Shown: positions 1 through 64,000 of the stretch, one piece after another | How positions within the stretch are numbered: position 1 is the first letter of the stretch | Layout: every line of letters begins with the position of its first letter | Assembly: GCA_024230295.1 (NCBI GenBank) | Contig: JAAERN010000039.1 | Coordinates: 1 to 64,000 of the forward strand | Direction: 5' to 3' | DNA: 64,000 nt | DNA from: Planctomycetota bacterium | Lineage (GTDB): Bacteria; Planctomycetota; Phycisphaerae; Phycisphaerales; SM1A02 | Program-made: the position numbers and the translations under genes | Notes under the pieces: model-generated | Databases searched by the model: none | The model's input: the letters and a program-made list of their open reading frames with translations, nothing else | Told to the model about the DNA's origin: nothing

Positions 1-458
1 GCTGCCGCTCCCAGTAAAAGGCGACCGCGGCGAAGCGGCACGATTCTGGCATCTGCATGCACTTCTTCGCCCGGCCCGATGTGCACAATCCAAGCAGGAC
101 GTTGTTGCTGCGCCAAGTCGCCCTTGACGTCTTCACGAATTCGTATGCCAAACGCGGGTAACCATTTCGCCCGCCGTCGCACGCGGTATCGAATCCGAAT
201 TGGTTGTCCAACTTCTCCCCACTGCGGAATGAAACGCCTCACCTCGAGCCTTCGAATACTGACAAACGACAACACAACACTGACGGCGCCCATCGAAAAA
301 ATGACCGCAAGAAGGATCAGCATCAGATTGCTGCCCTTGAAAACGGCCGTCGGCCCGATCAATCCGATTGCGAGTAGATACGCAACGATGGGTCTGACAC
401 GCAGCGGCTTCGACGCAGACCCTGGGGGAGCGTCACCGAAAGTCGCCTGCACGTTCAT
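1..458 (-). CDS. DUF58-type protein, N-terminal part (runs off the window)
   Basis: Reading the minus strand from an ATG at 458 gives an open frame to the window edge, about 152 residues. A short basic N-terminus is followed by two closely spaced hydrophobic segments (about residues 20-37 and 42-62), then a soluble region with the sequence RRFIPQWGEVGQPIRIRYRV and, further on, a PLRRGRLLLG stretch. Two N-terminal helices followed by a beta-rich region with a P-x-R-R-G-R motif is the usual start of DUF58 proteins, which are often found with MoxR ATPases. The start codon overlaps the scpB stop as ATGA, so it is probably translationally coupled to scpB. The vWA-like part that defines the family lies outside the window, so the family call is provisional. 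Confidence 0.6.
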   Translation of the reverse strand, partial: MNVQATFGDAPPGSASKPLRVRPIVAYLLAIGLIGPTAVFKGSNLMLILLAVIFSMGAVSVVLSFVSIRRLEVRRFIPQWGEVGQPIRIRYRVRRRAKWLPAFGIRIREDVKGDLAQQQRPAWIVHIGPGEEVHADARIVPLRRGRLLLGAA

Positions 459-1129
459 GCGTCGCTCGGCTGCGAGGACTCCTCGATCCGATCGGTGTCC
501 GATGGGTCTTCATCAGCTGCCTTCGCTGCCGCCTTTGGTGGCGACCACGACGGCGAACGATCGAGCCCTTCGACGTCAGGCAGGTCATCAATCCCCCCGA
601 GCCCAAATGCGCGAAGAAAGTCTCGCGTCGTGCCATAGAGCATCGGCCTTCCCAACTCTTCGGCGCGACCAGCAATCCGGACCAGACGGCGTTCAAGCAA
701 ACCGCGAAGCACTTCGCCACAGGCCACACCACGAATCGCCTCGATCTCGGCACGAAGCACTGGTTGCCTGTACGCGATGATGGCGAGTGTTTCCATGGCA
801 GCCTGCGTCAAATGCGACTGCTGCTTTGCCGCGAACAATCGTGCAAGTACTGGGGCGACTTCGGGCAGCGTCATGACCTGCCAGCCGTCAGCAACAGGGA
901 GAATCCGAAACACTCGACCCGTTTGCTCATACAACTCGTTCAAAGTGTCGACGGCGGCCCGAACCTCGTCCTTGGACAGTCCGGTGGCTTCCACAAGCCG
1001 CGCAATCTTGATCGGGCGGTCGGATGTCACCAGAGCCGCCTCGACCCGCGATTCGGCCGGAAGGTGCGACGTCGTCTCGTCAATGCGATTGGCCGTTGTC
1101 TCTGTCGATACTGATTCGCTCACGGACAC
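455..1129 (-). CDS. scpB: segregation and condensation protein B (ScpB)
   Basis: About 224 residues. ScpB is the winged-helix kleisin-associated subunit that, with SMC and ScpA, compacts and segregates the chromosome. The core is typical: an N-terminal winged helix beginning VEAALVTSDRPIKIARL, then the very conserved QAAMETLAIIAYRQPVLRAE block, an IRG..CGEVLRGLLERRLV second wing and a GRP.LYGTT motif. The tail is low complexity and polar. The start is uncertain. In-frame GTG codons at 1129 and 1123 and a TTG at 1144 all lack a clear ribosome-binding site. An inverted repeat (GTGTA-AG-TACAC, 1131-1142) lies directly upstream and could be an operator. It sits between atpC and the DUF58 gene; scpA is not in the window. 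Confidence 0.9.
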   Translation of the reverse strand: MSVSESVSTETTANRIDETTSHLPAESRVEAALVTSDRPIKIARLVEATGLSKDEVRAAVDTLNELYEQTGRVFRILPVADGWQVMTLPEVAPVLARLFAAKQQSHLTQAAMETLAIIAYRQPVLRAEIEAIRGVACGEVLRGLLERRLVRIAGRAEELGRPMLYGTTRDFLRAFGLGGIDDLPDVEGLDRSPSWSPPKAAAKAADEDPSDTDRIEESSQPSDA

Positions 1130-1177
1130 AGTGTAAGTACACAACGCCCGAGGCGAGAAAGATCACGCCAATGCTCT

Positions 1178-1441
1178 TTACTTGGTCGGTTCGGCGTGCT
1201 CGGTCAAGAGCGTCAGCCCGTCACTTCGGACATGAGCAAATCCATCCGTGAGCGTCATCGTGGTCCGATTCCCATCGCCCTCGATGTGAAGTGGCCCCTC
1301 GCCCAGCCGACCCAGCAGCGGCGCCATCCCGGCCATCACGCCGTACTGCCCGTCCCATGCTGGAAACGAGACATAACTGGCGTCACCTTCAAAGGCTGGT
1401 CCTGACGGGGTGATGACGGTGCAACGAAAGGTCGCGGGCAT
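1178..1441 (-). CDS. atpC: F1 ATP synthase epsilon subunit, N-terminal domain only
   Basis: 87 residues from an ATG at 1441, preceded by AGGAG at good spacing. It matches the beta-sandwich domain of F1 epsilon (FRCTVITPSGPAFEGDASYV, then PAWDGQYGVMAGMAPLLGRL), the rotor-stalk subunit of ATP synthase. E. coli epsilon has about 139 residues; this one ends after the sandwich and lacks the C-terminal helical hairpin that acts as a ratchet-like inhibitor. No other atp gene is in the window, and the upstream neighbour (ahcY) is on the other strand, so it stands apart from atpD. A longer frame back to 1492 exists but has no initiation signal. Confidence 0.85.
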   Translation of the reverse strand: MPATFRCTVITPSGPAFEGDASYVSFPAWDGQYGVMAGMAPLLGRLGEGPLHIEGDGNRTTMTLTDGFAHVRSDGLTLLTEHAEPTK

Positions 1442-1508
1442 GAGATACTCCTGCTGAATCAAGCCGCGGAGTGTACCAGTTCCGGCTCCCATTATCTGGC
1501 CTCCAACC

Positions 1509-1538
1509 TTGACGTTTACCGCAGAAAGCCCGTATTAT
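1509..1538 (+). promoter_or_regulatory. sigma-70 promoter for ahcY
   Basis: TTGACG (1509-1514), an 18-base spacer, then TATTAT (1533-1538). Transcription would begin near 1545, about 40 bases before the ahcY start codon. The match to both hexamers is strong and the position fits a dedicated promoter in the divergent atpC/ahcY gap. Confidence 0.7.
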
Positions 1539-1544
1539 CCCTTC

Positions 1545-1560
1545 ATCCGGATATACGGAT
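1545..1560. promoter_or_regulatory. inverted repeat at the predicted ahcY transcription start
   Basis: ATCCG-GATATA-CGGAT, a perfect 5-base inverted repeat with a 6-base centre lying exactly over the predicted +1. A protein bound here would block initiation. SAH-responsive ArsR-type repressors (SahR) are known at ahcY genes in some Proteobacteria, but no regulator gene is visible nearby. The same bases could form a 5' UTR hairpin. Confidence 0.45.
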
Positions 1561-1583
1561 TCATTCATCAGGAGCCCCACCGA

Positions 1584-3080
1584 ATGACAGCTACCGCCGC
1601 CTCGACCTTCATGGACACTGGACTCCCACTCCTTTCGGACCTGCCCTTCAAGGTGCGGGATCTCTCCCCCGAGACGGTCGCCTATGGCCGCAAGGAAATT
1701 GAACTCGCCGAGCATGAAATGCCTGGCCTGATGAGCCTCCGCGCTCAGTACGGACAGAGCAAGCCGCTCACCGGCGCTCGAATCATGGGCTCGCTGCACA
1801 TGACAGTGCAGACCGCTGTCCTGATCGAGACGCTGACCGAGTTGGGCGCCGAAGTCCGCTGGGCCAGTTGCAACATTTTCTCAACTCAGGACCACGCCGC
1901 AGCTGCCGTCGCCGTTGGACCGAACGGAACCGCTGAGAACCCACAAGGGGTCCCGGTCTTTGCTTGGAAAGGTGAAACGCTTCCGGAATACTGGTGGTGC
2001 ACACTTCAGGCGTTCAACTGGGGAGATGATCGGCTGGCCAACCTCATTCTCGATGACGGTGGCGACGCCACAATGCTCGTCCACAAGGGCGCCGAGTTTG
2101 CCGCTGCAGGCGGCGTCCCGGACCCCTCGACCGGGGAGTCCGAAGAATTCCACGTCTTCCTGACGCTTCTGACGGATATGGCTGCCACGCATGCTGACTT
2201 CTGGCCTCCAGTTGCCGCCGCGCTTCGCGGCGTGACCGAAGAGACCACGACCGGCGTGCACCGTCTGTACCAGATGGCCGAAGCCGGAACACTCATGTTC
2301 CCCGCCATCAACGTGAACGATGCCGTTACGAAGAGTAAGTTCGACAACCTCTACGGCTGCAGGCACTCTTGCGTAGATGGCATCATGCGGGCGACTGACG
2401 TCATGCTCGCCGGCAAGACTGCCATCGTGTGCGGCTACGGAGACGTCGGCAAAGGTTGCTCCCAGAGCCTCCGCTCACAAGGCTGCCGCGTGCTCGTGAC
2501 CGAGGTCGACCCGATCTGCGCGTTGCAGGCCTGCATGGAGGGCTATGAAGTCGTGCGGCTCGACGATGCCGTCGGTGATGCCGATATCTTCGTCACGACC
2601 ACCGGCAATTACAACATCATCCGAGCCGATCACATGGCGAAGATGAAGCACAACGCGATCGTCGGCAATATCGGCCACTTTGACAACGAAATCGATATGG
2701 CGGGCCTGGAAGCCACGCCCGGCATTGAGAAGATTCGGGTCAAGGACCAGTTGCACGAGTGGAAGTTCGCTGATGGGCACTCGATCCTGATCCTCGCCGA
2801 GGGCCGCCTTCTCAATTTGGGCTGCGCCACCGGACACCCATCCTTCGTGATGAGTAACTCCTTCACCAACCAGGTTCTCGCCCAGATGGAACTCCACGCC
2901 AACGCCGACGCCTACGAAAAGACGTCTGTGACAACCCTCCCAAAGAAGCTGGATGAGATGGTGGCCCGCCTCCACCTCGACCAGCTCGGGGCCAAACTCA
3001 CCGAGTTGACGAAGGAGCAAGCTGATTACATCAGCGTGCCCGTCGAGGGTCCCTACAAGCCGGACCATTACCGGTATTGA
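1584..3080 (+). CDS. ahcY: adenosylhomocysteinase (SAH hydrolase)
   Basis: 498 residues. It hydrolyses S-adenosylhomocysteine to adenosine and homocysteine with tightly bound NAD, removing the product inhibitor of methyltransferases. Visible family blocks are [45 protein letters not shown], the NAD-binding [18 protein letters not shown] (about residue 276), the [12 protein letters not shown] block and the C-terminal [10 protein letters not shown]. The length matches the longer bacterial type with the roughly 40-residue insertion. The ATG at 1584 is chosen because AGGAG lies 9 bases upstream; an upstream ATG at 1509 lies inside the promoter. The gene has its own promoter and inverted repeat and is followed by a palindromic element. 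Confidence 0.97.
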
Positions 3081-3090
3081 GCGAATACGT

Positions 3091-3121
3091 GGGGTCAGGT
3101 ACCGCCTCGGTACCTGACCCC
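3091..3121. repeat. palindromic element copy 1 (possible terminator)
   Basis: A perfect 13-base stem, GGGGTCAGGTACC (3091-3103) and its complement (3109-3121), around the loop GCCTC. It begins 10 bases after the ahcY stop and ends 22 bases before purF. Related copies lie at 8254-8285 and 33008-33040. The copy at 8254 shares the CGCCTCGGTACC core including the loop, which points to common descent as well as a terminator-like fold. There is no clear T-run. Confidence 0.75.
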
Positions 3122-3143
3122 ATTCTCTTCTATCATCCGCAAT

Positions 3144-5048
3144 ATGAGCGATCCGATCGGCCACGAATGTGGCCTCGCCTTCGTCCGTCTTAAAAAGCCA
3201 ATCGCTTGGTATGCGCAACACAAAGATGATCCGGCATGGGGCCTGCGCCGGCTGCATCTGCTCATGCAGAAACAGCGAAATCGTGGGCAGGACGGCGCCG
3301 GGCTCGCAGTCGTCAAGTTCGACATGCCACCGGGAGAAGCCTTCCTGAGAAGGCTGCGATCTGATCGAGAGAACGCCATCGAGCGGGTCTTCGAAGCCGC
3401 CACGGCTGACTTCGACAACCTCCAAAGCGACATGGACGACTTGGAAATCCGGCTCGCGGCAGACTTTGTCGGTGATGCCTATATCGGGCATCTTCGATAC
3501 GGAACTCACTCGGGAAACAGTGTTGCGCACACCCATCCGCTGCTGCGAAAGGACAACACGGCCAGCAAGAATCTCGCAGTCGCGGGAAACTTCAACATGA
3601 CCAACTCAAGCGAACTGTTCGACCGACTCGTCGACTACGGGCTCAACCCGGTGGGCGACTCGGATACACAGGTCGTGCTTGAACGGATTGGATACTGCTT
3701 GGACCTTGAACACCGCCACCTCCGTTCGACCATGGGACCAGGATCCTTTGTCGGACTTGAGGGCATTGAACTTGCGCAGACGATTTCCCGGGAACTCGAC
3801 ATCGCCCGAGTCCTGAACAGAGCCGCTGAAGACTGGGACGGTGGGTGGCTGTTTGCCGGGCTACTCGGCAATGGGGACTCGTTTGTGTTTCGCGATCCAA
3901 GCGGCATTCGCCCAGGATTCTGGTACGAAGACGATGACGTGGTGGCTGCCGCATCCGAGCGAGCCCCGCTGGCAAGCATCTTCCATGCGGCTCCTGAGCG
4001 AGTTGCCGCCATCGAACCTGGACACGCCCTGATCGTCAGGAGAGATGGCACCACATGGACCGAACGATGTGCTGCCGAGCGACCAGTCCGACAATGCACA
4101 TTCGAACGCATCTACTTCAGCCGCGGCAATGATCCGGAGATCTACGAAGAACGTAAGGAACTCGGCAGAAGGCTGGCGAAGCCACTTCTGGATCTCGTTG
4201 ATTGGGATGTCGCCCGATCCGTGTACAGCTTCGTCCCAAATACGGCGGAGACAGCCTACTACGGACTCGTGGAAGAAACACAACGACTTGTGCGAGCGCG
4301 GCAAGCAGATACGCTCTGGGAGAAGATTCAGTCGGGCAGCATCACTCGTGAACAGTTGGAGCATGCCTCCGCGCCGCTGGTGAGAGCAGAAAAGGTCGCC
4401 CACAAGGATCAGCGGCTGCGGACTTTCATTGCGCAGGACCGAGCCCGGCTCGACTTGATCGCTCATGTCTATGACATCACGCACGATATTGTCGGCCCCA
4501 AGGACTCACTCATCGTGCTCGATGACTCGATCGTCCGAGGCACCACGCTGCGAGAGTCAATCGTGACCATCCTTTCCCGCCTCAATCCGAAGCGGATCGT
4601 GATCGCCAGTTCTGCCCCCCCGATCATGTACCCGGACTGTTATGGCATCGACATGAGCCAGCTCGATCGCTTTGTTGCCTTCCAAGCCGCGGTGAGCCTC
4701 GTCACTGAGCGGGGGAATACAGCCCTCCTTGACGAAATTGAGGAGGCATGCCGAGCAGATCAGGACCTGCCTCCCTACCGCATGACCAACCATGTTCGGC
4801 GGCTCTACGAGCAGTGCACGCCCAGCGAACTGGCCGATCGCATCGCTGCGTTGGTTCGACCCACGAACCTCCCCTGGAAAGGGAGCCTGGAGGTCGTGTA
4901 TCAGTCCGTGGAAGACCTCCGAGGAGCCATGCCGGAGCACACTGGCGATTGGTACTTCACCGGTGAATACCCGACTCCAGGAGGCTTCAAGGTACTGAAC
5001 CAGGCCTATTTAAACTGGCGTGAGGGATCTTCCGCCCGAGCCTACTGA
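3144..5048 (+). CDS. purF: amidophosphoribosyltransferase, long PurF type
   Basis: 634 residues. It catalyses the first committed step of purine synthesis, transferring glutamine-derived ammonia to PRPP. The N-terminal class II glutaminase domain has its nucleophile at Cys9 in HECGLAF, so an 8-residue propeptide must be removed; NRGQDGAG follows near residue 50. The C-terminal half has the PRPP loop LIVLDDSIVRGTTLRES (about residues 453-469). E. coli PurF has about 505 residues. The extra length and the opening MSDPIGHECG...RGQDGAGLA resemble the roughly 630-residue form I know from Bacteroidetes more than the classical enzyme. The gene is monocistronic or co-transcribed with rpsD; purB is 55 kb away. 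Confidence 0.92.
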   Translation: MSDPIGHECGLAFVRLKKPIAWYAQHKDDPAWGLRRLHLLMQKQRNRGQDGAGLAVVKFDMPPGEAFLRRLRSDRENAIERVFEAATADFDNLQSDMDDLEIRLAADFVGDAYIGHLRYGTHSGNSVAHTHPLLRKDNTASKNLAVAGNFNMTNSSELFDRLVDYGLNPVGDSDTQVVLERIGYCLDLEHRHLRSTMGPGSFVGLEGIELAQTISRELDIARVLNRAAEDWDGGWLFAGLLGNGDSFVFRDPSGIRPGFWYEDDDVVAAASERAPLASIFHAAPERVAAIEPGHALIVRRDGTTWTERCAAERPVRQCTFERIYFSRGNDPEIYEERKELGRRLAKPLLDLVDWDVARSVYSFVPNTAETAYYGLVEETQRLVRARQADTLWEKIQSGSITREQLEHASAPLVRAEKVAHKDQRLRTFIAQDRARLDLIAHVYDITHDIVGPKDSLIVLDDSIVRGTTLRESIVTILSRLNPKRIVIASSAPPIMYPDCYGIDMSQLDRFVAFQAAVSLVTERGNTALLDEIEEACRADQDLPPYRMTNHVRRLYEQCTPSELADRIAALVRPTNLPWKGSLEVVYQSVEDLRGAMPEHTGDWYFTGEYPTPGGFKVLNQAYLNWREGSSARAY

Positions 5049-5172
5049 GCCCCCCTCCCAAAGGCCCCAAAAGGGGACATCGCTTGACTTGGAGGGGCGT
5101 TCGTGGTCCACTACGCGACTTGATTCAACCACGCTCGGTCCCAGGCCGAGCCCTCCCGGAGACTGCTCGCAT

Positions 5173-5772
5173 ATGGCTCGTTACATCGGTCCCAAGGTCA
5201 AACTATCTCGCCGCGTCGGTGTCCCGATTGCGGACATCCCGAAGCACACCGCTCGGCGGCAACTGAATGCCCCCGGTATGCACGGCTATCGGAATCGTCG
5301 TCCCAAGGACTACGGCATCCGTCTGACCGAAAAGCAGAAGCTCCGCTATCACTACAGCATCATGGAGAAGCAGTTCCGCCGCTATGTGGTGGAGGCCACC
5401 CGTCGTAAGGGCAACACTGGCGATGTGCTGCTGCAACTCCTGGAAGCACGTCTTGACAACGTCGTCCGCCGCTGCGGTTTCGTGCGAACAATCTGGGCTG
5501 CCAGACAGATGGTGGTACACGGCCACGTGCTGGTCAATGGCAAGCGCGCCGACCGTCCCAGCATCGCTGTCAAGCCTGGTGATGTAATCACGTTCAAGGA
5601 TCGAATCCACAAGGTCGTTCGTGAGAACATGGAATCACTCGCTGGGCATCTCGTCCCCGAGTGGGTCTCGGTGAATCCGGCCGACCTGACCGCCACCATT
5701 TCTGGTGCGGCCACGCCGGATCGAATCCCTTTCGAAGTCAACACGAATCTCATCGTCGAGTTCTACCGCTGA
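5173..5772 (+). CDS. rpsD: 30S ribosomal protein S4
   Basis: 199 residues, primary 16S rRNA binder that starts 30S assembly. It begins MARYIGPKVKLSRRVGVPI and contains the S4 RNA-binding fold (LEARLDNVVRRCGF..T..AARQMVVHGHVLVNG) and the usual C-terminus NTNLIVEFYR. The ATG at 5173 is preceded by GGAG; the open frame extends upstream to 5020 but without homology. In most bacteria rpsD lies between rpsK and rpoA. Here it stands alone next to purF, about 29 kb from that operon. The 124-base upstream gap contains a TTGACT at 5084 but no convincing -10. Confidence 0.97.
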   Translation: MARYIGPKVKLSRRVGVPIADIPKHTARRQLNAPGMHGYRNRRPKDYGIRLTEKQKLRYHYSIMEKQFRRYVVEATRRKGNTGDVLLQLLEARLDNVVRRCGFVRTIWAARQMVVHGHVLVNGKRADRPSIAVKPGDVITFKDRIHKVVRENMESLAGHLVPEWVSVNPADLTATISGAATPDRIPFEVNTNLIVEFYR

Positions 5773-5875
5773 GTTCAATTCGTCCCGCCGGTCGCCGGGC
5801 ATGACGCTGATCGGCCTCGACCCGGTCGGTGGGACACAGCCTGCGCCATCCGGTGCATGAGCGAGAGTCCACCGC

Positions 5876-7786
5876 ATGAATCGTCTGCTCCGCAAGTACA
5901 ACCGCATCCTTCTGGCCGTCTTCGGCGTCGGACTGATGATCGTCTTCCTCATGCCTCAACTGCCGGACCTCGTGGCGCAGGTCGGGGGGCGCGGCTCGCA
6001 AATTGCGACCATGGGCAAAGATGGCACGCCTGTCACACGCGAAGATTGGCGACTGGTCACGCAACAGATTCAGGTATTGCAGCGGCTCGAAGGCTTTCTC
6101 TCGCCTCTGCCGATCATCGGCTCCATCGGCGACGACCCCGAACGGTACTACTTGCTCATCCACGAAGCTGCACAGGCCGGCATGATCGGTGGCGACGCTT
6201 CCGCAGCAATCGACCCTGACGGCATCCTGCAACTCGCCCAGCAAACAGGCCTGCCCCCCGCTTCGATTCGACAGACGCTTATTAACTACTCAGGCATCAG
6301 ACGATATTTGAGCATGGTCGCAACGGCCGGCCGGGTATCTGATCGACGACTTCGACTCGGCGCCCGCCGTATGCTCGATGGCGTTGATGCGAAGTATGCA
6401 GTTGTTCCAGCAACCACTGACGGTGCTGCCACCCCGACCGAAACCGACATGCAGGCTCACTTCGAGAAGTGGGCCGACGTCAACCCAGGCGAAGGCGATC
6501 ATGGCTTTGGATACCGCCTGCCTGATCGAGCCTCCATCGAATGGCTTGAGATCCCGACCAAGTCGGTCGAGGCCGCCGTACAAGCTGGCATCGACGCCGA
6601 AGATCTGGAACTTCGCAAGTACTGGCGCCTTAACGAGGCGAGATTCGAGGACGTTGATGCCTCCGCCGGTATCCCCGATGACGTGCGAAATGCCTTTGTT
6701 GTGGAGCAGGTAGCCAAGCAGATGCCGACCATTGCCCGAGCTGCTGGCGATGCACTTCGGACCCCCCGCCGTGGCTTCACAACGACAGAGAATTTCATCG
6801 TACTGCCAGACGATTGGGCGACCAAACAACTCTCGATGGAGTCGCTTCGAACCAAGCTCGCGGATCGATTTCAATTGCCTCTCGATGGTGAGGACGCCGT
6901 TCCTGCAACGGGCCGAACCGATGATATTGTCGACATGACCGAGATCGGAAAGCTCCCTCGTATTGCCTCTTCTGGCACGGATCGATACGGCGCTGCATCG
7001 ACCGGAAGCCGCACCCGCCAGCTCTCGAACCTCGTCGCCAAAGCCAAGGAATTTGGCGGCACTGGTGAAGTTCCTGTGCAGGTCGGTGTCGCCGGTCCAG
7101 TCCTTGAGGATCCACAAGGCAACCTATGGATTTTCCGCATCACACAAGCCGATGCAGCAAGACCTCCGGCCAACGTTGATGAGGTTCGCGGTCAGATCAC
7201 CGAAGACCTGCAACGGCTCGCACAGTGGGAAGTACTCCGAAGCGAACTCGATGCGATAACGGAGCAAGCTCACTCTCAGGGACTTGCCGCGACCGCCACT
7301 GCCCGGGGCACCGATGTTCTGGGGCCGCGAGCGTTCCAGCGAAACCTGCACCCAAGCGTTCCACGGCCTCCCACCGTTCCCGGACTCGGAACCGATCAAG
7401 GTGTGATCGATGCACTCGTGGATCACTCCATCAAACTCGGTACGGAGCCAATCAAGGGAACCGACGCAAGTGAACGAACACTCGTCCTGCCGTCGGAGCA
7501 GAACATGGCTGTTGTCATCGCCGAGATTCAGCGGCGAACGCCCCTCTCCGAGGATCAGTACGACCGCTTCCTTGAGCAGGGTGCCATTCTCAGCAGGATC
7601 CTGACAGACGAGTTCGGCGGCCAAAGTTCCTCCACGCTCTCAACTGCGTTCAGCGCCGAAGCCCTCTGTGGCCGCCACGACTTCCAACGCAGCGGCGAGG
7701 ATAAGGATGAGACCTCAGACTCACCAGCAGTCGCCAGCCCAGAAGACGCCGCCGCATCCAGCGACACAGCTGCCGCCACTCAGTAG
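5876..7786 (+). CDS. membrane-anchored PpiD/SurA-like chaperone
   Basis: 636 residues. A basic N-terminus (MNRLLRKYNRIL) is followed by one transmembrane segment (about residues 11-31) and a large export-side domain. The arrangement resembles PpiD and SurA-type periplasmic folding factors: a single anchor, an alpha-helical N-terminal chaperone region (about 45-200), a central acidic helical region, and a later block GPVLEDPQGNLWIFRITQAD followed by a VDEVRGQITEDLQRL helix, which is how the end of a parvulin unit and its following helix look in PpiD. I cannot see a complete parvulin active site, so peptidyl-prolyl isomerase activity is unproven. The C-terminus is Ala/Ser/Asp-rich. It lies about 100 bases after rpsD. 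Confidence 0.6.
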   Translation: MNRLLRKYNRILLAVFGVGLMIVFLMPQLPDLVAQVGGRGSQIATMGKDGTPVTREDWRLVTQQIQVLQRLEGFLSPLPIIGSIGDDPERYYLLIHEAAQAGMIGGDASAAIDPDGILQLAQQTGLPPASIRQTLINYSGIRRYLSMVATAGRVSDRRLRLGARRMLDGVDAKYAVVPATTDGAATPTETDMQAHFEKWADVNPGEGDHGFGYRLPDRASIEWLEIPTKSVEAAVQAGIDAEDLELRKYWRLNEARFEDVDASAGIPDDVRNAFVVEQVAKQMPTIARAAGDALRTPRRGFTTTENFIVLPDDWATKQLSMESLRTKLADRFQLPLDGEDAVPATGRTDDIVDMTEIGKLPRIASSGTDRYGAASTGSRTRQLSNLVAKAKEFGGTGEVPVQVGVAGPVLEDPQGNLWIFRITQADAARPPANVDEVRGQITEDLQRLAQWEVLRSELDAITEQAHSQGLAATATARGTDVLGPRAFQRNLHPSVPRPPTVPGLGTDQGVIDALVDHSIKLGTEPIKGTDASERTLVLPSEQNMAVVIAEIQRRTPLSEDQYDRFLEQGAILSRILTDEFGGQSSSTLSTAFSAEALCGRHDFQRSGEDKDETSDSPAVASPEDAAASSDTAAATQ

Positions 7787-7878
7787 GCGGTTGACTGAGT
7801 CAAAGCAAAGGGACCAGTAAAGCGGTCTCTTTGGCGAACTTTCGGCTTACACCCCTTAGAAGGACTTGGAGACACCCG

Positions 7879-8247
7879 ATGGCCGCGACACCGGAACCAC
7901 TTCCGAGCGTTTCGTTCGAACAATTCACCAACTTGGATCTCCGGGTCGCCACGATCACGAGTGCCGAGTTACACCCGAATGCGGATCGCCTGTTGAAAAT
8001 CCAACTCGATGACGGCACGCCCGAGGGCCGTCAAGTGTGCGCCGGAATCAAGGCTTGGTACGACCCCGCCGATCTCGTCGGCACGCAGGTCGTCATCGTC
8101 GCCAACCTCGAAGCGAGGACGATTCGCGGCGAAACGAGTCAAGGCATGATCATGGCAGCATCCGCCTTAGGCGAAGATGGCGACAAAGAGTCGGTATGCG
8201 TACTCCGCGTGGACAAGCCCGTGCCGCCTGGAAGCAAGGTCAGCTAA
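7879..8247 (+). CDS. Trbp111/CsaA-like tRNA-binding domain protein
   Basis: 122 residues forming one OB-fold of the type found in Trbp111, CsaA and the C-terminus of methionyl-tRNA synthetase. Family signs are FEQFTNLDLRVATITSAELH, HPNADRLLKIQLDDG, a conserved VCAGIKAWY and the NLEARTIRGETSQGMIMAA block. Free-standing versions bind tRNA non-specifically or act as chaperones. The ATG at 7879 follows GGAG at 7867; the frame is open further upstream to 7831 but without homology. It is the last gene of the plus-strand run and converges on ileS across palindromic element copy 2. Confidence 0.85.
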   Translation: MAATPEPLPSVSFEQFTNLDLRVATITSAELHPNADRLLKIQLDDGTPEGRQVCAGIKAWYDPADLVGTQVVIVANLEARTIRGETSQGMIMAASALGEDGDKESVCVLRVDKPVPPGSKVS

Positions 8248-8253
8248 AGAAGA

Positions 8254-8285
8254 AGGATCAGGTATCGCCTCGGTACCCGCCCCTG
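8254..8285. repeat. palindromic element copy 2 (degenerate)
   Basis: This 32-base stretch aligns without gaps to the element at 3091-3121. It keeps TCAGGTA, the CGCCTCGGTACC core with the loop, and the CCCC end, with about five changes that weaken the stem. It lies in the convergent gap between the tRNA-binding protein gene and ileS. Conservation of the loop argues for common origin. Confidence 0.6.
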
Positions 8286-8304
8286 TTCTCTGCCCTACCG
8301 TTTT

Positions 8305-11106
8305 CTACCCCACCGCTTCCCAATCACGATCCGAGAGCCACGACCCATTCGCCCGCTCGGCAACCGTTTCATCCCGGCGCCATGACCGCTCACAGGCGGG
8401 TTCGCCTCTCAAATCGATAACCGCAATCTCGGTCGCACCGGGATCTAGCGTCAGCCGCGATACTTCGAGCAAGTCGCAAAGGTCTTCCTTGAGTGGCCCA
8501 AGCACACCATCTGGATCTGGTATCACCAGCCCGGCATCCAGTGACTTCTCGATGCCACCCTGCTTTGCCTTCTCAAGCGCACGCAGGGCCGACTCGCGGA
8601 TCGACATTGCAGCGTCCCACGCGGGTGAGACATCAATGCCCTCGAGCAGAGGAAGCGTCTCGAGATGCACACATGCGGCCTCGCCGTGCATGGTTCGCCA
8701 CGCCTCGTCAGCGGTGTGGGGAATCATCGGAGCCAGAAGGCAGCACAACGTCTCGGCAACGGATCGCATCGCGGCCTGAGCGCGGCGGCGCCGGGGCGAA
8801 TCGCTCTTATCGCAGTACAGCCGATCCTTCATCGCAACGCAGAAGGTCGAACTGAGCGTGTCATTGCAGAAATCGAAGATCGCAAGGTGCGCCCGCCGAA
8901 ACTCATAGGTCTCCCATGAACTCGTCACGACCTCCTGCAACTGCCTCATCTTGCCAAGCAGCCACGCTTCCAGCGAAGTGGAGGGGAGCCCATCAAGCGA
9001 ATCTGCCGCCGGGTCATAGTCACCGATATTGCTCAGCAGGAATCGCACGGTGTTTCGAACCTTCCGATAGGACTCGCCAGCCAACTGGAAGAGTTCCAGG
9101 TCGACGCGAATATCGTTCTCGTACGCCAGCCCGCTCACCCACCACCGACACACATCTGCGCCCACATCTTTGAGCAGGTCCTCGACGTTGAGCGCGTTGC
9201 CACCTGACTTGCTCATCTTGCGTCCATCACGATCGACCATGAATCCGTGCGTGAGCAATGTCTTGAATGGCGGCTCGCCAGTCACGCCAAGAGAAGAAAG
9301 CATGGAGAGTTGAAACCAGCCCCGGTGCTGATCAGAACCCTCCAGATACAGATCCGATGGGAATCCGAGTCCGCGAGCACGCATCACCGCGTTCCATGAT
9401 GATCCAGATTCCATCCAGACATCGAAGATCTCGTGCGTCTTGCGAAGCGACGCCATATCCACATCGTCCGGAGCATCGGGGTCCGCTACCGCGTCCCAGC
9501 CAGCCAACAATTCGGCGGGTGATTCCAGGAACCATGCATCAGAGCCGCGCTCACCGAATGCCTTTGCAACGGCGCGGGTCGTCGCAGCAGTCAGGAGCAT
9601 GGTTCCTTCAGGCGTCACGAACGCTGGAATCGGAAGGCCCCATGATCGCTGCCGCGAGAGGCACCAGTCCGGCCGAGAGTCGACCATGCCTCGCATCCGC
9701 TTGCGTCCCCACTCCGGAACGAAGCCCGTCGTGTCGTCGATAACCGCTAGGCCGCGTTCACGCAGCGACCCGCCACCGCCGAATTCGGCATTGACATCGA
9801 CAAACCACTGCTCGGTCGAACGGAAGATGACCGGCGTCTTGGACCGCCAGTCATGTGGATAGGAATGTTCGTAGTCCTGCACATGCACGAGGTTTCCGAG
9901 ATCGCGAAGATGATCGACGACTCTGGCGTTTCCGTCCCAGACCGAAACACCGTGCAACCACTCTGGAGCCGTCTGGTCAAAGGTGCCGTCACCGAGAACC
10001 GGGCAATAGACATCCAACCCAGCCTCAAGACCGATCAAGTAATCATCCGTGCCGTGGCCCGGAGCCGTATGCACCAGACCCGTCCCCTCCTCCAGCGTGA
10101 CGTGCTCACCGAGCAGAATCGGCCCGGTGCGATCGCAGAATGGATGGTCATAGGTCAGGCCACCCAAAGCCTCGCCGATGCAGCGGCCGATGACCTCGGT
10201 TGACTCTGCGCCGCACGCCTTGGTAACCGCCTCCAGCCGATCCTCTGCGACAACTGTCAAGGCCCCGTCCATTCGGACGAGCGCATAGGTGATACGGGGC
10301 CCGACGGCAATAGCCATGTTGGCTGGGAGTGTCCACGGCGTCGTTGTCCAGATCATGAAGGCTGGTCGCGTATCCAGTTCGACACCAAAAGCCGCGCCGA
10401 CTTGATCGGCGTCGGTCGCAGCGAAGTCAACCCAGATGGATGGGTCGACTCGGTCGGCGTATTCCAGTTCCGCTTCCGCCAGTGCCGTCTCGTTGGCGAT
10501 GGACCAGTGCACTGGCTTGAGACGCCGATAGACCAACCCGGCCTGTACGAGATCGGCAAAAACTTGCAGCACGGACGCTTCGTACGAGGCGTCCATCGTC
10601 ATGTAGGGATGGTCGTAGTCAGCGAGCGTAAGAAGCCGCTTCATTTGCTGAGCCTGCCGCTTCTGATACTTCTCCGCGTAGGTCCGGCACGCACGGCGAA
10701 TCGCCATGCGCCGCGTGTCCTCGGGAAGGTCGGCAAGTTTGTCCATCTTGCCGGACTCCACAAGAGTCTGCATAACTCTGTATTCGATCGGTAGCCCGTG
10801 ACAGTCCCAGCCAGGCACGAACCGGCACTGCAGGCCGGTCATCAGTCGCGAGCGAACCACGATGTCCTTCAGAACTTTGTTGAGGAGATGCCCGACGTGA
10901 ATATCGCCGTTGGCGAAGGGTGGGCCGTCGTGAAACGTAAACGCGTCGCATCCATCTCGCGCGCTGGTCACTTCGTCGTACAGACACTGGTCAGCCCATC
11001 GCTTGAGCGAAGCGGCCTCATTCTGCGCAAGATTGGCCCGCATCGGAAATGCCGTTGCAGGCAGATTCAGTGACTTCCGCCAGTTCGTCTTTGTGTCTTT
11101 GGTCAT
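8305..11106 (-). CDS. ileS: isoleucyl-tRNA synthetase
   Basis: 933 residues, class I synthetase charging tRNA-Ile with editing of valine. It shows DGPPFANGDIHVGHLLNK (HIGH-type motif at 70-73), FVPGWDCHGLPIE, the editing-domain TTTPWTLPAN and TAPGHGTDDYLIG blocks, DVWMESGSSW and the catalytic loop GRKMSKSGGN near residue 630. The C-terminal zinc-ribbon position is degenerate: the usual CxRCW...CxRC pattern reads CERSW with no second Cys pair, so only one of four ligands remains. It is preceded by the minus-strand ZIP gene, 27 bases away. Confidence 0.97.
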   Translation of the reverse strand: MTKDTKTNWRKSLNLPATAFPMRANLAQNEAASLKRWADQCLYDEVTSARDGCDAFTFHDGPPFANGDIHVGHLLNKVLKDIVVRSRLMTGLQCRFVPGWDCHGLPIEYRVMQTLVESGKMDKLADLPEDTRRMAIRRACRTYAEKYQKRQAQQMKRLLTLADYDHPYMTMDASYEASVLQVFADLVQAGLVYRRLKPVHWSIANETALAEAELEYADRVDPSIWVDFAATDADQVGAAFGVELDTRPAFMIWTTTPWTLPANMAIAVGPRITYALVRMDGALTVVAEDRLEAVTKACGAESTEVIGRCIGEALGGLTYDHPFCDRTGPILLGEHVTLEEGTGLVHTAPGHGTDDYLIGLEAGLDVYCPVLGDGTFDQTAPEWLHGVSVWDGNARVVDHLRDLGNLVHVQDYEHSYPHDWRSKTPVIFRSTEQWFVDVNAEFGGGGSLRERGLAVIDDTTGFVPEWGRKRMRGMVDSRPDWCLSRQRSWGLPIPAFVTPEGTMLLTAATTRAVAKAFGERGSDAWFLESPAELLAGWDAVADPDAPDDVDMASLRKTHEIFDVWMESGSSWNAVMRARGLGFPSDLYLEGSDQHRGWFQLSMLSSLGVTGEPPFKTLLTHGFMVDRDGRKMSKSGGNALNVEDLLKDVGADVCRWWVSGLAYENDIRVDLELFQLAGESYRKVRNTVRFLLSNIGDYDPAADSLDGLPSTSLEAWLLGKMRQLQEVVTSSWETYEFRRAHLAIFDFCNDTLSSTFCVAMKDRLYCDKSDSPRRRRAQAAMRSVAETLCCLLAPMIPHTADEAWRTMHGEAACVHLETLPLLEGIDVSPAWDAAMSIRESALRALEKAKQGGIEKSLDAGLVIPDPDGVLGPLKEDLCDLLEVSRLTLDPGATEIAVIDLRGEPACERSWRRDETVAERANGSWLSDRDWEAVG

Positions 11107-11133
11107 GAGGGCCCGCAGGATATGGCACTGCAG

Positions 11134-11961
11134 TCAATGAAGGTAGGACGCAGCCACCGCAATCAGCAGACCCACCACGAGCGCCCCGCTCAGGAGCAGC
11201 CGATCGTGCGTGTGATACTGCAACTCGGGCAAAATATCACTCAGGGCGATGCACAGAAGCAAACCAGCAGTCACGGCCACTGCCGGGGCCGCCCAAGACT
11301 CTATGTTTGTCTCGCCGCCGATCAGCCAGGCCAGTGCGATCCCAACAGGCGTCACGGCGGCATAGAGAAGCGTTGCTGCCCAGCGAGCCCCGACCCCGCG
11401 ATGATCTCGGTTCATCAGCGTGACGATTGCCAGACCATCAAACGGCTTGTGCAGCGAAATCGCCAGCAGCATGCCGAGGCCCGGCCAAACCACGCCTTCT
11501 CCCCCCTCCAGCAAGATGGCCGCCCCCAGTCCGATTCCTGCCAGAAGCGCATGCACCGAAAGACCGGTCGCCGCGCCGACCCACGACATCGTGTGGCCGT
11601 GTCCAGCATGACTGCACCCACCTTCGCCTTGTTCGTGATGGTGAAAGCAGAAGAATCGCTCGAGGAGATACATGCCGAGAAATCCGCCAACCGCCCACAG
11701 CATGGCAAGGTGGGCACCTGACGCTTCGTAGTGCCCGTGATCATGCCCATGCCCGTGCCCGTGACCACCGATTTCTGTCATGCCCTCGATCGCGTGAGGA
11801 AGAAGGTCGACCGCTGCGACACCGGCCATGACGCCGGCAATGAGGCTGAGTAGGACTTGCATCCACCGGTGAGAAATTCGGAAACAGAGTGGAATGAGCC
11901 CGCCGAGAATTGATGCGGCGGCTGTGAGAGCACAAGCGAGAAGGATGGTTTGGAGGGGCAT
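11134..11961 (-). CDS. ZIP-family metal (zinc) transporter
   Basis: 275 residues, inner-membrane ZIP permease that imports zinc or related divalent metals. There are about eight hydrophobic segments. Two histidine-rich cytosolic loops stand out: GGHGHGHGHDHGHYEASGAH after the second or third helix, and FHHHEQGEGGCSHAGHGH. The conserved ZIP helix IV motif appears as LSVHALLAGIGLG, and helix V has ISLHKPFDGLAIV. The ATG at 11961 is preferred over a TTG at 11991, though neither has a clear Shine-Dalgarno sequence. It lies between tRNA-Ala and ileS on the same strand. Confidence 0.85.
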   Translation of the reverse strand: MPLQTILLACALTAAASILGGLIPLCFRISHRWMQVLLSLIAGVMAGVAAVDLLPHAIEGMTEIGGHGHGHGHDHGHYEASGAHLAMLWAVGGFLGMYLLERFFCFHHHEQGEGGCSHAGHGHTMSWVGAATGLSVHALLAGIGLGAAILLEGGEGVVWPGLGMLLAISLHKPFDGLAIVTLMNRDHRGVGARWAATLLYAAVTPVGIALAWLIGGETNIESWAAPAVAVTAGLLLCIALSDILPELQYHTHDRLLLSGALVVGLLIAVAASYLH

Positions 11962-12019
11962 TTTTTGGAGAGGGTAGAAGCAGTAGGGCAATAGAGCAGT
12001 AGACCGCCCGCTGCGCGGA

Positions 12020-12050
12020 CTCTATTGCTGCGGGCTGCGCCTGCAGCAAT
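12020..12050 (-). terminator. hairpins just after tRNA-Ala
   Basis: Immediately after the tRNA, an 8-base stem pairs 12043-12050 with 12024-12031 (ATTGCTGC and its complement). A second 8-base stem pairs 12020-12027 with 11989-11996 (CAATAGAG). The two share 12024-12027, so they exclude each other. No T-run follows, so this may be an RNA-processing signal as much as a terminator. Confidence 0.45.
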
Positions 12051-12122
12051 GGAGCAGATGGGACTCGAACCCACAACCTCCTCGATGCGACCGAGGCGCT
12101 CTCCCAATTGAGCTACTGCCCC
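12051..12122 (-). tRNA. tRNA-Ala (anticodon CGC)
   Basis: The reverse strand folds into a full cloverleaf of 72 bases before the discriminator: acceptor GGGGCAG/CTGCTCC, a D-arm with GCTC/GAGC, anticodon stem CCTCG/CGAGG enclosing loop GTCGCAT, and T-arm GTGGG-TTCGAGT-CCCAT. The anticodon CGC reads GCG (Ala). The G3:U70 wobble pair, the main identity element for alanyl-tRNA synthetase, is present. CCA is not encoded. It lies upstream of the ZIP gene and diverges from mutS. Confidence 0.95.
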
Positions 12123-12135
12123 ATACGGGAGAGGC

Positions 12136-12144
12136 ATTGTACCA
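12136..12144 (-). promoter_or_regulatory. extended -10 promoter of tRNA-Ala
   Basis: On the minus strand TGG-TACAAT (extended -10, TGn plus hexamer) ends 14 bases before the tRNA 5' end. TTGCAC lies 21 bases upstream, too far for a standard -35, so the TGn element probably carries recognition. Confidence 0.5.
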
Positions 12145-12196
12145 ACAGGAACCTTCTCTTTGGTGCAAGGCAGGGCCCTGCTACCATCACCCCACT

Positions 12197-14848
12197 ATGG
12201 CCGGATCGACGCCATCCAACACGACGTCTCGCGGCAAGCGGTCGAAGGACCCACGCGACACACCGGCCATGCGCCAGTATCGGCGGTTCAAGGAGGCGCA
12301 CCCGGACTGTGTTCTGTTCTTCCGGATGGGCGATTTCTATGAGATGTTCGATGAGGATGCGCAAACCGTCCACACCGCGATCGGACTAACCCTCACACAG
12401 CGTTCGACCGGGATCCCGATGGCCGGCGTTCCCTACCACGCGGCAGAGGGATACATCCACAAGATGATCTCTCAAGGATTTCGGGTCGCTGTGTGCGATC
12501 AGATTCAGGATCCCACCGAGGCCAAGGGCATCGTGGACCGCGCAGTCACGCGAGTTCTGACTCCGGGCACACTCGTTGACGAGAGCCTGCTGGACGCTGG
12601 CTGCGCCAACTCAACGGCGCTCGTGCTTCTTGATGTCGACCGCGGCGAGGCCATTGTGGCCTCCGCCGAACTCTCGACCGGTCGTTTCGAAGTATTGCGC
12701 ACTCATCTTGGTGGGCTCGTCGATGAAGTGGCCCGCCTGTCACCCTCCGAACTGCTCGTGAGTGAAACGGATGCCGAGCACGCATGCATCGATCGCGCCG
12801 TGACCGCCGGAGACTGCGCCCGAACCATTCGACCTCCATGGACGATCGATCCTTCCGAGGGACGCCGCCTGCTTCAATCGCACTGGGGCGTAGCCACACT
12901 CGAGGGCTGGGGGATCGGCAATGACGAACCGGTCATCGCGGCAGCCGGTGGACTTCTTCGCTTCCTGCTCGACACCATGCCAGGCGAAGATCGGCCGCTC
13001 TCGCACATGCAACCGCCGGTGCTCCGCGACATTTCCGAAGTCATGCAGATCGATGCTGCCACGCTGCGTCATCTCGAAATCGAACGAACAACCCGTACTG
13101 GCAGCACCGATGGCTCGCTCCTTGACTCGCTTCGGTGCTGCGTCACGCCGATGGGACGCCGCCTACTCCGCGAATGGCTCTGCTGGCCCCTGACCGATCG
13201 CCGGGGCATCGAGTCGCGGCACGATGTTGTTGCGGCGTTACTCGCCGACGGCGACGCCTTGGCAGATCTGGTTGAGACGGTCGGCCGTATTCAAGACGTC
13301 GCCCGCATCGCTGGGCGTGCCGCCACCGGTCGGATCACGCCACGCGACCTCGTCGCTCTGGGCCGTTCGGTCCAGCAACTCCCAGCGCTTCGCGAGCGGC
13401 TCGAACTCATTCCCGCGGCAAAGCCACTTTGCTGCGCTGTCGCTGATCTGGCCGACACGCTCGTGCCGCTCGGTCAGACGATCTACCGCTCCTGCGTAGA
13501 TGACCCCCCCGCCCATCTTCGTGACGGCGGCCTGTTTCGCACCGGCATCGACACTGAACTCGACGCCTCCCGAAGCCTTCAGAATGATGGGTCGGCCTGG
13601 CTTGCCTCGTACCAAGCCGAACTCTCGAAATCAACCGGGATCCCATCGCTCAAGGTCGGTTTCAACAAGGTCTTCGGGTACTACATCGAGGTCACGCATG
13701 CGCATACCGCCAGCGTGCCGCCCGACTTCGTCCGCAAGCAAACACTCAAGAATGCCGAGCGGTACATCACGGACCGCCTCAAGACCTACGAAGAGGAAGC
13801 ACTTGGCGCGCAAGCGAATGCCATCGCCCGCGAGCAATCGCTGTTTGTGGATCTTGTCACGCAGGTCGACGCGCTATCCGGTCCGCTTCGCGAACTCGCA
13901 ACGACCGTTGCCACGATCGACGTGCTGTGCGGATTCGCCACACTCGCGACCCAGCAGAGCCTCGTCAGACCCGTCCTGACCGATGGTCTCGATCTGGACA
14001 TCCGGGATGGCAGGCACCCGGTGCTCGACGCCAGGCTCGGCTCTGACTTCGTTCCAAACGACTGCCTCACGGTCGGAGAGGATGGCACGCGCTCATCGCT
14101 GCTGCTGATCACCGGCCCCAACATGGCGGGCAAGAGCACCTACATTCGGCAGGTCGCGCTCACCTGCCTGATGGCTCAGGCCGGCTGCTTCGTTCCTGCC
14201 TCGGCCGCAACGCTCGGAATCGTCGATCGACTTTTCGCACGCATCGGCGCCGCAGACGAACTTCACGCAGGCATGTCGACCTTTATGGTCGAGATGACCG
14301 AGACGGCGAACATCCTCCACAACGCAACCGAGCGAAGCCTCGTCGTCCTCGACGAAATCGGCCGCGGAACGAGCACGCTCGACGGCCTCTCGCTCGCTTG
14401 GGCGATCACCGAAGCCCTCGCCAGGAATGGCTGCCGCACCCTCTTCGCAACCCACTACCACGAAATCACCGAACTCGGTGATCGCATCGACGGCGTTGGG
14501 AATCGGCACGTTGCCGTGCAAGAGTGGGATGACCGCATCGTCTTTCTGCACCGCATCAAACCCGGCGCGACGAATCGCTCATACGGAGTCCATGTCGGGC
14601 GTCTCGCTGGCCTGCCCCCTGCGGTCATCACGCGGGCCAAGGAGGTACTCGATTCGCTGGCCGTTCACCACGCCACGGATGACGTCCCGCCACTGAGTCC
14701 GGCATCGTCTGAGCAGTTGAACCTCTTCACCCAGTATGTCGAGCACCCCGCCATGGGGCGACTCCGGGAACTCAACCTCGATCGCATGAGTCCCATGGAC
14801 GCCTTCGATGCGCTTCGCGAACTGTATGACTCGCTGGAAGACACCTGA
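12197..14848 (+). CDS. mutS: DNA mismatch repair protein MutS
   Basis: 883 residues. MutS binds base mismatches and starts mismatch repair. The mismatch-reading Phe-x-Glu motif is present in RMGDFYEMFDEDA (Phe47, Glu49). The lever and clamp regions follow (KVGFNKVFGYYIEVT). The ABC-type ATPase has Walker A GPNMAGKSTYIRQ (about 640), a signature and Walker B in VVLDEIGRGTSTLDGLSLAWA, and FATHYHE. The ATG at 12197 is chosen because family homology starts about 25 residues after it; there is no obvious ribosome-binding site. Its stop overlaps the next start (TGATG), so the thioredoxin-like gene is coupled to it. Confidence 0.97.
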   Translation: MAGSTPSNTTSRGKRSKDPRDTPAMRQYRRFKEAHPDCVLFFRMGDFYEMFDEDAQTVHTAIGLTLTQRSTGIPMAGVPYHAAEGYIHKMISQGFRVAVCDQIQDPTEAKGIVDRAVTRVLTPGTLVDESLLDAGCANSTALVLLDVDRGEAIVASAELSTGRFEVLRTHLGGLVDEVARLSPSELLVSETDAEHACIDRAVTAGDCARTIRPPWTIDPSEGRRLLQSHWGVATLEGWGIGNDEPVIAAAGGLLRFLLDTMPGEDRPLSHMQPPVLRDISEVMQIDAATLRHLEIERTTRTGSTDGSLLDSLRCCVTPMGRRLLREWLCWPLTDRRGIESRHDVVAALLADGDALADLVETVGRIQDVARIAGRAATGRITPRDLVALGRSVQQLPALRERLELIPAAKPLCCAVADLADTLVPLGQTIYRSCVDDPPAHLRDGGLFRTGIDTELDASRSLQNDGSAWLASYQAELSKSTGIPSLKVGFNKVFGYYIEVTHAHTASVPPDFVRKQTLKNAERYITDRLKTYEEEALGAQANAIAREQSLFVDLVTQVDALSGPLRELATTVATIDVLCGFATLATQQSLVRPVLTDGLDLDIRDGRHPVLDARLGSDFVPNDCLTVGEDGTRSSLLLITGPNMAGKSTYIRQVALTCLMAQAGCFVPASAATLGIVDRLFARIGAADELHAGMSTFMVEMTETANILHNATERSLVVLDEIGRGTSTLDGLSLAWAITEALARNGCRTLFATHYHEITELGDRIDGVGNRHVAVQEWDDRIVFLHRIKPGATNRSYGVHVGRLAGLPPAVITRAKEVLDSLAVHHATDDVPPLSPASSEQLNLFTQYVEHPAMGRLRELNLDRMSPMDAFDALRELYDSLEDT

Positions 14849-15411
14849 TGCTGACACAAGCATTGTCCGCGGCCTTCGCCGCCGCCGTCTCATACGAGGC
14901 CTATCTGGACGCGTCACCAACACAAGCCGATGATTGGCGAACTGTGGGCGAGCGGGTCGCAATCACGCCGCAGCAGCAAGCGGTCCTCGATGGATTCGTC
15001 CGCGACATGCGAATCCTCGTCATTTCCGGAAGTTGGTGCGGCGACTGTGTTCGGCAAGGACCTCCGCTCGCCGCCATCTGCGGGGCCTGCCCACGCATCG
15101 ACCTGCGATTCATCGACCGCGATCATCCCGCGTCTCCCATCGATCACTTCAACATCAATGCCGGCGCCCGCGTTCCGGTCGCGATCTTCATGGCCGAAGA
15201 CGGCGAACTGGTCTCCTCACTGGGCGACAAAACGCTCTCCTATTACCGATGGGTGGCAGCACAGCAGTTGGGGTCGGCGTGCCCACTGCCAGGCGCGCCG
15301 ACCCCTGAAGATGTACTCGCATCGATCATCCAAGACTGGCTGAATGAGTGCGAGCGTGTGCAGATCCTGCTGCGGCTGAGCACGCGACTCCGCGCCATTC
15401 ATGAAGACTGA
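14848..15411 (+). CDS. thioredoxin-fold protein with a WCGDC active site
   Basis: 187 residues. A helical N-terminus of about 55 residues is followed by a thioredoxin-like domain: ILVISGSWCGDCVRQGPPLAAI places a C-x-x-C redox pair (WCGDC) after strand one, LRFIDRDHP gives the next strand, and RVPVAIFMAEDGELV supplies the cis-proline turn. No signal peptide is evident, so it is probably cytosolic. It resembles the small thioredoxin-family proteins of Bacilli that carry WCGDS or WCGDC. It overlaps mutS by one base and its 3' end overlaps the convergent neighbour by 13 bases. The partner is unknown. Confidence 0.75.
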   Translation: MLTQALSAAFAAAVSYEAYLDASPTQADDWRTVGERVAITPQQQAVLDGFVRDMRILVISGSWCGDCVRQGPPLAAICGACPRIDLRFIDRDHPASPIDHFNINAGARVPVAIFMAEDGELVSSLGDKTLSYYRWVAAQQLGSACPLPGAPTPEDVLASIIQDWLNECERVQILLRLSTRLRAIHED

Positions 15412-16190
15412 GAAGATTCATCGGCGTCCTTGCCTGGAAGACGCCTGAGTTCCTCGAATGCTTCTTTCCACTCTTGATTAGTGGCGTCCAACTCCGGTCC
15501 GGGTTCCGCGTTCCGCCTGAACTTCGAAAGATCATTGATTCGCTTCAGCAGTGCCGCGCGTTCGTTGGGCAAGGATTGGGCTTGCTGCGAGCCTTTTCGC
15601 TTCGTGGAAACTGTTTGAATCACAGCATCGCATACTTTGATCTGCCTTTGGCTGCCATGCACGGCGATCAGTCCGACATCGGAGAATACCGTGATGAACG
15701 GCTCTTCCATCCCTCCCATCAGGCAGACCTCCCACATGACACCTTGCAGCAGAACGGCATTGTCTGGTGCACGGTAACTCGGCGGGATCTGGAAGACTTC
15801 GGTTTCGCCGAGCGCGGGCGTCACCGAAGCCATGCCCCCGGATGCGCGGCGGCTTCGGGCATTGGCAGCCTGAACATACTGATACGCATCAACAACCCAG
15901 ACGACATCACCACCGCCTGCTCCAATTTCCATGGCAGTGGCACCAGGAATGGCATCAACCAACTCGGCACATGTCCCGACTGTCACGTTGTGCAGAGACA
16001 GAGGTGGCACTGCGACCGAACTGTCATTCGGCTGCAGCATAATGTTGCTCTGCGGCGCCGCCGCCTGAACCGCGTCCACCCATTCAGAGAGCGTTCCTCC
16101 TTTGAATTCGATGTCAAATGTCGCCGGCTTGGCGGCAATCGCAGCGGAAGAGATTCCCATCGTCAATGCGATTCCAAGTAGTGCCTTCAT
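15399..16190 (-). CDS. exported hypothetical protein with an STN-like N-terminal region
   Basis: 263 residues from an ATG at 16190, 9 bases after AGGAG. A signal peptide ends near AAIAAKPA. The mature N-terminus (FDIEFKGGTLSEWVDAVQA, then a PLSLHNVTVGTCAELVDAI stretch) looks like the STN/secretin N-terminal fold, a two-layer domain common in planctomycete exported proteins. A middle region reads VFQIPPSYRAPDNAVLLQGV; the C-terminus is charged and helical and may be coiled. I do not recognise a characterised family. It converges on the thioredoxin-like gene. Confidence 0.6.
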   Translation of the reverse strand: MKALLGIALTMGISSAAIAAKPATFDIEFKGGTLSEWVDAVQAAAPQSNIMLQPNDSSVAVPPLSLHNVTVGTCAELVDAIPGATAMEIGAGGGDVVWVVDAYQYVQAANARSRRASGGMASVTPALGETEVFQIPPSYRAPDNAVLLQGVMWEVCLMGGMEEPFITVFSDVGLIAVHGSQRQIKVCDAVIQTVSTKRKGSQQAQSLPNERAALLKRINDLSKFRRNAEPGPELDATNQEWKEAFEELRRLPGKDADESSQSS

Positions 16191-16351
16191 ACCCAAATAC
16201 TCCTGTGGAGCCCAGGTGGTGTGTCGCCGCGATCCGCGCCGCAGTCAAGTCCCGGGCAGTCCGCCATCAACGCGCAACGTCTTCGGAGATTGCAGACTCA
16301 ATGAACGAAATTGTCCAGATTGGGTGGCGGCGTGTGCCTCGCACGGACCCT

Positions 16352-17371
16352 CTACGCCTTCCAACCCATTTCAAGCGGCGGCCTTGCGACATTCCACACC
16401 TGCTCCATGACCGCCTCGACACCATCGCCGGTCATGCCCGATGCGGTCATCACATCGCAACCGGTGCCACGCTTGAGTGATTTAACAAGCGATGCACGGG
16501 TGGTTTCATCGATCAGATCACACTTATTGAGAAGCACCAGTTCGGGCTTACCCATGAGCACATCGCCAAAGGCTTCGAGCTCACCGCGAATCATGCGCCA
16601 GTTGTCGAGTGGATCCGAACCGTCGATCGGGGCCGCGTCGAGGACGTGCAGAATGACTGCAGTCCGTTCGACATGCTTCAGAAAGTCGTAGCCCATACCA
16701 GCACCTTCCGCCGCGCCTTCGATGAGTCCCGGAAGATCAGCCATGACGAGCCGCCGTTCACCCGGAAGCTCCGCAATCCCGAGGTGCGGCGACTTTGTTG
16801 TGAACGGATAGGCGGCGATCTTGGGGCGCGCGGCGGTGATCGCAGCCAGCAATGTCGACTTGCCCGCATTGGGCAAACCGACAAATCCAACGTCGGCAAG
16901 TAATTTGAGTTCCAAATCCAACGTGCGCTCTTCGCACTCACCGCCGGGTGTGCCTTCACGCGGCGTCTGATTGGTGGCCGACTTGAAGTGCTCGTTGCCG
17001 AACCCACCCTCGCCGCCCTTTGCCACAACCACGTGCTCGCCATCTGACGTGATCTCGGCGAGCACTACACCGCTCTCGCGATCGACCGCAATCGTGCCGA
17101 GAGGAACCGGAATCAGAAGATGGTCGGCATTGGGTCCATGCTTGGAAGAACCCTGACCAGGCATCCCGTTCTTGGCACGGAAGTGCGGGCGAGGCGTCAG
17201 CGAGAGCAATGTTGAAAGGCCTACCTCCCCAACCAGCACCACATCGCCACCGTTGCCGCCGTTGCCTCCGTCGGGGCCACCCTTCGGGCGGTACTTCTCA
17301 CGGCGAAGGCTCACGCAGCCGTTACCGCCCTTGCCAGAGCAGATGAAGATTGTGCAGCGATCGACGAGCAT
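16352..17371 (-). CDS. obgE: Obg family GTPase
   Basis: 339 residues. ObgE/CgtA associates with the 50S subunit and couples ribosome assembly to nutritional state. The glycine-rich Obg fold occupies about 1-155 (CSGKGGNGCVSLRREKYRPK, GGPDGGNGGNGGDVVLVG). The G domain has G1 GLPNAGKST, G3 DLPGLIEGAAEG, G4 LLNKCDLID and G5 TASGMTGDG. There is no extra C-terminal domain. The ATG at 17371 is chosen by homology (MLVDRCTIF); upstream codons to 17386 include only TTG. It lies 73 bases downstream of rpmA, the usual pairing, but rplU is missing from the cluster. Confidence 0.96.
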   Translation of the reverse strand: MLVDRCTIFICSGKGGNGCVSLRREKYRPKGGPDGGNGGNGGDVVLVGEVGLSTLLSLTPRPHFRAKNGMPGQGSSKHGPNADHLLIPVPLGTIAVDRESGVVLAEITSDGEHVVVAKGGEGGFGNEHFKSATNQTPREGTPGGECEERTLDLELKLLADVGFVGLPNAGKSTLLAAITAARPKIAAYPFTTKSPHLGIAELPGERRLVMADLPGLIEGAAEGAGMGYDFLKHVERTAVILHVLDAAPIDGSDPLDNWRMIRGELEAFGDVLMGKPELVLLNKCDLIDETTRASLVKSLKRGTGCDVMTASGMTGDGVEAVMEQVWNVARPPLEMGWKA

Positions 17372-17444
17372 TGGTGAATCTCTCAATAGAACACGCGGGC
17401 GTATGGAACGCCCGCGTGGATGATCTCAGAATCGAGAAACGCGA

Positions 17445-17726
17445 TCAGCTGGCCTTTTCGACCGCCGTGTAGCGAGGCGTCGCAGCGTCTGCCGGCACAA
17501 TGTCGATCTTCCGACCGCGGAAATGCACCGTGCCCGCCTCCTTGGCGTACAGGGTGTCGTCACGACCTCGTCGGACGAGGTAGCCAGGGTGGAAGTGCGT
17601 GCCGCACTGGCGAACGATGATGGCCCCTGCCTTGGCGTACTGGCCGCCATAGAGCTTCACACCGCGAAACTGCGGATTGGAGTCGCGTCCATTCTTGGTG
17701 GACCCTTGTCCCTTCTTATGTGCCAC
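17445..17726 (-). CDS. rpmA: 50S ribosomal protein L27
   Basis: 93 residues, near the peptidyl-transferase centre. The protein begins with a GTG codon: (M)[21 protein letters not shown], and continues [23 protein letters not shown], the L27 signature. The GTG at 17726 is preferred because GAGGAGG lies 6 bases upstream and L27 always begins AHKKG; a longer open frame back to 17930 is not homologous. The N-terminal cleavage sequence of Firmicutes L27 is absent. It is transcribed with obgE. Confidence 0.97.
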
Positions 17727-17756
17727 AGCAGACCTCCTCAATAAGCCGAGCCGGGG

Positions 17757-17765
17757 AGTATAGCA
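17757..17765 (-). promoter_or_regulatory. extended -10 promoter of rpmA-obgE
   Basis: On the minus strand TGC-TATACT (extended -10) sits about 30 bases upstream of the rpmA GTG, which predicts a leader of roughly 24 bases. The -35 region 17 bases upstream (TTCGGA) is weak. Confidence 0.55.
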
Positions 17766-17914
17766 GAAAAAACGGCGGATCCGAACTTCCCGAATTGGCG
17801 ATCTCGTGCTCACCCACCGCAAGCCCCGATCCCACGAGGCAACGCAACTGGCGGGTTCACGCCACTGCCCCAAGCTCTGATTTGACCAGATTTCGCCCGA
17901 ATCGTCGCTCAGGG

Positions 17915-18526
17915 CTACCTGAAGATCCAATGTTCCTCGCCTGCATAGTCGGGGTGCAAGCGAATGGGCTCATCTCGCAGGGCCGCAGGGTTGCCTGGAA
18001 CCAAATAGTGCAGCAACAGATTCTTGCGAAGCGTCACAGGGGCACCGGTCAGTGGGTGGTCTACGACCGTCGACTCGGAACTGATGCCCTCGACAAAGAT
18101 CCTGAGCTCATTGATATCCAAGTTTGGTGCTGGCCAGATAGCAACGCCGCGACGGGCATTTCCCATGCCCTGCCGGAGCGTTCCAATAACCGCAGCCTTG
18201 GGCTCGAGAAGTGGGTCTCCGACATGATTCATGACGGCCCGTGCCACTGTGCGGGGTACTCCTCGACCGTCAACCAAAACCTCGCCTCGATCGGAATAGA
18301 GCACCATTGATGGGGCCCACGTGAGATCTTGCCCCGTCGTATTCACAACGTCATAGAGCAAGTACCAGTACTCACCTGCGGGGCTCTGGTACATCCTGAG
18401 CGGGCCTGGGTGGAAATCCACCTCTGGGCGGGACGACACTCGAGCCGGCCGAGGATACGCCTCAACCACGCCTACCGTGAGCCCGAGAAGGACGAACAGT
18501 GCCGTCAAGCAGCGAGATGTTCTCAT
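17915..18526 (-). CDS. exported hypothetical protein
   Basis: 203 residues from an ATG at 18526 with two upstream GGAG sequences. A clear signal peptide ([23 protein letters not shown]) precedes a mature domain beginning [16 protein letters not shown]. The mature part is beta-rich: [20 protein letters not shown] and [16 protein letters not shown] look like strands of an immunoglobulin- or DUF-type sandwich. There are no cysteines and no catalytic motif that I recognise. It diverges from the GNAT gene across about 70 bases. Confidence 0.6.
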
Positions 18527-18595
18527 GACTCCAAACTCCTGTACCCCAGCGAGCGAGGTAGTGTACCAAGCGGATCGGAGTCCACTGGAGTCCCC

Positions 18596-19516
18596 ATGAA
18601 CGAGGTAATCGCCGTTCCCGAAAATCGCCGAAGGGAGGCTTTGCAGCATCTTTTGGGCGGGAAGCGGCTGTCAGCCATTCAGCGATTGGAATCCTCCGGT
18701 CGCCTTGCCCCAGACAGCCTTTGGGCGGTCGAATCGCCATCCGGAAGTTTGGCGGCAGTCGCACTGTCCATACCAAATGCCGGACGAACTGCCACCGTGC
18801 TGGCAAGTCGCCCCAAAAAGCCCGCCGACATACCGATGGTGACCCGAGTCGTCACTGCTTCCAGAGACGCTGCGAGCGGCGGAGGCATCGATCTACTGCA
18901 ATCCCTTCTGTCGCCCGAAGATGCGCTCTCCCTCGAAGCCTTTCAGCGTGCATCGTTCGAGTTTCTCGCCGATCTGCACACGCTCAAACTGCGCGTTGGC
19001 ACTCCAAAGGAACCGCCGTCACTTCCAAGAGACATCACGCTGGCAGATGTCTCTGATGATGAGCTCACGGCGACCATGGAGGCCACCTACGAGGACACGT
19101 TGGACTGCGCCAACCTCCGCGGGCTTCGAAGTACGCAGGACATCCTCGACGGTCATCGATCCGGCGGGATCGCGTACGAAGAACTCACACAAATAGTGAT
19201 GCGAGGAGACATGCCCATCGGCTGCGCCATCGTGACATGCGGGCCACAATCCATCGCTGATCTGGCTTACATCGGACTGATACCGAGCGTACGAGGCACC
19301 GGGCTTGGCGAAAAAGTACTACAGCACATGGTGTTTCGCGCATCACTGCGGAGGATCAGGTTCGTGCGTCTCGCGGTGGATGATGTCAACACGCCCGCAC
19401 GATTGATGTACCGCCGCGCCGGATTCTCTCGCGAATCAACGCAGCGAGCCGTTATCCACTCCGTCAAGAGATTGCAAGTCGACAGCGATAGACTTGGGAT
19501 GTCCACAACGGATTGA
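18596..19516 (+). CDS. GNAT-family N-acetyltransferase
   Basis: 306 residues. The C-terminal 150 residues carry the GNAT fold: SIADLAYIGLIPSVRGTGLG contains the acetyl-CoA pyrophosphate loop (R-G-T-G-L-G), followed by VRLAVDDVNTPARLMYRRAGF, the classic motif-B ending. The N-terminal half (NRRREALQHLLGGKRLSAIQ and after) may be a degenerate second GNAT domain, since tandem GNAT proteins have this size. The substrate cannot be deduced. The ATG at 18596 has GGAG five bases before. The last codons contain TTATCCACT (19452), a near match to a DnaA box. Confidence 0.75.
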   Translation: MNEVIAVPENRRREALQHLLGGKRLSAIQRLESSGRLAPDSLWAVESPSGSLAAVALSIPNAGRTATVLASRPKKPADIPMVTRVVTASRDAASGGGIDLLQSLLSPEDALSLEAFQRASFEFLADLHTLKLRVGTPKEPPSLPRDITLADVSDDELTATMEATYEDTLDCANLRGLRSTQDILDGHRSGGIAYEELTQIVMRGDMPIGCAIVTCGPQSIADLAYIGLIPSVRGTGLGEKVLQHMVFRASLRRIRFVRLAVDDVNTPARLMYRRAGFSRESTQRAVIHSVKRLQVDSDRLGMSTTD

Positions 19517-19888
19517 CACAGGCACGCATTGAGCGTGGATGAAACTTCTTTTTGCGGCCGGATCGCCTTGTTGACAGACACTTTCGTTCATTGACTGACT
19601 CTGAATCAGAATCACCCTCTTGTAGACGACTGCTGCCGTGTGTAAATTGCCGTTCGTCCAAGGATGGACCGCAGCGGCAGTCTTCAGATCCTCTGGCCGA
19701 GCAAGTCAGAGAGTCAGATCATCCGCTGTGTCCGGGAGCACGGAACGCCGGTGTTCGCATTCTCGCCCTCCTTATCGCTGTACACGCAGCGACTGCGTTT
19801 CGAGGCTCATCGCTACCACGAATCACCCCAGTAGGCATGGTTCTGACCGGCGATCGTTGCGCCCGGCATTCTTGGCTCCGGACCACGG
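19517..19888. other. 372-base gap upstream of dnaA, no gene seen
   Basis: No frame here has convincing coding character. It holds a TCTGA-A-TCAGA palindrome near 19599-19609 and two TTGACA/TTGACT hexamers (19571, 19591) without matching -10 boxes. Upstream, TTATCCACT at 19452 is a one-mismatch DnaA box. This could be the dnaA control region; I do not see the box cluster or AT-rich stretch needed to call an origin. Confidence 0.4.
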
Positions 19889-21346
19889 ATGGATCTCGGC
19901 TTCGTTTGGATCAAGTCAGCCCCCACGCAACAGGACTCACGCGTGCCATCCCCCACCACAACTGACAACTTGGCAGAACATGTCCAGCACCACATTGGTC
20001 CCACGCCGTACCGCATGTGGTTTGAGCAGGCATCACTGACGATGCGAGAGGGTGTTCTCAGCGTGCAAGTGCCTTCACGCTTTGAAGCCGAGTGGATCGA
20101 ACGGCGGTTCCTCGATCAACTTCGCACTGCTGCCAGAAGTGTTGGCGGAGACGGGGCGGCAGTTTCGTTCTGTGCCGAGTCAATCGATCCCGGCACTCCA
20201 ACGCCAAGCCCAGATCATGACCCATCCGCCGAGCGAACCGGCTCGGATCGCGACGAAGCTTCCCCCCCGCGGGCACGTCGCCAACTGCTCGATCTGAACG
20301 ACTTTGTTGTTGGATCTAGCAATCAGCTTGCATGGACAGCCGCCCGGAATCTGATCGACGATCCCAACGGACACCATTTCTCACCGCTGTTCATACATGG
20401 TGATTGTGGTGTCGGCAAGACGCATTTGCTTCAAGGCCTATGCCACCGATTTCAAGTACAGAATCCAGGTTCGGCCATGCGGTACATGACCGGCGAGGCA
20501 TTCACCAATCAGTTCATTCAAGCTGTTCGACACAATCAGCTCGAGCGGTATCGCCGAACGATGCGGCGGCTCGAACTGCTTGCAATCGACGATGTGCACT
20601 TCATTGCAGGAAAGACCAGAACCCAAGAGGAAGTACTCCACACAATCGACGCCATGGCATTGACGGGTGCCAGAATTGTGCTGGCGTCTGATGCGCACCC
20701 TTCGGTGATCCGCCGATTCAACAGCTCGCTTGCAAGCAGGTGTACATGCGGGCTGCTCGTCCAGGTTGACATGCCAGAACAGGCACTCCGCTTGGCGATG
20801 GTTCAGCGTATTTGCGATGATCGACGCGTCACAATCGAGCCTTCTGCTTCCGAGATGATCGCAATTCAATGCCGATCAGGTGCCCGCGAGATTCAAGGCC
20901 TGCTTGCACGCATTGCCGCTGTTCGCACGGTGCGATCGGCATCGGGTCCAATCACGGGGCTTGATGTGCGCGAGGCGGCTGGGCTTGAGCAACCACGGCA
21001 CCACCGCCCCATCACGCCGCAGACTCTCGTGGAGGCCACGTGCTCGATCATGGGCATTTCTACAGAAGAACTGCGGGGAACCGGGCGCCCCAAGCGGGTG
21101 GTCGCAGCGAGAGGGCTGATCGCGGTATTGGCCCGCGATCTCACGTCCGCAAGTTATCCGGAAATCGCCATCGCAATGGGACGAAAGACACACTCCTCGG
21201 TCCATGCCGGGGCACAACGGATGCGGCAGAACCTGGGTGACGACAAAGAGGTGTCGATTGATGGCTCCATGGTGCCACTCTCCCGCCTCCGTACCCAGAT
21301 CCAAGCTGCCGCCACCTCACACCGACCTTCTACACCCAGTCGGTAG
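19889..21346 (+). CDS. dnaA: chromosomal replication initiator DnaA
   Basis: 485 residues from the ATG; a GTG at 19943 (467 residues, AGGAC just upstream) is equally likely. DnaA opens the origin and loads helicase. Domain I is at PYRMWFEQASL...RFEAEWIERRFL, followed by a polar linker. The AAA+ domain has Walker A GDCGVGKTHLL, Walker B LLAIDDVHF and sensor ASDAHPS. Domain IV has RGLIAVLARDLTSASYPEIA, then MGRKTHSSV where most DnaA proteins have GGRDHTTV, so the residue equivalent to E. coli Asp433, which contacts the box, is Thr here. dnaN is not adjacent. Confidence 0.93.
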   Translation: MDLGFVWIKSAPTQQDSRVPSPTTTDNLAEHVQHHIGPTPYRMWFEQASLTMREGVLSVQVPSRFEAEWIERRFLDQLRTAARSVGGDGAAVSFCAESIDPGTPTPSPDHDPSAERTGSDRDEASPPRARRQLLDLNDFVVGSSNQLAWTAARNLIDDPNGHHFSPLFIHGDCGVGKTHLLQGLCHRFQVQNPGSAMRYMTGEAFTNQFIQAVRHNQLERYRRTMRRLELLAIDDVHFIAGKTRTQEEVLHTIDAMALTGARIVLASDAHPSVIRRFNSSLASRCTCGLLVQVDMPEQALRLAMVQRICDDRRVTIEPSASEMIAIQCRSGAREIQGLLARIAAVRTVRSASGPITGLDVREAAGLEQPRHHRPITPQTLVEATCSIMGISTEELRGTGRPKRVVAARGLIAVLARDLTSASYPEIAIAMGRKTHSSVHAGAQRMRQNLGDDKEVSIDGSMVPLSRLRTQIQAAATSHRPSTPSR

Positions 21347-21414
21347 AGATCTTGGAGCGGGACTTTCATTGAACTGTCAGTGAGTTTCTGGCGAGGGGTG
21401 GTAGACTGGCTGCG

Positions 21415-22896
21415 ATGCCTCCAAGGACACTGATTCACTTTGCTACGCCCCTGCTGGTCGCCGCCATGGCGACCGGGGCCGGGTGGGATAATCCCATAGA
21501 GACCGCGGTCCACCGGGAATTGGATCGCGCCGTCACGCCGCAGCCCGGCAATGGGCACCTCCCGCGACTGTCGGCACTACGGGCGCTGCATGACGATCGG
21601 CTCATACCACTTCTGATTTCGCTCATAGATGACGACGACCCAGCCATCCAAGTCCACGCCATGCTGGGGCTGGCTGAGTTACGCGATGATGGTCGACTCG
21701 ATCCAGAGAGAATGCTCACCGCCGACCCGGTAGCATTTGACTCGATCCTGGCAATCGGCCTTGAGGCCGATCGACTCAATGTGGATGACATGCAAACCTT
21801 GCTGTCGCATGCATCCCCATCAGCCCAAGCCAGACTGTGGCTGCTCGGCGCATTGATAGAGTCGGGGGCAATGGTCGAACCAGCCACAGTCGCTGCCATT
21901 CAAACGGAGTCGGATCCTCACGCAGCGGCGCGGCAAGCTGCTCAACTCGCCTATCTAGGCAGTCCCGATTCGCTTCGAACCATGACCGAGTCCTTGGCAC
22001 AAGATCCGGAGCAGATCGATCTCTTGGACGCTGCCATGGAGGCGATGGCTCAAATCCGGAAGCTACCCAGTGACGATGGCATGGATCTGGCCCGAGCATG
22101 TCTGAGAGATTCCAGCCCTGACGGCGTGCGTCGGTATGCGCTCTTGACACTCCTTGAACAGCGAACCTCCGATTCCGAACAACTGTTTTGCAAAGAGCTC
22201 GCATCCACGAGCCGTCGAAGGCATCTGGTGGATCTCTCTTTGCTGCTTCTCATGACGGGAACGCCGACACCAGACGCTTGCCGAGTGCAACTGGAACAGG
22301 ACGCGCTCCTGGCAACGCTATCGCGTGCTGCCATCGCGCTCGCTGACAAGCCTTTGATGGCAGGAACAGCACTTCAGGGGCTGGTCGATAGTGGACATCG
22401 ACGAACGATTGCATGGGTGCTTGAACACAGCCACGAGTGGGAGCAAGACATCGCAGTGCCGCTGCTCGAAGGCATTCTGGATGCCACGGTTGCAACCGGA
22501 TTGAATTCGACTTCAGCCGCCCATGGCGTTGCCAGCGCCGCGCTTCTGCTTGAGCGTGCGCCGAATGTGTTCCGACAACGACTCAACAAGGCCGAAGATG
22601 ATGGGGCCGAGCAGCGTTTGCTGTTGGTGGCCCTGCTTCAACAGCCTGCTCCAGCACTGGCTGATGCCGTAACATCGATTCGCCGTATCGGCATCGGACA
22701 AGCGGATGTACTCGCGCTCCTCGTCCATGCTCGCGACCGAGAGGCCATCGCTCCGGAAGATGTTGCCAGCCTGAAACTCATCGCAGCCAGTAGCAGTTCT
22801 TCGGAAGCCATACGCACACAAGCGGCTTGGCTTGCCGTCCGCCACTCTGGTCTGATCGATGATGTCGTCGCATCTCTTGTCAAACCACCCCGATGA
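21415..22896 (+). CDS. exported HEAT-like repeat protein
   Basis: 493 residues. A short hydrophobic N-terminus (LIHFATPLLVAAMATGAGW) looks like a signal peptide. The rest is almost wholly alpha-helical with repeating units such as LSALRALHDDRLIPLLISLI and DDDPAIQVHAMLGLAELRDD, the spacing and Asp/Pro turns of HEAT or PBS-lyase-type repeats. Such solenoids are protein-binding scaffolds; no enzyme motif is visible. It lies 33 bases upstream of the DegT-like gene, probably in one transcript. Confidence 0.65.
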   Translation: MPPRTLIHFATPLLVAAMATGAGWDNPIETAVHRELDRAVTPQPGNGHLPRLSALRALHDDRLIPLLISLIDDDDPAIQVHAMLGLAELRDDGRLDPERMLTADPVAFDSILAIGLEADRLNVDDMQTLLSHASPSAQARLWLLGALIESGAMVEPATVAAIQTESDPHAAARQAAQLAYLGSPDSLRTMTESLAQDPEQIDLLDAAMEAMAQIRKLPSDDGMDLARACLRDSSPDGVRRYALLTLLEQRTSDSEQLFCKELASTSRRRHLVDLSLLLLMTGTPTPDACRVQLEQDALLATLSRAAIALADKPLMAGTALQGLVDSGHRRTIAWVLEHSHEWEQDIAVPLLEGILDATVATGLNSTSAAHGVASAALLLERAPNVFRQRLNKAEDDGAEQRLLLVALLQQPAPALADAVTSIRRIGIGQADVLALLVHARDREAIAPEDVASLKLIAASSSSSEAIRTQAAWLAVRHSGLIDDVVASLVKPPR

Positions 22897-22929
22897 ACCC
22901 TTCAGTCTCACTCCTATGGAGATCTGGCA

Positions 22930-24030
22930 GTGCCCGCTGAAATTCCGCTGTCAAACCCTCTCACTACACCCGACGATCATCGAGTGATCAATGAACTGCT
23001 CCGGTCGCACGGTCTGAGTGGGTCCACGAATCGTAAGGATTTGGAATTGATCCTGACGCAAACAACTTCGCGTCACCACGCAGCAACGTTTGCCTCGTCC
23101 GAACAAGCCTTGTCTGTTCTGCTCGATGCCGTCGGTGTCAATGGGGAGCGTGAAATTGTTGTCCCGGCCCTGGGCGACACGGCCATCCTCAGGGCGATTC
23201 GAAGAGTTGGTGGTATCCCTCAATTCGCTGACTGCGATCCTGGAACACTTGTCCCAACCGCGGACACGGTAGAACGCTGTATCTCACCAAGTACCGCTGC
23301 CGTCACGGCATCACATGGCGATGGCTGGGGGACTGGCCTTCCTGCCATTGTGGCTACCTGCGCCCGTAATGAGGTCCCGTTCCTCGAACTTGTGGGGACC
23401 AGGCTCGGAAGTAGTTGCGGCGCAGCACCAGCCGGATCGCTTGGCCACGCCGCCTTCATCGACCTCTCGCAGCGAGGCATCGTGTCAACAGGCGAGGGGG
23501 CCGCAATCGTGACCGACAATGAACGCCTCGCCAAAGCATGTCGCCCGGACCACTACAATGAGTCCCTCTGCCCGCACCGGCCAGACGAAATGGCCGAACT
23601 CAATGCTGCTGTTGGACTCTCGCAAATTCGCAGACTTGGCGCCACTGTCGAGGCGTGCACTGATGCGGCCGAGACGTACACAATCTTCCTATCCCGGATG
23701 CCCGAGTTGCTCCTGCCCGCAACCACACCGGAGGCCGTGTCATGCTGGTCCCGATACGTCATCAGACTGGATGAAACATTCAGTCTCGAGGATCGCGATG
23801 AGATCATTCGAGGAATGGAGCGGCACGACATCGCGGCAGCACCGGGATTGACACATCTACCAAGCGCGTGGGATCCAGCGTTGGCTACGACATGCCCCGT
23901 CGCAGCCGCAACTGCGCCACGAACTATTGCGCTCCCGATTCATCCAGCGCTGACACGCCGAGACGTTGAACTCATTTGCCAGACGCTCCAACTCATGGTG
24001 CAGCGAGCCACGTTCCGACGATCAGCCTGA
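22930..24030 (+). CDS. DegT/DnrJ/EryC1-family protein lacking the PLP lysine
   Basis: 366 residues, GTG start with GGAG about 9 bases upstream. The fold is that of sugar aminotransferases (type I PLP fold): HHAATFASSEQALSVLLDAV, EIVVPALGDTAILRAIRRVG, and GSLGHAAFIDLSQRGIVSTG followed by EGAAIVTD. In active family members this last segment reads SF.P.K......G(D/E)GG. An ungapped alignment places Arg182 where the Schiff-base lysine should be. The Asp that holds the PLP ring nitrogen (usually E-D-A) is Leu154 in FLELVGT. A conventional aminotransferase is therefore unlikely. It may be a pseudoenzyme or a ligand sensor. Its 3' end lies 6 bases from the NtrC-like gene. Confidence 0.75.
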   Translation: MPAEIPLSNPLTTPDDHRVINELLRSHGLSGSTNRKDLELILTQTTSRHHAATFASSEQALSVLLDAVGVNGEREIVVPALGDTAILRAIRRVGGIPQFADCDPGTLVPTADTVERCISPSTAAVTASHGDGWGTGLPAIVATCARNEVPFLELVGTRLGSSCGAAPAGSLGHAAFIDLSQRGIVSTGEGAAIVTDNERLAKACRPDHYNESLCPHRPDEMAELNAAVGLSQIRRLGATVEACTDAAETYTIFLSRMPELLLPATTPEAVSCWSRYVIRLDETFSLEDRDEIIRGMERHDIAAAPGLTHLPSAWDPALATTCPVAAATAPRTIALPIHPALTRRDVELICQTLQLMVQRATFRRSA

Positions 24031-24036
24031 CGGAAG

Positions 24037-25362
24037 TCAGATCGTCTCTGGCACAATGGCGGCATCCTTCCACCGTCGCAACTTCAGCCCCAGCGTCCTC
24101 ACACCGATCCCAAGCGCTGCGGCGCTTCGACGACGGTGCCCCTTGTGGTGCCGCAACGTCGCGAGAATAGCCGTCCGCTCCAGATCCTCCAGAGTCCGAC
24201 CGCCATCACACACCAGTCCACGACGAGTCTCACCCCCCGAGGATGTCTCGACCCAACCAGCCAGTGTCGACGGATCCAGTGCCCGTGTCGTCGTGTGCAG
24301 CACCAATCGCTCACAAAGAAGTTCGAGCTCCCGATCGTGCCCCGGCCACCGAGCCGACACCAGAATTGCGATTAGATCTCGCCCCAAACTCGGTCGCGGC
24401 CTACCAAGCCTTGCCGCCGATTGAGTGATGTGATGGTGAATCAGATCGGGGAGGTCCTCGAATCTGTCCTGAAGGGAAGGCATTCGCACGATGTGTCCGG
24501 AGACCCGGTCCATCAGCGTCCTTTGAAGCTTGCCCTCTACAAGTGCCTGAAGCGGCGCCTGCCTGAGTGTGAGAACGATCCTGGTGCGTCCAAGGCACGG
24601 CAGGCCGGTTCCAACGGCGGTCCACTGGCCGTCCCGCAAGAGCTCAACGATTCGAAGCTGCACCTGCTCACTGGCGTTGTCGATGCCATCGAGCAGCAGC
24701 GTTCCGCCAGCGGCCAGCCCAATCGCGGATGGCTGCGATTCCGACGCCCCCGGGAATGCCCCTTTGGCATAACCGAAGATCCTGAGCAGCAATTGTGAGG
24801 CAGTGCCCTCGCGGCAGTCGATCGGCACGAATGGCCCCTCGCGGCGAGTGCTTGAATCGTGCAGCCAGCGGGCAGCCGCGTCGAGCGGCGTTCCACAGGG
24901 ACCGTGAATCAGGGTTGGAACATCGTGCTCGGCAACCTGACGAAGTCTGTTGCGAAATCCAGACATGGCCTCGCCGCCGCCAACGAGTTCATCCTGCGAC
25001 CGACATGCAGCGGCTCCGACCGGAGCACCCCCCAACTGCCGGACCTGCGTGTCGATGCAAGCTCGATAACGCTCATGCCCCCATTTGATCAGTTGGTCCA
25101 ACAACTCCCGTCCTGAGTCGGCAAGCCCCATCTCGTCGAGCGAAAGCACGATCGCTGACGGGCACATGTCGTTGACCCGCTGCTTGATCTCCGCTGAGGA
25201 AGCGCCCAGCGTCGATACGAGCAGCACAACCGCGAATTCGCCAGTCGCGAGTGCTTCCAATGCCGCTGGCATTGTCGTTACAACCCTGACACCATCGGGG
25301 CTTACCACCGCAGGCTCACCGATACACAACACGCCCTGCGGCAGGGTCATTCGTTCCGTCAT
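24037..25362 (-). CDS. NtrC-like transcription regulator with a degenerate AAA+ domain
   Basis: 441 residues. A receiver-like N-terminal domain (about 1-110, no clear phospho-Asp), a sigma-54-activator AAA+ domain (about 125-365) and a Fis-type helix-turn-helix (LEDLERTAILATLRHHKGH, then RRRSAAALGIGVRTLGLKL). In the AAA+ domain the order of NtrC motifs is kept but key residues are changed: Walker A reads GPCGTPLDAAA for GESGTGKELVA (no Lys), the sigma-54 loop is GAFPGA for GAFTGA, and Walker B is TLLLDGID for TLFLDEIG. Sensor II WPGNVREL is WPGHDREL. ATP hydrolysis seems impossible, so it probably regulates by DNA binding alone. The ATG at 25362 has GGAG upstream. Confidence 0.8.
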   Translation of the reverse strand: MTERMTLPQGVLCIGEPAVVSPDGVRVVTTMPAALEALATGEFAVVLLVSTLGASSAEIKQRVNDMCPSAIVLSLDEMGLADSGRELLDQLIKWGHERYRACIDTQVRQLGGAPVGAAACRSQDELVGGGEAMSGFRNRLRQVAEHDVPTLIHGPCGTPLDAAARWLHDSSTRREGPFVPIDCREGTASQLLLRIFGYAKGAFPGASESQPSAIGLAAGGTLLLDGIDNASEQVQLRIVELLRDGQWTAVGTGLPCLGRTRIVLTLRQAPLQALVEGKLQRTLMDRVSGHIVRMPSLQDRFEDLPDLIHHHITQSAARLGRPRPSLGRDLIAILVSARWPGHDRELELLCERLVLHTTTRALDPSTLAGWVETSSGGETRRGLVCDGGRTLEDLERTAILATLRHHKGHRRRSAAALGIGVRTLGLKLRRWKDAAIVPETI

Positions 25363-25430
25363 GGATCACTCCACCGCCGGCGAGTCCTTTCACCAACGTC
25401 TCTTTCATATCGGACGTCGGCAACTGAAGA

Positions 25431-26849
25431 TCAGAGTTTTTTGGCCTCTGTCTTGATCCTCACCACCACTGTCCCCGTAGCGACATCTCCAGGCCCCTGC
25501 CCGAGCGGTCCGAGCACCACGATGATGGCGAGCGGTGGCACCAGAATGGTGACTCCCTTGAGCATGTTTCTCAGGACACTTCGCCACCACCCGACCTCCT
25601 CGCCTGAGATCATGGCCACATGGAATCCCATCAACCGCTTCCCTGGCGTTTGGCCCGTAGGTACTTCCCAGACAATCCCCCACACCACCGTCGTTACAGC
25701 TGCGGTTAGCAGGATTGGCACCGTCGCGGGAATTGGTCCTGTGAGGACTGCGGATCCCAGATCGAGGGGCGAGGCCCCGAGGACCAACGGGATAGCCACA
25801 ATCGCCGGAATAAAATCGAGGAGAAAGGCGATTCCCCGAGCTGTAAGCGGGGCTGGCGCGAGCCCCTCTGGAAGTACGCCGACCATGCTGCTCCTGCCAA
25901 ATACAAGCATGAGTACGACGACTAGGGCAATGCTCATTGACACAACAAGCGACCAGATCCGCCCACCCAGATTCGAACGCAATGTCAACGGTGTCCACGG
26001 CGAGGCCGTCCCTGACACCTGATCAATACGCCGCGATGACGGTGACTCATCCTGTATCCGGAATAGGCATAGCGCCGCTTCCGATTCCAGCAATCGGTCG
26101 CCTGCAGAAACGTCTTCAAGAGACGTCCATGGCGCTATGGATCCATCCTGCACGTAGCCGAGCAGACGACGATCGTCGGAGTCTTGAACGCCGAGCAGAA
26201 GCGAACGGCCGCTTCGGGCCAGATCGTGGGCTACCCCCGAATCGATCGACAGTTCGGTCTCAGCCCATACCTGTGTTGACTCAGTCCATCGCCAAAGAAC
26301 TGCTGTTCCAGCTTTGGCCTGGGTCAACAGCGATATATCCGAACCGTCGGCAATTCCTGCGATCATTGAATATTCAGATTCGAACTCAGGCAGCGCCGCC
26401 CACGAGCCTCGTCTCAGCGTATGGATCGAGACTCGTGTGGCATCCGGCTCGCGGCTGACCAGAACAGGCCCCATGGAACCTCCGATGAGGAGTTCCACAG
26501 CCCCGTTGACATCGCACGGCGGAAGGCGATCAAAGCCAGCCGCTGGTGCGGTCCTCCATGACTCCATTTGGGAATCCCAATCGGCTCGAAGTGCCAGAAG
26601 CGAGACTGTCTCTCCGTCTTTCTGCTGGGGCAATACCCAGACTGAAGATGCATGCGCGGCCAGACCCTGTGGCACGCCACTCAGATCTCGAAGCACCACG
26701 TATTCATTGTTCAAGCTGTCCAGGCCCTGCAAACACAGCTTGGTCACTGCGTCATCTTCTGGCGCCTGCCACGCAAACCACAGCCCGTCCCCCTGCGCCG
26801 CCGGCGTCGCGACACCACCAAGAGCCACGAGTACAAGGGTCGTAATCAC
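25431..26849 (-). CDS. RDD-family membrane protein with a large exported domain
   Basis: 472 residues. The GTG at 26849 overlaps the upstream stop as GTGA and begins a signal peptide (ITTLVLVALGGVATPAAQG). About 270 residues of beta-rich extracytoplasmic domain follow (short WxxL-type repeats that could form a propeller). A transmembrane helix comes next (IWSLVVSMSIALVVVLMLVFG), then a C-terminal RDD domain: ARGIAFLLDFI and GQTPGKRLMGFHV are the Arg/Asp motifs that name the family. RDD proteins include Na+/H+ antiporter-like and uncharacterised permeases. It is coupled to the lipoprotein gene upstream. Confidence 0.7.
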   Translation of the reverse strand: MITTLVLVALGGVATPAAQGDGLWFAWQAPEDDAVTKLCLQGLDSLNNEYVVLRDLSGVPQGLAAHASSVWVLPQQKDGETVSLLALRADWDSQMESWRTAPAAGFDRLPPCDVNGAVELLIGGSMGPVLVSREPDATRVSIHTLRRGSWAALPEFESEYSMIAGIADGSDISLLTQAKAGTAVLWRWTESTQVWAETELSIDSGVAHDLARSGRSLLLGVQDSDDRRLLGYVQDGSIAPWTSLEDVSAGDRLLESEAALCLFRIQDESPSSRRIDQVSGTASPWTPLTLRSNLGGRIWSLVVSMSIALVVVLMLVFGRSSMVGVLPEGLAPAPLTARGIAFLLDFIPAIVAIPLVLGASPLDLGSAVLTGPIPATVPILLTAAVTTVVWGIVWEVPTGQTPGKRLMGFHVAMISGEEVGWWRSVLRNMLKGVTILVPPLAIIVVLGPLGQGPGDVATGTVVVRIKTEAKKL

Positions 26850-27658
26850 TCCACAACGTCCGGTCGGAGATGCGTTTGGATGCGATCCAGATCGAACCAA
26901 ACATCCGCAAGTGGCTTGAGAGCCTCCGCCGAAAGCGCGGTGGCGGTGACAACTTGGAGCTTGATCATCGAGTCCGGAACATGAAGATCGATCGTTTTTG
27001 CAAGTTGCCGCGCCGAGGCCGTGTTGTCGATCGTCGTCGCCCCGGTCGTCCAGCGATGCACGCCGATGAATTGCCCCCGATCTCCGAGATCCACTTCAAC
27101 ACGCTCAACACGCAAGTCGGATCGACGAACGGTCGCCTCAAACGTTCCATCAAATGCAGTTCCAGAGATGTGCAGATTCGAGCCCCGCTGTTGGACTTTC
27201 GCACCTTCCGGCCACGGATCCAGCGACAGAAGCATGCGAAGCAGTTCCGGGCTGGTCAAGAGACCACCGTCATTGACTGATGGCTGCCGCACACGAAGCC
27301 TTGTCGGATCCGACATGAGATCAAATTCCCAGTATCGCTTCGGAGTCATTCCCAACCAGTACTTCACGTCGCCGAATTTCGTAATTCGAAGTGAACCCCG
27401 CGATGCACCGTCGAGCAGCAGTTCCATATCCCCCTGCTCTTTGTGGGAAGTTTGTCGACCATCTTGGTCGTCCTCCCACTCCAACTGAATCTGTCCCTTG
27501 AACCGCAACCGATCAAGATCGGAACATCGCTCGCTCCATTGATTCAGAAGGCTCGCGGTCGCGTCGTCGGGGAGTGCCGGCTGGCATGGCGGCGGAGTCA
27601 CCGTCACGCATCCAGCAATCACTCCGCTGGCGAGAAACGCCCAACGGAACCCGATCAC
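26846..27658 (-). CDS. putative lipoprotein
   Basis: 270 residues. The GTG at 27658 lies one base after the stop of the preceding gene, with AAGGGGA upstream. The N-terminus (VIGFRWAFLASGVIAGC) ends in a lipobox VIAGC, so the mature protein should start with acylated Cys. The body alternates strands: RLRFKGQIQLEWEDD, MELLLDGASRGSLRITKFGD, KYWLGMTPKRYWEFDL. This is suggestive of LolA/LolB-type lipoprotein carrier folds, which bind lipid in an open beta-barrel. The resemblance is structural only; I cannot name the family. Confidence 0.6.
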   Translation of the reverse strand: MIGFRWAFLASGVIAGCVTVTPPPCQPALPDDATASLLNQWSERCSDLDRLRFKGQIQLEWEDDQDGRQTSHKEQGDMELLLDGASRGSLRITKFGDVKYWLGMTPKRYWEFDLMSDPTRLRVRQPSVNDGGLLTSPELLRMLLSLDPWPEGAKVQQRGSNLHISGTAFDGTFEATVRRSDLRVERVEVDLGDRGQFIGVHRWTTGATTIDNTASARQLAKTIDLHVPDSMIKLQVVTATALSAEALKPLADVWFDLDRIQTHLRPDVVE

Positions 27659-27659
27659 C

Positions 27660-28175
27660 TTACAGTTCCCCTTGAAGCACTTCGCCCAACTGCTCATGCA
27701 GATCAACAATGTCTTCATCACCCAATTCTGGATCATGGACGGACCATATCCCGCCCGATCCTCCCCGGCCGCTCAAATGCCACCGGACTCCGTCCGGCGT
27801 CTCCTCACGACGCTCGAACTTCACCAGTCGCTTGCGAAGAAGCACCAGCGTAATCACGAATCGGAAGGCAACTTTTTTGGGCTCCTCTGCGTCCCCAAGG
27901 CGATCCAGAAGATCCAAAAGTACTTCATCATCGACAAACAGCCGCTTGTTGGCTTTGGGCTCAGGCACGGCCGTTCGCCAGAAACTGAACAGCCCCTCCG
28001 GTCGAGCACCCTGCTTCCATGCCTCTTCTGAGTAGTCCAGCCGCCGGAAGCCGCCCCCCTCGGGATCATCACACAACGCTGCAACACACGGCGTTCCGGC
28101 ATCCAAGGCCGTGCCAGTTGCTTCACAACGCCCCGTCGAGCGATCCACTTGATATGTACCGTGTGCGCCAGCCAT
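27660..28175 (-). CDS. hypothetical protein conserved in type with planctomycetes
   Basis: 171 residues from an ATG at 28175. The N-terminus has paired cysteines in a compact setting, RSTGRCEATGTALDAGTPCVAAL, which looks like a small zinc-ribbon-like opening with only some ligands present. A central region reads FSFWRTAVPEPKANKRLFVD, then a helical ITLVLLRKRLVKFER. Cytosolic by lack of any signal. I recall similar Cys-containing openings in unnamed planctomycete proteins but cannot assign a function. It heads the lipoprotein-RDD operon; an AGTATACT palindrome at 28210-28217 could supply its -10. Confidence 0.5.
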   Translation of the reverse strand: MAGAHGTYQVDRSTGRCEATGTALDAGTPCVAALCDDPEGGGFRRLDYSEEAWKQGARPEGLFSFWRTAVPEPKANKRLFVDDEVLLDLLDRLGDAEEPKKVAFRFVITLVLLRKRLVKFERREETPDGVRWHLSGRGGSGGIWSVHDPELGDEDIVDLHEQLGEVLQGEL

Positions 28176-28259
28176 GTTTACCGCTCGCCAATAAGAGAAA
28201 GACAAGCCAAGTATACTCGCCCCAAGTCACCTCACTGAAATAGCAGGGCCTCCATTTCC

Positions 28260-29072
28260 GTGCCATCGGACCTTCTCAGCATCGACCTTCTAGAACTGCT
28301 CATCGAGCTGGCGGTCATCTGGTTCGTCGTCTACTTCACGGTGAGGTTTCTCCGCGGGACCCGGGGCGCAGGAATCGTCAAAGGATTCGCTGTTCTGCTC
28401 GCCGCCTTTGTACTGCTGCAATTGCTTGGGCTTGGAACCGAACGCCTGGCCCGGCTCAACTTCATCGTCAATTACCTCGTCGGCATCGTGGCCGTCCTGC
28501 TCATCGTGATTTTTCAGCCAGAACTCCGGCAAGCCACAATGCGGCTCGGACAGGCTCGGCTGCTGCGGCCCGGACGTCGCGAATCCGCCGACTCTCGAAT
28601 TGAGGCGATCTCTGAAGCCGTCGGGTTCCTGAGTCGCAGTCAATTTGGAGCCATCATCGCAATTGAGCGAAATATCAGACTCGGCAGTCTGATCGAAGGC
28701 GGTCAACCTCTGGATGCACGTTTGAATCCCGCACTTCTCGAGTCAATCTTCTGGCCAAACAGCCCGCTGCATGACTTGGGCGTCGTCGTTCGAGGCGAAC
28801 GTGTACTCGCCGCAGGCGTGCAGTTTCCATTAGCCGAAGACGGCGTACTTCCAGCCAAGTACGGAGCCCGGCATCGAGCCGCGGTTGGTTTGTCTAGTGA
28901 ATCAGATTGTCTGGTCGTCGTCGTGAGTGAAGAGTCCGGAGTTGTGAGCATCGCAGATTCGGGAAATCTTGAGAGCCCGATAGCGATCGAGCACCTCCCC
29001 GACATACTCCGCCGTCACCTTCAAGACTCGACTGACGAATCACCATCCGAGTCACCGGGGAAGACACCATGA
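28260..29072 (+). CDS. cdaA: membrane diadenylate cyclase CdaA, variant active site
   Basis: 270 residues, GTG start. Three N-terminal transmembrane segments (about 10-30, 38-57, 65-85) and a DAC domain place it with CdaA/DacA, which makes c-di-AMP from two ATP. The RHR motif is intact (GARHRAAVGLSS). The DGA motif is not: the family NTPLHDGAV reads NSPLHDLGV, keeping Asp but replacing Gly-Ala by Leu-Gly. The next gene overlaps by ATGA and is a YbbR/CdaR protein, the usual regulator partner. glmM, which often completes this operon, is not present. Activity therefore needs testing. Confidence 0.88.
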   Translation: MPSDLLSIDLLELLIELAVIWFVVYFTVRFLRGTRGAGIVKGFAVLLAAFVLLQLLGLGTERLARLNFIVNYLVGIVAVLLIVIFQPELRQATMRLGQARLLRPGRRESADSRIEAISEAVGFLSRSQFGAIIAIERNIRLGSLIEGGQPLDARLNPALLESIFWPNSPLHDLGVVVRGERVLAAGVQFPLAEDGVLPAKYGARHRAAVGLSSESDCLVVVVSEESGVVSIADSGNLESPIAIEHLPDILRRHLQDSTDESPSESPGKTP

Positions 29073-30082
29073 AGTGGCCCCGCGAATTCAGCACCATTGT
29101 CTTGGTCACGATCGTCACGATTCTGATCTGGCTGTTGGCAGCGGCCAAGACGAGACAAGTCGAAATACTGGCCGGTCAGCTCGAGTTCACGGTGGCCAGC
29201 GATGCCGCAGGCGACCGGTATCAAGTAACGCCCAGCCAAATCCCTGTCACAGTGACTCTGGAAGGCCCCGCGCTTCGCGTCCGGCAAGCTCGGAATGTCC
29301 TAACCTCAGCGTCGATCAGAATTCCTCTTCCGGCCGAGCATGGCGTACAAGAGATCTCGCAACTTGTGACGCTTGTCCAAGTTGCCCAGACGATCGCCGA
29401 GACGGGGGTCACAGTGGTAGGAGTTGAACCGCCAACCGCCGTCGTCGAAATTACCGAGTTCATCCGTCGTACCGCGGTCACACGGGCTGACATCCAGAGC
29501 GCCTCAACTGTTCAAGATGTTTCTGTAACGCCCAAAGAAGTGTCTGTGTCGGCCCCGCAAGACGTCGTTCATGAACTCCCCGAAACTCTTGTTGTGGATG
29601 CTGTCGTAGACCCGCGTGATGTTGCTCGCCTCGAGCCCGGTGTGCTTCACACCGTCGAGTGCGCTTTGAAACTACCTGATTCGCTTCGGCTCCCGGTCGG
29701 AGTGACAATCGATCCTCCCACCGCCCTCGTCTCGTTTCAACTCGTTGCTCGGCAACGGAGAGCAGATGTCCCTCGAGTTCGCATTCAAGTCATCTCCACG
29801 CCGCAAGACTTTGCAGCCTACGCAATCGAACTGTCGGAACCAATGTTGACCGACGTCACAATCGAAGCCTCGCCGGACGATATCTCTGAAGTCCAAGCGG
29901 GACGCGCACAAGTCATCGCCGTGGTACATCTCTCTACCAATGACAAGGAGCGAGGCATCGAATCGAAGCCCATCTCGTTCTTTGCCATTCTCAGGTCGGA
30001 CGGAACCGCAACGCCGATCACGGCGACGGTGAATGACAACGCCCACCCGGAAGTGTCTCTCTCAATCACATCATCAAAGTGA
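29069..30082 (+). CDS. cdaR: YbbR-like protein, probable CdaR
   Basis: 337 residues. A single N-terminal transmembrane segment (FSTIVLVTIVTILIWLLAA) is followed by an extracytoplasmic region of repeated beta units of YbbR type, each with a V-T-x-P-x-x-V-x-V pattern (QVTPSQIPVTVTLEGPAL, then DVSVTPKEVSVSAP). CdaR binds CdaA and tunes c-di-AMP synthesis. Its start overlaps the cdaA stop. Its stop codon abuts that of tyrS to form TGATCA, leaving no spacer between convergent genes. Confidence 0.8.
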   Translation: MKWPREFSTIVLVTIVTILIWLLAAAKTRQVEILAGQLEFTVASDAAGDRYQVTPSQIPVTVTLEGPALRVRQARNVLTSASIRIPLPAEHGVQEISQLVTLVQVAQTIAETGVTVVGVEPPTAVVEITEFIRRTAVTRADIQSASTVQDVSVTPKEVSVSAPQDVVHELPETLVVDAVVDPRDVARLEPGVLHTVECALKLPDSLRLPVGVTIDPPTALVSFQLVARQRRADVPRVRIQVISTPQDFAAYAIELSEPMLTDVTIEASPDDISEVQAGRAQVIAVVHLSTNDKERGIESKPISFFAILRSDGTATPITATVNDNAHPEVSLSITSSK

Positions 30083-31396
30083 TCACTGCCAGCGTGTGCA
30101 GTGCCAGGCCTTCTTGCCGCGCCGAAGCAAAATCGTCCTGCCGTGGAGCAGATCCGCCGATTCCAGCATCCGCTCGGCACCAACCTCCGGCGGAACCTTT
30201 TGCCCGTTGATCGAGATGCTTCCGCTCCCAAGGAACTGTCTTGCCTCGCGTTTAGATGCCGCAAGTCCTGTCTTTGCCAGCAGTTCCGTAAGCGGAGCGC
30301 CTTCGCCATCAAGCATGGCGAGCGGGTGGTTACTGGAGGCGACATCGGAAAATACGGCCTCCAACATGGCCTCGTCGAGCTCCCGGATATCACCCCCGAA
30401 GAGCGCCGACGCCGCGGCTTCGACGCGTTCCACCTCGTCCACGCCGTGCATCATCTCGGTCACTTGGCGAGCGAGCACTCGCTGTGCCTCCCGTTCATGT
30501 GGCGCTTCAGAATGCCGACGCTCAAGATCCTCGATCTCTTCCCTGCTGAGAAACGTGAAGAATCGCAAGTACTTCCCAGCGTCGTCGTCGCTCGCATTGA
30601 GCCAGAACTGATAGAAGGCCCACGGTGAAGTGTGCGGCGCTGTCAGCCACACGACACCCGACTCTGTCTTGCCGAACTTCGTGCCGTCAGCCTTGGTGAC
30701 AAGCGGCGCGGTTATCCCATATCCCCTCGGTACATCCTCGGGTTCGCCTTGCATCGCCCGTCGAATGAGATCGATTCCCGAAACGATGTTTCCGAACTGA
30801 TCTGATCCGGCCAATTGCACAGTGCACTCCTGCGTCTGTCGCAGGTGCAGAAAGTCATAGGCCTGCAGAATCATGTAGGAGAACTCGGTATAGGAGATCC
30901 CCTGCTCACGATTGTGAAGTCGCTCGCGTACAGAATCTTTCTGAATCATCGCGTTGACCGAGAAGTGCTTTCCGACGTCTCGCAATATATCGATGTATGC
31001 CAATTCGCAGAGCCAGTCGGCATTGTTAACGATCGTCGCCGCAGTCGGCGCGTCGCTTTCCATATCCAACACGGAGCCGAAGATCTTTCGCTGAGCAGCG
31101 ATGTTCGCCTCCACGACTTCCTTCGTATTCAGCGCCCGCTCAGCGTCTTTCCCGGAGGGATCTCCAATGAGCCCCGTTCCGCCGCCCATCAGAACAATGG
31201 GGCGATGCCCCGCTCGCTGCCAATGGGCAAGCAGCATCATCGGCACCAGATTGCCGATCGTCAGGCTCGTCGCGGTCGGATCAAAGCCGCAGTAACACGT
31301 CCGCACGCCCCCGGCGAGGTAGTTGGGAAGGGCCTCATCCGCGGTCGTCTGATGGAGGAGTCCCCTCCATTGCAGTTCCTGCAGGACATTCGTCAT
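30083..31396 (-). CDS. tyrS: tyrosyl-tRNA synthetase
   Basis: 437 residues, class I synthetase. Typical bacterial TyrS: RTCYCGFDPTATSLTIGNLV (HIGH-type motif TIGN), MGGGTGLIGDPSGK, SYTEFSYMILQAYDFLHL, QLAGSDQFGNIVSGIDLIRR and the catalytic loop KFGKTESG. An S4 RNA-binding domain closes the protein (KTGLAASKREARQFLGSGSI). It lies 6 bases downstream of a small membrane protein gene and converges on cdaR with no gap. Confidence 0.97.
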   Translation of the reverse strand: MTNVLQELQWRGLLHQTTADEALPNYLAGGVRTCYCGFDPTATSLTIGNLVPMMLLAHWQRAGHRPIVLMGGGTGLIGDPSGKDAERALNTKEVVEANIAAQRKIFGSVLDMESDAPTAATIVNNADWLCELAYIDILRDVGKHFSVNAMIQKDSVRERLHNREQGISYTEFSYMILQAYDFLHLRQTQECTVQLAGSDQFGNIVSGIDLIRRAMQGEPEDVPRGYGITAPLVTKADGTKFGKTESGVVWLTAPHTSPWAFYQFWLNASDDDAGKYLRFFTFLSREEIEDLERRHSEAPHEREAQRVLARQVTEMMHGVDEVERVEAAASALFGGDIRELDEAMLEAVFSDVASSNHPLAMLDGEGAPLTELLAKTGLAASKREARQFLGSGSISINGQKVPPEVGAERMLESADLLHGRTILLRRGKKAWHCTRWQ

Positions 31397-31402
31397 TGGG
31401 AT

Positions 31403-31984
31403 CTACGCTCCTTCTCGCCTGCGTGTCACAACAAGCACGAGTATCGGCCAGATGCATACGGCAACGGTGGTGACGGCAATCGCCCCAATCGTAAATACTC
31501 GAATAGCTTCTTCGCTAAATGGAACTGCCGCGGCAGTCTCTCCATCCTGCAGCGATTCGGCTTGCAATGTTTGGTACTGCATTGCAACAGATTCATCCAG
31601 CCAGTTGATTGCGCCAAGAGCACCGATGATTGCGAGCACGATGCGAGTGATGGCCCAGAGACGCAAGCCGCCGCGGCCCCACGAGGCCTCCGTCACAGCA
31701 CCAAATCCAGCAACAATGAGCCAAAGCCCCAGAACGGTCCCCGCAATGTAGCCACTGACTTCAAATGCTTGGTGCCCCGCAGACTGTTCCGGAAGGTTCT
31801 GGGGCATCTCAAGGACGGATTCAACAGTCACACTGATCAGCCCCTGGCCCCCCCAGCACAGGATGCCCAGACAACCGATCACAATCGACACGACTGCTAC
31901 CCATTGCGGCACAGATCCCTGATTCTGTGGGGCAAGTACAGCATCACTCAATCCTGAATAGTCGCTTTGTTGTTCGCCTGCCAT
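31403..31984 (-). CDS. four-helix membrane protein, unknown
   Basis: 193 residues. A polar N-terminus (MAGEQQSDYSGLSDA) precedes about four transmembrane segments: VAVVSIVIGCLGILCW, EVSGYIAGTVLGLWLIVAGF, LWAITRIVLAIIGALGAINW and FTIGAIAVTTVAVCIWPILVLVV. The loop between helices three and four is acidic and probably extracytoplasmic. No family motif seen. It sits between pheS and tyrS, 20 and 6 bases from them, so it is likely co-transcribed with the two synthetases. Confidence 0.65.
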   Translation of the reverse strand: MAGEQQSDYSGLSDAVLAPQNQGSVPQWVAVVSIVIGCLGILCWGGQGLISVTVESVLEMPQNLPEQSAGHQAFEVSGYIAGTVLGLWLIVAGFGAVTEASWGRGGLRLWAITRIVLAIIGALGAINWLDESVAMQYQTLQAESLQDGETAAAVPFSEEAIRVFTIGAIAVTTVAVCIWPILVLVVTRRREGA

Positions 31985-32004
31985 TCGCGGACTCCATCCC
32001 CCTC

Positions 32005-32985
32005 TCAGAACTGCCTCAGAAATCTCGCATCATTCTCAAACAGCCACCGAATGTCCGCGATGCCATACTTACGCATTGCGATGCGTTCAACACCCAGGCC
32101 AAATGCAAACCCAGACCACTCTTCGGGATCCAGACCCACCGCGGTCAAGACATTTGGGTCGACGAGCCCGCATCCCCCAAGTTCAACCCACTGCCACTGC
32201 CCCTTGATACGCATTTTCATGTCGACTTCCGCGGAGGGTTCGGTGAAGGGGAAGAAACTCGGTCGCATCCGGACCTCGGCTTCCTCTCCGAAATACGCGT
32301 GCGCAAAGCCAAGGAGCGCACTCTTGAGATCTACCATCGTCACGCCGCGATCAACCCAAAGCCCCTCAACCTGATGAAACATGCTGAAGTGTGTCGCGTC
32401 GTGTGTGTCGGGTCGATACACCCGCCCTGCCGCCACAATCCGAACCGGCGGTGGCGTGGTTTCCAGTACGCGAATCTGCACAGTTGATGTCTGCGAGCGC
32501 AACATGCCGCCACCGTCAAGATAGAAATTGTCGATGGGCTCGCGGGCAGGATGGGACTCCGGCACATTGAGCGCCGTGAAATTGTGCCACTCGTCCTCGA
32601 CCTCCGGACCGGTCGCGGACTCGAATCCCATGCGGGCGAAGACTTCAAGAATCTCGGCAATGGTGCGGCTGATGATGTGCCGCTGACCGAGACCCATTGG
32701 AATTCCTGGTTCTGTTACATCAATCGCAGGACCAGAAGGTGCCGCATCACCAGCCGCCTTTCGCTCGGCGAACGCAGCCTCCAGCAGCTTTTTCATTGCG
32801 TTCATCCGCTGACCAAAGGCAGGTCGATCGCCAGGATCCACATCCTTCATGCGGCCCATGAGCGACTTCAAGCGACCCTTGGAACCAAGCCATTCGATGC
32901 GCCATGCCTCAAGCGCAGCAGCGTCGCCAGCCGCTTCGAGGTCTGCCAATGCCGCAGATTCAGTGGTGTCAAGTTCGGCGAGCAT
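32005..32985 (-). CDS. pheS: phenylalanyl-tRNA synthetase alpha subunit
   Basis: 326 residues, class II. An N-terminal coiled-coil (about 1-85) that would contact tRNA is followed by the catalytic domain: motif 1 at GFESATGPEVEDEWHNFTAL, motif 2 at MLRSQTSTVQIRVLE and GRVYRPDTHDATHFSMFHQV, EGLWVD, and motif 3 at FAFGLGVERIAMRKYGI. The alpha subunit needs PheT; here the downstream genes are a membrane protein and tyrS, so pheT must lie elsewhere, unlike the usual pheST operon. Confidence 0.97.
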   Translation of the reverse strand: MLAELDTTESAALADLEAAGDAAALEAWRIEWLGSKGRLKSLMGRMKDVDPGDRPAFGQRMNAMKKLLEAAFAERKAAGDAAPSGPAIDVTEPGIPMGLGQRHIISRTIAEILEVFARMGFESATGPEVEDEWHNFTALNVPESHPAREPIDNFYLDGGGMLRSQTSTVQIRVLETTPPPVRIVAAGRVYRPDTHDATHFSMFHQVEGLWVDRGVTMVDLKSALLGFAHAYFGEEAEVRMRPSFFPFTEPSAEVDMKMRIKGQWQWVELGGCGLVDPNVLTAVGLDPEEWSGFAFGLGVERIAMRKYGIADIRWLFENDARFLRQF

Positions 32986-33007
32986 GTTGGGGAAGGATAC
33001 GAGAAAT

Positions 33008-33040
33008 GGGGTCAGATACCTGCATCAGGTACCTGACCCC
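33008..33040. repeat. palindromic element copy 3 (likely terminator of the ribosomal operon)
   Basis: A 15-base stem, 33008-33022 with 33026-33040, loop CAT, one G:U pair in the minus-strand transcript. It contains the same GGGGTCAG.TACC half-site as copy 1. It begins 28 bases after the rplQ stop and precedes pheS by about 20 bases, so it is well placed to end the long ribosomal transcript. ATTTCTC follows on the minus strand. Confidence 0.7.
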
Positions 33041-33067
33041 ATTGAAGAAGCATTCAATTCGAAGCCG

Positions 33068-33829
33068 CTACTCGTCGGACTTCTTCTCGTCGTCCGCCTC
33101 AGCAGTGTCCTCGTCACTCTCTGCAGCCGCTTCGGCACCTTTCTGGATATCGGGCGCGTCGGTGGCCGCAGCCTCCTCGGTTGCCTCATCGGCAGCGACT
33201 TCAGCCTCTGCCTCTTCGACTCCAGCATCCTCAATGACGGCTTCCTCGGCCACCGCCCCACCCTTACGGAGAGACGCTGCGAAGGCAGTGCGGCGATCGG
33301 CCTGCCGGCGTCGTGAGGACGTCCCGCCACCGATCTGAGTACCTTCCTCCTCACCGACCAGTTGGAGAATGACGATGTCGCCACCATCTCCCAGTCGATG
33401 CCGGCCGGTACGTACAACCCGCGTATAACCACCATCGCGATCGCGGAAACGATCAGCCACAGCGGTCATGACATGCTGCACAAGCCTTGGAGCCTTCCGA
33501 AGCTCACCGTATCGATTGAACTCGATATCCGACGCAGCAGGAAGGTCGAACCACGGATTGTCCTTGCAGGAATCCGGCACGTTCGAGTCGGCAACCCACG
33601 CGTGGATCTTGCGATCATTCAATCGCTGCTCGATCTGCCGGCGAGCATGCAGCCCGCCCTTCTTGGCAATCGTGATGATCTTCTCAATGAACGGCTGCAC
33701 TGCCTTGGCCTTGGGCATGGTCGTCTCGATCTGACCGTGCTCAAACAGGCCTGCTGCAAGATTGCGAAGCATCGCGCGGCGATGCTCGCTGTCTCGGTTC
33801 AGTTGTTTGCCTTGAATGCGATTACGCAT
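33068..33829 (-). CDS. rplQ: 50S ribosomal protein L17 with insertion and acidic tail
   Basis: 253 residues; most L17 have about 120-130. It starts MRNRIQGKQLNRDSEHRRAM and keeps FEHGQIETTMPKAKAVQPFIE, GGLHARRQ and DRDGGYTRVVRTGRHRLGD. Two additions are clear: an insertion of roughly 25 residues around DSNPVDSC-like sequence (residues about 78-105, Trp- and Pro-rich), and a C-terminal tail of about 80 residues rich in Glu, Ala and Asp. The tail is repetitive and probably disordered. Last gene of the ribosomal operon. Confidence 0.95.
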   Translation of the reverse strand: MRNRIQGKQLNRDSEHRRAMLRNLAAGLFEHGQIETTMPKAKAVQPFIEKIITIAKKGGLHARRQIEQRLNDRKIHAWVADSNVPDSCKDNPWFDLPAASDIEFNRYGELRKAPRLVQHVMTAVADRFRDRDGGYTRVVRTGRHRLGDGGDIVILQLVGEEEGTQIGGGTSSRRRQADRRTAFAASLRKGGAVAEEAVIEDAGVEEAEAEVAADEATEEAAATDAPDIQKGAEAAAESDEDTAEADDEKKSDE

Positions 33830-33882
33830 GACACATCTCCTGACTTCACCATCGCCTCCTGGCGACAGAAAGTCTCTTGGCC

Positions 33883-34908
33883 TCAGCCGTTATACGCCCC
33901 TTCGGGAACAGTAAATCCTTCGGGCAGACGCATACCAAGCGCAAGTCCCATTTCTTCCAACTTCTTGACGATCTCGCGAAGGGAAGTCTTTCCAAAGCTA
34001 CGTAATGCCAGCAACTCTGCTTCACTACGAATCACAAGTTCGGAAACTGTGGCGATCGCCGCGGACTCAAGACAGTTGTTCGATCGCACTGTCAGATCCA
34101 ATTCGGTCACCGGCGTGTTGAGTTTGTGGATCAGACTATCGTCCACCGCCGCAGCTGCTGCTGCCTCATCGGAGACTCGCAGATTGCCCAACTCCTCAAC
34201 CTGTACGAATGGGTTGAGATGCTTGCGGAGGATCTTGGAAGCCTCAGTCAGCGCCATTTCTGGCGTGACGGTCGAGTCGGTCCAAACGTCCATGACCAAG
34301 CGGTCGAAGTTCGTCTTCTGTCCGACACGCGTGTCTTCGACGCGGAATCGAACTCGAAGCACGGGGCTGTAGATCGCGTCTACTTCAATTTGCCCGATGA
34401 CCTGCTCTTCGGCACTGCGGAGGTGACGTTCACTCGCTGGCGAATACCCTCGGCCGCGACTCACGGTCATCTCGATATCCAGATTGATCGCCTCGGTCAA
34501 CGTCGCAATCAGATGGTCGGGGTTCAGAATGCGGATGGCGGGATCGGCTTCGACGAGGTCGGCCGTCACAGCACCCGGGCCACCGGCCCGGAGCGACATC
34601 GTCTTGGGGCCTTCGTCATCAGAGTCAACTGCAACGACCAGTCCCTTGATGTTCAGCAGAAGGTCGGTGACATCCTCCTTCATGCCGGGAATCGTGGTGA
34701 ACTCGTGCTCGACACCACCGACCGTCACGGTCGTGATGGCGGCACCTTCGATGCTGCTCAGAAGAATGCGGCGGAGGCTGTTTCCGATCGTCGTACCAAA
34801 GCCTCGCTCGAGGGGCTCAACGGTAAATCGGGCGAACGAGTCACTGCGAGACTCGGCGTCCACATCAACCCGGGCTGGCAATTCAAGACCTCTCCATCGA
34901 ACATGCAT
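33883..34908 (-). CDS. rpoA: RNA polymerase alpha subunit
   Basis: 341 residues. The N-terminal dimerisation domain (FTVEPLERGFGTTIGNSLRR, ILLSSIEGAAITTV) and the C-terminal helix-hairpin domain (PVTELDLTVRSNNCLESA, LLALRSFGKTSLREIVKKL) are both present, so it can bind UP elements and activators. The ATG at 34908 is chosen because AGGAG lies about 9 bases upstream; codons back to 34992 are not homologous. It follows rpsK after a 136-base gap where rpsD would normally be. Confidence 0.97.
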   Translation of the reverse strand: MHVRWRGLELPARVDVDAESRSDSFARFTVEPLERGFGTTIGNSLRRILLSSIEGAAITTVTVGGVEHEFTTIPGMKEDVTDLLLNIKGLVVAVDSDDEGPKTMSLRAGGPGAVTADLVEADPAIRILNPDHLIATLTEAINLDIEMTVSRGRGYSPASERHLRSAEEQVIGQIEVDAIYSPVLRVRFRVEDTRVGQKTNFDRLVMDVWTDSTVTPEMALTEASKILRKHLNPFVQVEELGNLRVSDEAAAAAAVDDSLIHKLNTPVTELDLTVRSNNCLESAAIATVSELVIRSEAELLALRSFGKTSLREIVKKLEEMGLALGMRLPEGFTVPEGAYNG

Positions 34909-35044
34909 GTCGATACTCCTACAAACGCAGCAGATGTTTCCAACTGGAATCGATTCGGATCTCTCGGCCGCTCGTTGCACTGCTGCTCGCAACGAAAGCC
35001 TTCTTCACCCGAGTCGGCGCTCCCCACACGGGGAACTCGTTCAC
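34909..35044 (-). other. 136-base spacer between rpsK and rpoA, rpsD absent
   Basis: In most bacteria rpsD occupies this position. I find no open frame with S4 similarity; only a short TCCCC-GTGT-GGGGA hairpin and the rpoA ribosome-binding site. It is one of the longest gaps in the cluster, consistent with old loss or relocation of rpsD (found at 5173). Confidence 0.5.
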
Positions 35045-35416
35045 TCAGCAGCGACGCTGCTTCTTGGGCCGACACCCATTGTGCGGAATCGGCGTGTGGT
35101 CTTCTACGGCAGTCACAACGAGGCCGGCGTGATCGAGCCCAGTGATGGCAGCCTCACGACCACCTCCAGGACCCTTTACGCGAACCTCCACCTCTCGAAC
35201 ACCCATGCGCTTGGCCTTGGATGCGGATCGTTCGGCAGCACGGGTAGCGGCAAATGGGGTCGCCTTGCGAGCGCCCTTGAAGCCGACCGTTCCTGCCGAG
35301 TCCCAGCAGAGAGTTTCTCCACCGAGATCCGTGAAGGTGACAATGGTGTTGTTGAACGAGGCGGTCACGTAGACAATCGCCTTGCCGATGTTCTTTCTGG
35401 CTTTCTTCTTGGCCAT
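35045..35416 (-). CDS. rpsK: 30S ribosomal protein S11
   Basis: 123 residues, platform of the 30S subunit. Recognised by [20 protein letters not shown], a [20 protein letters not shown] stretch and the C-terminal [18 protein letters not shown]. Length and ends are normal. It follows rpsM by 49 bases. Confidence 0.97.
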
Positions 35417-35465
35417 GTGTACTTCCTCCGGACTATGTCCGGTTCAGATCTTCACGCTCGTGCGA

Positions 35466-35840
35466 TCACTTGACGCCCTTCTTGCCGGCCACGGTGCGCT
35501 TCCTGCCCTTACGGGTCCGGGCATTGCACTTGGTCCGCTGCCCACGAACAGGCAAGCCTCGGCGATGTCGATCACCTCGGTAGCTCCGAATGTCACGGAG
35601 TCGTTGAATATTCTGGGCAACCTGCCGTCGAAGCGCTCCCTCGACCAGATATCCGTCATCAATGATGCCGGCAATCTGAACAACCTCCGCCTCAGACAAG
35701 TTTCCTGCCCGTGTTTCCGGATCAACGCCCGCCTGCTCCAGGATGATGTCCGCAAAGCGCGGGCCAATCCCGTGAATGTACCGGAGGGAGTACCGGATCT
35801 TCTTCTTCTCTGGAATGTCGATGCCTGCAATACGTGGCAT
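35466..35840 (-). CDS. rpsM: 30S ribosomal protein S13
   Basis: 124 residues, head of the 30S subunit and contact to P-site tRNA. Begins [19 protein letters not shown], contains [33 protein letters not shown] and the basic tail. It follows rpmJ closely (31 bases). Confidence 0.97.
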
Positions 35841-35871
35841 GTTGTAGCTCCGTCGTGTCGCCCTGTGGCGA

Positions 35872-35988
35872 TCAGCCCTGCCGCTGCTTCAGCCGCGGGT
35901 TCTTCTTGTTAATGACGTACCGGCGACCTTTTCGGATCACGATCTGGCAGTCTTTGGTCTTTCTTTTGATGCTGCTTTTGACTTTCAT
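35872..35988 (-). CDS. rpmJ: 50S ribosomal protein L36, zinc-free form
   Basis: 38 residues: starts [14 protein letters not shown] and ends NPRLKQRQG, the L36 hallmark. In the zinc-binding form Cys11, Cys14, Cys27 and His33 hold zinc. Here only Cys14 is kept (Thr11, Asn27, Leu33), so it cannot bind zinc in the usual way. It lies between infA and rpsM, its standard place. Confidence 0.95.
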
Positions 35989-35998
35989 AACTCTTTCC

Positions 35999-36214
35999 CT
36001 ATTGGCGGTAGACGATTCGCCCCTTGGTCATGTCGTAGGGGCTGATTTCGACCTTGACGGTGTCGCCGGGAAGAATGCGGATGTAGAACTTTCGCATTCG
36101 ACCGCTGATGTACGCGAGAATCTTCTGACCGTTCTCCAGTTCAACCATGAACCGGGTGTCGGGCAGTGCCTCGGTGACGACGGCGTCGAGGACGATCTTT
36201 TCCTCTTTTGCCAT
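35999..36214 (-). CDS. infA: translation initiation factor IF-1
   Basis: 71 residues, OB-fold factor that occupies the ribosomal A site during initiation. [40 protein letters not shown] and [13 protein letters not shown] are all typical. The ATG at 36214 is fixed by length and homology; the frame is open upstream into secY. It directly follows secY, with adk and map missing from their usual place between them. Confidence 0.97.
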
Positions 36215-36236
36215 GAACTGCGTCCCTAGGGACCTC

Positions 36237-37646
36237 CTATGAACGGGTGGCCGAACCGCCACCCCTCCGGCCCGCGTCGGGCCCTGTAATGAAACCGCTG
36301 TAATTACGCATGAGTAGATTCGCCTCGATGCGCTGGATGAGATCCAAACCCACGCTGACAACAATCAGCAGTCCGGTACCACCCAAGAAGCTCGAAACGA
36401 AGAATGGAATATCCATGTATCTCGCCACCATGGACGGAATCACCGCGATGATCGCGAGGAATCCGGCGCCGACATACGTTATTCGTTCAACAACCGTCTC
36501 CAAGTACTCCGCAGTTCGAGGACCAGGGCGTAGCCCAGGAATGAAACTGCCGTTCTCTCGGAGTTGCTGTGACATGTCGTCCGGACTGAACACCACGGTT
36601 GTCCAGAAGTAACTGAAGAAGTAGATCAGGATGATTTCGCACACGATGTACGGGTACTCACCGAATTGGAAGTTTCGGTTCATGAAGTACACAATGTTCT
36701 GCCACCAGAGGGGCGATTCCTGCGTCACAGATGTTGCGAGGTAGCCCAAGAATGATGACGGGAAGATCAGCAAAGACGATGCGAAGATGATCGGCATGAC
36801 GCCCGCGTGATTGACCCGAAGCGGTAGATAGTGCTTCTGTCCACCGTAGGTACGACGGCCACGCGTATGTTTCGCCTGTTGAATCGGTATTCGCCGCTGC
36901 GCCACCGTGATGAGAATCGAACCCGCCACCACGATCACAAAGGCGACGATCAGGAACACGATGCCGAGGACGCCAACACTTCCTTCTCCGCTCTGCAGCG
37001 AGAAGTCGACGTTGTTGGCCAACCAACCGATCGCCATGGGCATTTGCGACACAATGCCTGCGGTCAGAATGAGGGAGACACCGTTTCCGATGCCGTACTT
37101 GTCGATCTGCTCGCCAAGCCACATCAGGAAGACGCTGCCCGCGGTCAGTGCGGTCAACCCGGAGAAGTAGAACACCAGGATTCCCGTCTGCGTGCGGAAC
37201 TGCGGCTGGACCAAGCCTTGCCCCTGCAGGAACTTCATCCACATGAAGCCCTGAATCAGGCACATGGCGATCGTCGCATACCGAGTCCACTCGGTGATCT
37301 TCTGCTGGCCGCTGGCACCCTCCTTCTTGAGTTCCTGCAACTTCGGCACTGCCGACTGCAACAACTGGAAGATGATCGATGCCGTGATGTACGGCATGAT
37401 GCCAAGGCCGAAAATAGTCGACTGCTTGAATGAGCCGCCAGAGAAGACTGACACATACTCGAGCAACTTCCCGAAACCGGTTGCCTCTGTGGCAGACTGG
37501 CGGGCGAGTTCTTCGAGCTGCGTCTGATCGACTCCGACAAGCGGAATCCAGAAGCCGATGCGATAGATCGCGATCATCGCAAGCGTGAAGAGCACGCGAT
37601 TGCGAAGTTCGGGAATCTTCAAGATGTTGAGAACGGCGTTGAACAT
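36237..37646 (-). CDS. secY: protein translocase channel SecY
   Basis: 469 residues, about ten transmembrane segments forming the Sec channel in the inner membrane. Family blocks: [38 protein letters not shown], the cytosolic loop [21 protein letters not shown] and [14 protein letters not shown]. The C-terminus is slightly extended by a Gly/Arg-rich piece. It follows rplO as in the spc operon. Confidence 0.97.
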
Positions 37647-37686
37647 GCCGGGTCAACTTCCTTTGGACGTCTTGCGTCCGTTACGA

Positions 37687-38232
37687 TCACTCTTCGGAGG
37701 AATCACTCTGTGTCTCAGGCTGTGGCTCGGGGGCAGGCTTGGCCGCTTTCACTGGCTTACCGGGTACCCGAGTCCACTTCTTCTTCTCTACAACCGTCAC
37801 ACTGCCGCCGGCAGCCTTGATCTTGGCCTCGGCAGACTTGGACAGCTTCGCTGCAGTCACATCGAGTTTCTTGGTGAGATCACCTTCACCAAGCACCTTG
37901 ACTGGCTTCTTCGTATCTCGAATAAGACCGACTTTGGAGAGCGTCTCCGCCGTCACAGCATCGCCGTCGGCAAATCGATCTTCGAGTGACTTGAGATTGA
38001 CCACGTGATACTCAGTTCGGAACTGAGCATTCGTGAAGCCTCGCTTCGGCATCCGCCGAACCCAAGACATCTGACCACCCTCGAAGTAGGCGCGGCGTTT
38101 GTTGCCGGAGCGGGAACCCGCACCCTTATGGCCGCGGCCCGATGTCTTGCCGTGACCGCTGCCTGGTCCGCGGCCAATGCGCCTACGGGCCTTGTAGCGG
38201 CCAACCTTTGACGTGATTTCATGAATCATCAT
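37687..38232 (-). CDS. rplO: 50S ribosomal protein L15
   Basis: 181 residues. MMIHEITSKVGRYKARRRIG, GRGPGSGHGKTSGRGHKGAG and the SWVRRMPKRGFTN segment identify L15. The C-terminus has an additional tail of about 25 residues rich in Ala, Pro and Glu (APEPQPETQSDSSEE). rpmD (L30), which usually precedes rplO, is absent: only 31 bases separate rpsE and rplO. Confidence 0.96.
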   Translation of the reverse strand: MMIHEITSKVGRYKARRRIGRGPGSGHGKTSGRGHKGAGSRSGNKRRAYFEGGQMSWVRRMPKRGFTNAQFRTEYHVVNLKSLEDRFADGDAVTAETLSKVGLIRDTKKPVKVLGEGDLTKKLDVTAAKLSKSAEAKIKAAGGSVTVVEKKKWTRVPGKPVKAAKPAPEPQPETQSDSSEE

Positions 38233-38263
38233 AGGACTGAATCTCCTGGGGACGTCGTTGACG

Positions 38264-38929
38264 TCACTCCGCAGTGGACTCCGTTTTTTCTTCGGTCTTC
38301 TCCGCTACAGGCGCTTCGGCCTTAGCGGTTTCTGATTCGTCAGCCGTTGCTTCCGAGTCTGATTCCTCGGGAGCGGAACTCTCGGCGTTTGCAGTCGTGA
38401 CAAAACTCGAACCTCGTGCAATCATCGCCTCGACATCGGTCACCCCAAGTTGGACACCTCGAAGTTGTTCGATGTCCGACTTGCTCTGAAGCTTCGAGAG
38501 CCCGTCAATGACGGCCTTCACGAGATTCTTGGGATTGTTCGATCCGAACGACTTTGTCAGGCAATCCTGAAGTCCAAACATCTCCAACACCGCGCGGACA
38601 GACGCACCGGCAATGACGCCCGTACCGGGCGAAGCAGGTACCAGTCGCACGCGACAGGCTCCATACCGGCCCTCCACCTGGTGTGGAATAGTTCGACCCT
38701 GCATCGGATAGAGGCGCATGTTTCGCTTCGCGACTTTCTGCGCCTTTTCGATTGCAGGCGGAACCTGATTGGCCTTGCCATATCCAACTCCAACGCGGCC
38801 ATTGCGGTCACCGACCACAACGAGCCCCGAGAAACTGAAGCGGCGACCACCCTTGACAGTCGCAGCCGTGCGATAAACACCGACCGTTGTCGATTCAATA
38901 CCGCCTGATGCTTCTAGGAATTCAGCCAT
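38264..38929 (-). CDS. rpsE: 30S ribosomal protein S5 with acidic tail
   Basis: 221 residues, against about 165 in most bacteria. The S5 double-stranded RNA-binding fold is clear ([40 protein letters not shown]) as is the C-terminal domain ([20 protein letters not shown]). After residue about 175 there is a Ser/Glu/Ala/Thr-rich tail of about 45 residues, probably disordered. Confidence 0.96.
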
Positions 38930-38962
38930 TGCTCTACACCTGTCTTCTGCCGCTAATCCGGC

Positions 38963-39325
38963 TCAGAACTTCAACCCGTTTTCACGGGCACCGTCGGCCA
39001 GGCCCTTGACCCGACCGTGATACTTGAAACCATTGCGATCAAACACAACGCTTGCGACGCCTGCCGCGACGGCCCGTTCGGCCAACCGCTTTCCAACCTC
39101 GGTCGCGGCCGCGGTGTTCCCGCCCGATGACTCTGCCGACGCCTTTTCAGTCGTCGAAGCAGAGGCGAGCGTCTTGCCGCTCAGATCATCAATGACCTGC
39201 GCGTAGATGTGCTTTGAACTTCGAAACACAGTCAAACGAGGACGATTCGGCATCCCGAAGATTCGGCTTCGAATGCCTCTCTTCCGCCGAGTTCGACGTT
39301 CAATGCGTTGTGCGTTGCGATTCAT
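38963..39325 (-). CDS. rplR: 50S ribosomal protein L18
   Basis: 120 residues, 5S rRNA binder. [40 protein letters not shown] and the C-terminal [20 protein letters not shown] are typical. It lies 27 bases after rplF. Confidence 0.97.
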
Positions 39326-39352
39326 AACGTATTACTCCCTTGATCCGAAGGA

Positions 39353-39913
39353 TCAAGCTCCAAACACCTTGCCCTGCTTTCGGGTGATGATCTCACCCGC
39401 GTAGAGAATGCCCTTGCCGTTGTATGGCTCTGGGCGGCGCTGATCTCTGATGTTGGCCGCGAACTGCCCGACCGCATGCTTATCGGCACCCGTGATCTTG
39501 ATCCGGGTTCCCTTTTCGATCTCGAACTCCACACCCTCCGGCGCCGGGATATCCACAGGATGGCAGTATCCAACATTGAGTTGAATCGACTTACCCATGG
39601 GTTTTGCATTCCAGCCGACACCGACGATGTTGAGCACCTTGGTGTATCCCTGCGTGACGCCGGTCACCATGTTCTGAATCCGGCTGCGGGTGGTACCCCA
39701 CTGTGCACGAGCCGAACGCTCGCCGAGCCGCGATTCCTGTACCGCACAGGTGATCATCGAAGCCGACTCGTCAAAGTCGACATCAATATCCGCGTGCCAC
39801 GAGTAATTGAGTGATCCCTTGGGACCACTCACACCGATGCTGCGGTTAGTCGACTTGCAGTCGACCTTCACGCCGCTGGGTACTTCGATTGGTTTCTTTC
39901 CAATACGTGACAT
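39353..39913 (-). CDS. rplF: 50S ribosomal protein L6
   Basis: 186 residues, two repeated domains near the factor-binding site. MSRIGKKPIEVPSGVKVDCK, VTGVTQGYTKVLNIVGVGWN and the C-terminal PEPYNGKGILYAGEIITRKQ identify it. Nine bases separate it from rpsH. Confidence 0.97.
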   Translation of the reverse strand: MSRIGKKPIEVPSGVKVDCKSTNRSIGVSGPKGSLNYSWHADIDVDFDESASMITCAVQESRLGERSARAQWGTTRSRIQNMVTGVTQGYTKVLNIVGVGWNAKPMGKSIQLNVGYCHPVDIPAPEGVEFEIEKGTRIKITGADKHAVGQFAANIRDQRRPEPYNGKGILYAGEIITRKQGKVFGA

Positions 39914-39922
39914 CGTTCTACC

Positions 39923-40342
39923 TCAGCTCACAATCGCGACAAGTTCGCCGCCCACACGCTCGGATCGAGCCCGCCGATCACTCATGACGCCAGAACTCGT
40001 CGAGACAATGGCGGTTCCAAGACCCTGCATGGGCCGCGGAATCTCTTTGACGCCTGTATACACCCGGCATCCTGGCTTGGACACGCGACGCAGTTCGCGA
40101 ATGATGTCCTCACCACGAGGGCCGTACTTCAGTTTGAGACGCAGGTGCACCCTAGCGCCGGCCTGCTCGGTATCCCAGCCATTGATGTATCCCTCGTCTT
40201 CGAGAACCTGCGCGACACCGCGGTTGAGGCGGTTGTCGAGGCAGATGACCTCTTCGGCGTGGTTGCGGACCGCATTGCGAATCCGGGTCAACATGTCGGC
40301 TGTCAGATCTTGCTGTGACATTGAATCACTCCACACGGGCAT
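39923..40342 (-). CDS. rpsH: 30S ribosomal protein S8
   Basis: 139 residues, binds the central domain of 16S rRNA and in E. coli represses the spc operon. TADMLTRIRNAVRNHAEEV, the RVSKPGCRVYTGVKEIP region and GLGTAIVSTSSGVMSDRRAR are conserved. 15 bases after rpsN. Confidence 0.97.
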   Translation of the reverse strand: MPVWSDSMSQQDLTADMLTRIRNAVRNHAEEVICLDNRLNRGVAQVLEDEGYINGWDTEQAGARVHLRLKLKYGPRGEDIIRELRRVSKPGCRVYTGVKEIPRPMQGLGTAIVSTSSGVMSDRRARSERVGGELVAIVS

Positions 40343-40357
40343 ACGTGCCCAGGTTCC

Positions 40358-40543
40358 TCACCAACTGGCTTTTCGCATTCCGGGAATCTTGCCTTGCAGC
40401 GCCAACTGACGCAGCATGATTCGGCTGATCCCGAACTTCCTATAGACACCTCGGCTTCGACCGGTGAGCATGCACCGATTCCGCTTCCGAGTCGAGAATT
40501 TCGGCTCTTTCTGCATCTTGGCGAAAACGCGTTTGCTTGCCAT
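40358..40543 (-). CDS. rpsN: 30S ribosomal protein S14, short form without zinc ligands
   Basis: 61 residues, the length of zinc-type S14, ending [15 protein letters not shown]. In the zinc type four cysteines form two CxxC pairs. Here only the first is kept (RCMLTGR), and the second pair reads SRIM, so the short S14 has lost zinc binding while keeping the short backbone. It lies 3 bases from rplE. Confidence 0.96.
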
Positions 40544-40546
40544 GAG

Positions 40547-41128
40547 TCAGTCGTCCTTCCTTGCGAACGGCATGCCCAATTCCTGAAGGATGAAACGACT
40601 CATCTTCGGATTGGACTGCTCGAAGCAGATATTGATATTCATGCCGTGGGAGAAACTCACCCGCGCCATATTGATCTCGGGCCAGACCGCCTGTTCGGTC
40701 AACCCCATCGAGTAATTGCCCGCCTTATCAAAGGCAGTCTCCTTCACGCCACGAAAGTCCTTGATTCGCGGCATGGCGAGATTCATCAGGCGATCGACAA
40801 AGTGCCACATGTGATCGCGGCGAAGCGTGACGACAAAGGCTGACGGCGCCCCTTCGCGAACCTTGAAGTTCGCAACCGACCGCTTGGCCATCACCATGAT
40901 GGGCTTCTGACCAGTAATCGTCGTCAGCGTATCGATGACGGTGTCTCGAATCTCCGGCTTGAGCTTCTGGTTCTCCAGAAACCGGCCGATGCCCGAGTTC
41001 ACGAGCACCTTGCTCATGTGGGGCAACTGATTCACATTCGGCAACGAGAACTCTTCACGCAGCTTCGGAACGACAACGTCGTTGAACATCTGCTGGAGTC
41101 TCGGAGCTGTTTTTGTTTCGGCAACCAT
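40547..41128 (-). CDS. rplE: 50S ribosomal protein L5
   Basis: 193 residues, 5S rRNA and P-site tRNA contact. LPHMSKVLVNSGIGRFLEN, TGQKPIMVMAKRSVANFKVR, RDFRGV-type KDFRGVKETAFDKAGNYSMG are typical. The ATG at 41128 is preferred over a GTG at 41137 because GGAG lies 10 bases before the ATG and too close to the GTG. Confidence 0.97.
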   Translation of the reverse strand: MVAETKTAPRLQQMFNDVVVPKLREEFSLPNVNQLPHMSKVLVNSGIGRFLENQKLKPEIRDTVIDTLTTITGQKPIMVMAKRSVANFKVREGAPSAFVVTLRRDHMWHFVDRLMNLAMPRIKDFRGVKETAFDKAGNYSMGLTEQAVWPEINMARVSFSHGMNINICFEQSNPKMSRFILQELGMPFARKDD

Positions 41129-41152
41129 GACGTTCACTCTCCCTGCGGGGCA

Positions 41153-41488
41153 TCAGCCCTGCTTCGGCCCCCGAAGCACAGACAGTTCCTTGTCGCCACG
41201 AACCGCGACACGGACTTTGCTTCCATCTTTCCGCGTCTCGAAACGAACGCGAGTACCGCGTCCGTCAACGACGGGACTGACATTGCTGATATGAATGGGC
41301 ATCTCCTTGCGAAGCAACCCACCTTTCGGATTCTGCTGCGTCGGCTTGAGGTGCCGAACGCGAATATTCACACCCTGAACGATGACGCGATCCTGATCGG
41401 GAATCACCCGAAGAATCTCGCCGACCGTGCCGCGATCGTTCCCCGCGGTCACGACAACCGAATCACCTTTTCGTACGTGCTTGGCCAT
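41153..41488 (-). CDS. rplX: 50S ribosomal protein L24
   Basis: 111 residues, assembly initiator of the 50S subunit. The KOW motif is seen at HVRKGDSVVVTAGNDRGTVG, followed by VIVQGVNIRVRHLKPTQQNP. Three bases separate it from rplN. Confidence 0.97.
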   Translation of the reverse strand: MAKHVRKGDSVVVTAGNDRGTVGEILRVIPDQDRVIVQGVNIRVRHLKPTQQNPKGGLLRKEMPIHISNVSPVVDGRGTRVRFETRKDGSKVRVAVRGDKELSVLRGPKQG

Positions 41489-41491
41489 TGG

Positions 41492-41875
41492 TCAAATCAC
41501 CTCCGAGGCAAGCGAGACGATCTTCATGAAGTTCTTCTCGCGAAGTTCTCTGGCGACCGCACCGAAGATCCGGGTCCCGGCGGGGTTGCCTTCCTTGAGA
41601 AGCACGCACGCGTTCGAATCGAAACGAACGTACGAGCCGTCATTGCGTCGTGTCGGGTACTTGGTTCGCACGATGACCGCGCGAACAATGTCACCCTGCT
41701 TGACTGCTGCGTTCGGCAGCGACTTCTTCACCGAGCACACGACCTGATCGCCGACACCCGCTGTACGGCGCGAATGGCGGCCACGCGCGGTTGTGCCACC
41801 AAGCACACCGATCACGCTGACGACCTTTGCGCCGCTGTTATCCGCAACCTCGATCCTGGATTCTTTTTGAATCAT
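41492..41875 (-). CDS. rplN: 50S ribosomal protein L14
   Basis: 127 residues. [20 protein letters not shown] is the universal start; [20 protein letters not shown] and [20 protein letters not shown] follow, ending SLASEVI. Normal in length. Confidence 0.97.
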
Positions 41876-41900
41876 TGTTCTGAACCTCGATTTCGGCGAG

Positions 41901-42194
41901 TCATTCTGTCGCCGCCGCCGGCTCCACCACTCGGAGCAGGACCCACGACTTTGTCTTCGAGATCGGCCGACACTCGGCTATCTCAACCCGATCGCCGACC
42001 TTGGCGGCGTTCTCCTCGTCATGCACATGCAGCACAGTTCGCTGACGGACGTACTTGCCATACTTGGGATGCCGAGAGAGATATTCCATCGACACTTGGC
42101 ACGACTTATCCCGCTTGGCCGACGACACGATGCCTGTACGGCGAGGGGCTGTCTCGGAGACTTTGATTTCCTTGAGATGGCTCACGTCACTCAC
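41901..42194 (-). CDS. rpsQ: 30S ribosomal protein S17
   Basis: 97 residues, OB-fold. [40 protein letters not shown] and [19 protein letters not shown] are typical. The GTG at 42194 lies inside the end of rpmC (8-base overlap); a second GTG at 42185 is possible. Confidence 0.96.
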
Positions 42195-42393
42195 CTCCAG
42201 CCGCGGCGAGTTGCCGGGCTCTCTTTTCGGTCAGCAGCCGGGCAATGTCACGCTTGACATTGCCGAACTGCGCAGTGTTCTGAATCTTCTCCGTGACAGT
42301 CTGACAACGGAGATCGAAGAGACGGCGACGAAGACTTGCGACTTCGATGTCGATTTCGTCATCCCCGAGTTTCTTAGCTTCATGTGGTGTCAT
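42187..42393 (-). CDS. rpmC: 50S ribosomal protein L29
   Basis: 68 residues, two-helix protein at the exit tunnel. [20 protein letters not shown], then the [20 protein letters not shown] signature. Overlaps rpsQ by 8 bases. Confidence 0.96.
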
Positions 42394-42414
42394 TTTTTCA
42401 TCGCCTCCAGCAGG

Positions 42415-42834
42415 TCAGACCGACAGCCTCTTGCCGACAAACCGGCAGCGAATCGGCATCTTGCGTGCGACCCGAGCCATTGCCTGGCGGGCCATATCCT
42501 CGGGAACACCCGAAATCTCGAACAGAATGGTGCCTGCACGAACGCGTGCAGCCCAGTAATCAACATCAGCCTTGCCCTTACCCATTCGAGTCTCAAGAGG
42601 CTTCTTGGAAATGGGCTTGTCTGGGAAGACTCGAATTGTAACCTTGCCTTCACGACGCAGGAAGTGCTGCGCCGCAATACGGCCGGCTTCGATCTGCCTA
42701 GCGCTGACCCAGTGCGGCTCCAAAGCCTGCAACCCATAGTCGCCAAATGCGACATAGTTGCCGCGGTTGGCTTTGGTCTGCAGCTTGCCGCGCATCTGCT
42801 TGCGGAACTTGACTCGTTTTGGCATCCGTGGCAT
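42415..42834 (-). CDS. rplP: 50S ribosomal protein L16
   Basis: 139 residues. [40 protein letters not shown] and [18 protein letters not shown] are typical. An internal Met at codon 4 is an alternative start nearer to the usual length. Confidence 0.97.
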
Positions 42835-42863
42835 CGGACGTTCTCCTCACTACTGAGCAGGGC

Positions 42864-43568
42864 TCAGCGGCGACCTCTCGCGCGGGCACGGGCACCAGCA
42901 GCCTTGGATTGAGTTTGATCCTCTTCGGCGTCAGTGAACATACCCTTGTAGATCCAGACCTTGACGCCAATGGCGCCGTAAGTCGTAAAGCTCGTGACGC
43001 TGGCGTAGTCCACATTGGCCTGCAGCGTCGAGAGCGGAATCGAACCCTCGCGGGTTACGAACTTTCGTGACATTTCCGCGCCACCGAGGCGACCGGAAAC
43101 CTGAATCCGAACTCCCTTCGCACCCGCCTGCATGGCGGACTCACACCGCTGCTTGAGCAGACGACGGAAATTGGATCGCTTCTTCATCTGTTCAGCGATG
43201 GCTTCGGCCACCAACGTCGCATCTGTGTCAGGGCTGCGAATCTCGACAGTCTTCACCGATACCTTTCGGCCGGTCATGATCTGAAGATCGGCTGTGAGCT
43301 TGTCGATCTCGGCACCCTTCGGGCCGATGACCAAACCGGGGCGGGCTGTCTTGACAATGACAGTCAGCTCCTCACGAGTCCGCTCCAGAAAGATGTCGGA
43401 GACCGCAGCAAATGGAGGCGTCCGATTGAGACGCTTGTCCACAAACTCGCGGATCTTGAAATCCTCGACCAACAGTTCGGCGAAGAGCGCCTTCGGAGCG
43501 TACCAACGAGACTTATGCGCCTCGGTGATGCCAACTCTGAATCCGAATGGATGAACCTTCTGTCCCAT
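42864..43568 (-). CDS. rpsC: 30S ribosomal protein S3
   Basis: 234 residues. MGQKVHPFGFRVGITEAHKS, the KH domain (IVKTARPGLVIGPKGAEIDK) and QVSGRLGGAEMSRKFVTREG. It ends with a short Arg/Ala tail. Three bases separate it from rplV. Confidence 0.97.
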   Translation of the reverse strand: MGQKVHPFGFRVGITEAHKSRWYAPKALFAELLVEDFKIREFVDKRLNRTPPFAAVSDIFLERTREELTVIVKTARPGLVIGPKGAEIDKLTADLQIMTGRKVSVKTVEIRSPDTDATLVAEAIAEQMKKRSNFRRLLKQRCESAMQAGAKGVRIQVSGRLGGAEMSRKFVTREGSIPLSTLQANVDYASVTSFTTYGAIGVKVWIYKGMFTDAEEDQTQSKAAGARARARGRR

Positions 43569-43571
43569 CGA

Positions 43572-43904
43572 TCAGTTCCTCTCGCCCAGCACGATGTGCA
43601 GGTGGCTCGTTCGTTTGCGAATCGGATGCGCCCGACCACGGTCTTTCGGTTGAAATCGCTTGATGGTCGGCCCCTCATCAACCCGGGACTCAGCCACGAC
43701 GAGCGACGTGACGTCTACATCACGCTCCTCGGCGTTAGCGATCGCACTCTTGAGTACGGCCTTGAGATACCACGCCGCACGTTTCTTCGAGAACTCGAGC
43801 TCGTTCATGGCGTCATCGACGCGGAGCCCGCGAATCAGGTCCGCCACAAGCCGCGCCTTACGGGGCGCGATTCTGGCGAAACGATGACTGGCTTGATGCT
43901 TCAT
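43572..43904 (-). CDS. rplV: 50S ribosomal protein L22
   Basis: 110 residues, lining the exit tunnel. APRKARLVADLIRGLRVDDA and the C-terminal RFQPKDRGRAHPIRKRTSHL loop are conserved. Confidence 0.97.
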   Translation of the reverse strand: MKHQASHRFARIAPRKARLVADLIRGLRVDDAMNELEFSKKRAAWYLKAVLKSAIANAEERDVDVTSLVVAESRVDEGPTIKRFQPKDRGRAHPIRKRTSHLHIVLGERN

Positions 43905-43923
43905 GCTGGAATGCCCTCACCGA

Positions 43924-44208
43924 TCAGCGACCGGACTTGAGGCCCTCCTTCTTATTCGTATGGCCTCGGAACATCCGAGTGATTGAGAACTCACCAAGTT
44001 TGTGCCCGACCATGTCCTCGGTCACGAAGACGTCATGGAACTGACGTCCGTTATGGACCTGAAAGGTATGCCCGACAAACTCCGGCACGATCGTGCAGGC
44101 GCGAGCCCATGTCTTGATCGGCCGCTTGGTGCCGGCTTCAGTCTGGGCCATAACCTTGACGAAGAGTTTCTCGTCGACGTACGGGCCCTTCTTTGTTGAG
44201 CGTCCCAT
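43924..44208 (-). CDS. rpsS: 30S ribosomal protein S19
   Basis: 94 residues. [39 protein letters not shown] and [20 protein letters not shown] are typical. 13 bases after rplB. Confidence 0.97.
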
Positions 44209-44221
44209 CTCGATATCTCCG

Positions 44222-45076
44222 TCAGATCTTCAACTGGCCGTAACGACGGCTCTTGCGGCGACGCAGGATGCGAGCATTCGACGCCTTGCGCCGTTGCCGC
44301 GTGCGACCACCCTTAGATTTGGTACCTGACGCACTGGCCGGCTCACGGCCGCCCTTGCTGCGTCCCTCACCACCACCGAGCGGATGCTCGTGGTGACTCA
44401 TCGCCATACCGCGGACCTTTGGTCGACGGCCCAACCACCGATTGCGTCCAGCCTTGCCAAGTTTGACGAGTTGGTGATCGGTGTTTCCGACCTGTCCAAT
44501 CGTCGCGCGGCAATTGATGGACATCTGGCGTAGTTCGCCCGACGGCAACACCAAGGTGGCCCATTGGCCTTCCTTATTGGTGAGCCTGGCACCCACACCA
44601 GCAGAGCGGCAGATCCGAGCACCCTTGCCTGGCTCAAACTCCACAGCGTGAAGCGTCAGGCCGGTTGGAATGAATTCGATCGGCATGCAGCATCCAGGAT
44701 TCGGCTCAATGCCCTTGGAACTGCTGAGAATCGTGTCGCCATCGGTCAGACCAACGGGGGCGAGAATGTAGCGGCGGTCACCGTCTTCATACTCCACCAA
44801 CGCAATGTGGCAGGAACGATTCGGGTCGTACTCGATCCCGATGACCTTCGCTTGCATGTCATCCTTCGTACGCTTGAAGTCGATGACGCGGTAGCGACGC
44901 TTGTGGCCACCGCCTCGACCCTGGACCGTGATCTTGCCCTGGTTGTTACGGCCGCCCTTCTTATTCAAGGGGCGAAGCAGCGACTTCTCAGGCGTCCGCT
45001 TGGTCACCTCGGCATGCATGTTCACTGAGGCGTTTCGTCGCCCTGGTGTCGTCGGCTTGTATTTGCGAATCGGCAT
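44222..45076 (-). CDS. rplB: 50S ribosomal protein L2
   Basis: 284 residues, needed for subunit joining and peptidyl transfer. [59 protein letters not shown] (with the functionally important His). The frame is open upstream to 45298 inside rplW, but L2 begins at 45076. Confidence 0.97.
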
Positions 45077-45095
45077 GGTTCGTATCCCAACGGGC

Positions 45096-45374
45096 TCAGA
45101 TGAGCTCGATTTTGTCCTCTGGATGGATCTTGACGATGGCTCGCTTGATGTCGTTCGTCTTCCAGTACCCGAACTTGTTGCGACGCATTTGACCCTTGCG
45201 GTTCTGAATCGCCACTTCAAGCACACGAACGCCATAGAGCTCCTGCACAGCAGCCCGCACATCCGGCTTGGCGGCGGTGCGATCAACCTCGAAGGCATAC
45301 CGATTGTGTTCGGATGCTTCCCATGTCGACTTCTCGGTCACGATTGGGCGGCGGATGACATCTGTACTACGCAT
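45096..45374 (-). CDS. rplW: 50S ribosomal protein L23
   Basis: 92 residues, chaperone and SRP docking site at the exit tunnel. RRPIVTEKSTWEASEHNRYA and VEVAIQ-type LEVAIQNRKGQMRRNKFGYW identify it. The ATG at 45374 overlaps the rplD stop (TGATG); GAAGGAGG lies just upstream inside rplD. Confidence 0.96.
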   Translation of the reverse strand: MRSTDVIRRPIVTEKSTWEASEHNRYAFEVDRTAAKPDVRAAVQELYGVRVLEVAIQNRKGQMRRNKFGYWKTNDIKRAIVKIHPEDKIELI

Positions 45375-46021
45375 CACGCTGCCTCCTTCTCGCCGGCAAT
45401 GTCCGCCAGCCAGGCCTCGAGTGAGGCGCGATCAACGAGCAAGAACCGGTGGTTCAGCAACTCGAAGACGTTCAATTGATCGATGCGAATGATGTCGACG
45501 TCCGTGAGATTGCGAGCAGAGAGCGCCGCATTGCGATCCGCTTCACCAAGCGCAACAAGACACGTACGGTTCACACCGCAAGAGTCGAGCACCTTTTTCA
45601 TTTCACTTGTCTTGGGACCGCCGAAGTTGAGCGCGTCAATGCACTTCACTTCGCCGTCCACCAACTTGGCAAGCAAGGCATTGCGATTGGCAAGCCTCCG
45701 CATGGCCTTAGGCATCTTCTTACGGAAGGTCTCGGTCTTCTTCGTCTTCGCGAATGCCACGCCGCCGCCCTTTCGAACGACCGTCCGTGCATTGCCAACA
45801 CGAGCATTGCCGGTGCCCTTCTGGCGATACAACTTGCGAGTGGAACCTTTGACCATGCCACGACTCTTCGTCCGGGCCGAACCCTGACGCCGATTCGCGT
45901 GATACATGACGTAGGCCTGCTTCAGCAGGTCGGGGCGGACCTCGTTGCCGAGGGCTGCTTCGTCAATGGCAAGGGTGTCAACCTTCTTGCCCGATTTGTC
46001 CAGTACGGGAAGATCTATCAT
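45374..46021 (-). CDS. rplD: 50S ribosomal protein L4
   Basis: 215 residues. L4 lines the exit tunnel and in E. coli represses its own S10 operon. MIDLPVLDKSGKKVDTLAI, the GSARTKSRGMVKGSTRKLY / RQKGTGNARVG loop and NVFELLNHRFLLV are typical. The ATG at 46021 fits L4 length; the frame is open to 46105. It is preceded by a 191-base structured spacer, unusual in this compact cluster. Confidence 0.97.
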   Translation of the reverse strand: MIDLPVLDKSGKKVDTLAIDEAALGNEVRPDLLKQAYVMYHANRRQGSARTKSRGMVKGSTRKLYRQKGTGNARVGNARTVVRKGGGVAFAKTKKTETFRKKMPKAMRRLANRNALLAKLVDGEVKCIDALNFGGPKTSEMKKVLDSCGVNRTCLVALGEADRNAALSARNLTDVDIIRIDQLNVFELLNHRFLLVDRASLEAWLADIAGEKEAA

Positions 46022-46212
46022 CGTCTTTACACCTGTGGCCCTCTTGGGCTCTTTGCGCCTGACTCTCCTCGCCATGCTTCGGACCACCCTTTCAGGTGGT
46101 CCCACCCGCGGTTCCCTGAGACAGGGCCTTCGGGGGTGGGAGGTAGAACTGCGACTCGGCGTTCTCTTGTTTCGGGTTGCCCGGACATTTAATCGTCCGG
46201 AGTCGGTGGGCC
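46022..46212 (-). promoter_or_regulatory. structured 191-nt spacer between rplC and rplD, candidate RNA control element
   Basis: Helices visible in the minus-strand RNA, in order: 46201-46205 with 46152-46156, enclosing a 6-base CCGGAC/GTCCGG hairpin (46181-46200); an 8-base stem 46134-46141 with 46100-46107, enclosing a CCCTG-TCT-CAGGG hairpin (46114-46126); and an 8-base stem 46095-46102 with 46081-46088. The last two 8-base stems share three bases, so they compete. There is no open frame. The rplD ribosome-binding site (AGGTG) lies downstream. L4 autoregulation is the natural hypothesis. Confidence 0.55.
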
Positions 46213-46884
46213 TCAGCCCGCCTTCGCCACCCTCGCTTTCTGTTTGTTCAGGCGAACAGCCTGCCGCACCAGTACCTGTGCACCCACAGGACCGGGCACG
46301 GTGCCCTTCACCACGATGAGGTTTCGATCCACGTCGAGCGAAATCACGCGAAGCGAGCGGTTCGTGACCTGCTCATGCCCCATGTGACCAGCCATTCTCT
46401 TGCCCTTTTTGATCTTCGGGCCTGTTCCCAGATTGGTCGCGTGTCCATTGATGGAACCAGGCGAGCGGTGACGCCGCTTGACGCCATGCGATGCTTCAAG
46501 GCCGCGGAAATTATGCCGCTTCATGCCGCCCTGAAAACCCTTGCCCTTACTCACGCCCTTAACGTCAACGAACATCACGTCGTCGAAGACGGACACATCG
46601 AGCGTGTCGCCAAGTTCGACGCCAGCTTCGCCGCGAACCTCGCGGTGATGACGAAGCGGCGGGCTTCCGGCCTTGTGGTCGTGTCCGATCATTGGCATGG
46701 TGCTTCGGCGAGGCTTGACCTCACCGCCGCCAAGTTGCACAGCGTCATAGCCATCGGTATCGGTGGACTTGACCTGCGTCACAACGCACGGCCCAGCTTC
46801 GATCACGGTGACTGGCACGTTGGTGCCGTCTTCCATGAACCAGCGGGTCATGCCAATTTTTGTTCCAAGCAGTGTGGGGGTCAT
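46213..46884 (-). CDS. rplC: 50S ribosomal protein L3
   Basis: 223 residues. [60 protein letters not shown] and [10 protein letters not shown] are typical. The ATG at 46884 has GGAAG about 9 bases upstream. Confidence 0.97.
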
Positions 46885-46903
46885 CTCGATACTTCCGTCC
46901 AAC

Positions 46904-47203
46904 TCAAGCCTTGATCTTCACAAAGACGCCAGCCGGAACCACGAGTCGGTTGAGCGCATCAATCGTGTTCGGGCTCGGCTCTGAGATGTCGATGATTCGC
47001 TTATGCGTGCGAATCTCGAACTGCTCTCGCGATTTCTTGTTAACAAATGTCGAGCGATTGACCGTGTAAATCTCGCGCCGCGTCGGCAGCGGCACCGGAC
47101 CACTCACACGAGCGCCTGTGCGCTTGGCGTGGTCAACGATCTCACGTGCAGACGCGTCGAGCGCCTGGTGGTCGTAAGCTTCCATGCGGATGCGGATCTT
47201 CAT
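46904..47203 (-). CDS. rpsJ: 30S ribosomal protein S10
   Basis: 99 residues, also the NusE transcription factor. [39 protein letters not shown] and [14 protein letters not shown] are typical. It is the first gene of the cluster; rpsL, rpsG, fusA and tuf are not upstream. The ATG at 47203 is set by homology. Confidence 0.97.
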
Positions 47204-47293
47204 GGTTGATTTATCACTCGGGGCCACAACGTGAACCCCAATGATTGCCTCTCGACGGATATCTCTGAACGAGTTTCTGAGAACACACAAGTG

Positions 47294-47312
47294 GCTTGGC
47301 CCAAAACCAAGC
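47294..47312 (-). promoter_or_regulatory. hairpin at the start of the rpsJ leader
   Basis: A perfect 6-base stem GCTTGG/CCAAGC (47307-47312 with 47294-47299) around a 7-base loop, starting a few bases after the predicted transcription start. It lies about 90 bases before the rpsJ ATG and could stabilise the mRNA or be a control site. Confidence 0.4.
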
Positions 47313-47323
47313 GCGAAACGGCG

Positions 47324-47351
47324 ATGATAGGGTCCCCGAACCCCCTGTCAA
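47324..47351 (-). promoter_or_regulatory. sigma-70 promoter of the ribosomal protein cluster
   Basis: On the minus strand a consensus TTGACA (47351-47346), a 16-base spacer and TATCAT (47329-47324). It predicts a start near 47317 and a leader of about 114 bases before rpsJ. It is the best promoter I see in the window and is placed to drive the whole cluster. Confidence 0.75.
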
Positions 47352-47372
47352 GGTCGTGAGAGGCCCCAATCC

Positions 47373-48716
47373 ATGAATCACCCCACCCTGCGAGCACAAG
47401 CCATGATCCTCCCACTCATCTTGGTAACCACCCTCCTAGCCGCCACCGACTCTGCCCAGTTCATCAGCGACGAGTTGGGATTGACGCTCAACCTCCCCCC
47501 CCATGCGGAGATGGTCCGCCGCGCGGGGGACGAGGGCGAATCCTCTTACCTCTTCCGGGATGGGTCCGCGGCACCCAATTGGAGTCTTCGAATCGACTCA
47601 GCAGCGACGACGGCCACCGAAACCGATGCATGCCTTCGCGAGATCCTGGAGTCCCGGGTCCACCCCGACCATCTCCCGAAGACGCTCAACCCCGTCCATC
47701 TCAACCTTGGAGGCCGCGATGCTGGTGTTTTGTGGCTTCCAGTACCCGCTGGCGACGGAAAGGAGGCCCTCCTCGGCTGGATGGTGGCCCCCCAAGCCCT
47801 TGGCAGGTGCCTCGTCATCGGCGTTGTCACAACACCAGATGCCAGTCCTGCGCTCATGGAGGCCCTTGATGGCGTCTTTATGAGTGTCGAACTTCTCGAT
47901 CTCGCGGAAGGATCTACCGAACTCAAGAAGGACTACGCGGCAGGCGAAAAGGCCCTTAAACTCTTGACAGAAGACACTTTGCGATCACTTGTCGGCACGA
48001 CCCATACGATCCGAATCCACAATCCATCGGCGAGCGACCATGGCGAACTTGGCTACGGAACGATTGAGGTTACTGAGGCCCCTAAGTCCGTCCTTCAGAC
48101 TATCCCGAGGCCTTCCTCAAACCCGGACGAGACCGGGCTGCTCGTCACCACCCACCTGCGGCTCGTTGGAGATGCTGAATCTCAGACATATATAGATCGC
48201 GTCCAGCGTTGCTGGGTCAGTTGGGATCTGAGCAATGAAGCGTGGGTCGACACTGCAACCGAGCGGCAAGGCGATCACCGCACGAGCACATCCGAAATCG
48301 GGGTTCGGGAGCCAGCCTCAACAAGCATGCCGCGAGGCCAACTCCTCGTCGTTCGGGAAAATGGGGATCACGGCATTCGAAGTAGTTCCACCCTGGTACC
48401 AATGGCACCCTGGCTCCCGAGGGCCCTGCGGTGGCATGTCTGGGACCCGCTGGACCAATCAGCCCCGCGGCGAACCGCTTGGAATACGTGGGATGACTCG
48501 ACAGCCACGCCTCGCATCACGATTCGTCGCGATCGCTGGACGAGCCCGCAGACCTGCGCATCATGGTCCGGAATCAATGGTTTGCCGACCATCCTCGACT
48601 TTGATGGCCGCGGTCACTGGAAACAGGCCAACCGACCAGGCGGAACCGTGATCGAGCGATCCGACCGCGAGACAATCAACAAGGCATGGAATCGGGCAGG
48701 GCTTCGGCTTCGTTGA
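47373..48716 (+). CDS. exported hypothetical protein
   Basis: 447 residues. An N-terminal hydrophobic segment (AMILPLILVTTLLAATDSA) resembles a signal peptide. The mature part begins QFISDELGLTLNLPPHAEMV, a pattern typical of exported proteins that model a short lipocalin-like or PsbP-like domain, then NWSLRIDSAATTATE. The C-terminal 200 residues are Trp-rich (WHVWDPLDQSAPRRTAWNTW). No known family. It diverges from rpsJ and its 3' end overlaps the BshC-like gene by 41 bases. Confidence 0.55.
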   Translation: MNHPTLRAQAMILPLILVTTLLAATDSAQFISDELGLTLNLPPHAEMVRRAGDEGESSYLFRDGSAAPNWSLRIDSAATTATETDACLREILESRVHPDHLPKTLNPVHLNLGGRDAGVLWLPVPAGDGKEALLGWMVAPQALGRCLVIGVVTTPDASPALMEALDGVFMSVELLDLAEGSTELKKDYAAGEKALKLLTEDTLRSLVGTTHTIRIHNPSASDHGELGYGTIEVTEAPKSVLQTIPRPSSNPDETGLLVTTHLRLVGDAESQTYIDRVQRCWVSWDLSNEAWVDTATERQGDHRTSTSEIGVREPASTSMPRGQLLVVRENGDHGIRSSSTLVPMAPWLPRALRWHVWDPLDQSAPRRTAWNTWDDSTATPRITIRRDRWTSPQTCASWSGINGLPTILDFDGRGHWKQANRPGGTVIERSDRETINKAWNRAGLRLR

Positions 48717-49947
48717 TGGTTTCGGTGAGCGCCGCAGCGAGTGCGTCCATCGACTTCTGAGGATAGATCAGGAAGGGCCAGTCGCGTTTACGAGCAACTG
48801 CAGCGTCGCCAACCGAATGTTGTACCGCCCCTACCCGATCCAACCAGCCGTGCATCGCGTCCCAGGCCTGTCGTCGCTGGCCGGTTCCCGGCGAACACGC
48901 ATCGATCTGCCTGAGCATGGCAGCCTTCTCAAGTGAGAGCCCAGCACCACCGTGATTCGCCGGATCATGCCGCAGCCGCCGCTGTTCCTTCTCCGCGGAA
49001 ATAAGGTCCAACTCCCTACACCGCGGCAACCGGACATCCGCCGTCGCCAAACAACGCCCAACAAGCGGCCAGCCAAGCCAGCCCGCGATCCATTGCTCCA
49101 TCACCCGGTCATACCGCCAACCACCCAACCCGTGGACAAAAGCGTCACACCCCCCGCACCGCATGATGGCCGAGGTGACAAGTCCACGCGGCAGGAGCGA
49201 CTGCGACTCGGCCAGATCATGGACGGTCGCAGGCCTCCGGACCTCAGACTCCAGAACCCAAAGCGGCACCTCAATTTCGGGCGATGCGCGAAGTTGCCCA
49301 ACCCCGACCTCGGGATACGCGCGGCACGCATCGTTCCACGCTTGCAGACAACCGCTGGGATCCAAGCGAATGGCCTCCAGCAACGCTATACCGATTGGCG
49401 TGGCAAGCAACTCCGATGCAAACACATTGACAACATCGCCAACAATCGGACGAATCAGCGAGTTGATCATGCTCGCGGCCTGTGTCGCGGCAGTCGCGCC
49501 TTCGGCCTGCGCCCACATGGATGCCATGAGGACGAGTCCCTGCCGCGTCGCAACCGACATCTCCTTCTGCTCAGACCATGCCGCCGATTCACCCGCCGGC
49601 CTCGCCGCCAGAACGCCCGTCGACTCACGGAGTAGGGCTGCGCGGCTCAGGCTCAGCCCCAGCGGAGGCGTACCGAGAGGTATTTCGACCAAGCCGACTT
49701 CGATGTCCACGGTATCAACGACCACGTTGACGACCACGCCGCCAATACCCTCGGCCAAGTGCCGCGCCACCATGTACTTCGCAAGAATGCCAGGGTGGGG
49801 TGGGACGGGCTGGTGTCCGGTGGCAATCACGGGACAATCATCTGGTATGCCGAGTACACGACGCGTCTCCGCGGCATCACCAACGGGTGGGCTCGGGTTG
49901 CCCAAGCCGCTCACATCGATCTGAATATCACCCTCGAACAAGCACAT
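48676..49947 (-). CDS. BshC-like protein, function uncertain
   Basis: 423 residues from an ATG at 49947, overlapping the GT2 gene by 20 bases. The opening ATGHQPVPPHPGILAKYMVA recalls the (T/S)G(H/Q)QxxxxxGP start of BshC, the cysteine-adding enzyme of bacillithiol synthesis, and similar unnamed planctomycete proteins. The following VVNVVVDTVDIEVGLVEIPL matches the second strand of that fold. The C-terminal region has the pattern RDWPFLIYPQKSMDALAAAL. The substrate-binding residues of BshC cannot be confirmed, and no other bacillithiol gene is in the window. It ends a six-gene run from lysS. Confidence 0.5.
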   Translation of the reverse strand: MCLFEGDIQIDVSGLGNPSPPVGDAAETRRVLGIPDDCPVIATGHQPVPPHPGILAKYMVARHLAEGIGGVVVNVVVDTVDIEVGLVEIPLGTPPLGLSLSRAALLRESTGVLAARPAGESAAWSEQKEMSVATRQGLVLMASMWAQAEGATAATQAASMINSLIRPIVGDVVNVFASELLATPIGIALLEAIRLDPSGCLQAWNDACRAYPEVGVGQLRASPEIEVPLWVLESEVRRPATVHDLAESQSLLPRGLVTSAIMRCGGCDAFVHGLGGWRYDRVMEQWIAGWLGWPLVGRCLATADVRLPRCRELDLISAEKEQRRLRHDPANHGGAGLSLEKAAMLRQIDACSPGTGQRRQAWDAMHGWLDRVGAVQHSVGDAAVARKRDWPFLIYPQKSMDALAAALTETINEAEALPDSMPC

Positions 49948-50659
49948 CTGGCGATCCCGAGCGAAGCAGTTCTCGGTGGAAGACCGCTTCATACATCTCG
50001 CGGCGATTCTGCGGGTTGTCAAGTGGCCCACCGAAGGAACGATCCGGATCGTTGTAGATCAGCCTGACCGGTATCTCACTGATTCGCAGGCCGTTTTGCA
50101 CTGCCTGCACCCAGAACTGCATGGGGAATTCGTACCCCTCGACATCGAGTTGGAGCGGCGAACAGGCAGTGGTGCGATAGGCTTTGAAGCCGCAGAATGC
50201 GTCGGTCAGCGAGAGGCCGAGTCGGTCATTGAGCAGCTGCGTTATCGCCACATTGATCGTGCGCCGATCAGCTGGCGGCGTGTCGGCACCTTGCGAGAAC
50301 TGCAAGTATCGGCTTCCCGACACAACATCAACATCATCTCGATGTATGGCTTCCAGAAACTCAGGGATGGCCATAGGCTCATGCTGCAAATCACAATCCA
50401 TCGTGATCAGCCAGTCATAGTTATCGCGATCGGCGCGTCGGAACATGTCCTGCATCGAATGGCCGTACCCACGATTCTGTGGGTGCCGAATGACCTCGAC
50501 ATCGTGATCGGCGAGCAGGTGCGGCGTGGCGTCGGTCGATCCGTCATCGACGACGAGAATGTCGCTGGCGTACCGCCGCACTTCTTGCAGCACAGCCGCG
50601 ACGTACTTCGCTTCATTGAAGACCGGGATGCCGATTAGTACTCGGGGGTTGGTTAACAT
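49928..50659 (-). CDS. family 2 glycosyltransferase (DPM1-like)
   Basis: 243 residues. GT-A fold with RVLIGIPVFNEAKYVAAVLQ, DILVVDDGSTDATPHLL, the HPQNRGYGHSMQDMF block and the DxD-type metal site in ITMDCDLQHEP; then VSGSRY and DAFCGFKAYR. This is the pattern of dolichyl/polyprenyl-phosphate mannosyl- or glucosyltransferases. There are no membrane helices. The ATG at 50659 begins the fold. An inverted repeat (GACGATT/AATCGTC, 50662-50686) precedes it. Confidence 0.85.
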   Translation of the reverse strand: MLTNPRVLIGIPVFNEAKYVAAVLQEVRRYASDILVVDDGSTDATPHLLADHDVEVIRHPQNRGYGHSMQDMFRRADRDNYDWLITMDCDLQHEPMAIPEFLEAIHRDDVDVVSGSRYLQFSQGADTPPADRRTINVAITQLLNDRLGLSLTDAFCGFKAYRTTACSPLQLDVEGYEFPMQFWVQAVQNGLRISEIPVRLIYNDPDRSFGGPLDNPQNRREMYEAVFHRELLRSGSPDVLVRG

Positions 50660-50712
50660 GAGACGATTAGTGTAGAACGAATCGTCCGCGCATCGACGAC
50701 GCAAGGCGGTTT

Positions 50713-50731
50713 ATCCCGGATACTTCGGGAT
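50713..50731. terminator. hairpin after the YhaM-like gene
   Basis: ATCCCG (50713-50718) pairs with CGGGAT (50726-50731) around a 7-base loop, about 25 bases after the YhaM-like stop and 55 before the GT2 start. No T-run; a weak terminator or mRNA-end stabiliser. Confidence 0.35.
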
Positions 50732-50753
50732 CTGTTTCAGTGCGAGAAGGGAC

Positions 50754-51635
50754 TCAATCCACCAGGTGCAGTGTTGCATCGAGCCGATCGATCTGGCACA
50801 GCACATGCGCCTCCGGCGTCAGCGGCGGGCGGGCGGCCCCGTACTCGGGACGCTCGTGATGACTGAGTACCAGGTGGATCAAATGCTGCACGCGTTCTGG
50901 TTCGAGCGGCACGCCGCCCGCGAGTTCTGCTTCCCCCACCTTCTCGTCGATGAGGCTTGCGCCGATGACGATGTGCCCAACGAGATCGCCCTCTCGCGTG
51001 TAAGTGAATCCCCGGGACCAATCGAGTTCGGACGTCTTGCCGAGATCATGAAGAAAGGCACCGAGCATAAGCATGTCACGGTCAATGCTGATTTCAGTTT
51101 CAGCGTAAAGCGAACAGATTCGATCGGCCAGCCGCATCACCTGCAATGTGTGTTCAAGCAAGCCGCCGATCCACGCATGATGTTTGCGAATACCTGCCGG
51201 CGCCTCACGGAAACGACTCATCAATGGATCGTCATCCAAAAACGCTTCAGCAAGTGCACGAAGACCAGGGCACTCGATCGACAGGAGAAGCGCTCGCACT
51301 TCCCGGAACATCAACCCAACGTCGCTGCTGGTGACGGGCATCAGGGAGAGCAATTCGTCGCGATCGACATCAACTGCTTCGATCGACTCGATATTCACCT
51401 GAGCTGCGCCTTGCCAATCGACGACGTGACCATCAACTTCGACAACCGGCGCATCCTGCAAGGACCGCAGTCGCTGCGCATCAAATGACCAACATCGTCC
51501 GGCGACCTGGCTGGCAGCGTTACGAAGCAGACACCGCAGGTATGGGCCGCCACCGCGGCTCGTGCCGAGTTGCGGATTGACCAGCAGAAACCGCTCGCCA
51601 GAAAGGGACTGTCCAGCCTGTATCGAAGTACCCAT
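50754..51635 (-). CDS. YhaM-like OB/HD-domain exoribonuclease
   Basis: 293 residues. An N-terminal OB-like region (PYLRCLLRNAASQVAGRCWS, VVEVDGHVVDWQGAAQVNIE) is followed by an HD domain: HHAWIGGLLEHTLQVMRLAD and LGAFLHDLGKTSELDW supply the H...HD metal ligands, with GHIVIGASLI and LSHHERPEYG later. This is the layout of YhaM, a 3'-5' exoribonuclease. The protein ends ...RLDATLHLVD, about 20 residues earlier than YhaM, so it may be slightly truncated. Nine bases after nnrD. Confidence 0.8.
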   Translation of the reverse strand: MGTSIQAGQSLSGERFLLVNPQLGTSRGGGPYLRCLLRNAASQVAGRCWSFDAQRLRSLQDAPVVEVDGHVVDWQGAAQVNIESIEAVDVDRDELLSLMPVTSSDVGLMFREVRALLLSIECPGLRALAEAFLDDDPLMSRFREAPAGIRKHHAWIGGLLEHTLQVMRLADRICSLYAETEISIDRDMLMLGAFLHDLGKTSELDWSRGFTYTREGDLVGHIVIGASLIDEKVGEAELAGGVPLEPERVQHLIHLVLSHHERPEYGAARPPLTPEAHVLCQIDRLDATLHLVD

Positions 51636-51644
51636 ACCGGCAGA

Positions 51645-52520
51645 CTATCTGGCCGCGGCCGGGACCGCGTCGGCCAGCTCCTCGGCCAGCATGCCCCGGT
51701 CACCGTGAGCCTCTCGCCAAACAACACCCGCCCCGGCATGAAGCGTGACTGCAAGGCGAGCGGCTCCAACCAGATCGAGGTCGTTCGCCGCGACCTGCTG
51801 CGCCAGTACGCTCGCCATGATTCCTGTCAGCACGTCCCCGCTGCCGGGGATCGCTAGTTCCACACCGCCGCCGGGGCATGTCCAAGCCCCTTCACCGGTC
51901 GCCACGACCGTGCCATGCCCTTTGAGCACCACGACCGCGTCCGTCGCACCCGCCAATTCAATTGCGGCGGCTCGTCTACCTCGATCGTCCTGCCCGGCTT
52001 CTGCGGTCCCAAAGGCGCGTGCGAGCACGCGGAACTCGCCGGGATGCGGCGTCAGCACAACCTGCCGGTGGTGCGACTGCGTTCGCGTAGCCGCCATCGC
52101 ATGGAGGGCGTCGGCATCCACGACCAGCGGCCCCCCATCGCCCGAAAGAAGATCCTGAACGATGGCTGCGATCGTGCCGGACCTTCCACACCCTGGTCCG
52201 ATCGCGAGCGCCTGCACCTGCTCATCCATCCCCCGAGCCCGCTCAATCGCGAACTCGCATTCAAGGCCGTTGTCTGCTTTCTGCGTGAGAGGCCAGCCGG
52301 TAGCAGACGAACATGCGGACAAAATCGAGGGGAGTATCGACCGAGCCGCGGCGATCATCACCCGACCGCATCCACACCGCAGCGCGGCTCGAGCAGCAAG
52401 CGACGGCGCACCAACCATCATGCTCTCGGGTTCATCGCACCCACCAATGATTCCAACCGTCCCAAACGTTCCCTTGTGCCCATCATCCGGCCGGAGCGGC
52501 AAGATGTCACACGCTGTCAT
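51645..52520 (-). CDS. nnrD: ADP-dependent NAD(P)H-hydrate dehydratase
   Basis: 291 residues. Repairs damaged NADHX and NADPHX. The ribokinase-like fold shows GTFGTVGIIGGCDEPESMMV, ALAIGPGCGRS, LVVDADALHAMA, LTPHPGEFRVLA, VVLKGHGTVVA and the phosphate-binding IPGSGDVLTGIMAS. Only the dehydratase domain is present, without the NnrE epimerase. Its ATG overlaps the stop of the transglutaminase gene (ATGA). Confidence 0.92.
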   Translation of the reverse strand: MTACDILPLRPDDGHKGTFGTVGIIGGCDEPESMMVGAPSLAARAALRCGCGRVMIAAARSILPSILSACSSATGWPLTQKADNGLECEFAIERARGMDEQVQALAIGPGCGRSGTIAAIVQDLLSGDGGPLVVDADALHAMAATRTQSHHRQVVLTPHPGEFRVLARAFGTAEAGQDDRGRRAAAIELAGATDAVVVLKGHGTVVATGEGAWTCPGGGVELAIPGSGDVLTGIMASVLAQQVAANDLDLVGAARLAVTLHAGAGVVWREAHGDRGMLAEELADAVPAAAR

Positions 52521-53971
52521 CGGTCGACTCGCACAATCTCAATATCAAGGTTACCGAGCAGCCCCAACATGGCCATCAACTGCCGCTGCCCGTCGCCATC
52601 CTTCAATGTAGACGTGGCAACAAGTACATGCCCTGCCGAAAACGGAACTGGAAGGGTCGCATCGAGATCAACCCATTCGCCATCGATGAATGCCTGGGTC
52701 CACATGTGCCACCCAAAGGCGTCCAGCCCATCCATCCAAACCAGCCCCGACGCAACTCTGGACGGAATACCAATTGCCCGAAGCGCCGCTGCCAGCAGTA
52801 CGCCATGTTCCGAGCAATCACCGACACGATTGCGAACAGTCTCGGACGCGCTGGCGAATGCCGTCTCAAGCCCCTTGCCGGTAATCCACGTTCGCACCGC
52901 GCGCCGTGTTGCTTCGGCCTTATCACGAGCGGAAGCATTTGCCGGAAGACGCGAAATCGCGGAGGTCGCGAACGATTCGACTTCGGCATCCGACGAGTTG
53001 ATCATGGCCGAAGACTCGATGCACGCCGGGTCGAAGCTGGCAGTACTCCGAGACCCTTGCGGAATCATCGAGGCCTCGCGCTCCACAAGAAGCAGCAGGC
53101 CAGCATCACCTTCGCCCGCGATGGTCTGGGCACCGCTGGAGGGCAGTGTGAGCGGCGAGCCGTCCTTGGTTGTTAGTCTCAGAAACGCCCGCCGCGCATC
53201 AACCTGCCGGCCCAGCGACCTGGTCGGTTTGACGAAGAGCGACACGAACAACTCGGGTGCTGGCCCATCCGATCCACCCATCGCGGTTGCTCGGTCGGTC
53301 AGCGTCGACTCAAGTTCACCGAACGATGCGGTCATGATTGTCTTGACCGGATGAAGTTCGGGAGAGAACCAAGTCTCCAACTCGACCGGAAGTCCCTCGA
53401 TTGCGACCGACCACTTGGACACGGCGATGTCACCATCCACTGCCGCGAATGTCCCTTGGCCGGTTCGTCGCATCGTCTGCTTCACAGGCGTAAGACCGAG
53501 ATCAGGCATCAGCGTGTAGAAGGTCACCTCATCAGACCCGGCCGCGACCTTTTTCACCAACAGGTCGATCGCTGCCGCTGGGGTCAGCCACGCAACCGCT
53601 GGTGTTGGTTGCCTCGTAGTCGATGTGTGGCCACCTTGCTCCACTGTGACCGCTATTTCAGTGGACTCAAATGACCACGTCGTCTGCACCGGCGCGCCAC
53701 CCATGTCCTGCGTCCATCGCATCGACACTGGCGAACCATCGAGATGGTCGATCCAGACGGTAGTCGCCGTCACCGAGACTTCGCTTGAGCCCCGAGCGAT
53801 CCGCATGGATTCGGTGGAACTCACGGTTCGCACGTCGCCGTCTACAGATTCGGTTCCATGCGCCCAGCCCGCCCGTACACCGCCAAGTTGCAATTCGTAC
53901 CACGAGTCGTACTCGGCAGACGCGCCGCCGCAGCATGCCAAGAGAGCAAAAATTGTCAATAGCCGGATCAT
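52517..53971 (-). CDS. exported transglutaminase-like protein
   Basis: 484 residues with a signal peptide (LLTIFALLACCGGASA). The N-terminal 300 residues are a beta-rich exported region. The transglutaminase-like domain lies at about 345-455 with a full Cys-His-Asp triad: RVGDCSEHGVLLAAALRAIG, FGWHMWTQAFI and VDLDATL. Such domains act as proteases or amide-transferring enzymes in the periplasm. Both ends overlap neighbours by ATGA, so it is translated in step with lysS and nnrD. Confidence 0.82.
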   Translation of the reverse strand: MIRLLTIFALLACCGGASAEYDSWYELQLGGVRAGWAHGTESVDGDVRTVSSTESMRIARGSSEVSVTATTVWIDHLDGSPVSMRWTQDMGGAPVQTTWSFESTEIAVTVEQGGHTSTTRQPTPAVAWLTPAAAIDLLVKKVAAGSDEVTFYTLMPDLGLTPVKQTMRRTGQGTFAAVDGDIAVSKWSVAIEGLPVELETWFSPELHPVKTIMTASFGELESTLTDRATAMGGSDGPAPELFVSLFVKPTRSLGRQVDARRAFLRLTTKDGSPLTLPSSGAQTIAGEGDAGLLLLVEREASMIPQGSRSTASFDPACIESSAMINSSDAEVESFATSAISRLPANASARDKAEATRRAVRTWITGKGLETAFASASETVRNRVGDCSEHGVLLAAALRAIGIPSRVASGLVWMDGLDAFGWHMWTQAFIDGEWVDLDATLPVPFSAGHVLVATSTLKDGDGQRQLMAMLGLLGNLDIEIVRVDR

Positions 53972-55482
53972 TCGCTGCCGCCATCACTTCGCATCAGTGG
54001 AAAGAGCACGACGTCGCGAATGCTGGTGTTCCCCGTCATGAGCATGACAACGCGGTCGATTCCGATTCCGAATCCACCTGCCGGTGGCATTCCCACAAGG
54101 AGTGCATCGAGAAAGTCCTCGTCGAGGCTTCGGAACGCAGCATCTTCGTCGTTGATCCCCGCGAGTTGCTCGGTGAATCTCGCCCGCTGGATATCTGGAT
54201 CGTTGAGTTCGGTGTAAAAATTGCCAAGTTCCATGCCCGCAATGAAGAGTTCGGCACGCCACGCGATGGAAGGATCGTCCGCATGTGGCCGGGAAAGTGG
54301 CGAGAGCGGCGCGGGAAAATCTGTCACCCATGTTGGGCGTGATGGATCGATAGCCTCTTCAGCTTCATCGAAGAGCGCCTCGACCAGCAACCATGGATCT
54401 TTCGTAGAAGCATCATCAAACCCCTTAGAGGAAGCGACCTTGCGTACCGCATCTGCATCTCGCATATCACAACCGTGCGTCTTCTCAAAGAGGTCTCCGT
54501 AGGTTGTCCTCTCAAATGCGGCCTCGTAGTCGATCATGAGATCGCCAAAGGCCACCGTGCCACCTGCAAGTTTGCGGAACAGCGATTCGGTCAGACTCAT
54601 CACCGACTCACAATCTCCGAAAGCCTCGTAGGCCTCCATCATTGTGAACTCGGGGTTGTGTCTTCGGCTGATGCCTTCGTTCCGAAAGTTGCGATTGATC
54701 TCGAAGACCCGGCGCATGCCACCAACGAGCAGTCGCTTGAGATACAGCTCAGGAGCGATCCTCAGATACAAGTCGATGTCGAGCGCGTTGTGATGCGTCA
54801 CGAAAGGTCTCGCGGCGGCGCCGCCCGCAACCGGCTGCATCATCGGCGTCTCCACTTCGATGAAATCGTGCTCCTCCATGAAGCGGCGGATCTCAGAGAC
54901 GATCTGACTGCGTCGCAGAAATGTCTCCATCGTTCCGGGTGTTGCATACATGTCCACATAGCGGCGGCGGTATCGCTGCTCGGCATCGGTCAGTCCGTGA
55001 AACTTCTCCGGTGGCGGCGCGAGAGACTTGCAGTGCACTTCGAAGCGGTCGGCCCAGATGCAAATCTCACCTCGCTTGGTGCGGCCAATGGGGCCCGCAG
55101 CGACAATGATGTCGCCGTAGTCGACCTTTGACGCCAGTTTGAAGGACGACGTTTCCAACTCCGCCTTGGAGCAGGAAATTTGCAAATCGCCCGATTCGTC
55201 CCGGAGCACCATGAAGCACAACTTGCCCATGGCCCGATGCTGGATGACCCGGCCTGCAACTGCGGCTCGTGGCCGCGGATCGGTGTCGGGTGGCGGATCA
55301 CCGTCAATGGCATCGGCGGCGGCCTCATCGAACATGCTGCGAGCCTCGGCCAGCGGCACAAGGCCATCGACACGGCATCCCCACGGGTCGATGCCGAGAT
55401 CGTCTCGCCATCTCGCGAGTTTGGCGCGGCGAGCTGCCACAAGATCGGATTCGGTACGGTCGGTCGAGTCTGTCACGCTCAT
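53968..55482 (-). CDS. lysS: lysyl-tRNA synthetase, class II
   Basis: 504 residues. The OB-fold anticodon domain (VAGRVIQHRAMGKLCFMVL, GDLQISCSK) is followed by motif 1 (FIEVETPMMQPVAGGAAARP), motif 2 (RVFEINRNFRNEGISRRHNP, EFTMMEAYEAF) and motif 3 (PPAGGFGIGIDRVVMLMTG). The ATG at 55482 begins the family homology; the open frame runs on to 55608. It heads the run lysS, transglutaminase, nnrD, yhaM-like, GT2, BshC-like. Confidence 0.97.
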   Translation of the reverse strand: MSVTDSTDRTESDLVAARRAKLARWRDDLGIDPWGCRVDGLVPLAEARSMFDEAAADAIDGDPPPDTDPRPRAAVAGRVIQHRAMGKLCFMVLRDESGDLQISCSKAELETSSFKLASKVDYGDIIVAAGPIGRTKRGEICIWADRFEVHCKSLAPPPEKFHGLTDAEQRYRRRYVDMYATPGTMETFLRRSQIVSEIRRFMEEHDFIEVETPMMQPVAGGAAARPFVTHHNALDIDLYLRIAPELYLKRLLVGGMRRVFEINRNFRNEGISRRHNPEFTMMEAYEAFGDCESVMSLTESLFRKLAGGTVAFGDLMIDYEAAFERTTYGDLFEKTHGCDMRDADAVRKVASSKGFDDASTKDPWLLVEALFDEAEEAIDPSRPTWVTDFPAPLSPLSRPHADDPSIAWRAELFIAGMELGNFYTELNDPDIQRARFTEQLAGINDEDAAFRSLDEDFLDALLVGMPPAGGFGIGIDRVVMLMTGNTSIRDVVLFPLMRSDGGSE

Positions 55483-55535
55483 GCCCGTACGATACTCCCA
55501 CCCGGTCCTCGGCGGACGCGGCGTGGAGAGATGAT

Positions 55536-55778
55536 GTGATAGACCACGTAGCGATCGTGACTGGTGCAGGCAGCGGAATTGGATGCGTGGTCGCAACAGA
55601 CCTGACATCGAGTATTCGTGACGCCGATACGCGAGCGGGCACCGAGGCCTATTACGCAGCCATGGAACAGCCCTTGACGGCCACCGACGTCGCTGATGCC
55701 GTCATGTTCGCCGTCGAGGCCCCCGGCCACGTCTGCATTTCCAACTTGACCCTCCCACCAACGGCGATGACACGATGA
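55536..55778 (+). pseudogene. SDR dehydrogenase remnant with internal in-frame deletion
   Basis: 80 residues if read from GTG 55536 (GGAGAG five bases upstream). It opens with an SDR nucleotide-binding start, VIDHVAIVTGAGSGIG, and closes with a typical SDR C-terminus, TATDVADAVMFAVEAPGHVC followed by ISNLTLPPTA. The roughly 150 residues that should lie between, including the NNAG, Ser and YxxxK catalytic parts, are missing; about 22 unrelated residues join the two. The frame stays open and its stop overlaps the gmhB start (ATGA). It cannot be an active SDR. Confidence 0.75.
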
Positions 55779-56314
55779 GCCGCCCCGCGATTTTCCTCGA
55801 TCGAGACAATACGATCATTCGCAACGACGGCGATCTGGGCGACCCCGATGGTGTCGAGCTGATGCCCACCGCCCTCGAGGCCCTCGCCAGTTTGCACTCC
55901 GCCGGCTGGCCCCTGATCGTCATCACCAATCAAGGGGGCGTGGCAAGAGGTCGGTACGGGGAGGATGATGTTCGGGCAGTTCACGCGCGGACGCAGGCGT
56001 TGCTCGGAGCAGTCCCGATTCTCGACTGGCTGTGGTGTCCGTTTCACCCAACCGGCACGGTTCCGCGCTTCACGCGTGAACACCCATGGAGAAAGCCGGC
56101 GCCTGGAATGCTCTTGGAAGCAGCGAACCGCCACGATCTCGATCTCACCCGATCTTGGCTGATCGGTGATCAGGATCGCGACATCGCAGCTGGCCTCGCC
56201 GTCGGTTGCAGATCCGTACTACTTGGCGCCGCTGCCGGCGATCCTCCGCCCGACGTCGTAGCCCAAACCATGCAAGAGGCCGCAGACGCGATTCTCGGAG
56301 CACCGCCGCTGTGA
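55775..56314 (+). CDS. gmhB: HAD phosphatase, D-glycero-D-manno-heptose 1,7-bisphosphate phosphatase type
   Basis: 179 residues. HAD-IIIA: AIFLDRDNTIIRNDGDLGDP (catalytic Asp pair), IVITNQGGVARGRY, then CPFHPTGTVPRFTREHPWRK followed by PAPGML, and WLIGDQDRDIAAGLAVGCRS. This is GmhB (or the related histidinol-phosphatase type), which dephosphorylates heptose bisphosphate for LPS core. The structural zinc site is degenerate: of C-x-H...C-x-C, only the first Cys remains. Neighbouring heptosyltransferase supports GmhB. Stop overlaps next start (GTGA). Confidence 0.87.
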   Translation: MSRPAIFLDRDNTIIRNDGDLGDPDGVELMPTALEALASLHSAGWPLIVITNQGGVARGRYGEDDVRAVHARTQALLGAVPILDWLWCPFHPTGTVPRFTREHPWRKPAPGMLLEAANRHDLDLTRSWLIGDQDRDIAAGLAVGCRSVLLGAAAGDPPPDVVAQTMQEAADAILGAPPL

Positions 56315-57330
56315 CTGATTGGTCCACCATCAGCAGCGTGTGCGCGATCATGCCGACTTGGATCGGAGATATCTGCATGGCCACTCCGGCACTGCGACTA
56401 CTCCGCGAACGGCTTCCCGAGGCAGCCACGCTCACCGCGGCAACACGACCGGGGATGTCGCCGCTCCTTCGCGGCCTTCCTTGGATCGACGACATCATCG
56501 AGATCAACCCGCAAGGATTGCTCGGGCCGTGGCGGGCCGGCGCCGCAATCGCCGCGACGAAGCCTGAAGCGGTGCTCGTACTTCCCGGGAGTTGGCGTTC
56601 GGCTTTGACCTCACGACTGAGCGGCGCCTCGCGACGTATCGGCTATGCGCGAGATGCGCGAGGCTGGATGCTCAGCGACGCCACCAAGCCACCCGATCGA
56701 AGTCAGCCCGTTTCAACAGTCGGTTGGTACGCCGGCCTTGTTGATGCTGACGCGGCAGTAGGGCTGCCCGAATTGTCCGCCACCGAAGTCGACCGCGCCG
56801 ATGCAGCCGAAGTCCTGCCGCCGCATTTCAAACATTATGCAGTGCTGGTCCCCGGCGCTAACCGGGAAGACAAACGATGGCCCGCTGATCGATTCGCTGC
56901 GATTGCCAACGTCCTGCACACCGCCCGTGGTTGGCCGAGCGTTATCTCTGGAGGGCCGAGCGAGCAGAGCCTATGCGCCGAAGTTGCCAGCGAATGCAAT
57001 GGACCAGTAATCGACCTCGCCGCCGCCGGCAGTTCGCTCGCTGCGCTCAAGGCAATCGTTGACGGGGCTGAACTCATGGTCACCAACGACACCGGTCCGA
57101 GACACATCGCCATCGGGCTCGGCACACCGGTTGTTTCCCTCTTCGGGCCCACGGATCATCGATGGACGCTGATGTCTGAGGCAAACGAGTGCCGGCTGCT
57201 TGCTGAACCGTTTCTCCCTGAGGACTTGGTGGCAGATCGATGCGGCAATGCCTGTGCCATCGACCGCATCGCAATCGAGGATGTCGTGCAGGCAACGTGG
57301 CTGGTGTGCCCTCCAACTACGGCGTGCTGA
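56311..57330 (+). CDS. family 9 glycosyltransferase (heptosyltransferase type)
   Basis: 339 residues, GTG start overlapping gmhB. GT-B fold: N-terminal VCAIMPTWIGDICMATPALR (the P-x-x-(I/L)GD motif), LRERLPEAATLTAATRP; C-terminal VLVPGANREDKRWPADRFAA, and NDTGPRHIAIGLGTPVVSLF followed by GPTD for nucleotide-sugar binding. WaaF/WaaC-type enzymes add heptose to LPS core. The context of gmhB and an O-antigen ligase makes an LPS role likely. Confidence 0.88.
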   Translation: MTDWSTISSVCAIMPTWIGDICMATPALRLLRERLPEAATLTAATRPGMSPLLRGLPWIDDIIEINPQGLLGPWRAGAAIAATKPEAVLVLPGSWRSALTSRLSGASRRIGYARDARGWMLSDATKPPDRSQPVSTVGWYAGLVDADAAVGLPELSATEVDRADAAEVLPPHFKHYAVLVPGANREDKRWPADRFAAIANVLHTARGWPSVISGGPSEQSLCAEVASECNGPVIDLAAAGSSLAALKAIVDGAELMVTNDTGPRHIAIGLGTPVVSLFGPTDHRWTLMSEANECRLLAEPFLPEDLVADRCGNACAIDRIAIEDVVQATWLVCPPTTAC

Positions 57331-57382
57331 GAGAGAACCACATCTCCAAGCGTCGCGACGCAGCCTGATAGCATCCCACACG

Positions 57383-58717
57383 ATGTCCAATTCACATATG
57401 AATGGAGCCGCCGCGAAGTCAAGACGACTCGTGCCGCTCAGTGAGGTACTGGCGGCCGGAGCGTCGACAGACCCACTTGGACACCGGATCCATGTCGCGC
57501 TGGCAATGCTGTGGGCATTCACCATCCCGCTTCAGATGATCCCGGCGGCAAAGGATGTGTCGCTCGTGCTGCTGCTCGGGTGGGCGGCGAGCCGAGCGAT
57601 CCTCGGCGGCATGCGAACGGCCTGGCGACCGCTCTTCACCCGGCCTGTCGCGTGGTTCCTCACGGCTTGGGGATTGTGGACCTGCGCTGCAATGCTCTGG
57701 TCCGTGGACCCGCGGGCTGGTATTGAAGAGCTCGTCAACTACCGCTCATTCCTCATCCCACTGGCGGTCTTCCCAATCCTCCTTGAATTGCGCCGGCTGT
57801 TGTGGGCGTTCCTCGCAGGAGTCGCCATCGTCAACCTCATTCAGGCCCTGCAAGCGATGGGCGTGCCTGGCTTCTCGCCCCAGGTACCAGAACGGTTCTT
57901 CGCTTGGATGGCGCCGAACCCAGGCGGGCTCTTGATCGCAGCAGCCTTCGTCGCGCATGCCGCATGGATCGTCGTCGAGCGACGTGGTGGCATGTCCGGC
58001 CTGCACATCGGCGGCGCGGCTCTGGCCGCACTCGGCCTGGCGCTCATGCAGAACCGCGGCGGCATCGTGGCCGCGGTGCTCGCGATCATCATTCTTCTTC
58101 TGACGGTCATCGCGCTCCTGCCTCGAGCACGTTCCACCGTGCTGCTTGTTGCAGCGTCGATGACATTTGGCCTCTCGGCGGGACTTCTCATCGACGACGT
58201 GCTGCTTGGTTCAGCCATCGGCGATCCGGTGCGGCAGCGCATGCAGGAGGGAGTCGACGACGTAAGCAACACGCCCCAGTACGAGGTCAAACGGCTCGTG
58301 CAGCGATCGGTCACATTTCGACTGACGGCATGGCGGGATCTACTGGAAGTCATCTGGGCCAAGCCGCTCGGAGGAACGGGACTCGGCGGGATTGCACCTG
58401 CCCTGCTCACGATCGGTGATAACGCAGAGAATGCGGCTGAGTTGCCACCGCACCGGCACGGGCACAACTCGTGGCTCTTTACCGCAGCGGCGACCGGATT
58501 GATCGGCCTTGGACTCATGATCTGCACGCTCGGCAGCGCCACGCTCGACCTCCTGAACCGACTGACCGCCTTTCCCGAAGCGATCGTGTGCCTCGGGATC
58601 CTCCTCACCTGGATGATCGCCAACATGTTTGACTCCCTCATTCTTTCCGGTGGGACCTCCTGCCTGCTCATGCTTGGTCTTTTGGCGTCCTTCATCCCGA
58701 GGGAGAAGCCCGTCTGA
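57383..58717 (+). CDS. O-antigen ligase-family membrane protein
   Basis: 444 residues with about ten to twelve transmembrane segments and a large loop with the Wzy_C-type arrangement: FLTAWGLWTCAAMLWSVDPR, MQNRGGIVAAVLAIIILLL, a periplasmic loop (about 270-350) with FRLTAWRDLLEVIWAKPLGG, then PPHRHGHNSWLFTAAATGLI, the conserved H-x-x-x...GxxG part of WaaL/Wzy proteins. Such enzymes join glycans to lipid A-core. ATG at 57383 or 57398. It ends overlapping plsY. Confidence 0.8.
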   Translation: MSNSHMNGAAAKSRRLVPLSEVLAAGASTDPLGHRIHVALAMLWAFTIPLQMIPAAKDVSLVLLLGWAASRAILGGMRTAWRPLFTRPVAWFLTAWGLWTCAAMLWSVDPRAGIEELVNYRSFLIPLAVFPILLELRRLLWAFLAGVAIVNLIQALQAMGVPGFSPQVPERFFAWMAPNPGGLLIAAAFVAHAAWIVVERRGGMSGLHIGGAALAALGLALMQNRGGIVAAVLAIIILLLTVIALLPRARSTVLLVAASMTFGLSAGLLIDDVLLGSAIGDPVRQRMQEGVDDVSNTPQYEVKRLVQRSVTFRLTAWRDLLEVIWAKPLGGTGLGGIAPALLTIGDNAENAAELPPHRHGHNSWLFTAAATGLIGLGLMICTLGSATLDLLNRLTAFPEAIVCLGILLTWMIANMFDSLILSGGTSCLLMLGLLASFIPREKPV

Positions 58718-59388
58718 TGAGTTGGGTGCTGTTTATTGTCGGTGCCTATGTGCTGGGGTCCATTCCGTTCGGCGTCATCATTGCGAAGACTCGCCACGTG
58801 GATATCACGGCGTACGGCTCCGGCAATATCGGCGCAACCAACGTAGGACGGGTCCTTGGCAAGCGGCTCGGACTGACATGTTTCGTACTCGATGTCACCA
58901 AAGGTGCGGTGCCGGTACTCATCGCTGGCAGCAGTCACGATCTGCTGGGACGATGGGCCTCCGAGATTCCAGCAGACACGGGTTGGCTCTGGCTCGCGGT
59001 GGCGGTGGCGGCGCTGGCAGGACACATGGCTTCGATCTTCCTCGGATTCCGAGGCGGCAAGGGCGTGGCCACGGCATTTGGCGGTCTTGTTGCGATGTGG
59101 CCGACGCTTGGCATTCCCGCGGTAATCGCGCTGAGTTGCTGGATTCTCGTCGTCGCAAGCACTCGAATCGTCTCGGCGGCCAGCATGGCAGCCGCTATTT
59201 CACTACCAGTGACCACAATCGTGCTTCTGCTGACAATAGCGCCGAGCGTGGATGTACCGGACCTCTCACAGAGGCTCGCCCCACCGATCATCGTCTCGGC
59301 CGGAATCGCAGGGCTCGTCCTCTGGCGACACCGAGCCAACCTAGGCCGCCTGCTCAAAGGCACCGAGCCCCGAATCGGCCGCTCGTAG
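58717..59388 (+). CDS. plsY: acyl-phosphate:glycerol-3-phosphate acyltransferase PlsY
   Basis: 223 residues, five-helix inner-membrane enzyme for the first step of phospholipid synthesis. GAYVLGSIPFGVIIAKTRHV, GSGNIGATNVGRVLGKRLGL and GHMASIFLGFRGGKGVATAF are the three PlsY motifs. ATG overlaps the previous stop (TGATG). plsX is not nearby. Confidence 0.96.
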   Translation: MSWVLFIVGAYVLGSIPFGVIIAKTRHVDITAYGSGNIGATNVGRVLGKRLGLTCFVLDVTKGAVPVLIAGSSHDLLGRWASEIPADTGWLWLAVAVAALAGHMASIFLGFRGGKGVATAFGGLVAMWPTLGIPAVIALSCWILVVASTRIVSAASMAAAISLPVTTIVLLLTIAPSVDVPDLSQRLAPPIIVSAGIAGLVLWRHRANLGRLLKGTEPRIGRS

Positions 59389-59404
59389 CCACGCAGACCG
59401 GCGG

Positions 59405-60274
59405 TCACTGTGCCAGAAGCACCGAGGCGACCACGGCGAGTGGAAACATGATGTCGACCAGATCGCGAATGCGCTGAGCACCGCTCGCCTTGAGCAGAAT
59501 GACGCCTGCCACGGGCAGGCCCGCTAGCGTGATCCCGATGCCAGCGGGCACAACCGCGAACGCCACGCCACCAAGAAGAAAGCCTCCTGCCAAGACAGTC
59601 GCGGCCTCGGCGCACCACCATGTCTTCAGCGGTCCGATCGTGTTGGGCAGTGTCCGCGTGCCCTGCCTGGCATCGCTCCGAGCATCATCGAGATCGCACA
59701 GCATGGCGCCAGCCAACACATGCAAGAACACGGCGGCCAATGCAATCACCAGCGGAGTCCATTGAATAGCTGCCCACGACTGCGGCCAGCGAGGAAACAC
59801 CACCAATACGGCGGCCAGCGCAGTCATGCTCATCGCGACCGAAGCATTCTTGATCAGAAGACGATCCTTGAGCCGCCGCTGGCCAGGCACGTGCGCGTAA
59901 CCCATCATGCCCACGACTGCTGCCGGAACTGTGATCGCAGCGAATATGCCCTCGGCAAGTGCCATCACCAACGCGGCAACGAGCAGCGCCATCGCCAACC
60001 ACCGAACCCCATAAACCTGCCGCCGCAGAAAGCGAACGCGGTGCGGCACCGAGGCCATGTCGCCCCGGTCCGGCATTGATGGCCATGGCCCGACGCGATC
60101 CAGCAGGTACGTACCCATCGTCAGCAACGCTGCAATGCCGATTGGACGCCATCGAAGCGGTTCTCCGACGACAACTTCGACAAACAGAACACACCCCCCC
60201 GCATAGAGCCCCGCCCACAGGGCGAGGTGTCCACACGCGATCAGGGTCGTCTCGGTCCATCGAACGGCTTTCAT
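59405..60274 (-). CDS. UbiA-family prenyltransferase-like protein
   Basis: 289 residues, about eight transmembrane segments. In UbiA proteins two Asp-rich motifs bind the prenyl diphosphate. The second is clear: LCDLDDARSDARQGTRTLPN. The first (usually N-D-x-x-D-x-x-x-D) reads YLLDRVGPWPSMPD, so it is altered. The substrate could be a quinone, haem or phospholipid precursor; the variant first motif leaves even transferase activity open. Its 5' end overlaps no gene but lies 24 bases from the purB TTG on the opposite strand. Confidence 0.7.
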   Translation of the reverse strand: MKAVRWTETTLIACGHLALWAGLYAGGCVLFVEVVVGEPLRWRPIGIAALLTMGTYLLDRVGPWPSMPDRGDMASVPHRVRFLRRQVYGVRWLAMALLVAALVMALAEGIFAAITVPAAVVGMMGYAHVPGQRRLKDRLLIKNASVAMSMTALAAVLVVFPRWPQSWAAIQWTPLVIALAAVFLHVLAGAMLCDLDDARSDARQGTRTLPNTIGPLKTWWCAEAATVLAGGFLLGGVAFAVVPAGIGITLAGLPVAGVILLKASGAQRIRDLVDIMFPLAVVASVLLAQ

Positions 60275-60298
60275 TCAGGCGTCCTGTATCATGCCCAC

Positions 60299-61735
60299 TT
60301 GAGCCAAGACACCGCAGGGTATCGATCACCGCTCTCCACGCGGTATGCCTCCGCCGAGATGCAATCGCTCTGGTCGGATACGCACCGCTTTGGCATCTGG
60401 CGCCGCCTCTGGCTGGCCCTGGCTGAATCCGAGCAGGAACTCGGACTGGATATCTCCGATACCCAACTCGCAGCAATGCGATCGCATCTCGACGACATCG
60501 ACCTCGATGCGGCGAGAACATATGAACGAAAACTTCGCCACGATGTCATGGCCCACGTACACGCCTGGGGCGACGCGATTCCCGAAGCGCGGGGCATCAT
60601 TCATCTGGGCGCAACGAGCCAGTTCGTCAACTGCAACACCGAACTCATCCTCATTCGCGACGCCATCGAGATCGTCGCCGCCAAGACTGCCGGCTTGATT
60701 CTCGCGCTGTGCAACTTTGCCGATACGTGGAAAGATCTACCGACACTTGGCGCGACCCACTATCAACCGGCTCAACCGGTCACGGTCGGTCGCCGCGCCG
60801 CGTCGTGGGCGCAGGATCTCTGGCTTGGGCTTGAAGACCTTGAGCATCGACTGGAAAGCCTTCGATTCCGCGGCGTTCGAGGTGCCACGGGCTCGCAAGC
60901 CTCATTCATGACGCTCTTCGACGGCGACGCTGAAAAAGTTGAGTCGCTCGACCAACTCGTCACCGAACGCATGGGATGGCCGGCCGACCGCAGATTTCTC
61001 GTCACGGGCCAGACCTATCCGCGCGTCGTCGATGCACAAGTACTTGCTTCGCTCGCAGCAGTCGCGGCCGCCGCGCATAAGTGCGCCACCGACATTCGAC
61101 TCCTCGCAGGCGTTCGCGAACTTGAGGAACCTTTCGAGAAGAATCAGATCGGTTCCTCTGCGATGGCCTACAAGCGAAATCCGATGCGGTGCGAGCGTGC
61201 CTGCGGCATGGCCAGATTCGTCATGACGCTCTCCGCATCGCCGCTTCAAACTGCGTCGGTGCAGTGGCTTGAGCGGACGCTTGACGACTCCTCAAATCGC
61301 CGGTTGGTGCTTCCGGAAGCATTCCTCGCCTTGGACGGTCTGCTCGATGTCATGCGCAATGTCGCCGACGGCCTCATCGTCCGGCCCGCCATTGTGGAGG
61401 CTCGGCTGCGGGCCGAACTCCCCTTTATGGCGACGGAAGACCTGATGATGGCAGCGGTCAAGCGGGGGGCGGATCGGCAAGAAGCCCATGAGATCGTCCG
61501 CCAGCATGCGATGGCTGCAGCCGAAGCCCTCAAGGAGGGTGCAGAGAACGATCTCCTAGAACGTCTCGCTGGCGAAGCATGCTTTTCCGGCATCGATCTG
61601 AAGGGCGTTCTCGACCCGAATCGATACGTCGGGACATGCCCGACGCAGGTCAGCCGCTTCACAGCGGCCGCCCGTGGCACCATCGTGCCAAGGTGGTCAG
61701 GACGGATTCCAGGGGCTTCTGACCCCGGAATCTAG
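60299..61735 (+). CDS. purB: adenylosuccinate lyase
   Basis: 478 residues. Cleaves SAICAR and adenylosuccinate in purine synthesis. Begins LSQDTAGYRSPLSTRYAS, with IIHLGATSQFVNCNTEL, LPTLGATHYQPAQPVTVGRR and the mobile signature loop GSSAMAYKRNPMRCE near residue 284, then TLDDSSNRRLVLPEAFLA. The TTG at 60299 is chosen because PurB proteins start 5-10 residues before the Y.SPL motif; a GTG at 60227 would enter the divergent ubiA-like gene. A TTG start suggests low expression. Confidence 0.94.
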   Translation: MSQDTAGYRSPLSTRYASAEMQSLWSDTHRFGIWRRLWLALAESEQELGLDISDTQLAAMRSHLDDIDLDAARTYERKLRHDVMAHVHAWGDAIPEARGIIHLGATSQFVNCNTELILIRDAIEIVAAKTAGLILALCNFADTWKDLPTLGATHYQPAQPVTVGRRAASWAQDLWLGLEDLEHRLESLRFRGVRGATGSQASFMTLFDGDAEKVESLDQLVTERMGWPADRRFLVTGQTYPRVVDAQVLASLAAVAAAAHKCATDIRLLAGVRELEEPFEKNQIGSSAMAYKRNPMRCERACGMARFVMTLSASPLQTASVQWLERTLDDSSNRRLVLPEAFLALDGLLDVMRNVADGLIVRPAIVEARLRAELPFMATEDLMMAAVKRGADRQEAHEIVRQHAMAAAEALKEGAENDLLERLAGEACFSGIDLKGVLDPNRYVGTCPTQVSRFTAAARGTIVPRWSGRIPGASDPGI

Positions 61736-61776
61736 CCCATTTTACCGAACAGACACCAAACAAGTGGTACAAAAAG

Positions 61777-61810
61777 GGCCTGATACCATGAAAAACGGCG
61801 GAATCAGGCC
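61777..61810. other. hairpin in the purB-hc1 gap
   Basis: GGCCTGAT (61777-61784) pairs with ATCAGGCC (61803-61810), loop of 18 bases, 41 bases after the purB stop. It may be a weak terminator for purB. The rest of the 173-base gap shows no gene. Confidence 0.35.
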
Positions 61811-61908
61811 AACCTGACCGATACAGTCGCCAGTCACGGGCCCCCCCTCCCGGCGTACGGGAATGGGTGTGGGTGCCCTCTTGGGGCCAAGGCGGAGGAC
61901 TCACATCG

Positions 61909-62082
61909 ATGCAGTCATACGAAACACTGAAGAACCTCATTGAAGCGACAGCAGATGATGTCGCCAAGTGCGCTGGTGGCAATAAGGCCGCTGGCACACG
62001 GGTCAGAAAGTCCATGCAGGACATTAAGAACGCGGCTCAGGACGTCCGCAAGGAAGTCCTGACGATGCGTGACGGCGACTAG
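61909..62082 (+). CDS. Hc1-like histone H1-type protein, short form
   Basis: 57 residues: starts MQSYETLKNLIEATADDVA, then GGNKAAGTRVRKSMQDIKNA and DVRKEVLTMRDGD. The GNKAA.RVR......K...RKE pattern matches the N-terminal domain of chlamydial Hc1, the nucleoid-condensing histone-like protein. The Lys/Ala/Pro-rich C-terminal DNA-binding tail of Hc1 is absent. GGAGG lies upstream. It is followed by an 11-base stem hairpin. Likely abundant DNA-associated protein; function inferred only from similarity. Confidence 0.8.
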   Translation: MQSYETLKNLIEATADDVAKCAGGNKAAGTRVRKSMQDIKNAAQDVRKEVLTMRDGD

Positions 62083-62106
62083 CGTCCCGTCGCTCTAACT
62101 TCAAAT

Positions 62107-62135
62107 ACGACCACCAGCTTGCAACTGGTGGTCGT
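62107..62135 (+). terminator. hairpin terminator after the Hc1-like gene
   Basis: An 11-base perfect stem, 62107-62117 with 62125-62135 (ACGACCACCAG and its complement), loop CTTGCAA. It begins 25 bases after the stop codon and is followed by TGCATTCC. The T-run is poor, but stem strength and place support a terminator. Confidence 0.6.
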
Positions 62136-62206
62136 TGCATTCCATAGCCACGCCGATGCAGCACGTTGAAGGATGCCGCACTGTGCGGCTATGCTGACCC
62201 ACGCCT

Positions 62207-62683
62207 ATGACCGACCCACTTTTCGACATCTCCGGACACGATCTCTCCAATGTCCACGTGCCGCCGAATCGTTTGGATGAACTCCTGCCACAGTGCGGCG
62301 ACATGCGGCAGGTAGACCGCGTCGTGTGGATCGATGACACGTCCAAGTACGCCATTGGCGTCAAAGAAGTCCGAGATGATGAGTTCTGGGTCCCTGGGCA
62401 CATTCCCGGCCGACCTTTGCTTCCGGGTGTCATCATGATCGAGGCGGCAGCTCAACTCAGCAGCGTGCTCTACCAGTTCAAGCTCCAATTCGAAAACGCC
62501 GGATTCCTCGGATTTACCCGAGTCGATAATTGCGTGTTCCGAGGAAGTGCAGAGCCCGGCGATACGCTGGTCCTACTTGCAGTTGAGAAGAAGTTTCAGC
62601 GGCGACGATTTTCCTGCGACGCACAGGGGCTGATCAATGGCAACGTCGTTTTCGAGGTGAAGTGCACCGGAATGCGAATCTGA
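62207..62683 (+). CDS. FabZ-like hydroxyacyl-ACP dehydratase
   Basis: 158 residues, hot-dog fold. The active-site stretch FWVPGHIPGRPLLPGVIMIE carries the catalytic His65 and Glu79 as in FabZ (GHFPG.P.MPG.L..E). FRGSAEPGDTLVLLAVEKKF and VFEVKCTGMR complete the fold. It is somewhat longer at the N-terminus than FabZ and is not beside lpxA or fab genes, so it could serve lipid synthesis or a specialised acyl pathway. Confidence 0.78.
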   Translation: MTDPLFDISGHDLSNVHVPPNRLDELLPQCGDMRQVDRVVWIDDTSKYAIGVKEVRDDEFWVPGHIPGRPLLPGVIMIEAAAQLSSVLYQFKLQFENAGFLGFTRVDNCVFRGSAEPGDTLVLLAVEKKFQRRRFSCDAQGLINGNVVFEVKCTGMRI

Positions 62684-62690
62684 GCGGCTC

Positions 62691-63131
62691 TCAGAAGCCC
62701 AGCACGAATCCCGCTTCAAAAACCATGCTCGAGTTACGGCATCCGTATCCGTTTCGGGCCGGATACCGTCGATGGTCACCGCAATACTCGTTGATGATGA
62801 TGGGCGATCCCCAGCCCCACCCATAGCCATAGCCGTAGTTGCCGTAGCCGTAGCCAGATCCACCCCAGCGTGGCGTACTCCACTCGGCGAAGTCATTATC
62901 CGAACTCGACTCAGGAATAGTCAGCAGAATCACATCACCCGCATGGTCTCGCGCGGGGTCGTCGCTTACAAAGCGTTGGAGCGGCGTCACGCGTTTCGCG
63001 GCGGCGGTGCTATTAGAAGAAACTGCCTTGGCAATCGGAGCAGTTGCGGGAGGCGCAGGCATCTTGAGCACAACGCCGCCAAGTGCGGGCGCCGCAATCA
63101 GGACCGTCGATATGGCCAAACGGGCTGACAT
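62691..63131 (-). CDS. small exported Gly/Tyr-rich protein
   Basis: 146 residues. Signal peptide (MSARLAISTVLIAAPALGG), then an Ala/Pro/Ser-rich linker, a short domain DHAGDVILLTIPESSSDNDF, a Gly/Tyr/Trp repeat GGSGYGYGNYGYGYGWGWG and a C-terminus with two cysteines (EYCGDHRR, NGYGCRN) that could form a disulfide. It resembles surface or cell-wall proteins of low complexity. The GY repeat is the only distinctive feature. It converges on the dehydratase gene and diverges from manA. Confidence 0.55.
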   Translation of the reverse strand: MSARLAISTVLIAAPALGGVVLKMPAPPATAPIAKAVSSNSTAAAKRVTPLQRFVSDDPARDHAGDVILLTIPESSSDNDFAEWSTPRWGGSGYGYGNYGYGYGWGWGSPIIINEYCGDHRRYPARNGYGCRNSSMVFEAGFVLGF

Positions 63132-63178
63132 GACATCCCTATCCTACGTCTTTGCTGGCCCCACGCAAGGAATACTCG

Positions 63179-64000
63179 ATGCTCGATGCTCCGATTCAAT
63201 TCACTCCCCTGCTGGTCCCGAAGGTCTGGGGCGGCAGGCGGCTTGGGGGGCTGGGAAAGGCCTTGCCGCCGGACGAGCCGATCGGCGAGTCTTGGGAACT
63301 CGCCGACCTGCCCGGCGATGGGCCTTCCAGCGTTGTCTCAGAAGGACCTTTCACGGGTATCCCACTTCGTGAACTTCTGGACAGCCATCTCCTCGACATC
63401 ATGGGCGAGACGCCGCTCAACCAGCAGGAGCGATTCCCACTGCTCATCAAGTTTCTCGATGCACGCGACAACCTTTCCGTGCAGGTGCATCCCGACCAGG
63501 CATGGGCCGACACGCACCCGGGCGCATTCCTCAAGAGCGAAGCCTGGATCGTGCTTGATGCCGAGCCTGGCAGTCGAATCTGGGCAGGCGTCAAACCCGG
63601 AACGTCGCCAGATGCGCTGCTGACGGCGCTCGATGAGATTCGCCCCGAAGACGTGATGGAATGGCGCACTGCCCGCGTGGGCAGTTGCCACGTGCTGCCG
63701 AGTGGCACGTGCCATGCGCTCGGCGAGGGCGTACTCGTTGCCGAAGTTCAGACGACAAGCGATACGACATTTCGGCTCTGGGACTGGGGCCGCGCGGGGC
63801 GAGAGATGCACATCGACGCAGCGCTCGCCTGCATCGATTTCGAAACACCGCCACCAGCGGAAGTACCGGCGCCCCCGGCAGCGGACGGGCTCGCTGAAAC
63901 CATGCTCTCAGACAACCCGTGGTTTCAGATGCGTCGCATCGACTGCGGCAAAGCGACAACATGGCGTTCGGACCTAGGCAACAAGCCAATGGTGCTGATG
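63179..64000 (+). CDS. manA: mannose-6-phosphate isomerase, class I (continues beyond the window)
   Basis: 274 codons in the window from an ATG at 63179 with AAGGA 8 bases upstream; another ATG at 63186 is in a different frame. Interconverts fructose-6-P and mannose-6-P. Zinc-site and family motifs: FTPLLVPKVWGGRRL, PIGESWELAD, FLDARDNLSVQVHPDQAWAD, KSEAWIVLD, and HALGEGVLVAEVQTTSDTTF followed by RLWDWGR. A short Pro/Ala-rich linker near residue 225 begins the C-terminal part, cut by the window edge. It would feed GDP-mannose for surface glycans. Confidence 0.9.
   Translation, partial: MLDAPIQFTPLLVPKVWGGRRLGGLGKALPPDEPIGESWELADLPGDGPSSVVSEGPFTGIPLRELLDSHLLDIMGETPLNQQERFPLLIKFLDARDNLSVQVHPDQAWADTHPGAFLKSEAWIVLDAEPGSRIWAGVKPGTSPDALLTALDEIRPEDVMEWRTARVGSCHVLPSGTCHALGEGVLVAEVQTTSDTTFRLWDWGRAGREMHIDAALACIDFETPPPAEVPAPPAADGLAETMLSDNPWFQMRRIDCGKATTWRSDLGNKPMVLM

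Follow-up and report, generated by a model that had tools for sequence, protein, structure and literature searches.

The sequence studied is a 64,000-nt stretch of DNA, here called the window, in contig JAAERN010000039.1 of a Planctomycetota bacterium (Phycisphaerales; SM1A02). The genome, GCA_024230295.1, is a 2.7-Mb draft assembly of 180 contigs that is 97.6% complete. Between an RDD-domain gene and a convergent gene for a DegT-family aminotransferase lies a gene for a regulator with three domains (Table 1), whose stop codon is 6 nt from the DegT gene throughout the window genus. The nearest named relative in a public collection is a metagenome-assembled genome labeled ‘Phycisphaerales bacterium’ (76% identity). 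Elsewhere in the window are a gene for a DnaA-family protein with N- and C-terminal domains (19889-21346, + strand; Bac_DnaA, 152 bits), whose neighborhood is conserved, and a tRNA gene (12050-12122, - strand; Rfam match, 62 bits).

Table 1. Features of the regulator locus, in window coordinates.
Feature	Position	Strand	Basis
Regulator coding sequence, 441 aa, ATG start: pseudo-receiver, ATPase-dead AAA+ domain, Fis-type HTH	24037..25362	-	
Receiver-like domain, truncated (residues 9-109), without the phospho-Asp and the alpha4-beta5 segment	25036..25338	-	Alignment with intact orthologues; predicted secondary structure
Walker A position, GPCGTPLD, residues 154-161 (GESGTGKE in intact relatives)	24880..24903	-	Alignment
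L1 loop, GAFPGA, residues 201-206 (GAFTGA in intact relatives)	24745..24762	-	Alignment
Walker B position, TLLLDGID, residues 221-228 (TLLLDEIS in intact relatives)	24679..24702	-	Alignment
AAA+ lid, residues 299-371	24250..24468	-	Pfam AAA_lid_14
Fis-type HTH, residues 390-431, most conserved part	24070..24195	-	Pfam HTH_8; mean identity and dN/dS
Promoter-like 10-mer ACGTCCGATA upstream of regulator	25408..25417	-	Conserved in 8/8 genus genomes
Gap upstream of regulator, site of cognate histidine kinase in intact relatives	25363..25430	-	Synteny; Pfam of kinase; kinase search
Gap of 6 nt downstream of regulator, site of palindromes and flagellar genes in intact relatives	24031..24036	.	Synteny; Pfam; palindromes
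RDD-domain flanking gene, syntenic marker	25431..26900	-	Pfam; synteny
DegT-family aminotransferase flanking gene, convergent, syntenic marker	22930..24030	+	Pfam; synteny

An NtrC-class protein with altered ATPase motifs

The regulator matches three Pfam models that follow one another in the canonical order, Sigma54_activat (94 bits), AAA_lid_14 (42 bits) and HTH_8 (39 bits), which identifies it as an NtrC-class protein. A sequence-only reading of the gene had assigned it the whole NtrC architecture. This holds for the order of the AAA+ motifs and for the helix-turn-helix (HTH), but not for the receiver, which is truncated and matched by no Pfam receiver model. Secondary structure prediction gives the N-terminal domain only about four strands, and the deleted alpha4-beta5 segment is the part that bears the conserved Lys of receivers. 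The phosphorylatable Asp and conserved Lys that characterize the receiver of an NtrC-type response regulator are both missing.

The motif sequences given in that reading (GPCGTPLD, LDGID and GAFPGA) were confirmed at the DNA level and correspond to the substitutions K160L (Walker A), E226G (Walker B) and T204P (GAFTGA). Also gone are sensor I, the arginine fingers and the phosphorylation site of the receiver; the sensor II Arg (R344, in the lid) is retained across the aligned genus. Among the components required of a functional sigma-54 activator, the protein has an AAA+ fold and a Fis-type HTH and lacks the Walker A Lys, the Walker B Asp-Glu pair and the GAFTGA Thr. These replacements support the earlier claim that it cannot serve as a normal sigma-54 activator.

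The AAA+ fold itself is predicted to be intact by AlphaFold2 (24-sequence alignment, mean pLDDT 86.7). The best structural matches of the predicted fold include LuxO, FleQ and FlrC (Z ∼25, rmsd ∼2.5), and VpsR is also among the matches (Z 21.4).

Orthologues of the regulator were found in the eight other genomes of the window genus at 54-77% identity. One of these, in G005, lies at the end of a contig and is only a C-terminal fragment, leaving eight full-length members when that of the window is included. All eight carry the losses: the Walker A Lys is replaced by L or V (GTP[LV]), the GAFTGA Thr by P and the Walker B Glu by G or S, while alignment of the genus also shows sensor I lost, variable arginine-finger positions and a receiver region without its Asp and its alpha4-beta5 segment. 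This comparison with close relatives, proposed in the sequence-only reading, indicates that the changes are neither a sequencing error nor peculiar to a single broken copy, since they are common to all full-length members.

The regulator is under purifying selection, which is strongest in the HTH. For the close pair G003/G006 the overall dN/dS is 0.12 and the HTH has no amino-acid changes. The pair G000/G001, with a dS above 1 that makes its figures rough, gives 0.12 overall, 0.06 for the AAA+ core, 0.025 for the HTH and 0.35 for the N-terminal part. Mean HTH identity is 0.88 in the window genus compared with 0.73 among six intact relatives, and the remaining domains are less conserved in the genus than in those six. 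Both informative pairs are therefore far from the value near 1 that had been named as a sign of simple decay, and the earlier suggestion of selection on the DNA-binding part is upheld. The reading frame is open in every genome with a complete locus. A pseudogene interpretation is ruled out by the dN/dS values together with retention of the gene.

Intact orthologues and the loss of the flagellum

A further 13 orthologues, more distant (30-36% identity by BLASTP), are intact response regulators that share with the window protein the recognition helix VRTLGLKL. The gene order at their loci, partly shared with the window, is YbbR, DAC, c9, c1, RDD, histidine kinase, regulator and flagellar genes. 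The last of these encode a basal-body rod protein, fliE, fliF, fliG, fliH and fliI, varying by genome, and in two genomes they are followed by the same DegT, HEAT and DnaA genes that the window has. At 8 of the 13 intact loci (L126, L127, L129 and L133-L137) the 120 nt past the regulator stop codon contain an exact palindrome, GCGCANNNNNTGCGC; the expectation, taken from the remainder of these sequences, is 0.04 loci. These palindromes are probable enhancer sites of the intact flagellar regulator.

Gene order indicates that the window regulator descends from a kinase-controlled, NtrC-type activator of flagellar genes resembling FlbD or FlrC, an origin that the sequence-only reading did not see. 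The gene order accounts for the dead ATPase, in that the regulator originally stood beside a kinase and flagellar genes. That reading had held that intact Walker motifs in relatives sharing the gene order would count against a new role for the protein. Such relatives do occur, outside the lineage, but their kinase and flagellar genes are still present. Because of this they reveal the direction of the change and leave the idea of retooling unrefuted.

In the window genus the partners of the ancestral regulator are missing. FliF is absent from all nine genomes, compared with its presence in 72 of the 101 sampled genomes of the family, and the genus likewise has no match to the models for the flagellar rod and FlhA. 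No orthologue of the kinase was found at the locus or elsewhere, the only kinases detected away from the locus being generic ones of ∼30% identity. The sister genus g53 (three genomes) has the regulator and has no rod, no FlhA and, among those sampled, no FliF. Kinase, flagellar genes and near-gene palindromes are missing from nine genomes of the one genus and three of the other; all are drafts, which makes any single absence weak evidence and a consistent absence over nine and three less so. The regulator itself is kept in 12/12 of these genomes, and its ATPase motifs are lost in 11/11 with the relevant region.

The g53 regulator has GTP[LV] at Walker A, a deletion of the GAFTGA loop and Gln-His in place of the Walker B Asp-Glu, and has lost further parts of the AAA+ domain beyond the L1 loop. 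In trees of the concatenated neighboring genes and of the regulator alike, g53 is the sister group of the window genus (100% support). Given this placement, inactivation and retention are most simply dated to the common ancestor of the two genera. A search of 131 family genomes with the HTH did not recover the regulator from the sampled genomes of the flagellum-less genera g2, g6, g18, g28, g29, g59 and g60, whose sole matches were no better than those expected of ordinary NtrC proteins.

The window genome also carries rpoN and one canonical bEBP (C1:49208), so sigma-54 regulation persists in the cell. Loss of rpoN was rejected as a cause, since the gene is present in the window genome and in six of the eight other genus members (it was not found in G005 and G006).

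A different outcome is seen in genus g26, where the orthologous locus of six genomes (L187-L192) encodes a frame of 131-206 aa that comprises the HTH only, with no receiver or AAA+ domain. An RDD gene lies upstream, and fliE follows the HTH-only gene in five of the six, wherever the contig allows. One or two copies of a core palindrome, GCARNNNYTGC, occur after the stop codon in all six, and the kinase orthologue is missing from each of three genomes tested. Here HTH and ATPase were uncoupled a second time, independently of the first. Like the window protein, its orthologue has no working ATPase and has a near-identical HTH core at the orthologous locus. Unlike the window protein, which retains a pseudo-AAA+ domain predicted to fold, it has lost receiver and AAA+ domain outright and keeps fliE and the palindromes.

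Several flagellar loci of the family are reduced. In g26 the rod model is unmatched in two genomes tested and FlhA is present in three. In G012, FliF is fused to the C-terminal domain of FliG (644 aa; L127:11152-13083); the rod model PF00460 is absent and FlhA and an intact kinase-regulator pair are present, making this a reduced, rod-less flagellar locus. In G011 the cluster at this locus is down to fliF and fliG, with a shortened FliG (287 aa; L138:10857-11717) directly followed by a DegT gene and with FlhA elsewhere in the genome.

Candidate sites and targets

The conservation and position of the upstream 10-mer ACGTCCGATA suggest that it is a promoter-like element of the regulator gene itself. 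It also occurs at orthologous places near two other genus genes (G000:C141:14327 and G000:C55:17654); at G000:C141 the conserved match lies close to the start of a gene of ∼430 aa that has orthologues in G003, G006 and G007. As a regulon motif it was rejected, with genome-wide counts similar to those of a reversed-pattern control and no enrichment; one conserved set of similar matches falls in tmRNA and is probably a coincidence. No exact copy of the ancestral palindrome GCGCARNNNYTGCGC occurs in the window genome. Other genomes of the genus do have exact matches, but these point to no consistent target from which to derive a regulon: the shared ones fall within coding sequence that is itself conserved (G002/G004) or come from G003 and G006, which are a near-identical pair.

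Possible function and evolutionary context

Bacterial enhancer-binding protein homologues that act independently of sigma-54 form a known class of NtrC homologues without GAFTGA. The window regulator shares that loss and would be a variant of the class derived from a flagellar locus. VpsR, TyrR, DhaR, HupR and the NtrC proteins of Rhodobacter capsulatus and Caulobacter all function without a normal GAFTGA, and regulation of sigma-70 promoters has been reported (PMC10274813, PMC3162934). The window protein differs from this family in having lost Walker A and Walker B as well, and in being the remnant of a flagellar locus that has been lost; Caulobacter NtrC requires both Walker motifs, and R. 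capsulatus NtrC requires ATP binding. Compared with FlbD of Caulobacter and with FlrC and FleQ, it shares the NtrC architecture, an ancestor beside flagellar genes and an AAA+ fold matching those of FleQ and FlrC, but it lacks Walker A, Walker B, sensor I and GAFTGA, and has no flagellum left to regulate. The NCBIfam model for FlbD (NF050807) aligns over residues 28-436 at 136 bits, far below the 750 bits set as its equivalog cut-off. DNA binding through an HTH_8-type domain is also seen in Fis-type nucleoid and regulator proteins, although the window protein carries two domains more and is of NtrC-family ancestry.

We consider it probable that the protein is a DNA-binding regulator with a dead ATPase that acts independently of sigma-54, most likely as a repressor, and that it arose from an FlbD-like flagellar activator. 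The starting point would be a kinase-controlled NtrC-type activator of flagellar genes. Gene absences on the tree show that the flagellum and the cognate kinase had gone by the common ancestor of the window genus and g53, and by the same stage, as the sequences show, the motifs for ATP binding, ATP hydrolysis and sigma-54 contact, along with the receiver phosphorylation site, had disappeared, in whatever order. The protein was retained under strong constraint, above all on the HTH. Its DNA binding may need neither phosphorylation nor ATP hydrolysis, the pseudo-AAA+ domain may act as an oligomerization scaffold, and action would be at promoters without sigma-54, most likely by occlusion. Such a role most likely has its source in a second activity of the ancestor, one independent of ATP, like those known from FlbD and FleQ. 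FlbD is a repressor of class II flagellar genes and an activator of class III genes (PMC3096577), and FleQ both represses and activates sigma-70 biofilm promoters without a need for ATP hydrolysis (PMC10723142). If the ancestor was similarly dual, its sigma-54 arm would have become useless once the flagellum was gone, with the other arm still selected. We infer, as had been proposed from the sequence, a repressor or a sigma-54-independent regulator. The conserved AAA+ core could point to a ligand-driven or activating role in place of plain repression, and the failed target search with the ancestral palindrome also counts against the preferred explanation.

The strong constraint on that core is in keeping with a VpsR-like activator of sigma-70-type promoters, whose pseudo-AAA+ domain would recruit RNA polymerase on binding a ligand, for example c-di-GMP, with no repression involved. 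VpsR, reported to act at sigma-70 promoters without ATP (PMC10274813), is among the structural matches along with FleQ. We nonetheless regard this reading as rather unlikely, because g53 has dispensed with the L1 loop and further AAA+ parts and g26 manages without the entire domain. The predicted fold, together with the persistence of rpoN and an intact bEBP (G000:C1:49208), would also allow the protein to enter mixed rings with the latter as a dominant-negative partner, damping sigma-54 transcription. This is highly improbable: the two proteins are only ∼30% identical, arginine-finger positions vary in the genus, and the HTH as the most conserved part would be left unexplained. Least credible, to the point of near dismissal, is a functionless relic decaying after loss of the flagellar system. 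The disappearance of kinase and flagellar genes, the diverging receiver region (N-terminal omega of G000/G001, above) and the greater AAA+ losses of g53 are in keeping with decay, but the open frames, the low overall dN/dS, an HTH omega of 0.02-0.05 and a 10-mer conserved in every genus genome compared are not, and the gene is kept in all 12 genomes of two genera while absent from the sampled genomes of seven other flagellum-less ones.

Returning to an ATP-independent DNA-binding regulator as the favored outcome, we lean, with somewhat less assurance, toward the view that a flagellar NtrC regulator was stripped of its ATPase to this end at least twice. In the window genus and g53 this would have involved inactivation of motifs, later partial deletion and complete loss of the flagellum, and independently in g26 removal of the receiver and AAA+ domains at a reduced flagellar locus, so that only the HTH was left.

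A limited literature search found no published precedent for a flagellar bEBP that outlived its flagellum, although one may exist. bEBP homologues without a working GAFTGA were already known, each treated in the cited literature as an isolated case. In the present lineage the steps can be followed through gene order, trees and related genera, from an intact kinase, regulator and flagellum through reduced loci to a pseudo-ATPase without flagella. Annotation of the window protein as a sigma-54 activator, as its Pfam match invites, would mislead on function. The locus offers an example, open to testing, of a master regulator outliving the machine that it controlled. If the ATPase was indeed stripped twice, these genera would form a natural series in which enhancer binding and the sigma-54 motor prove separable in evolution.
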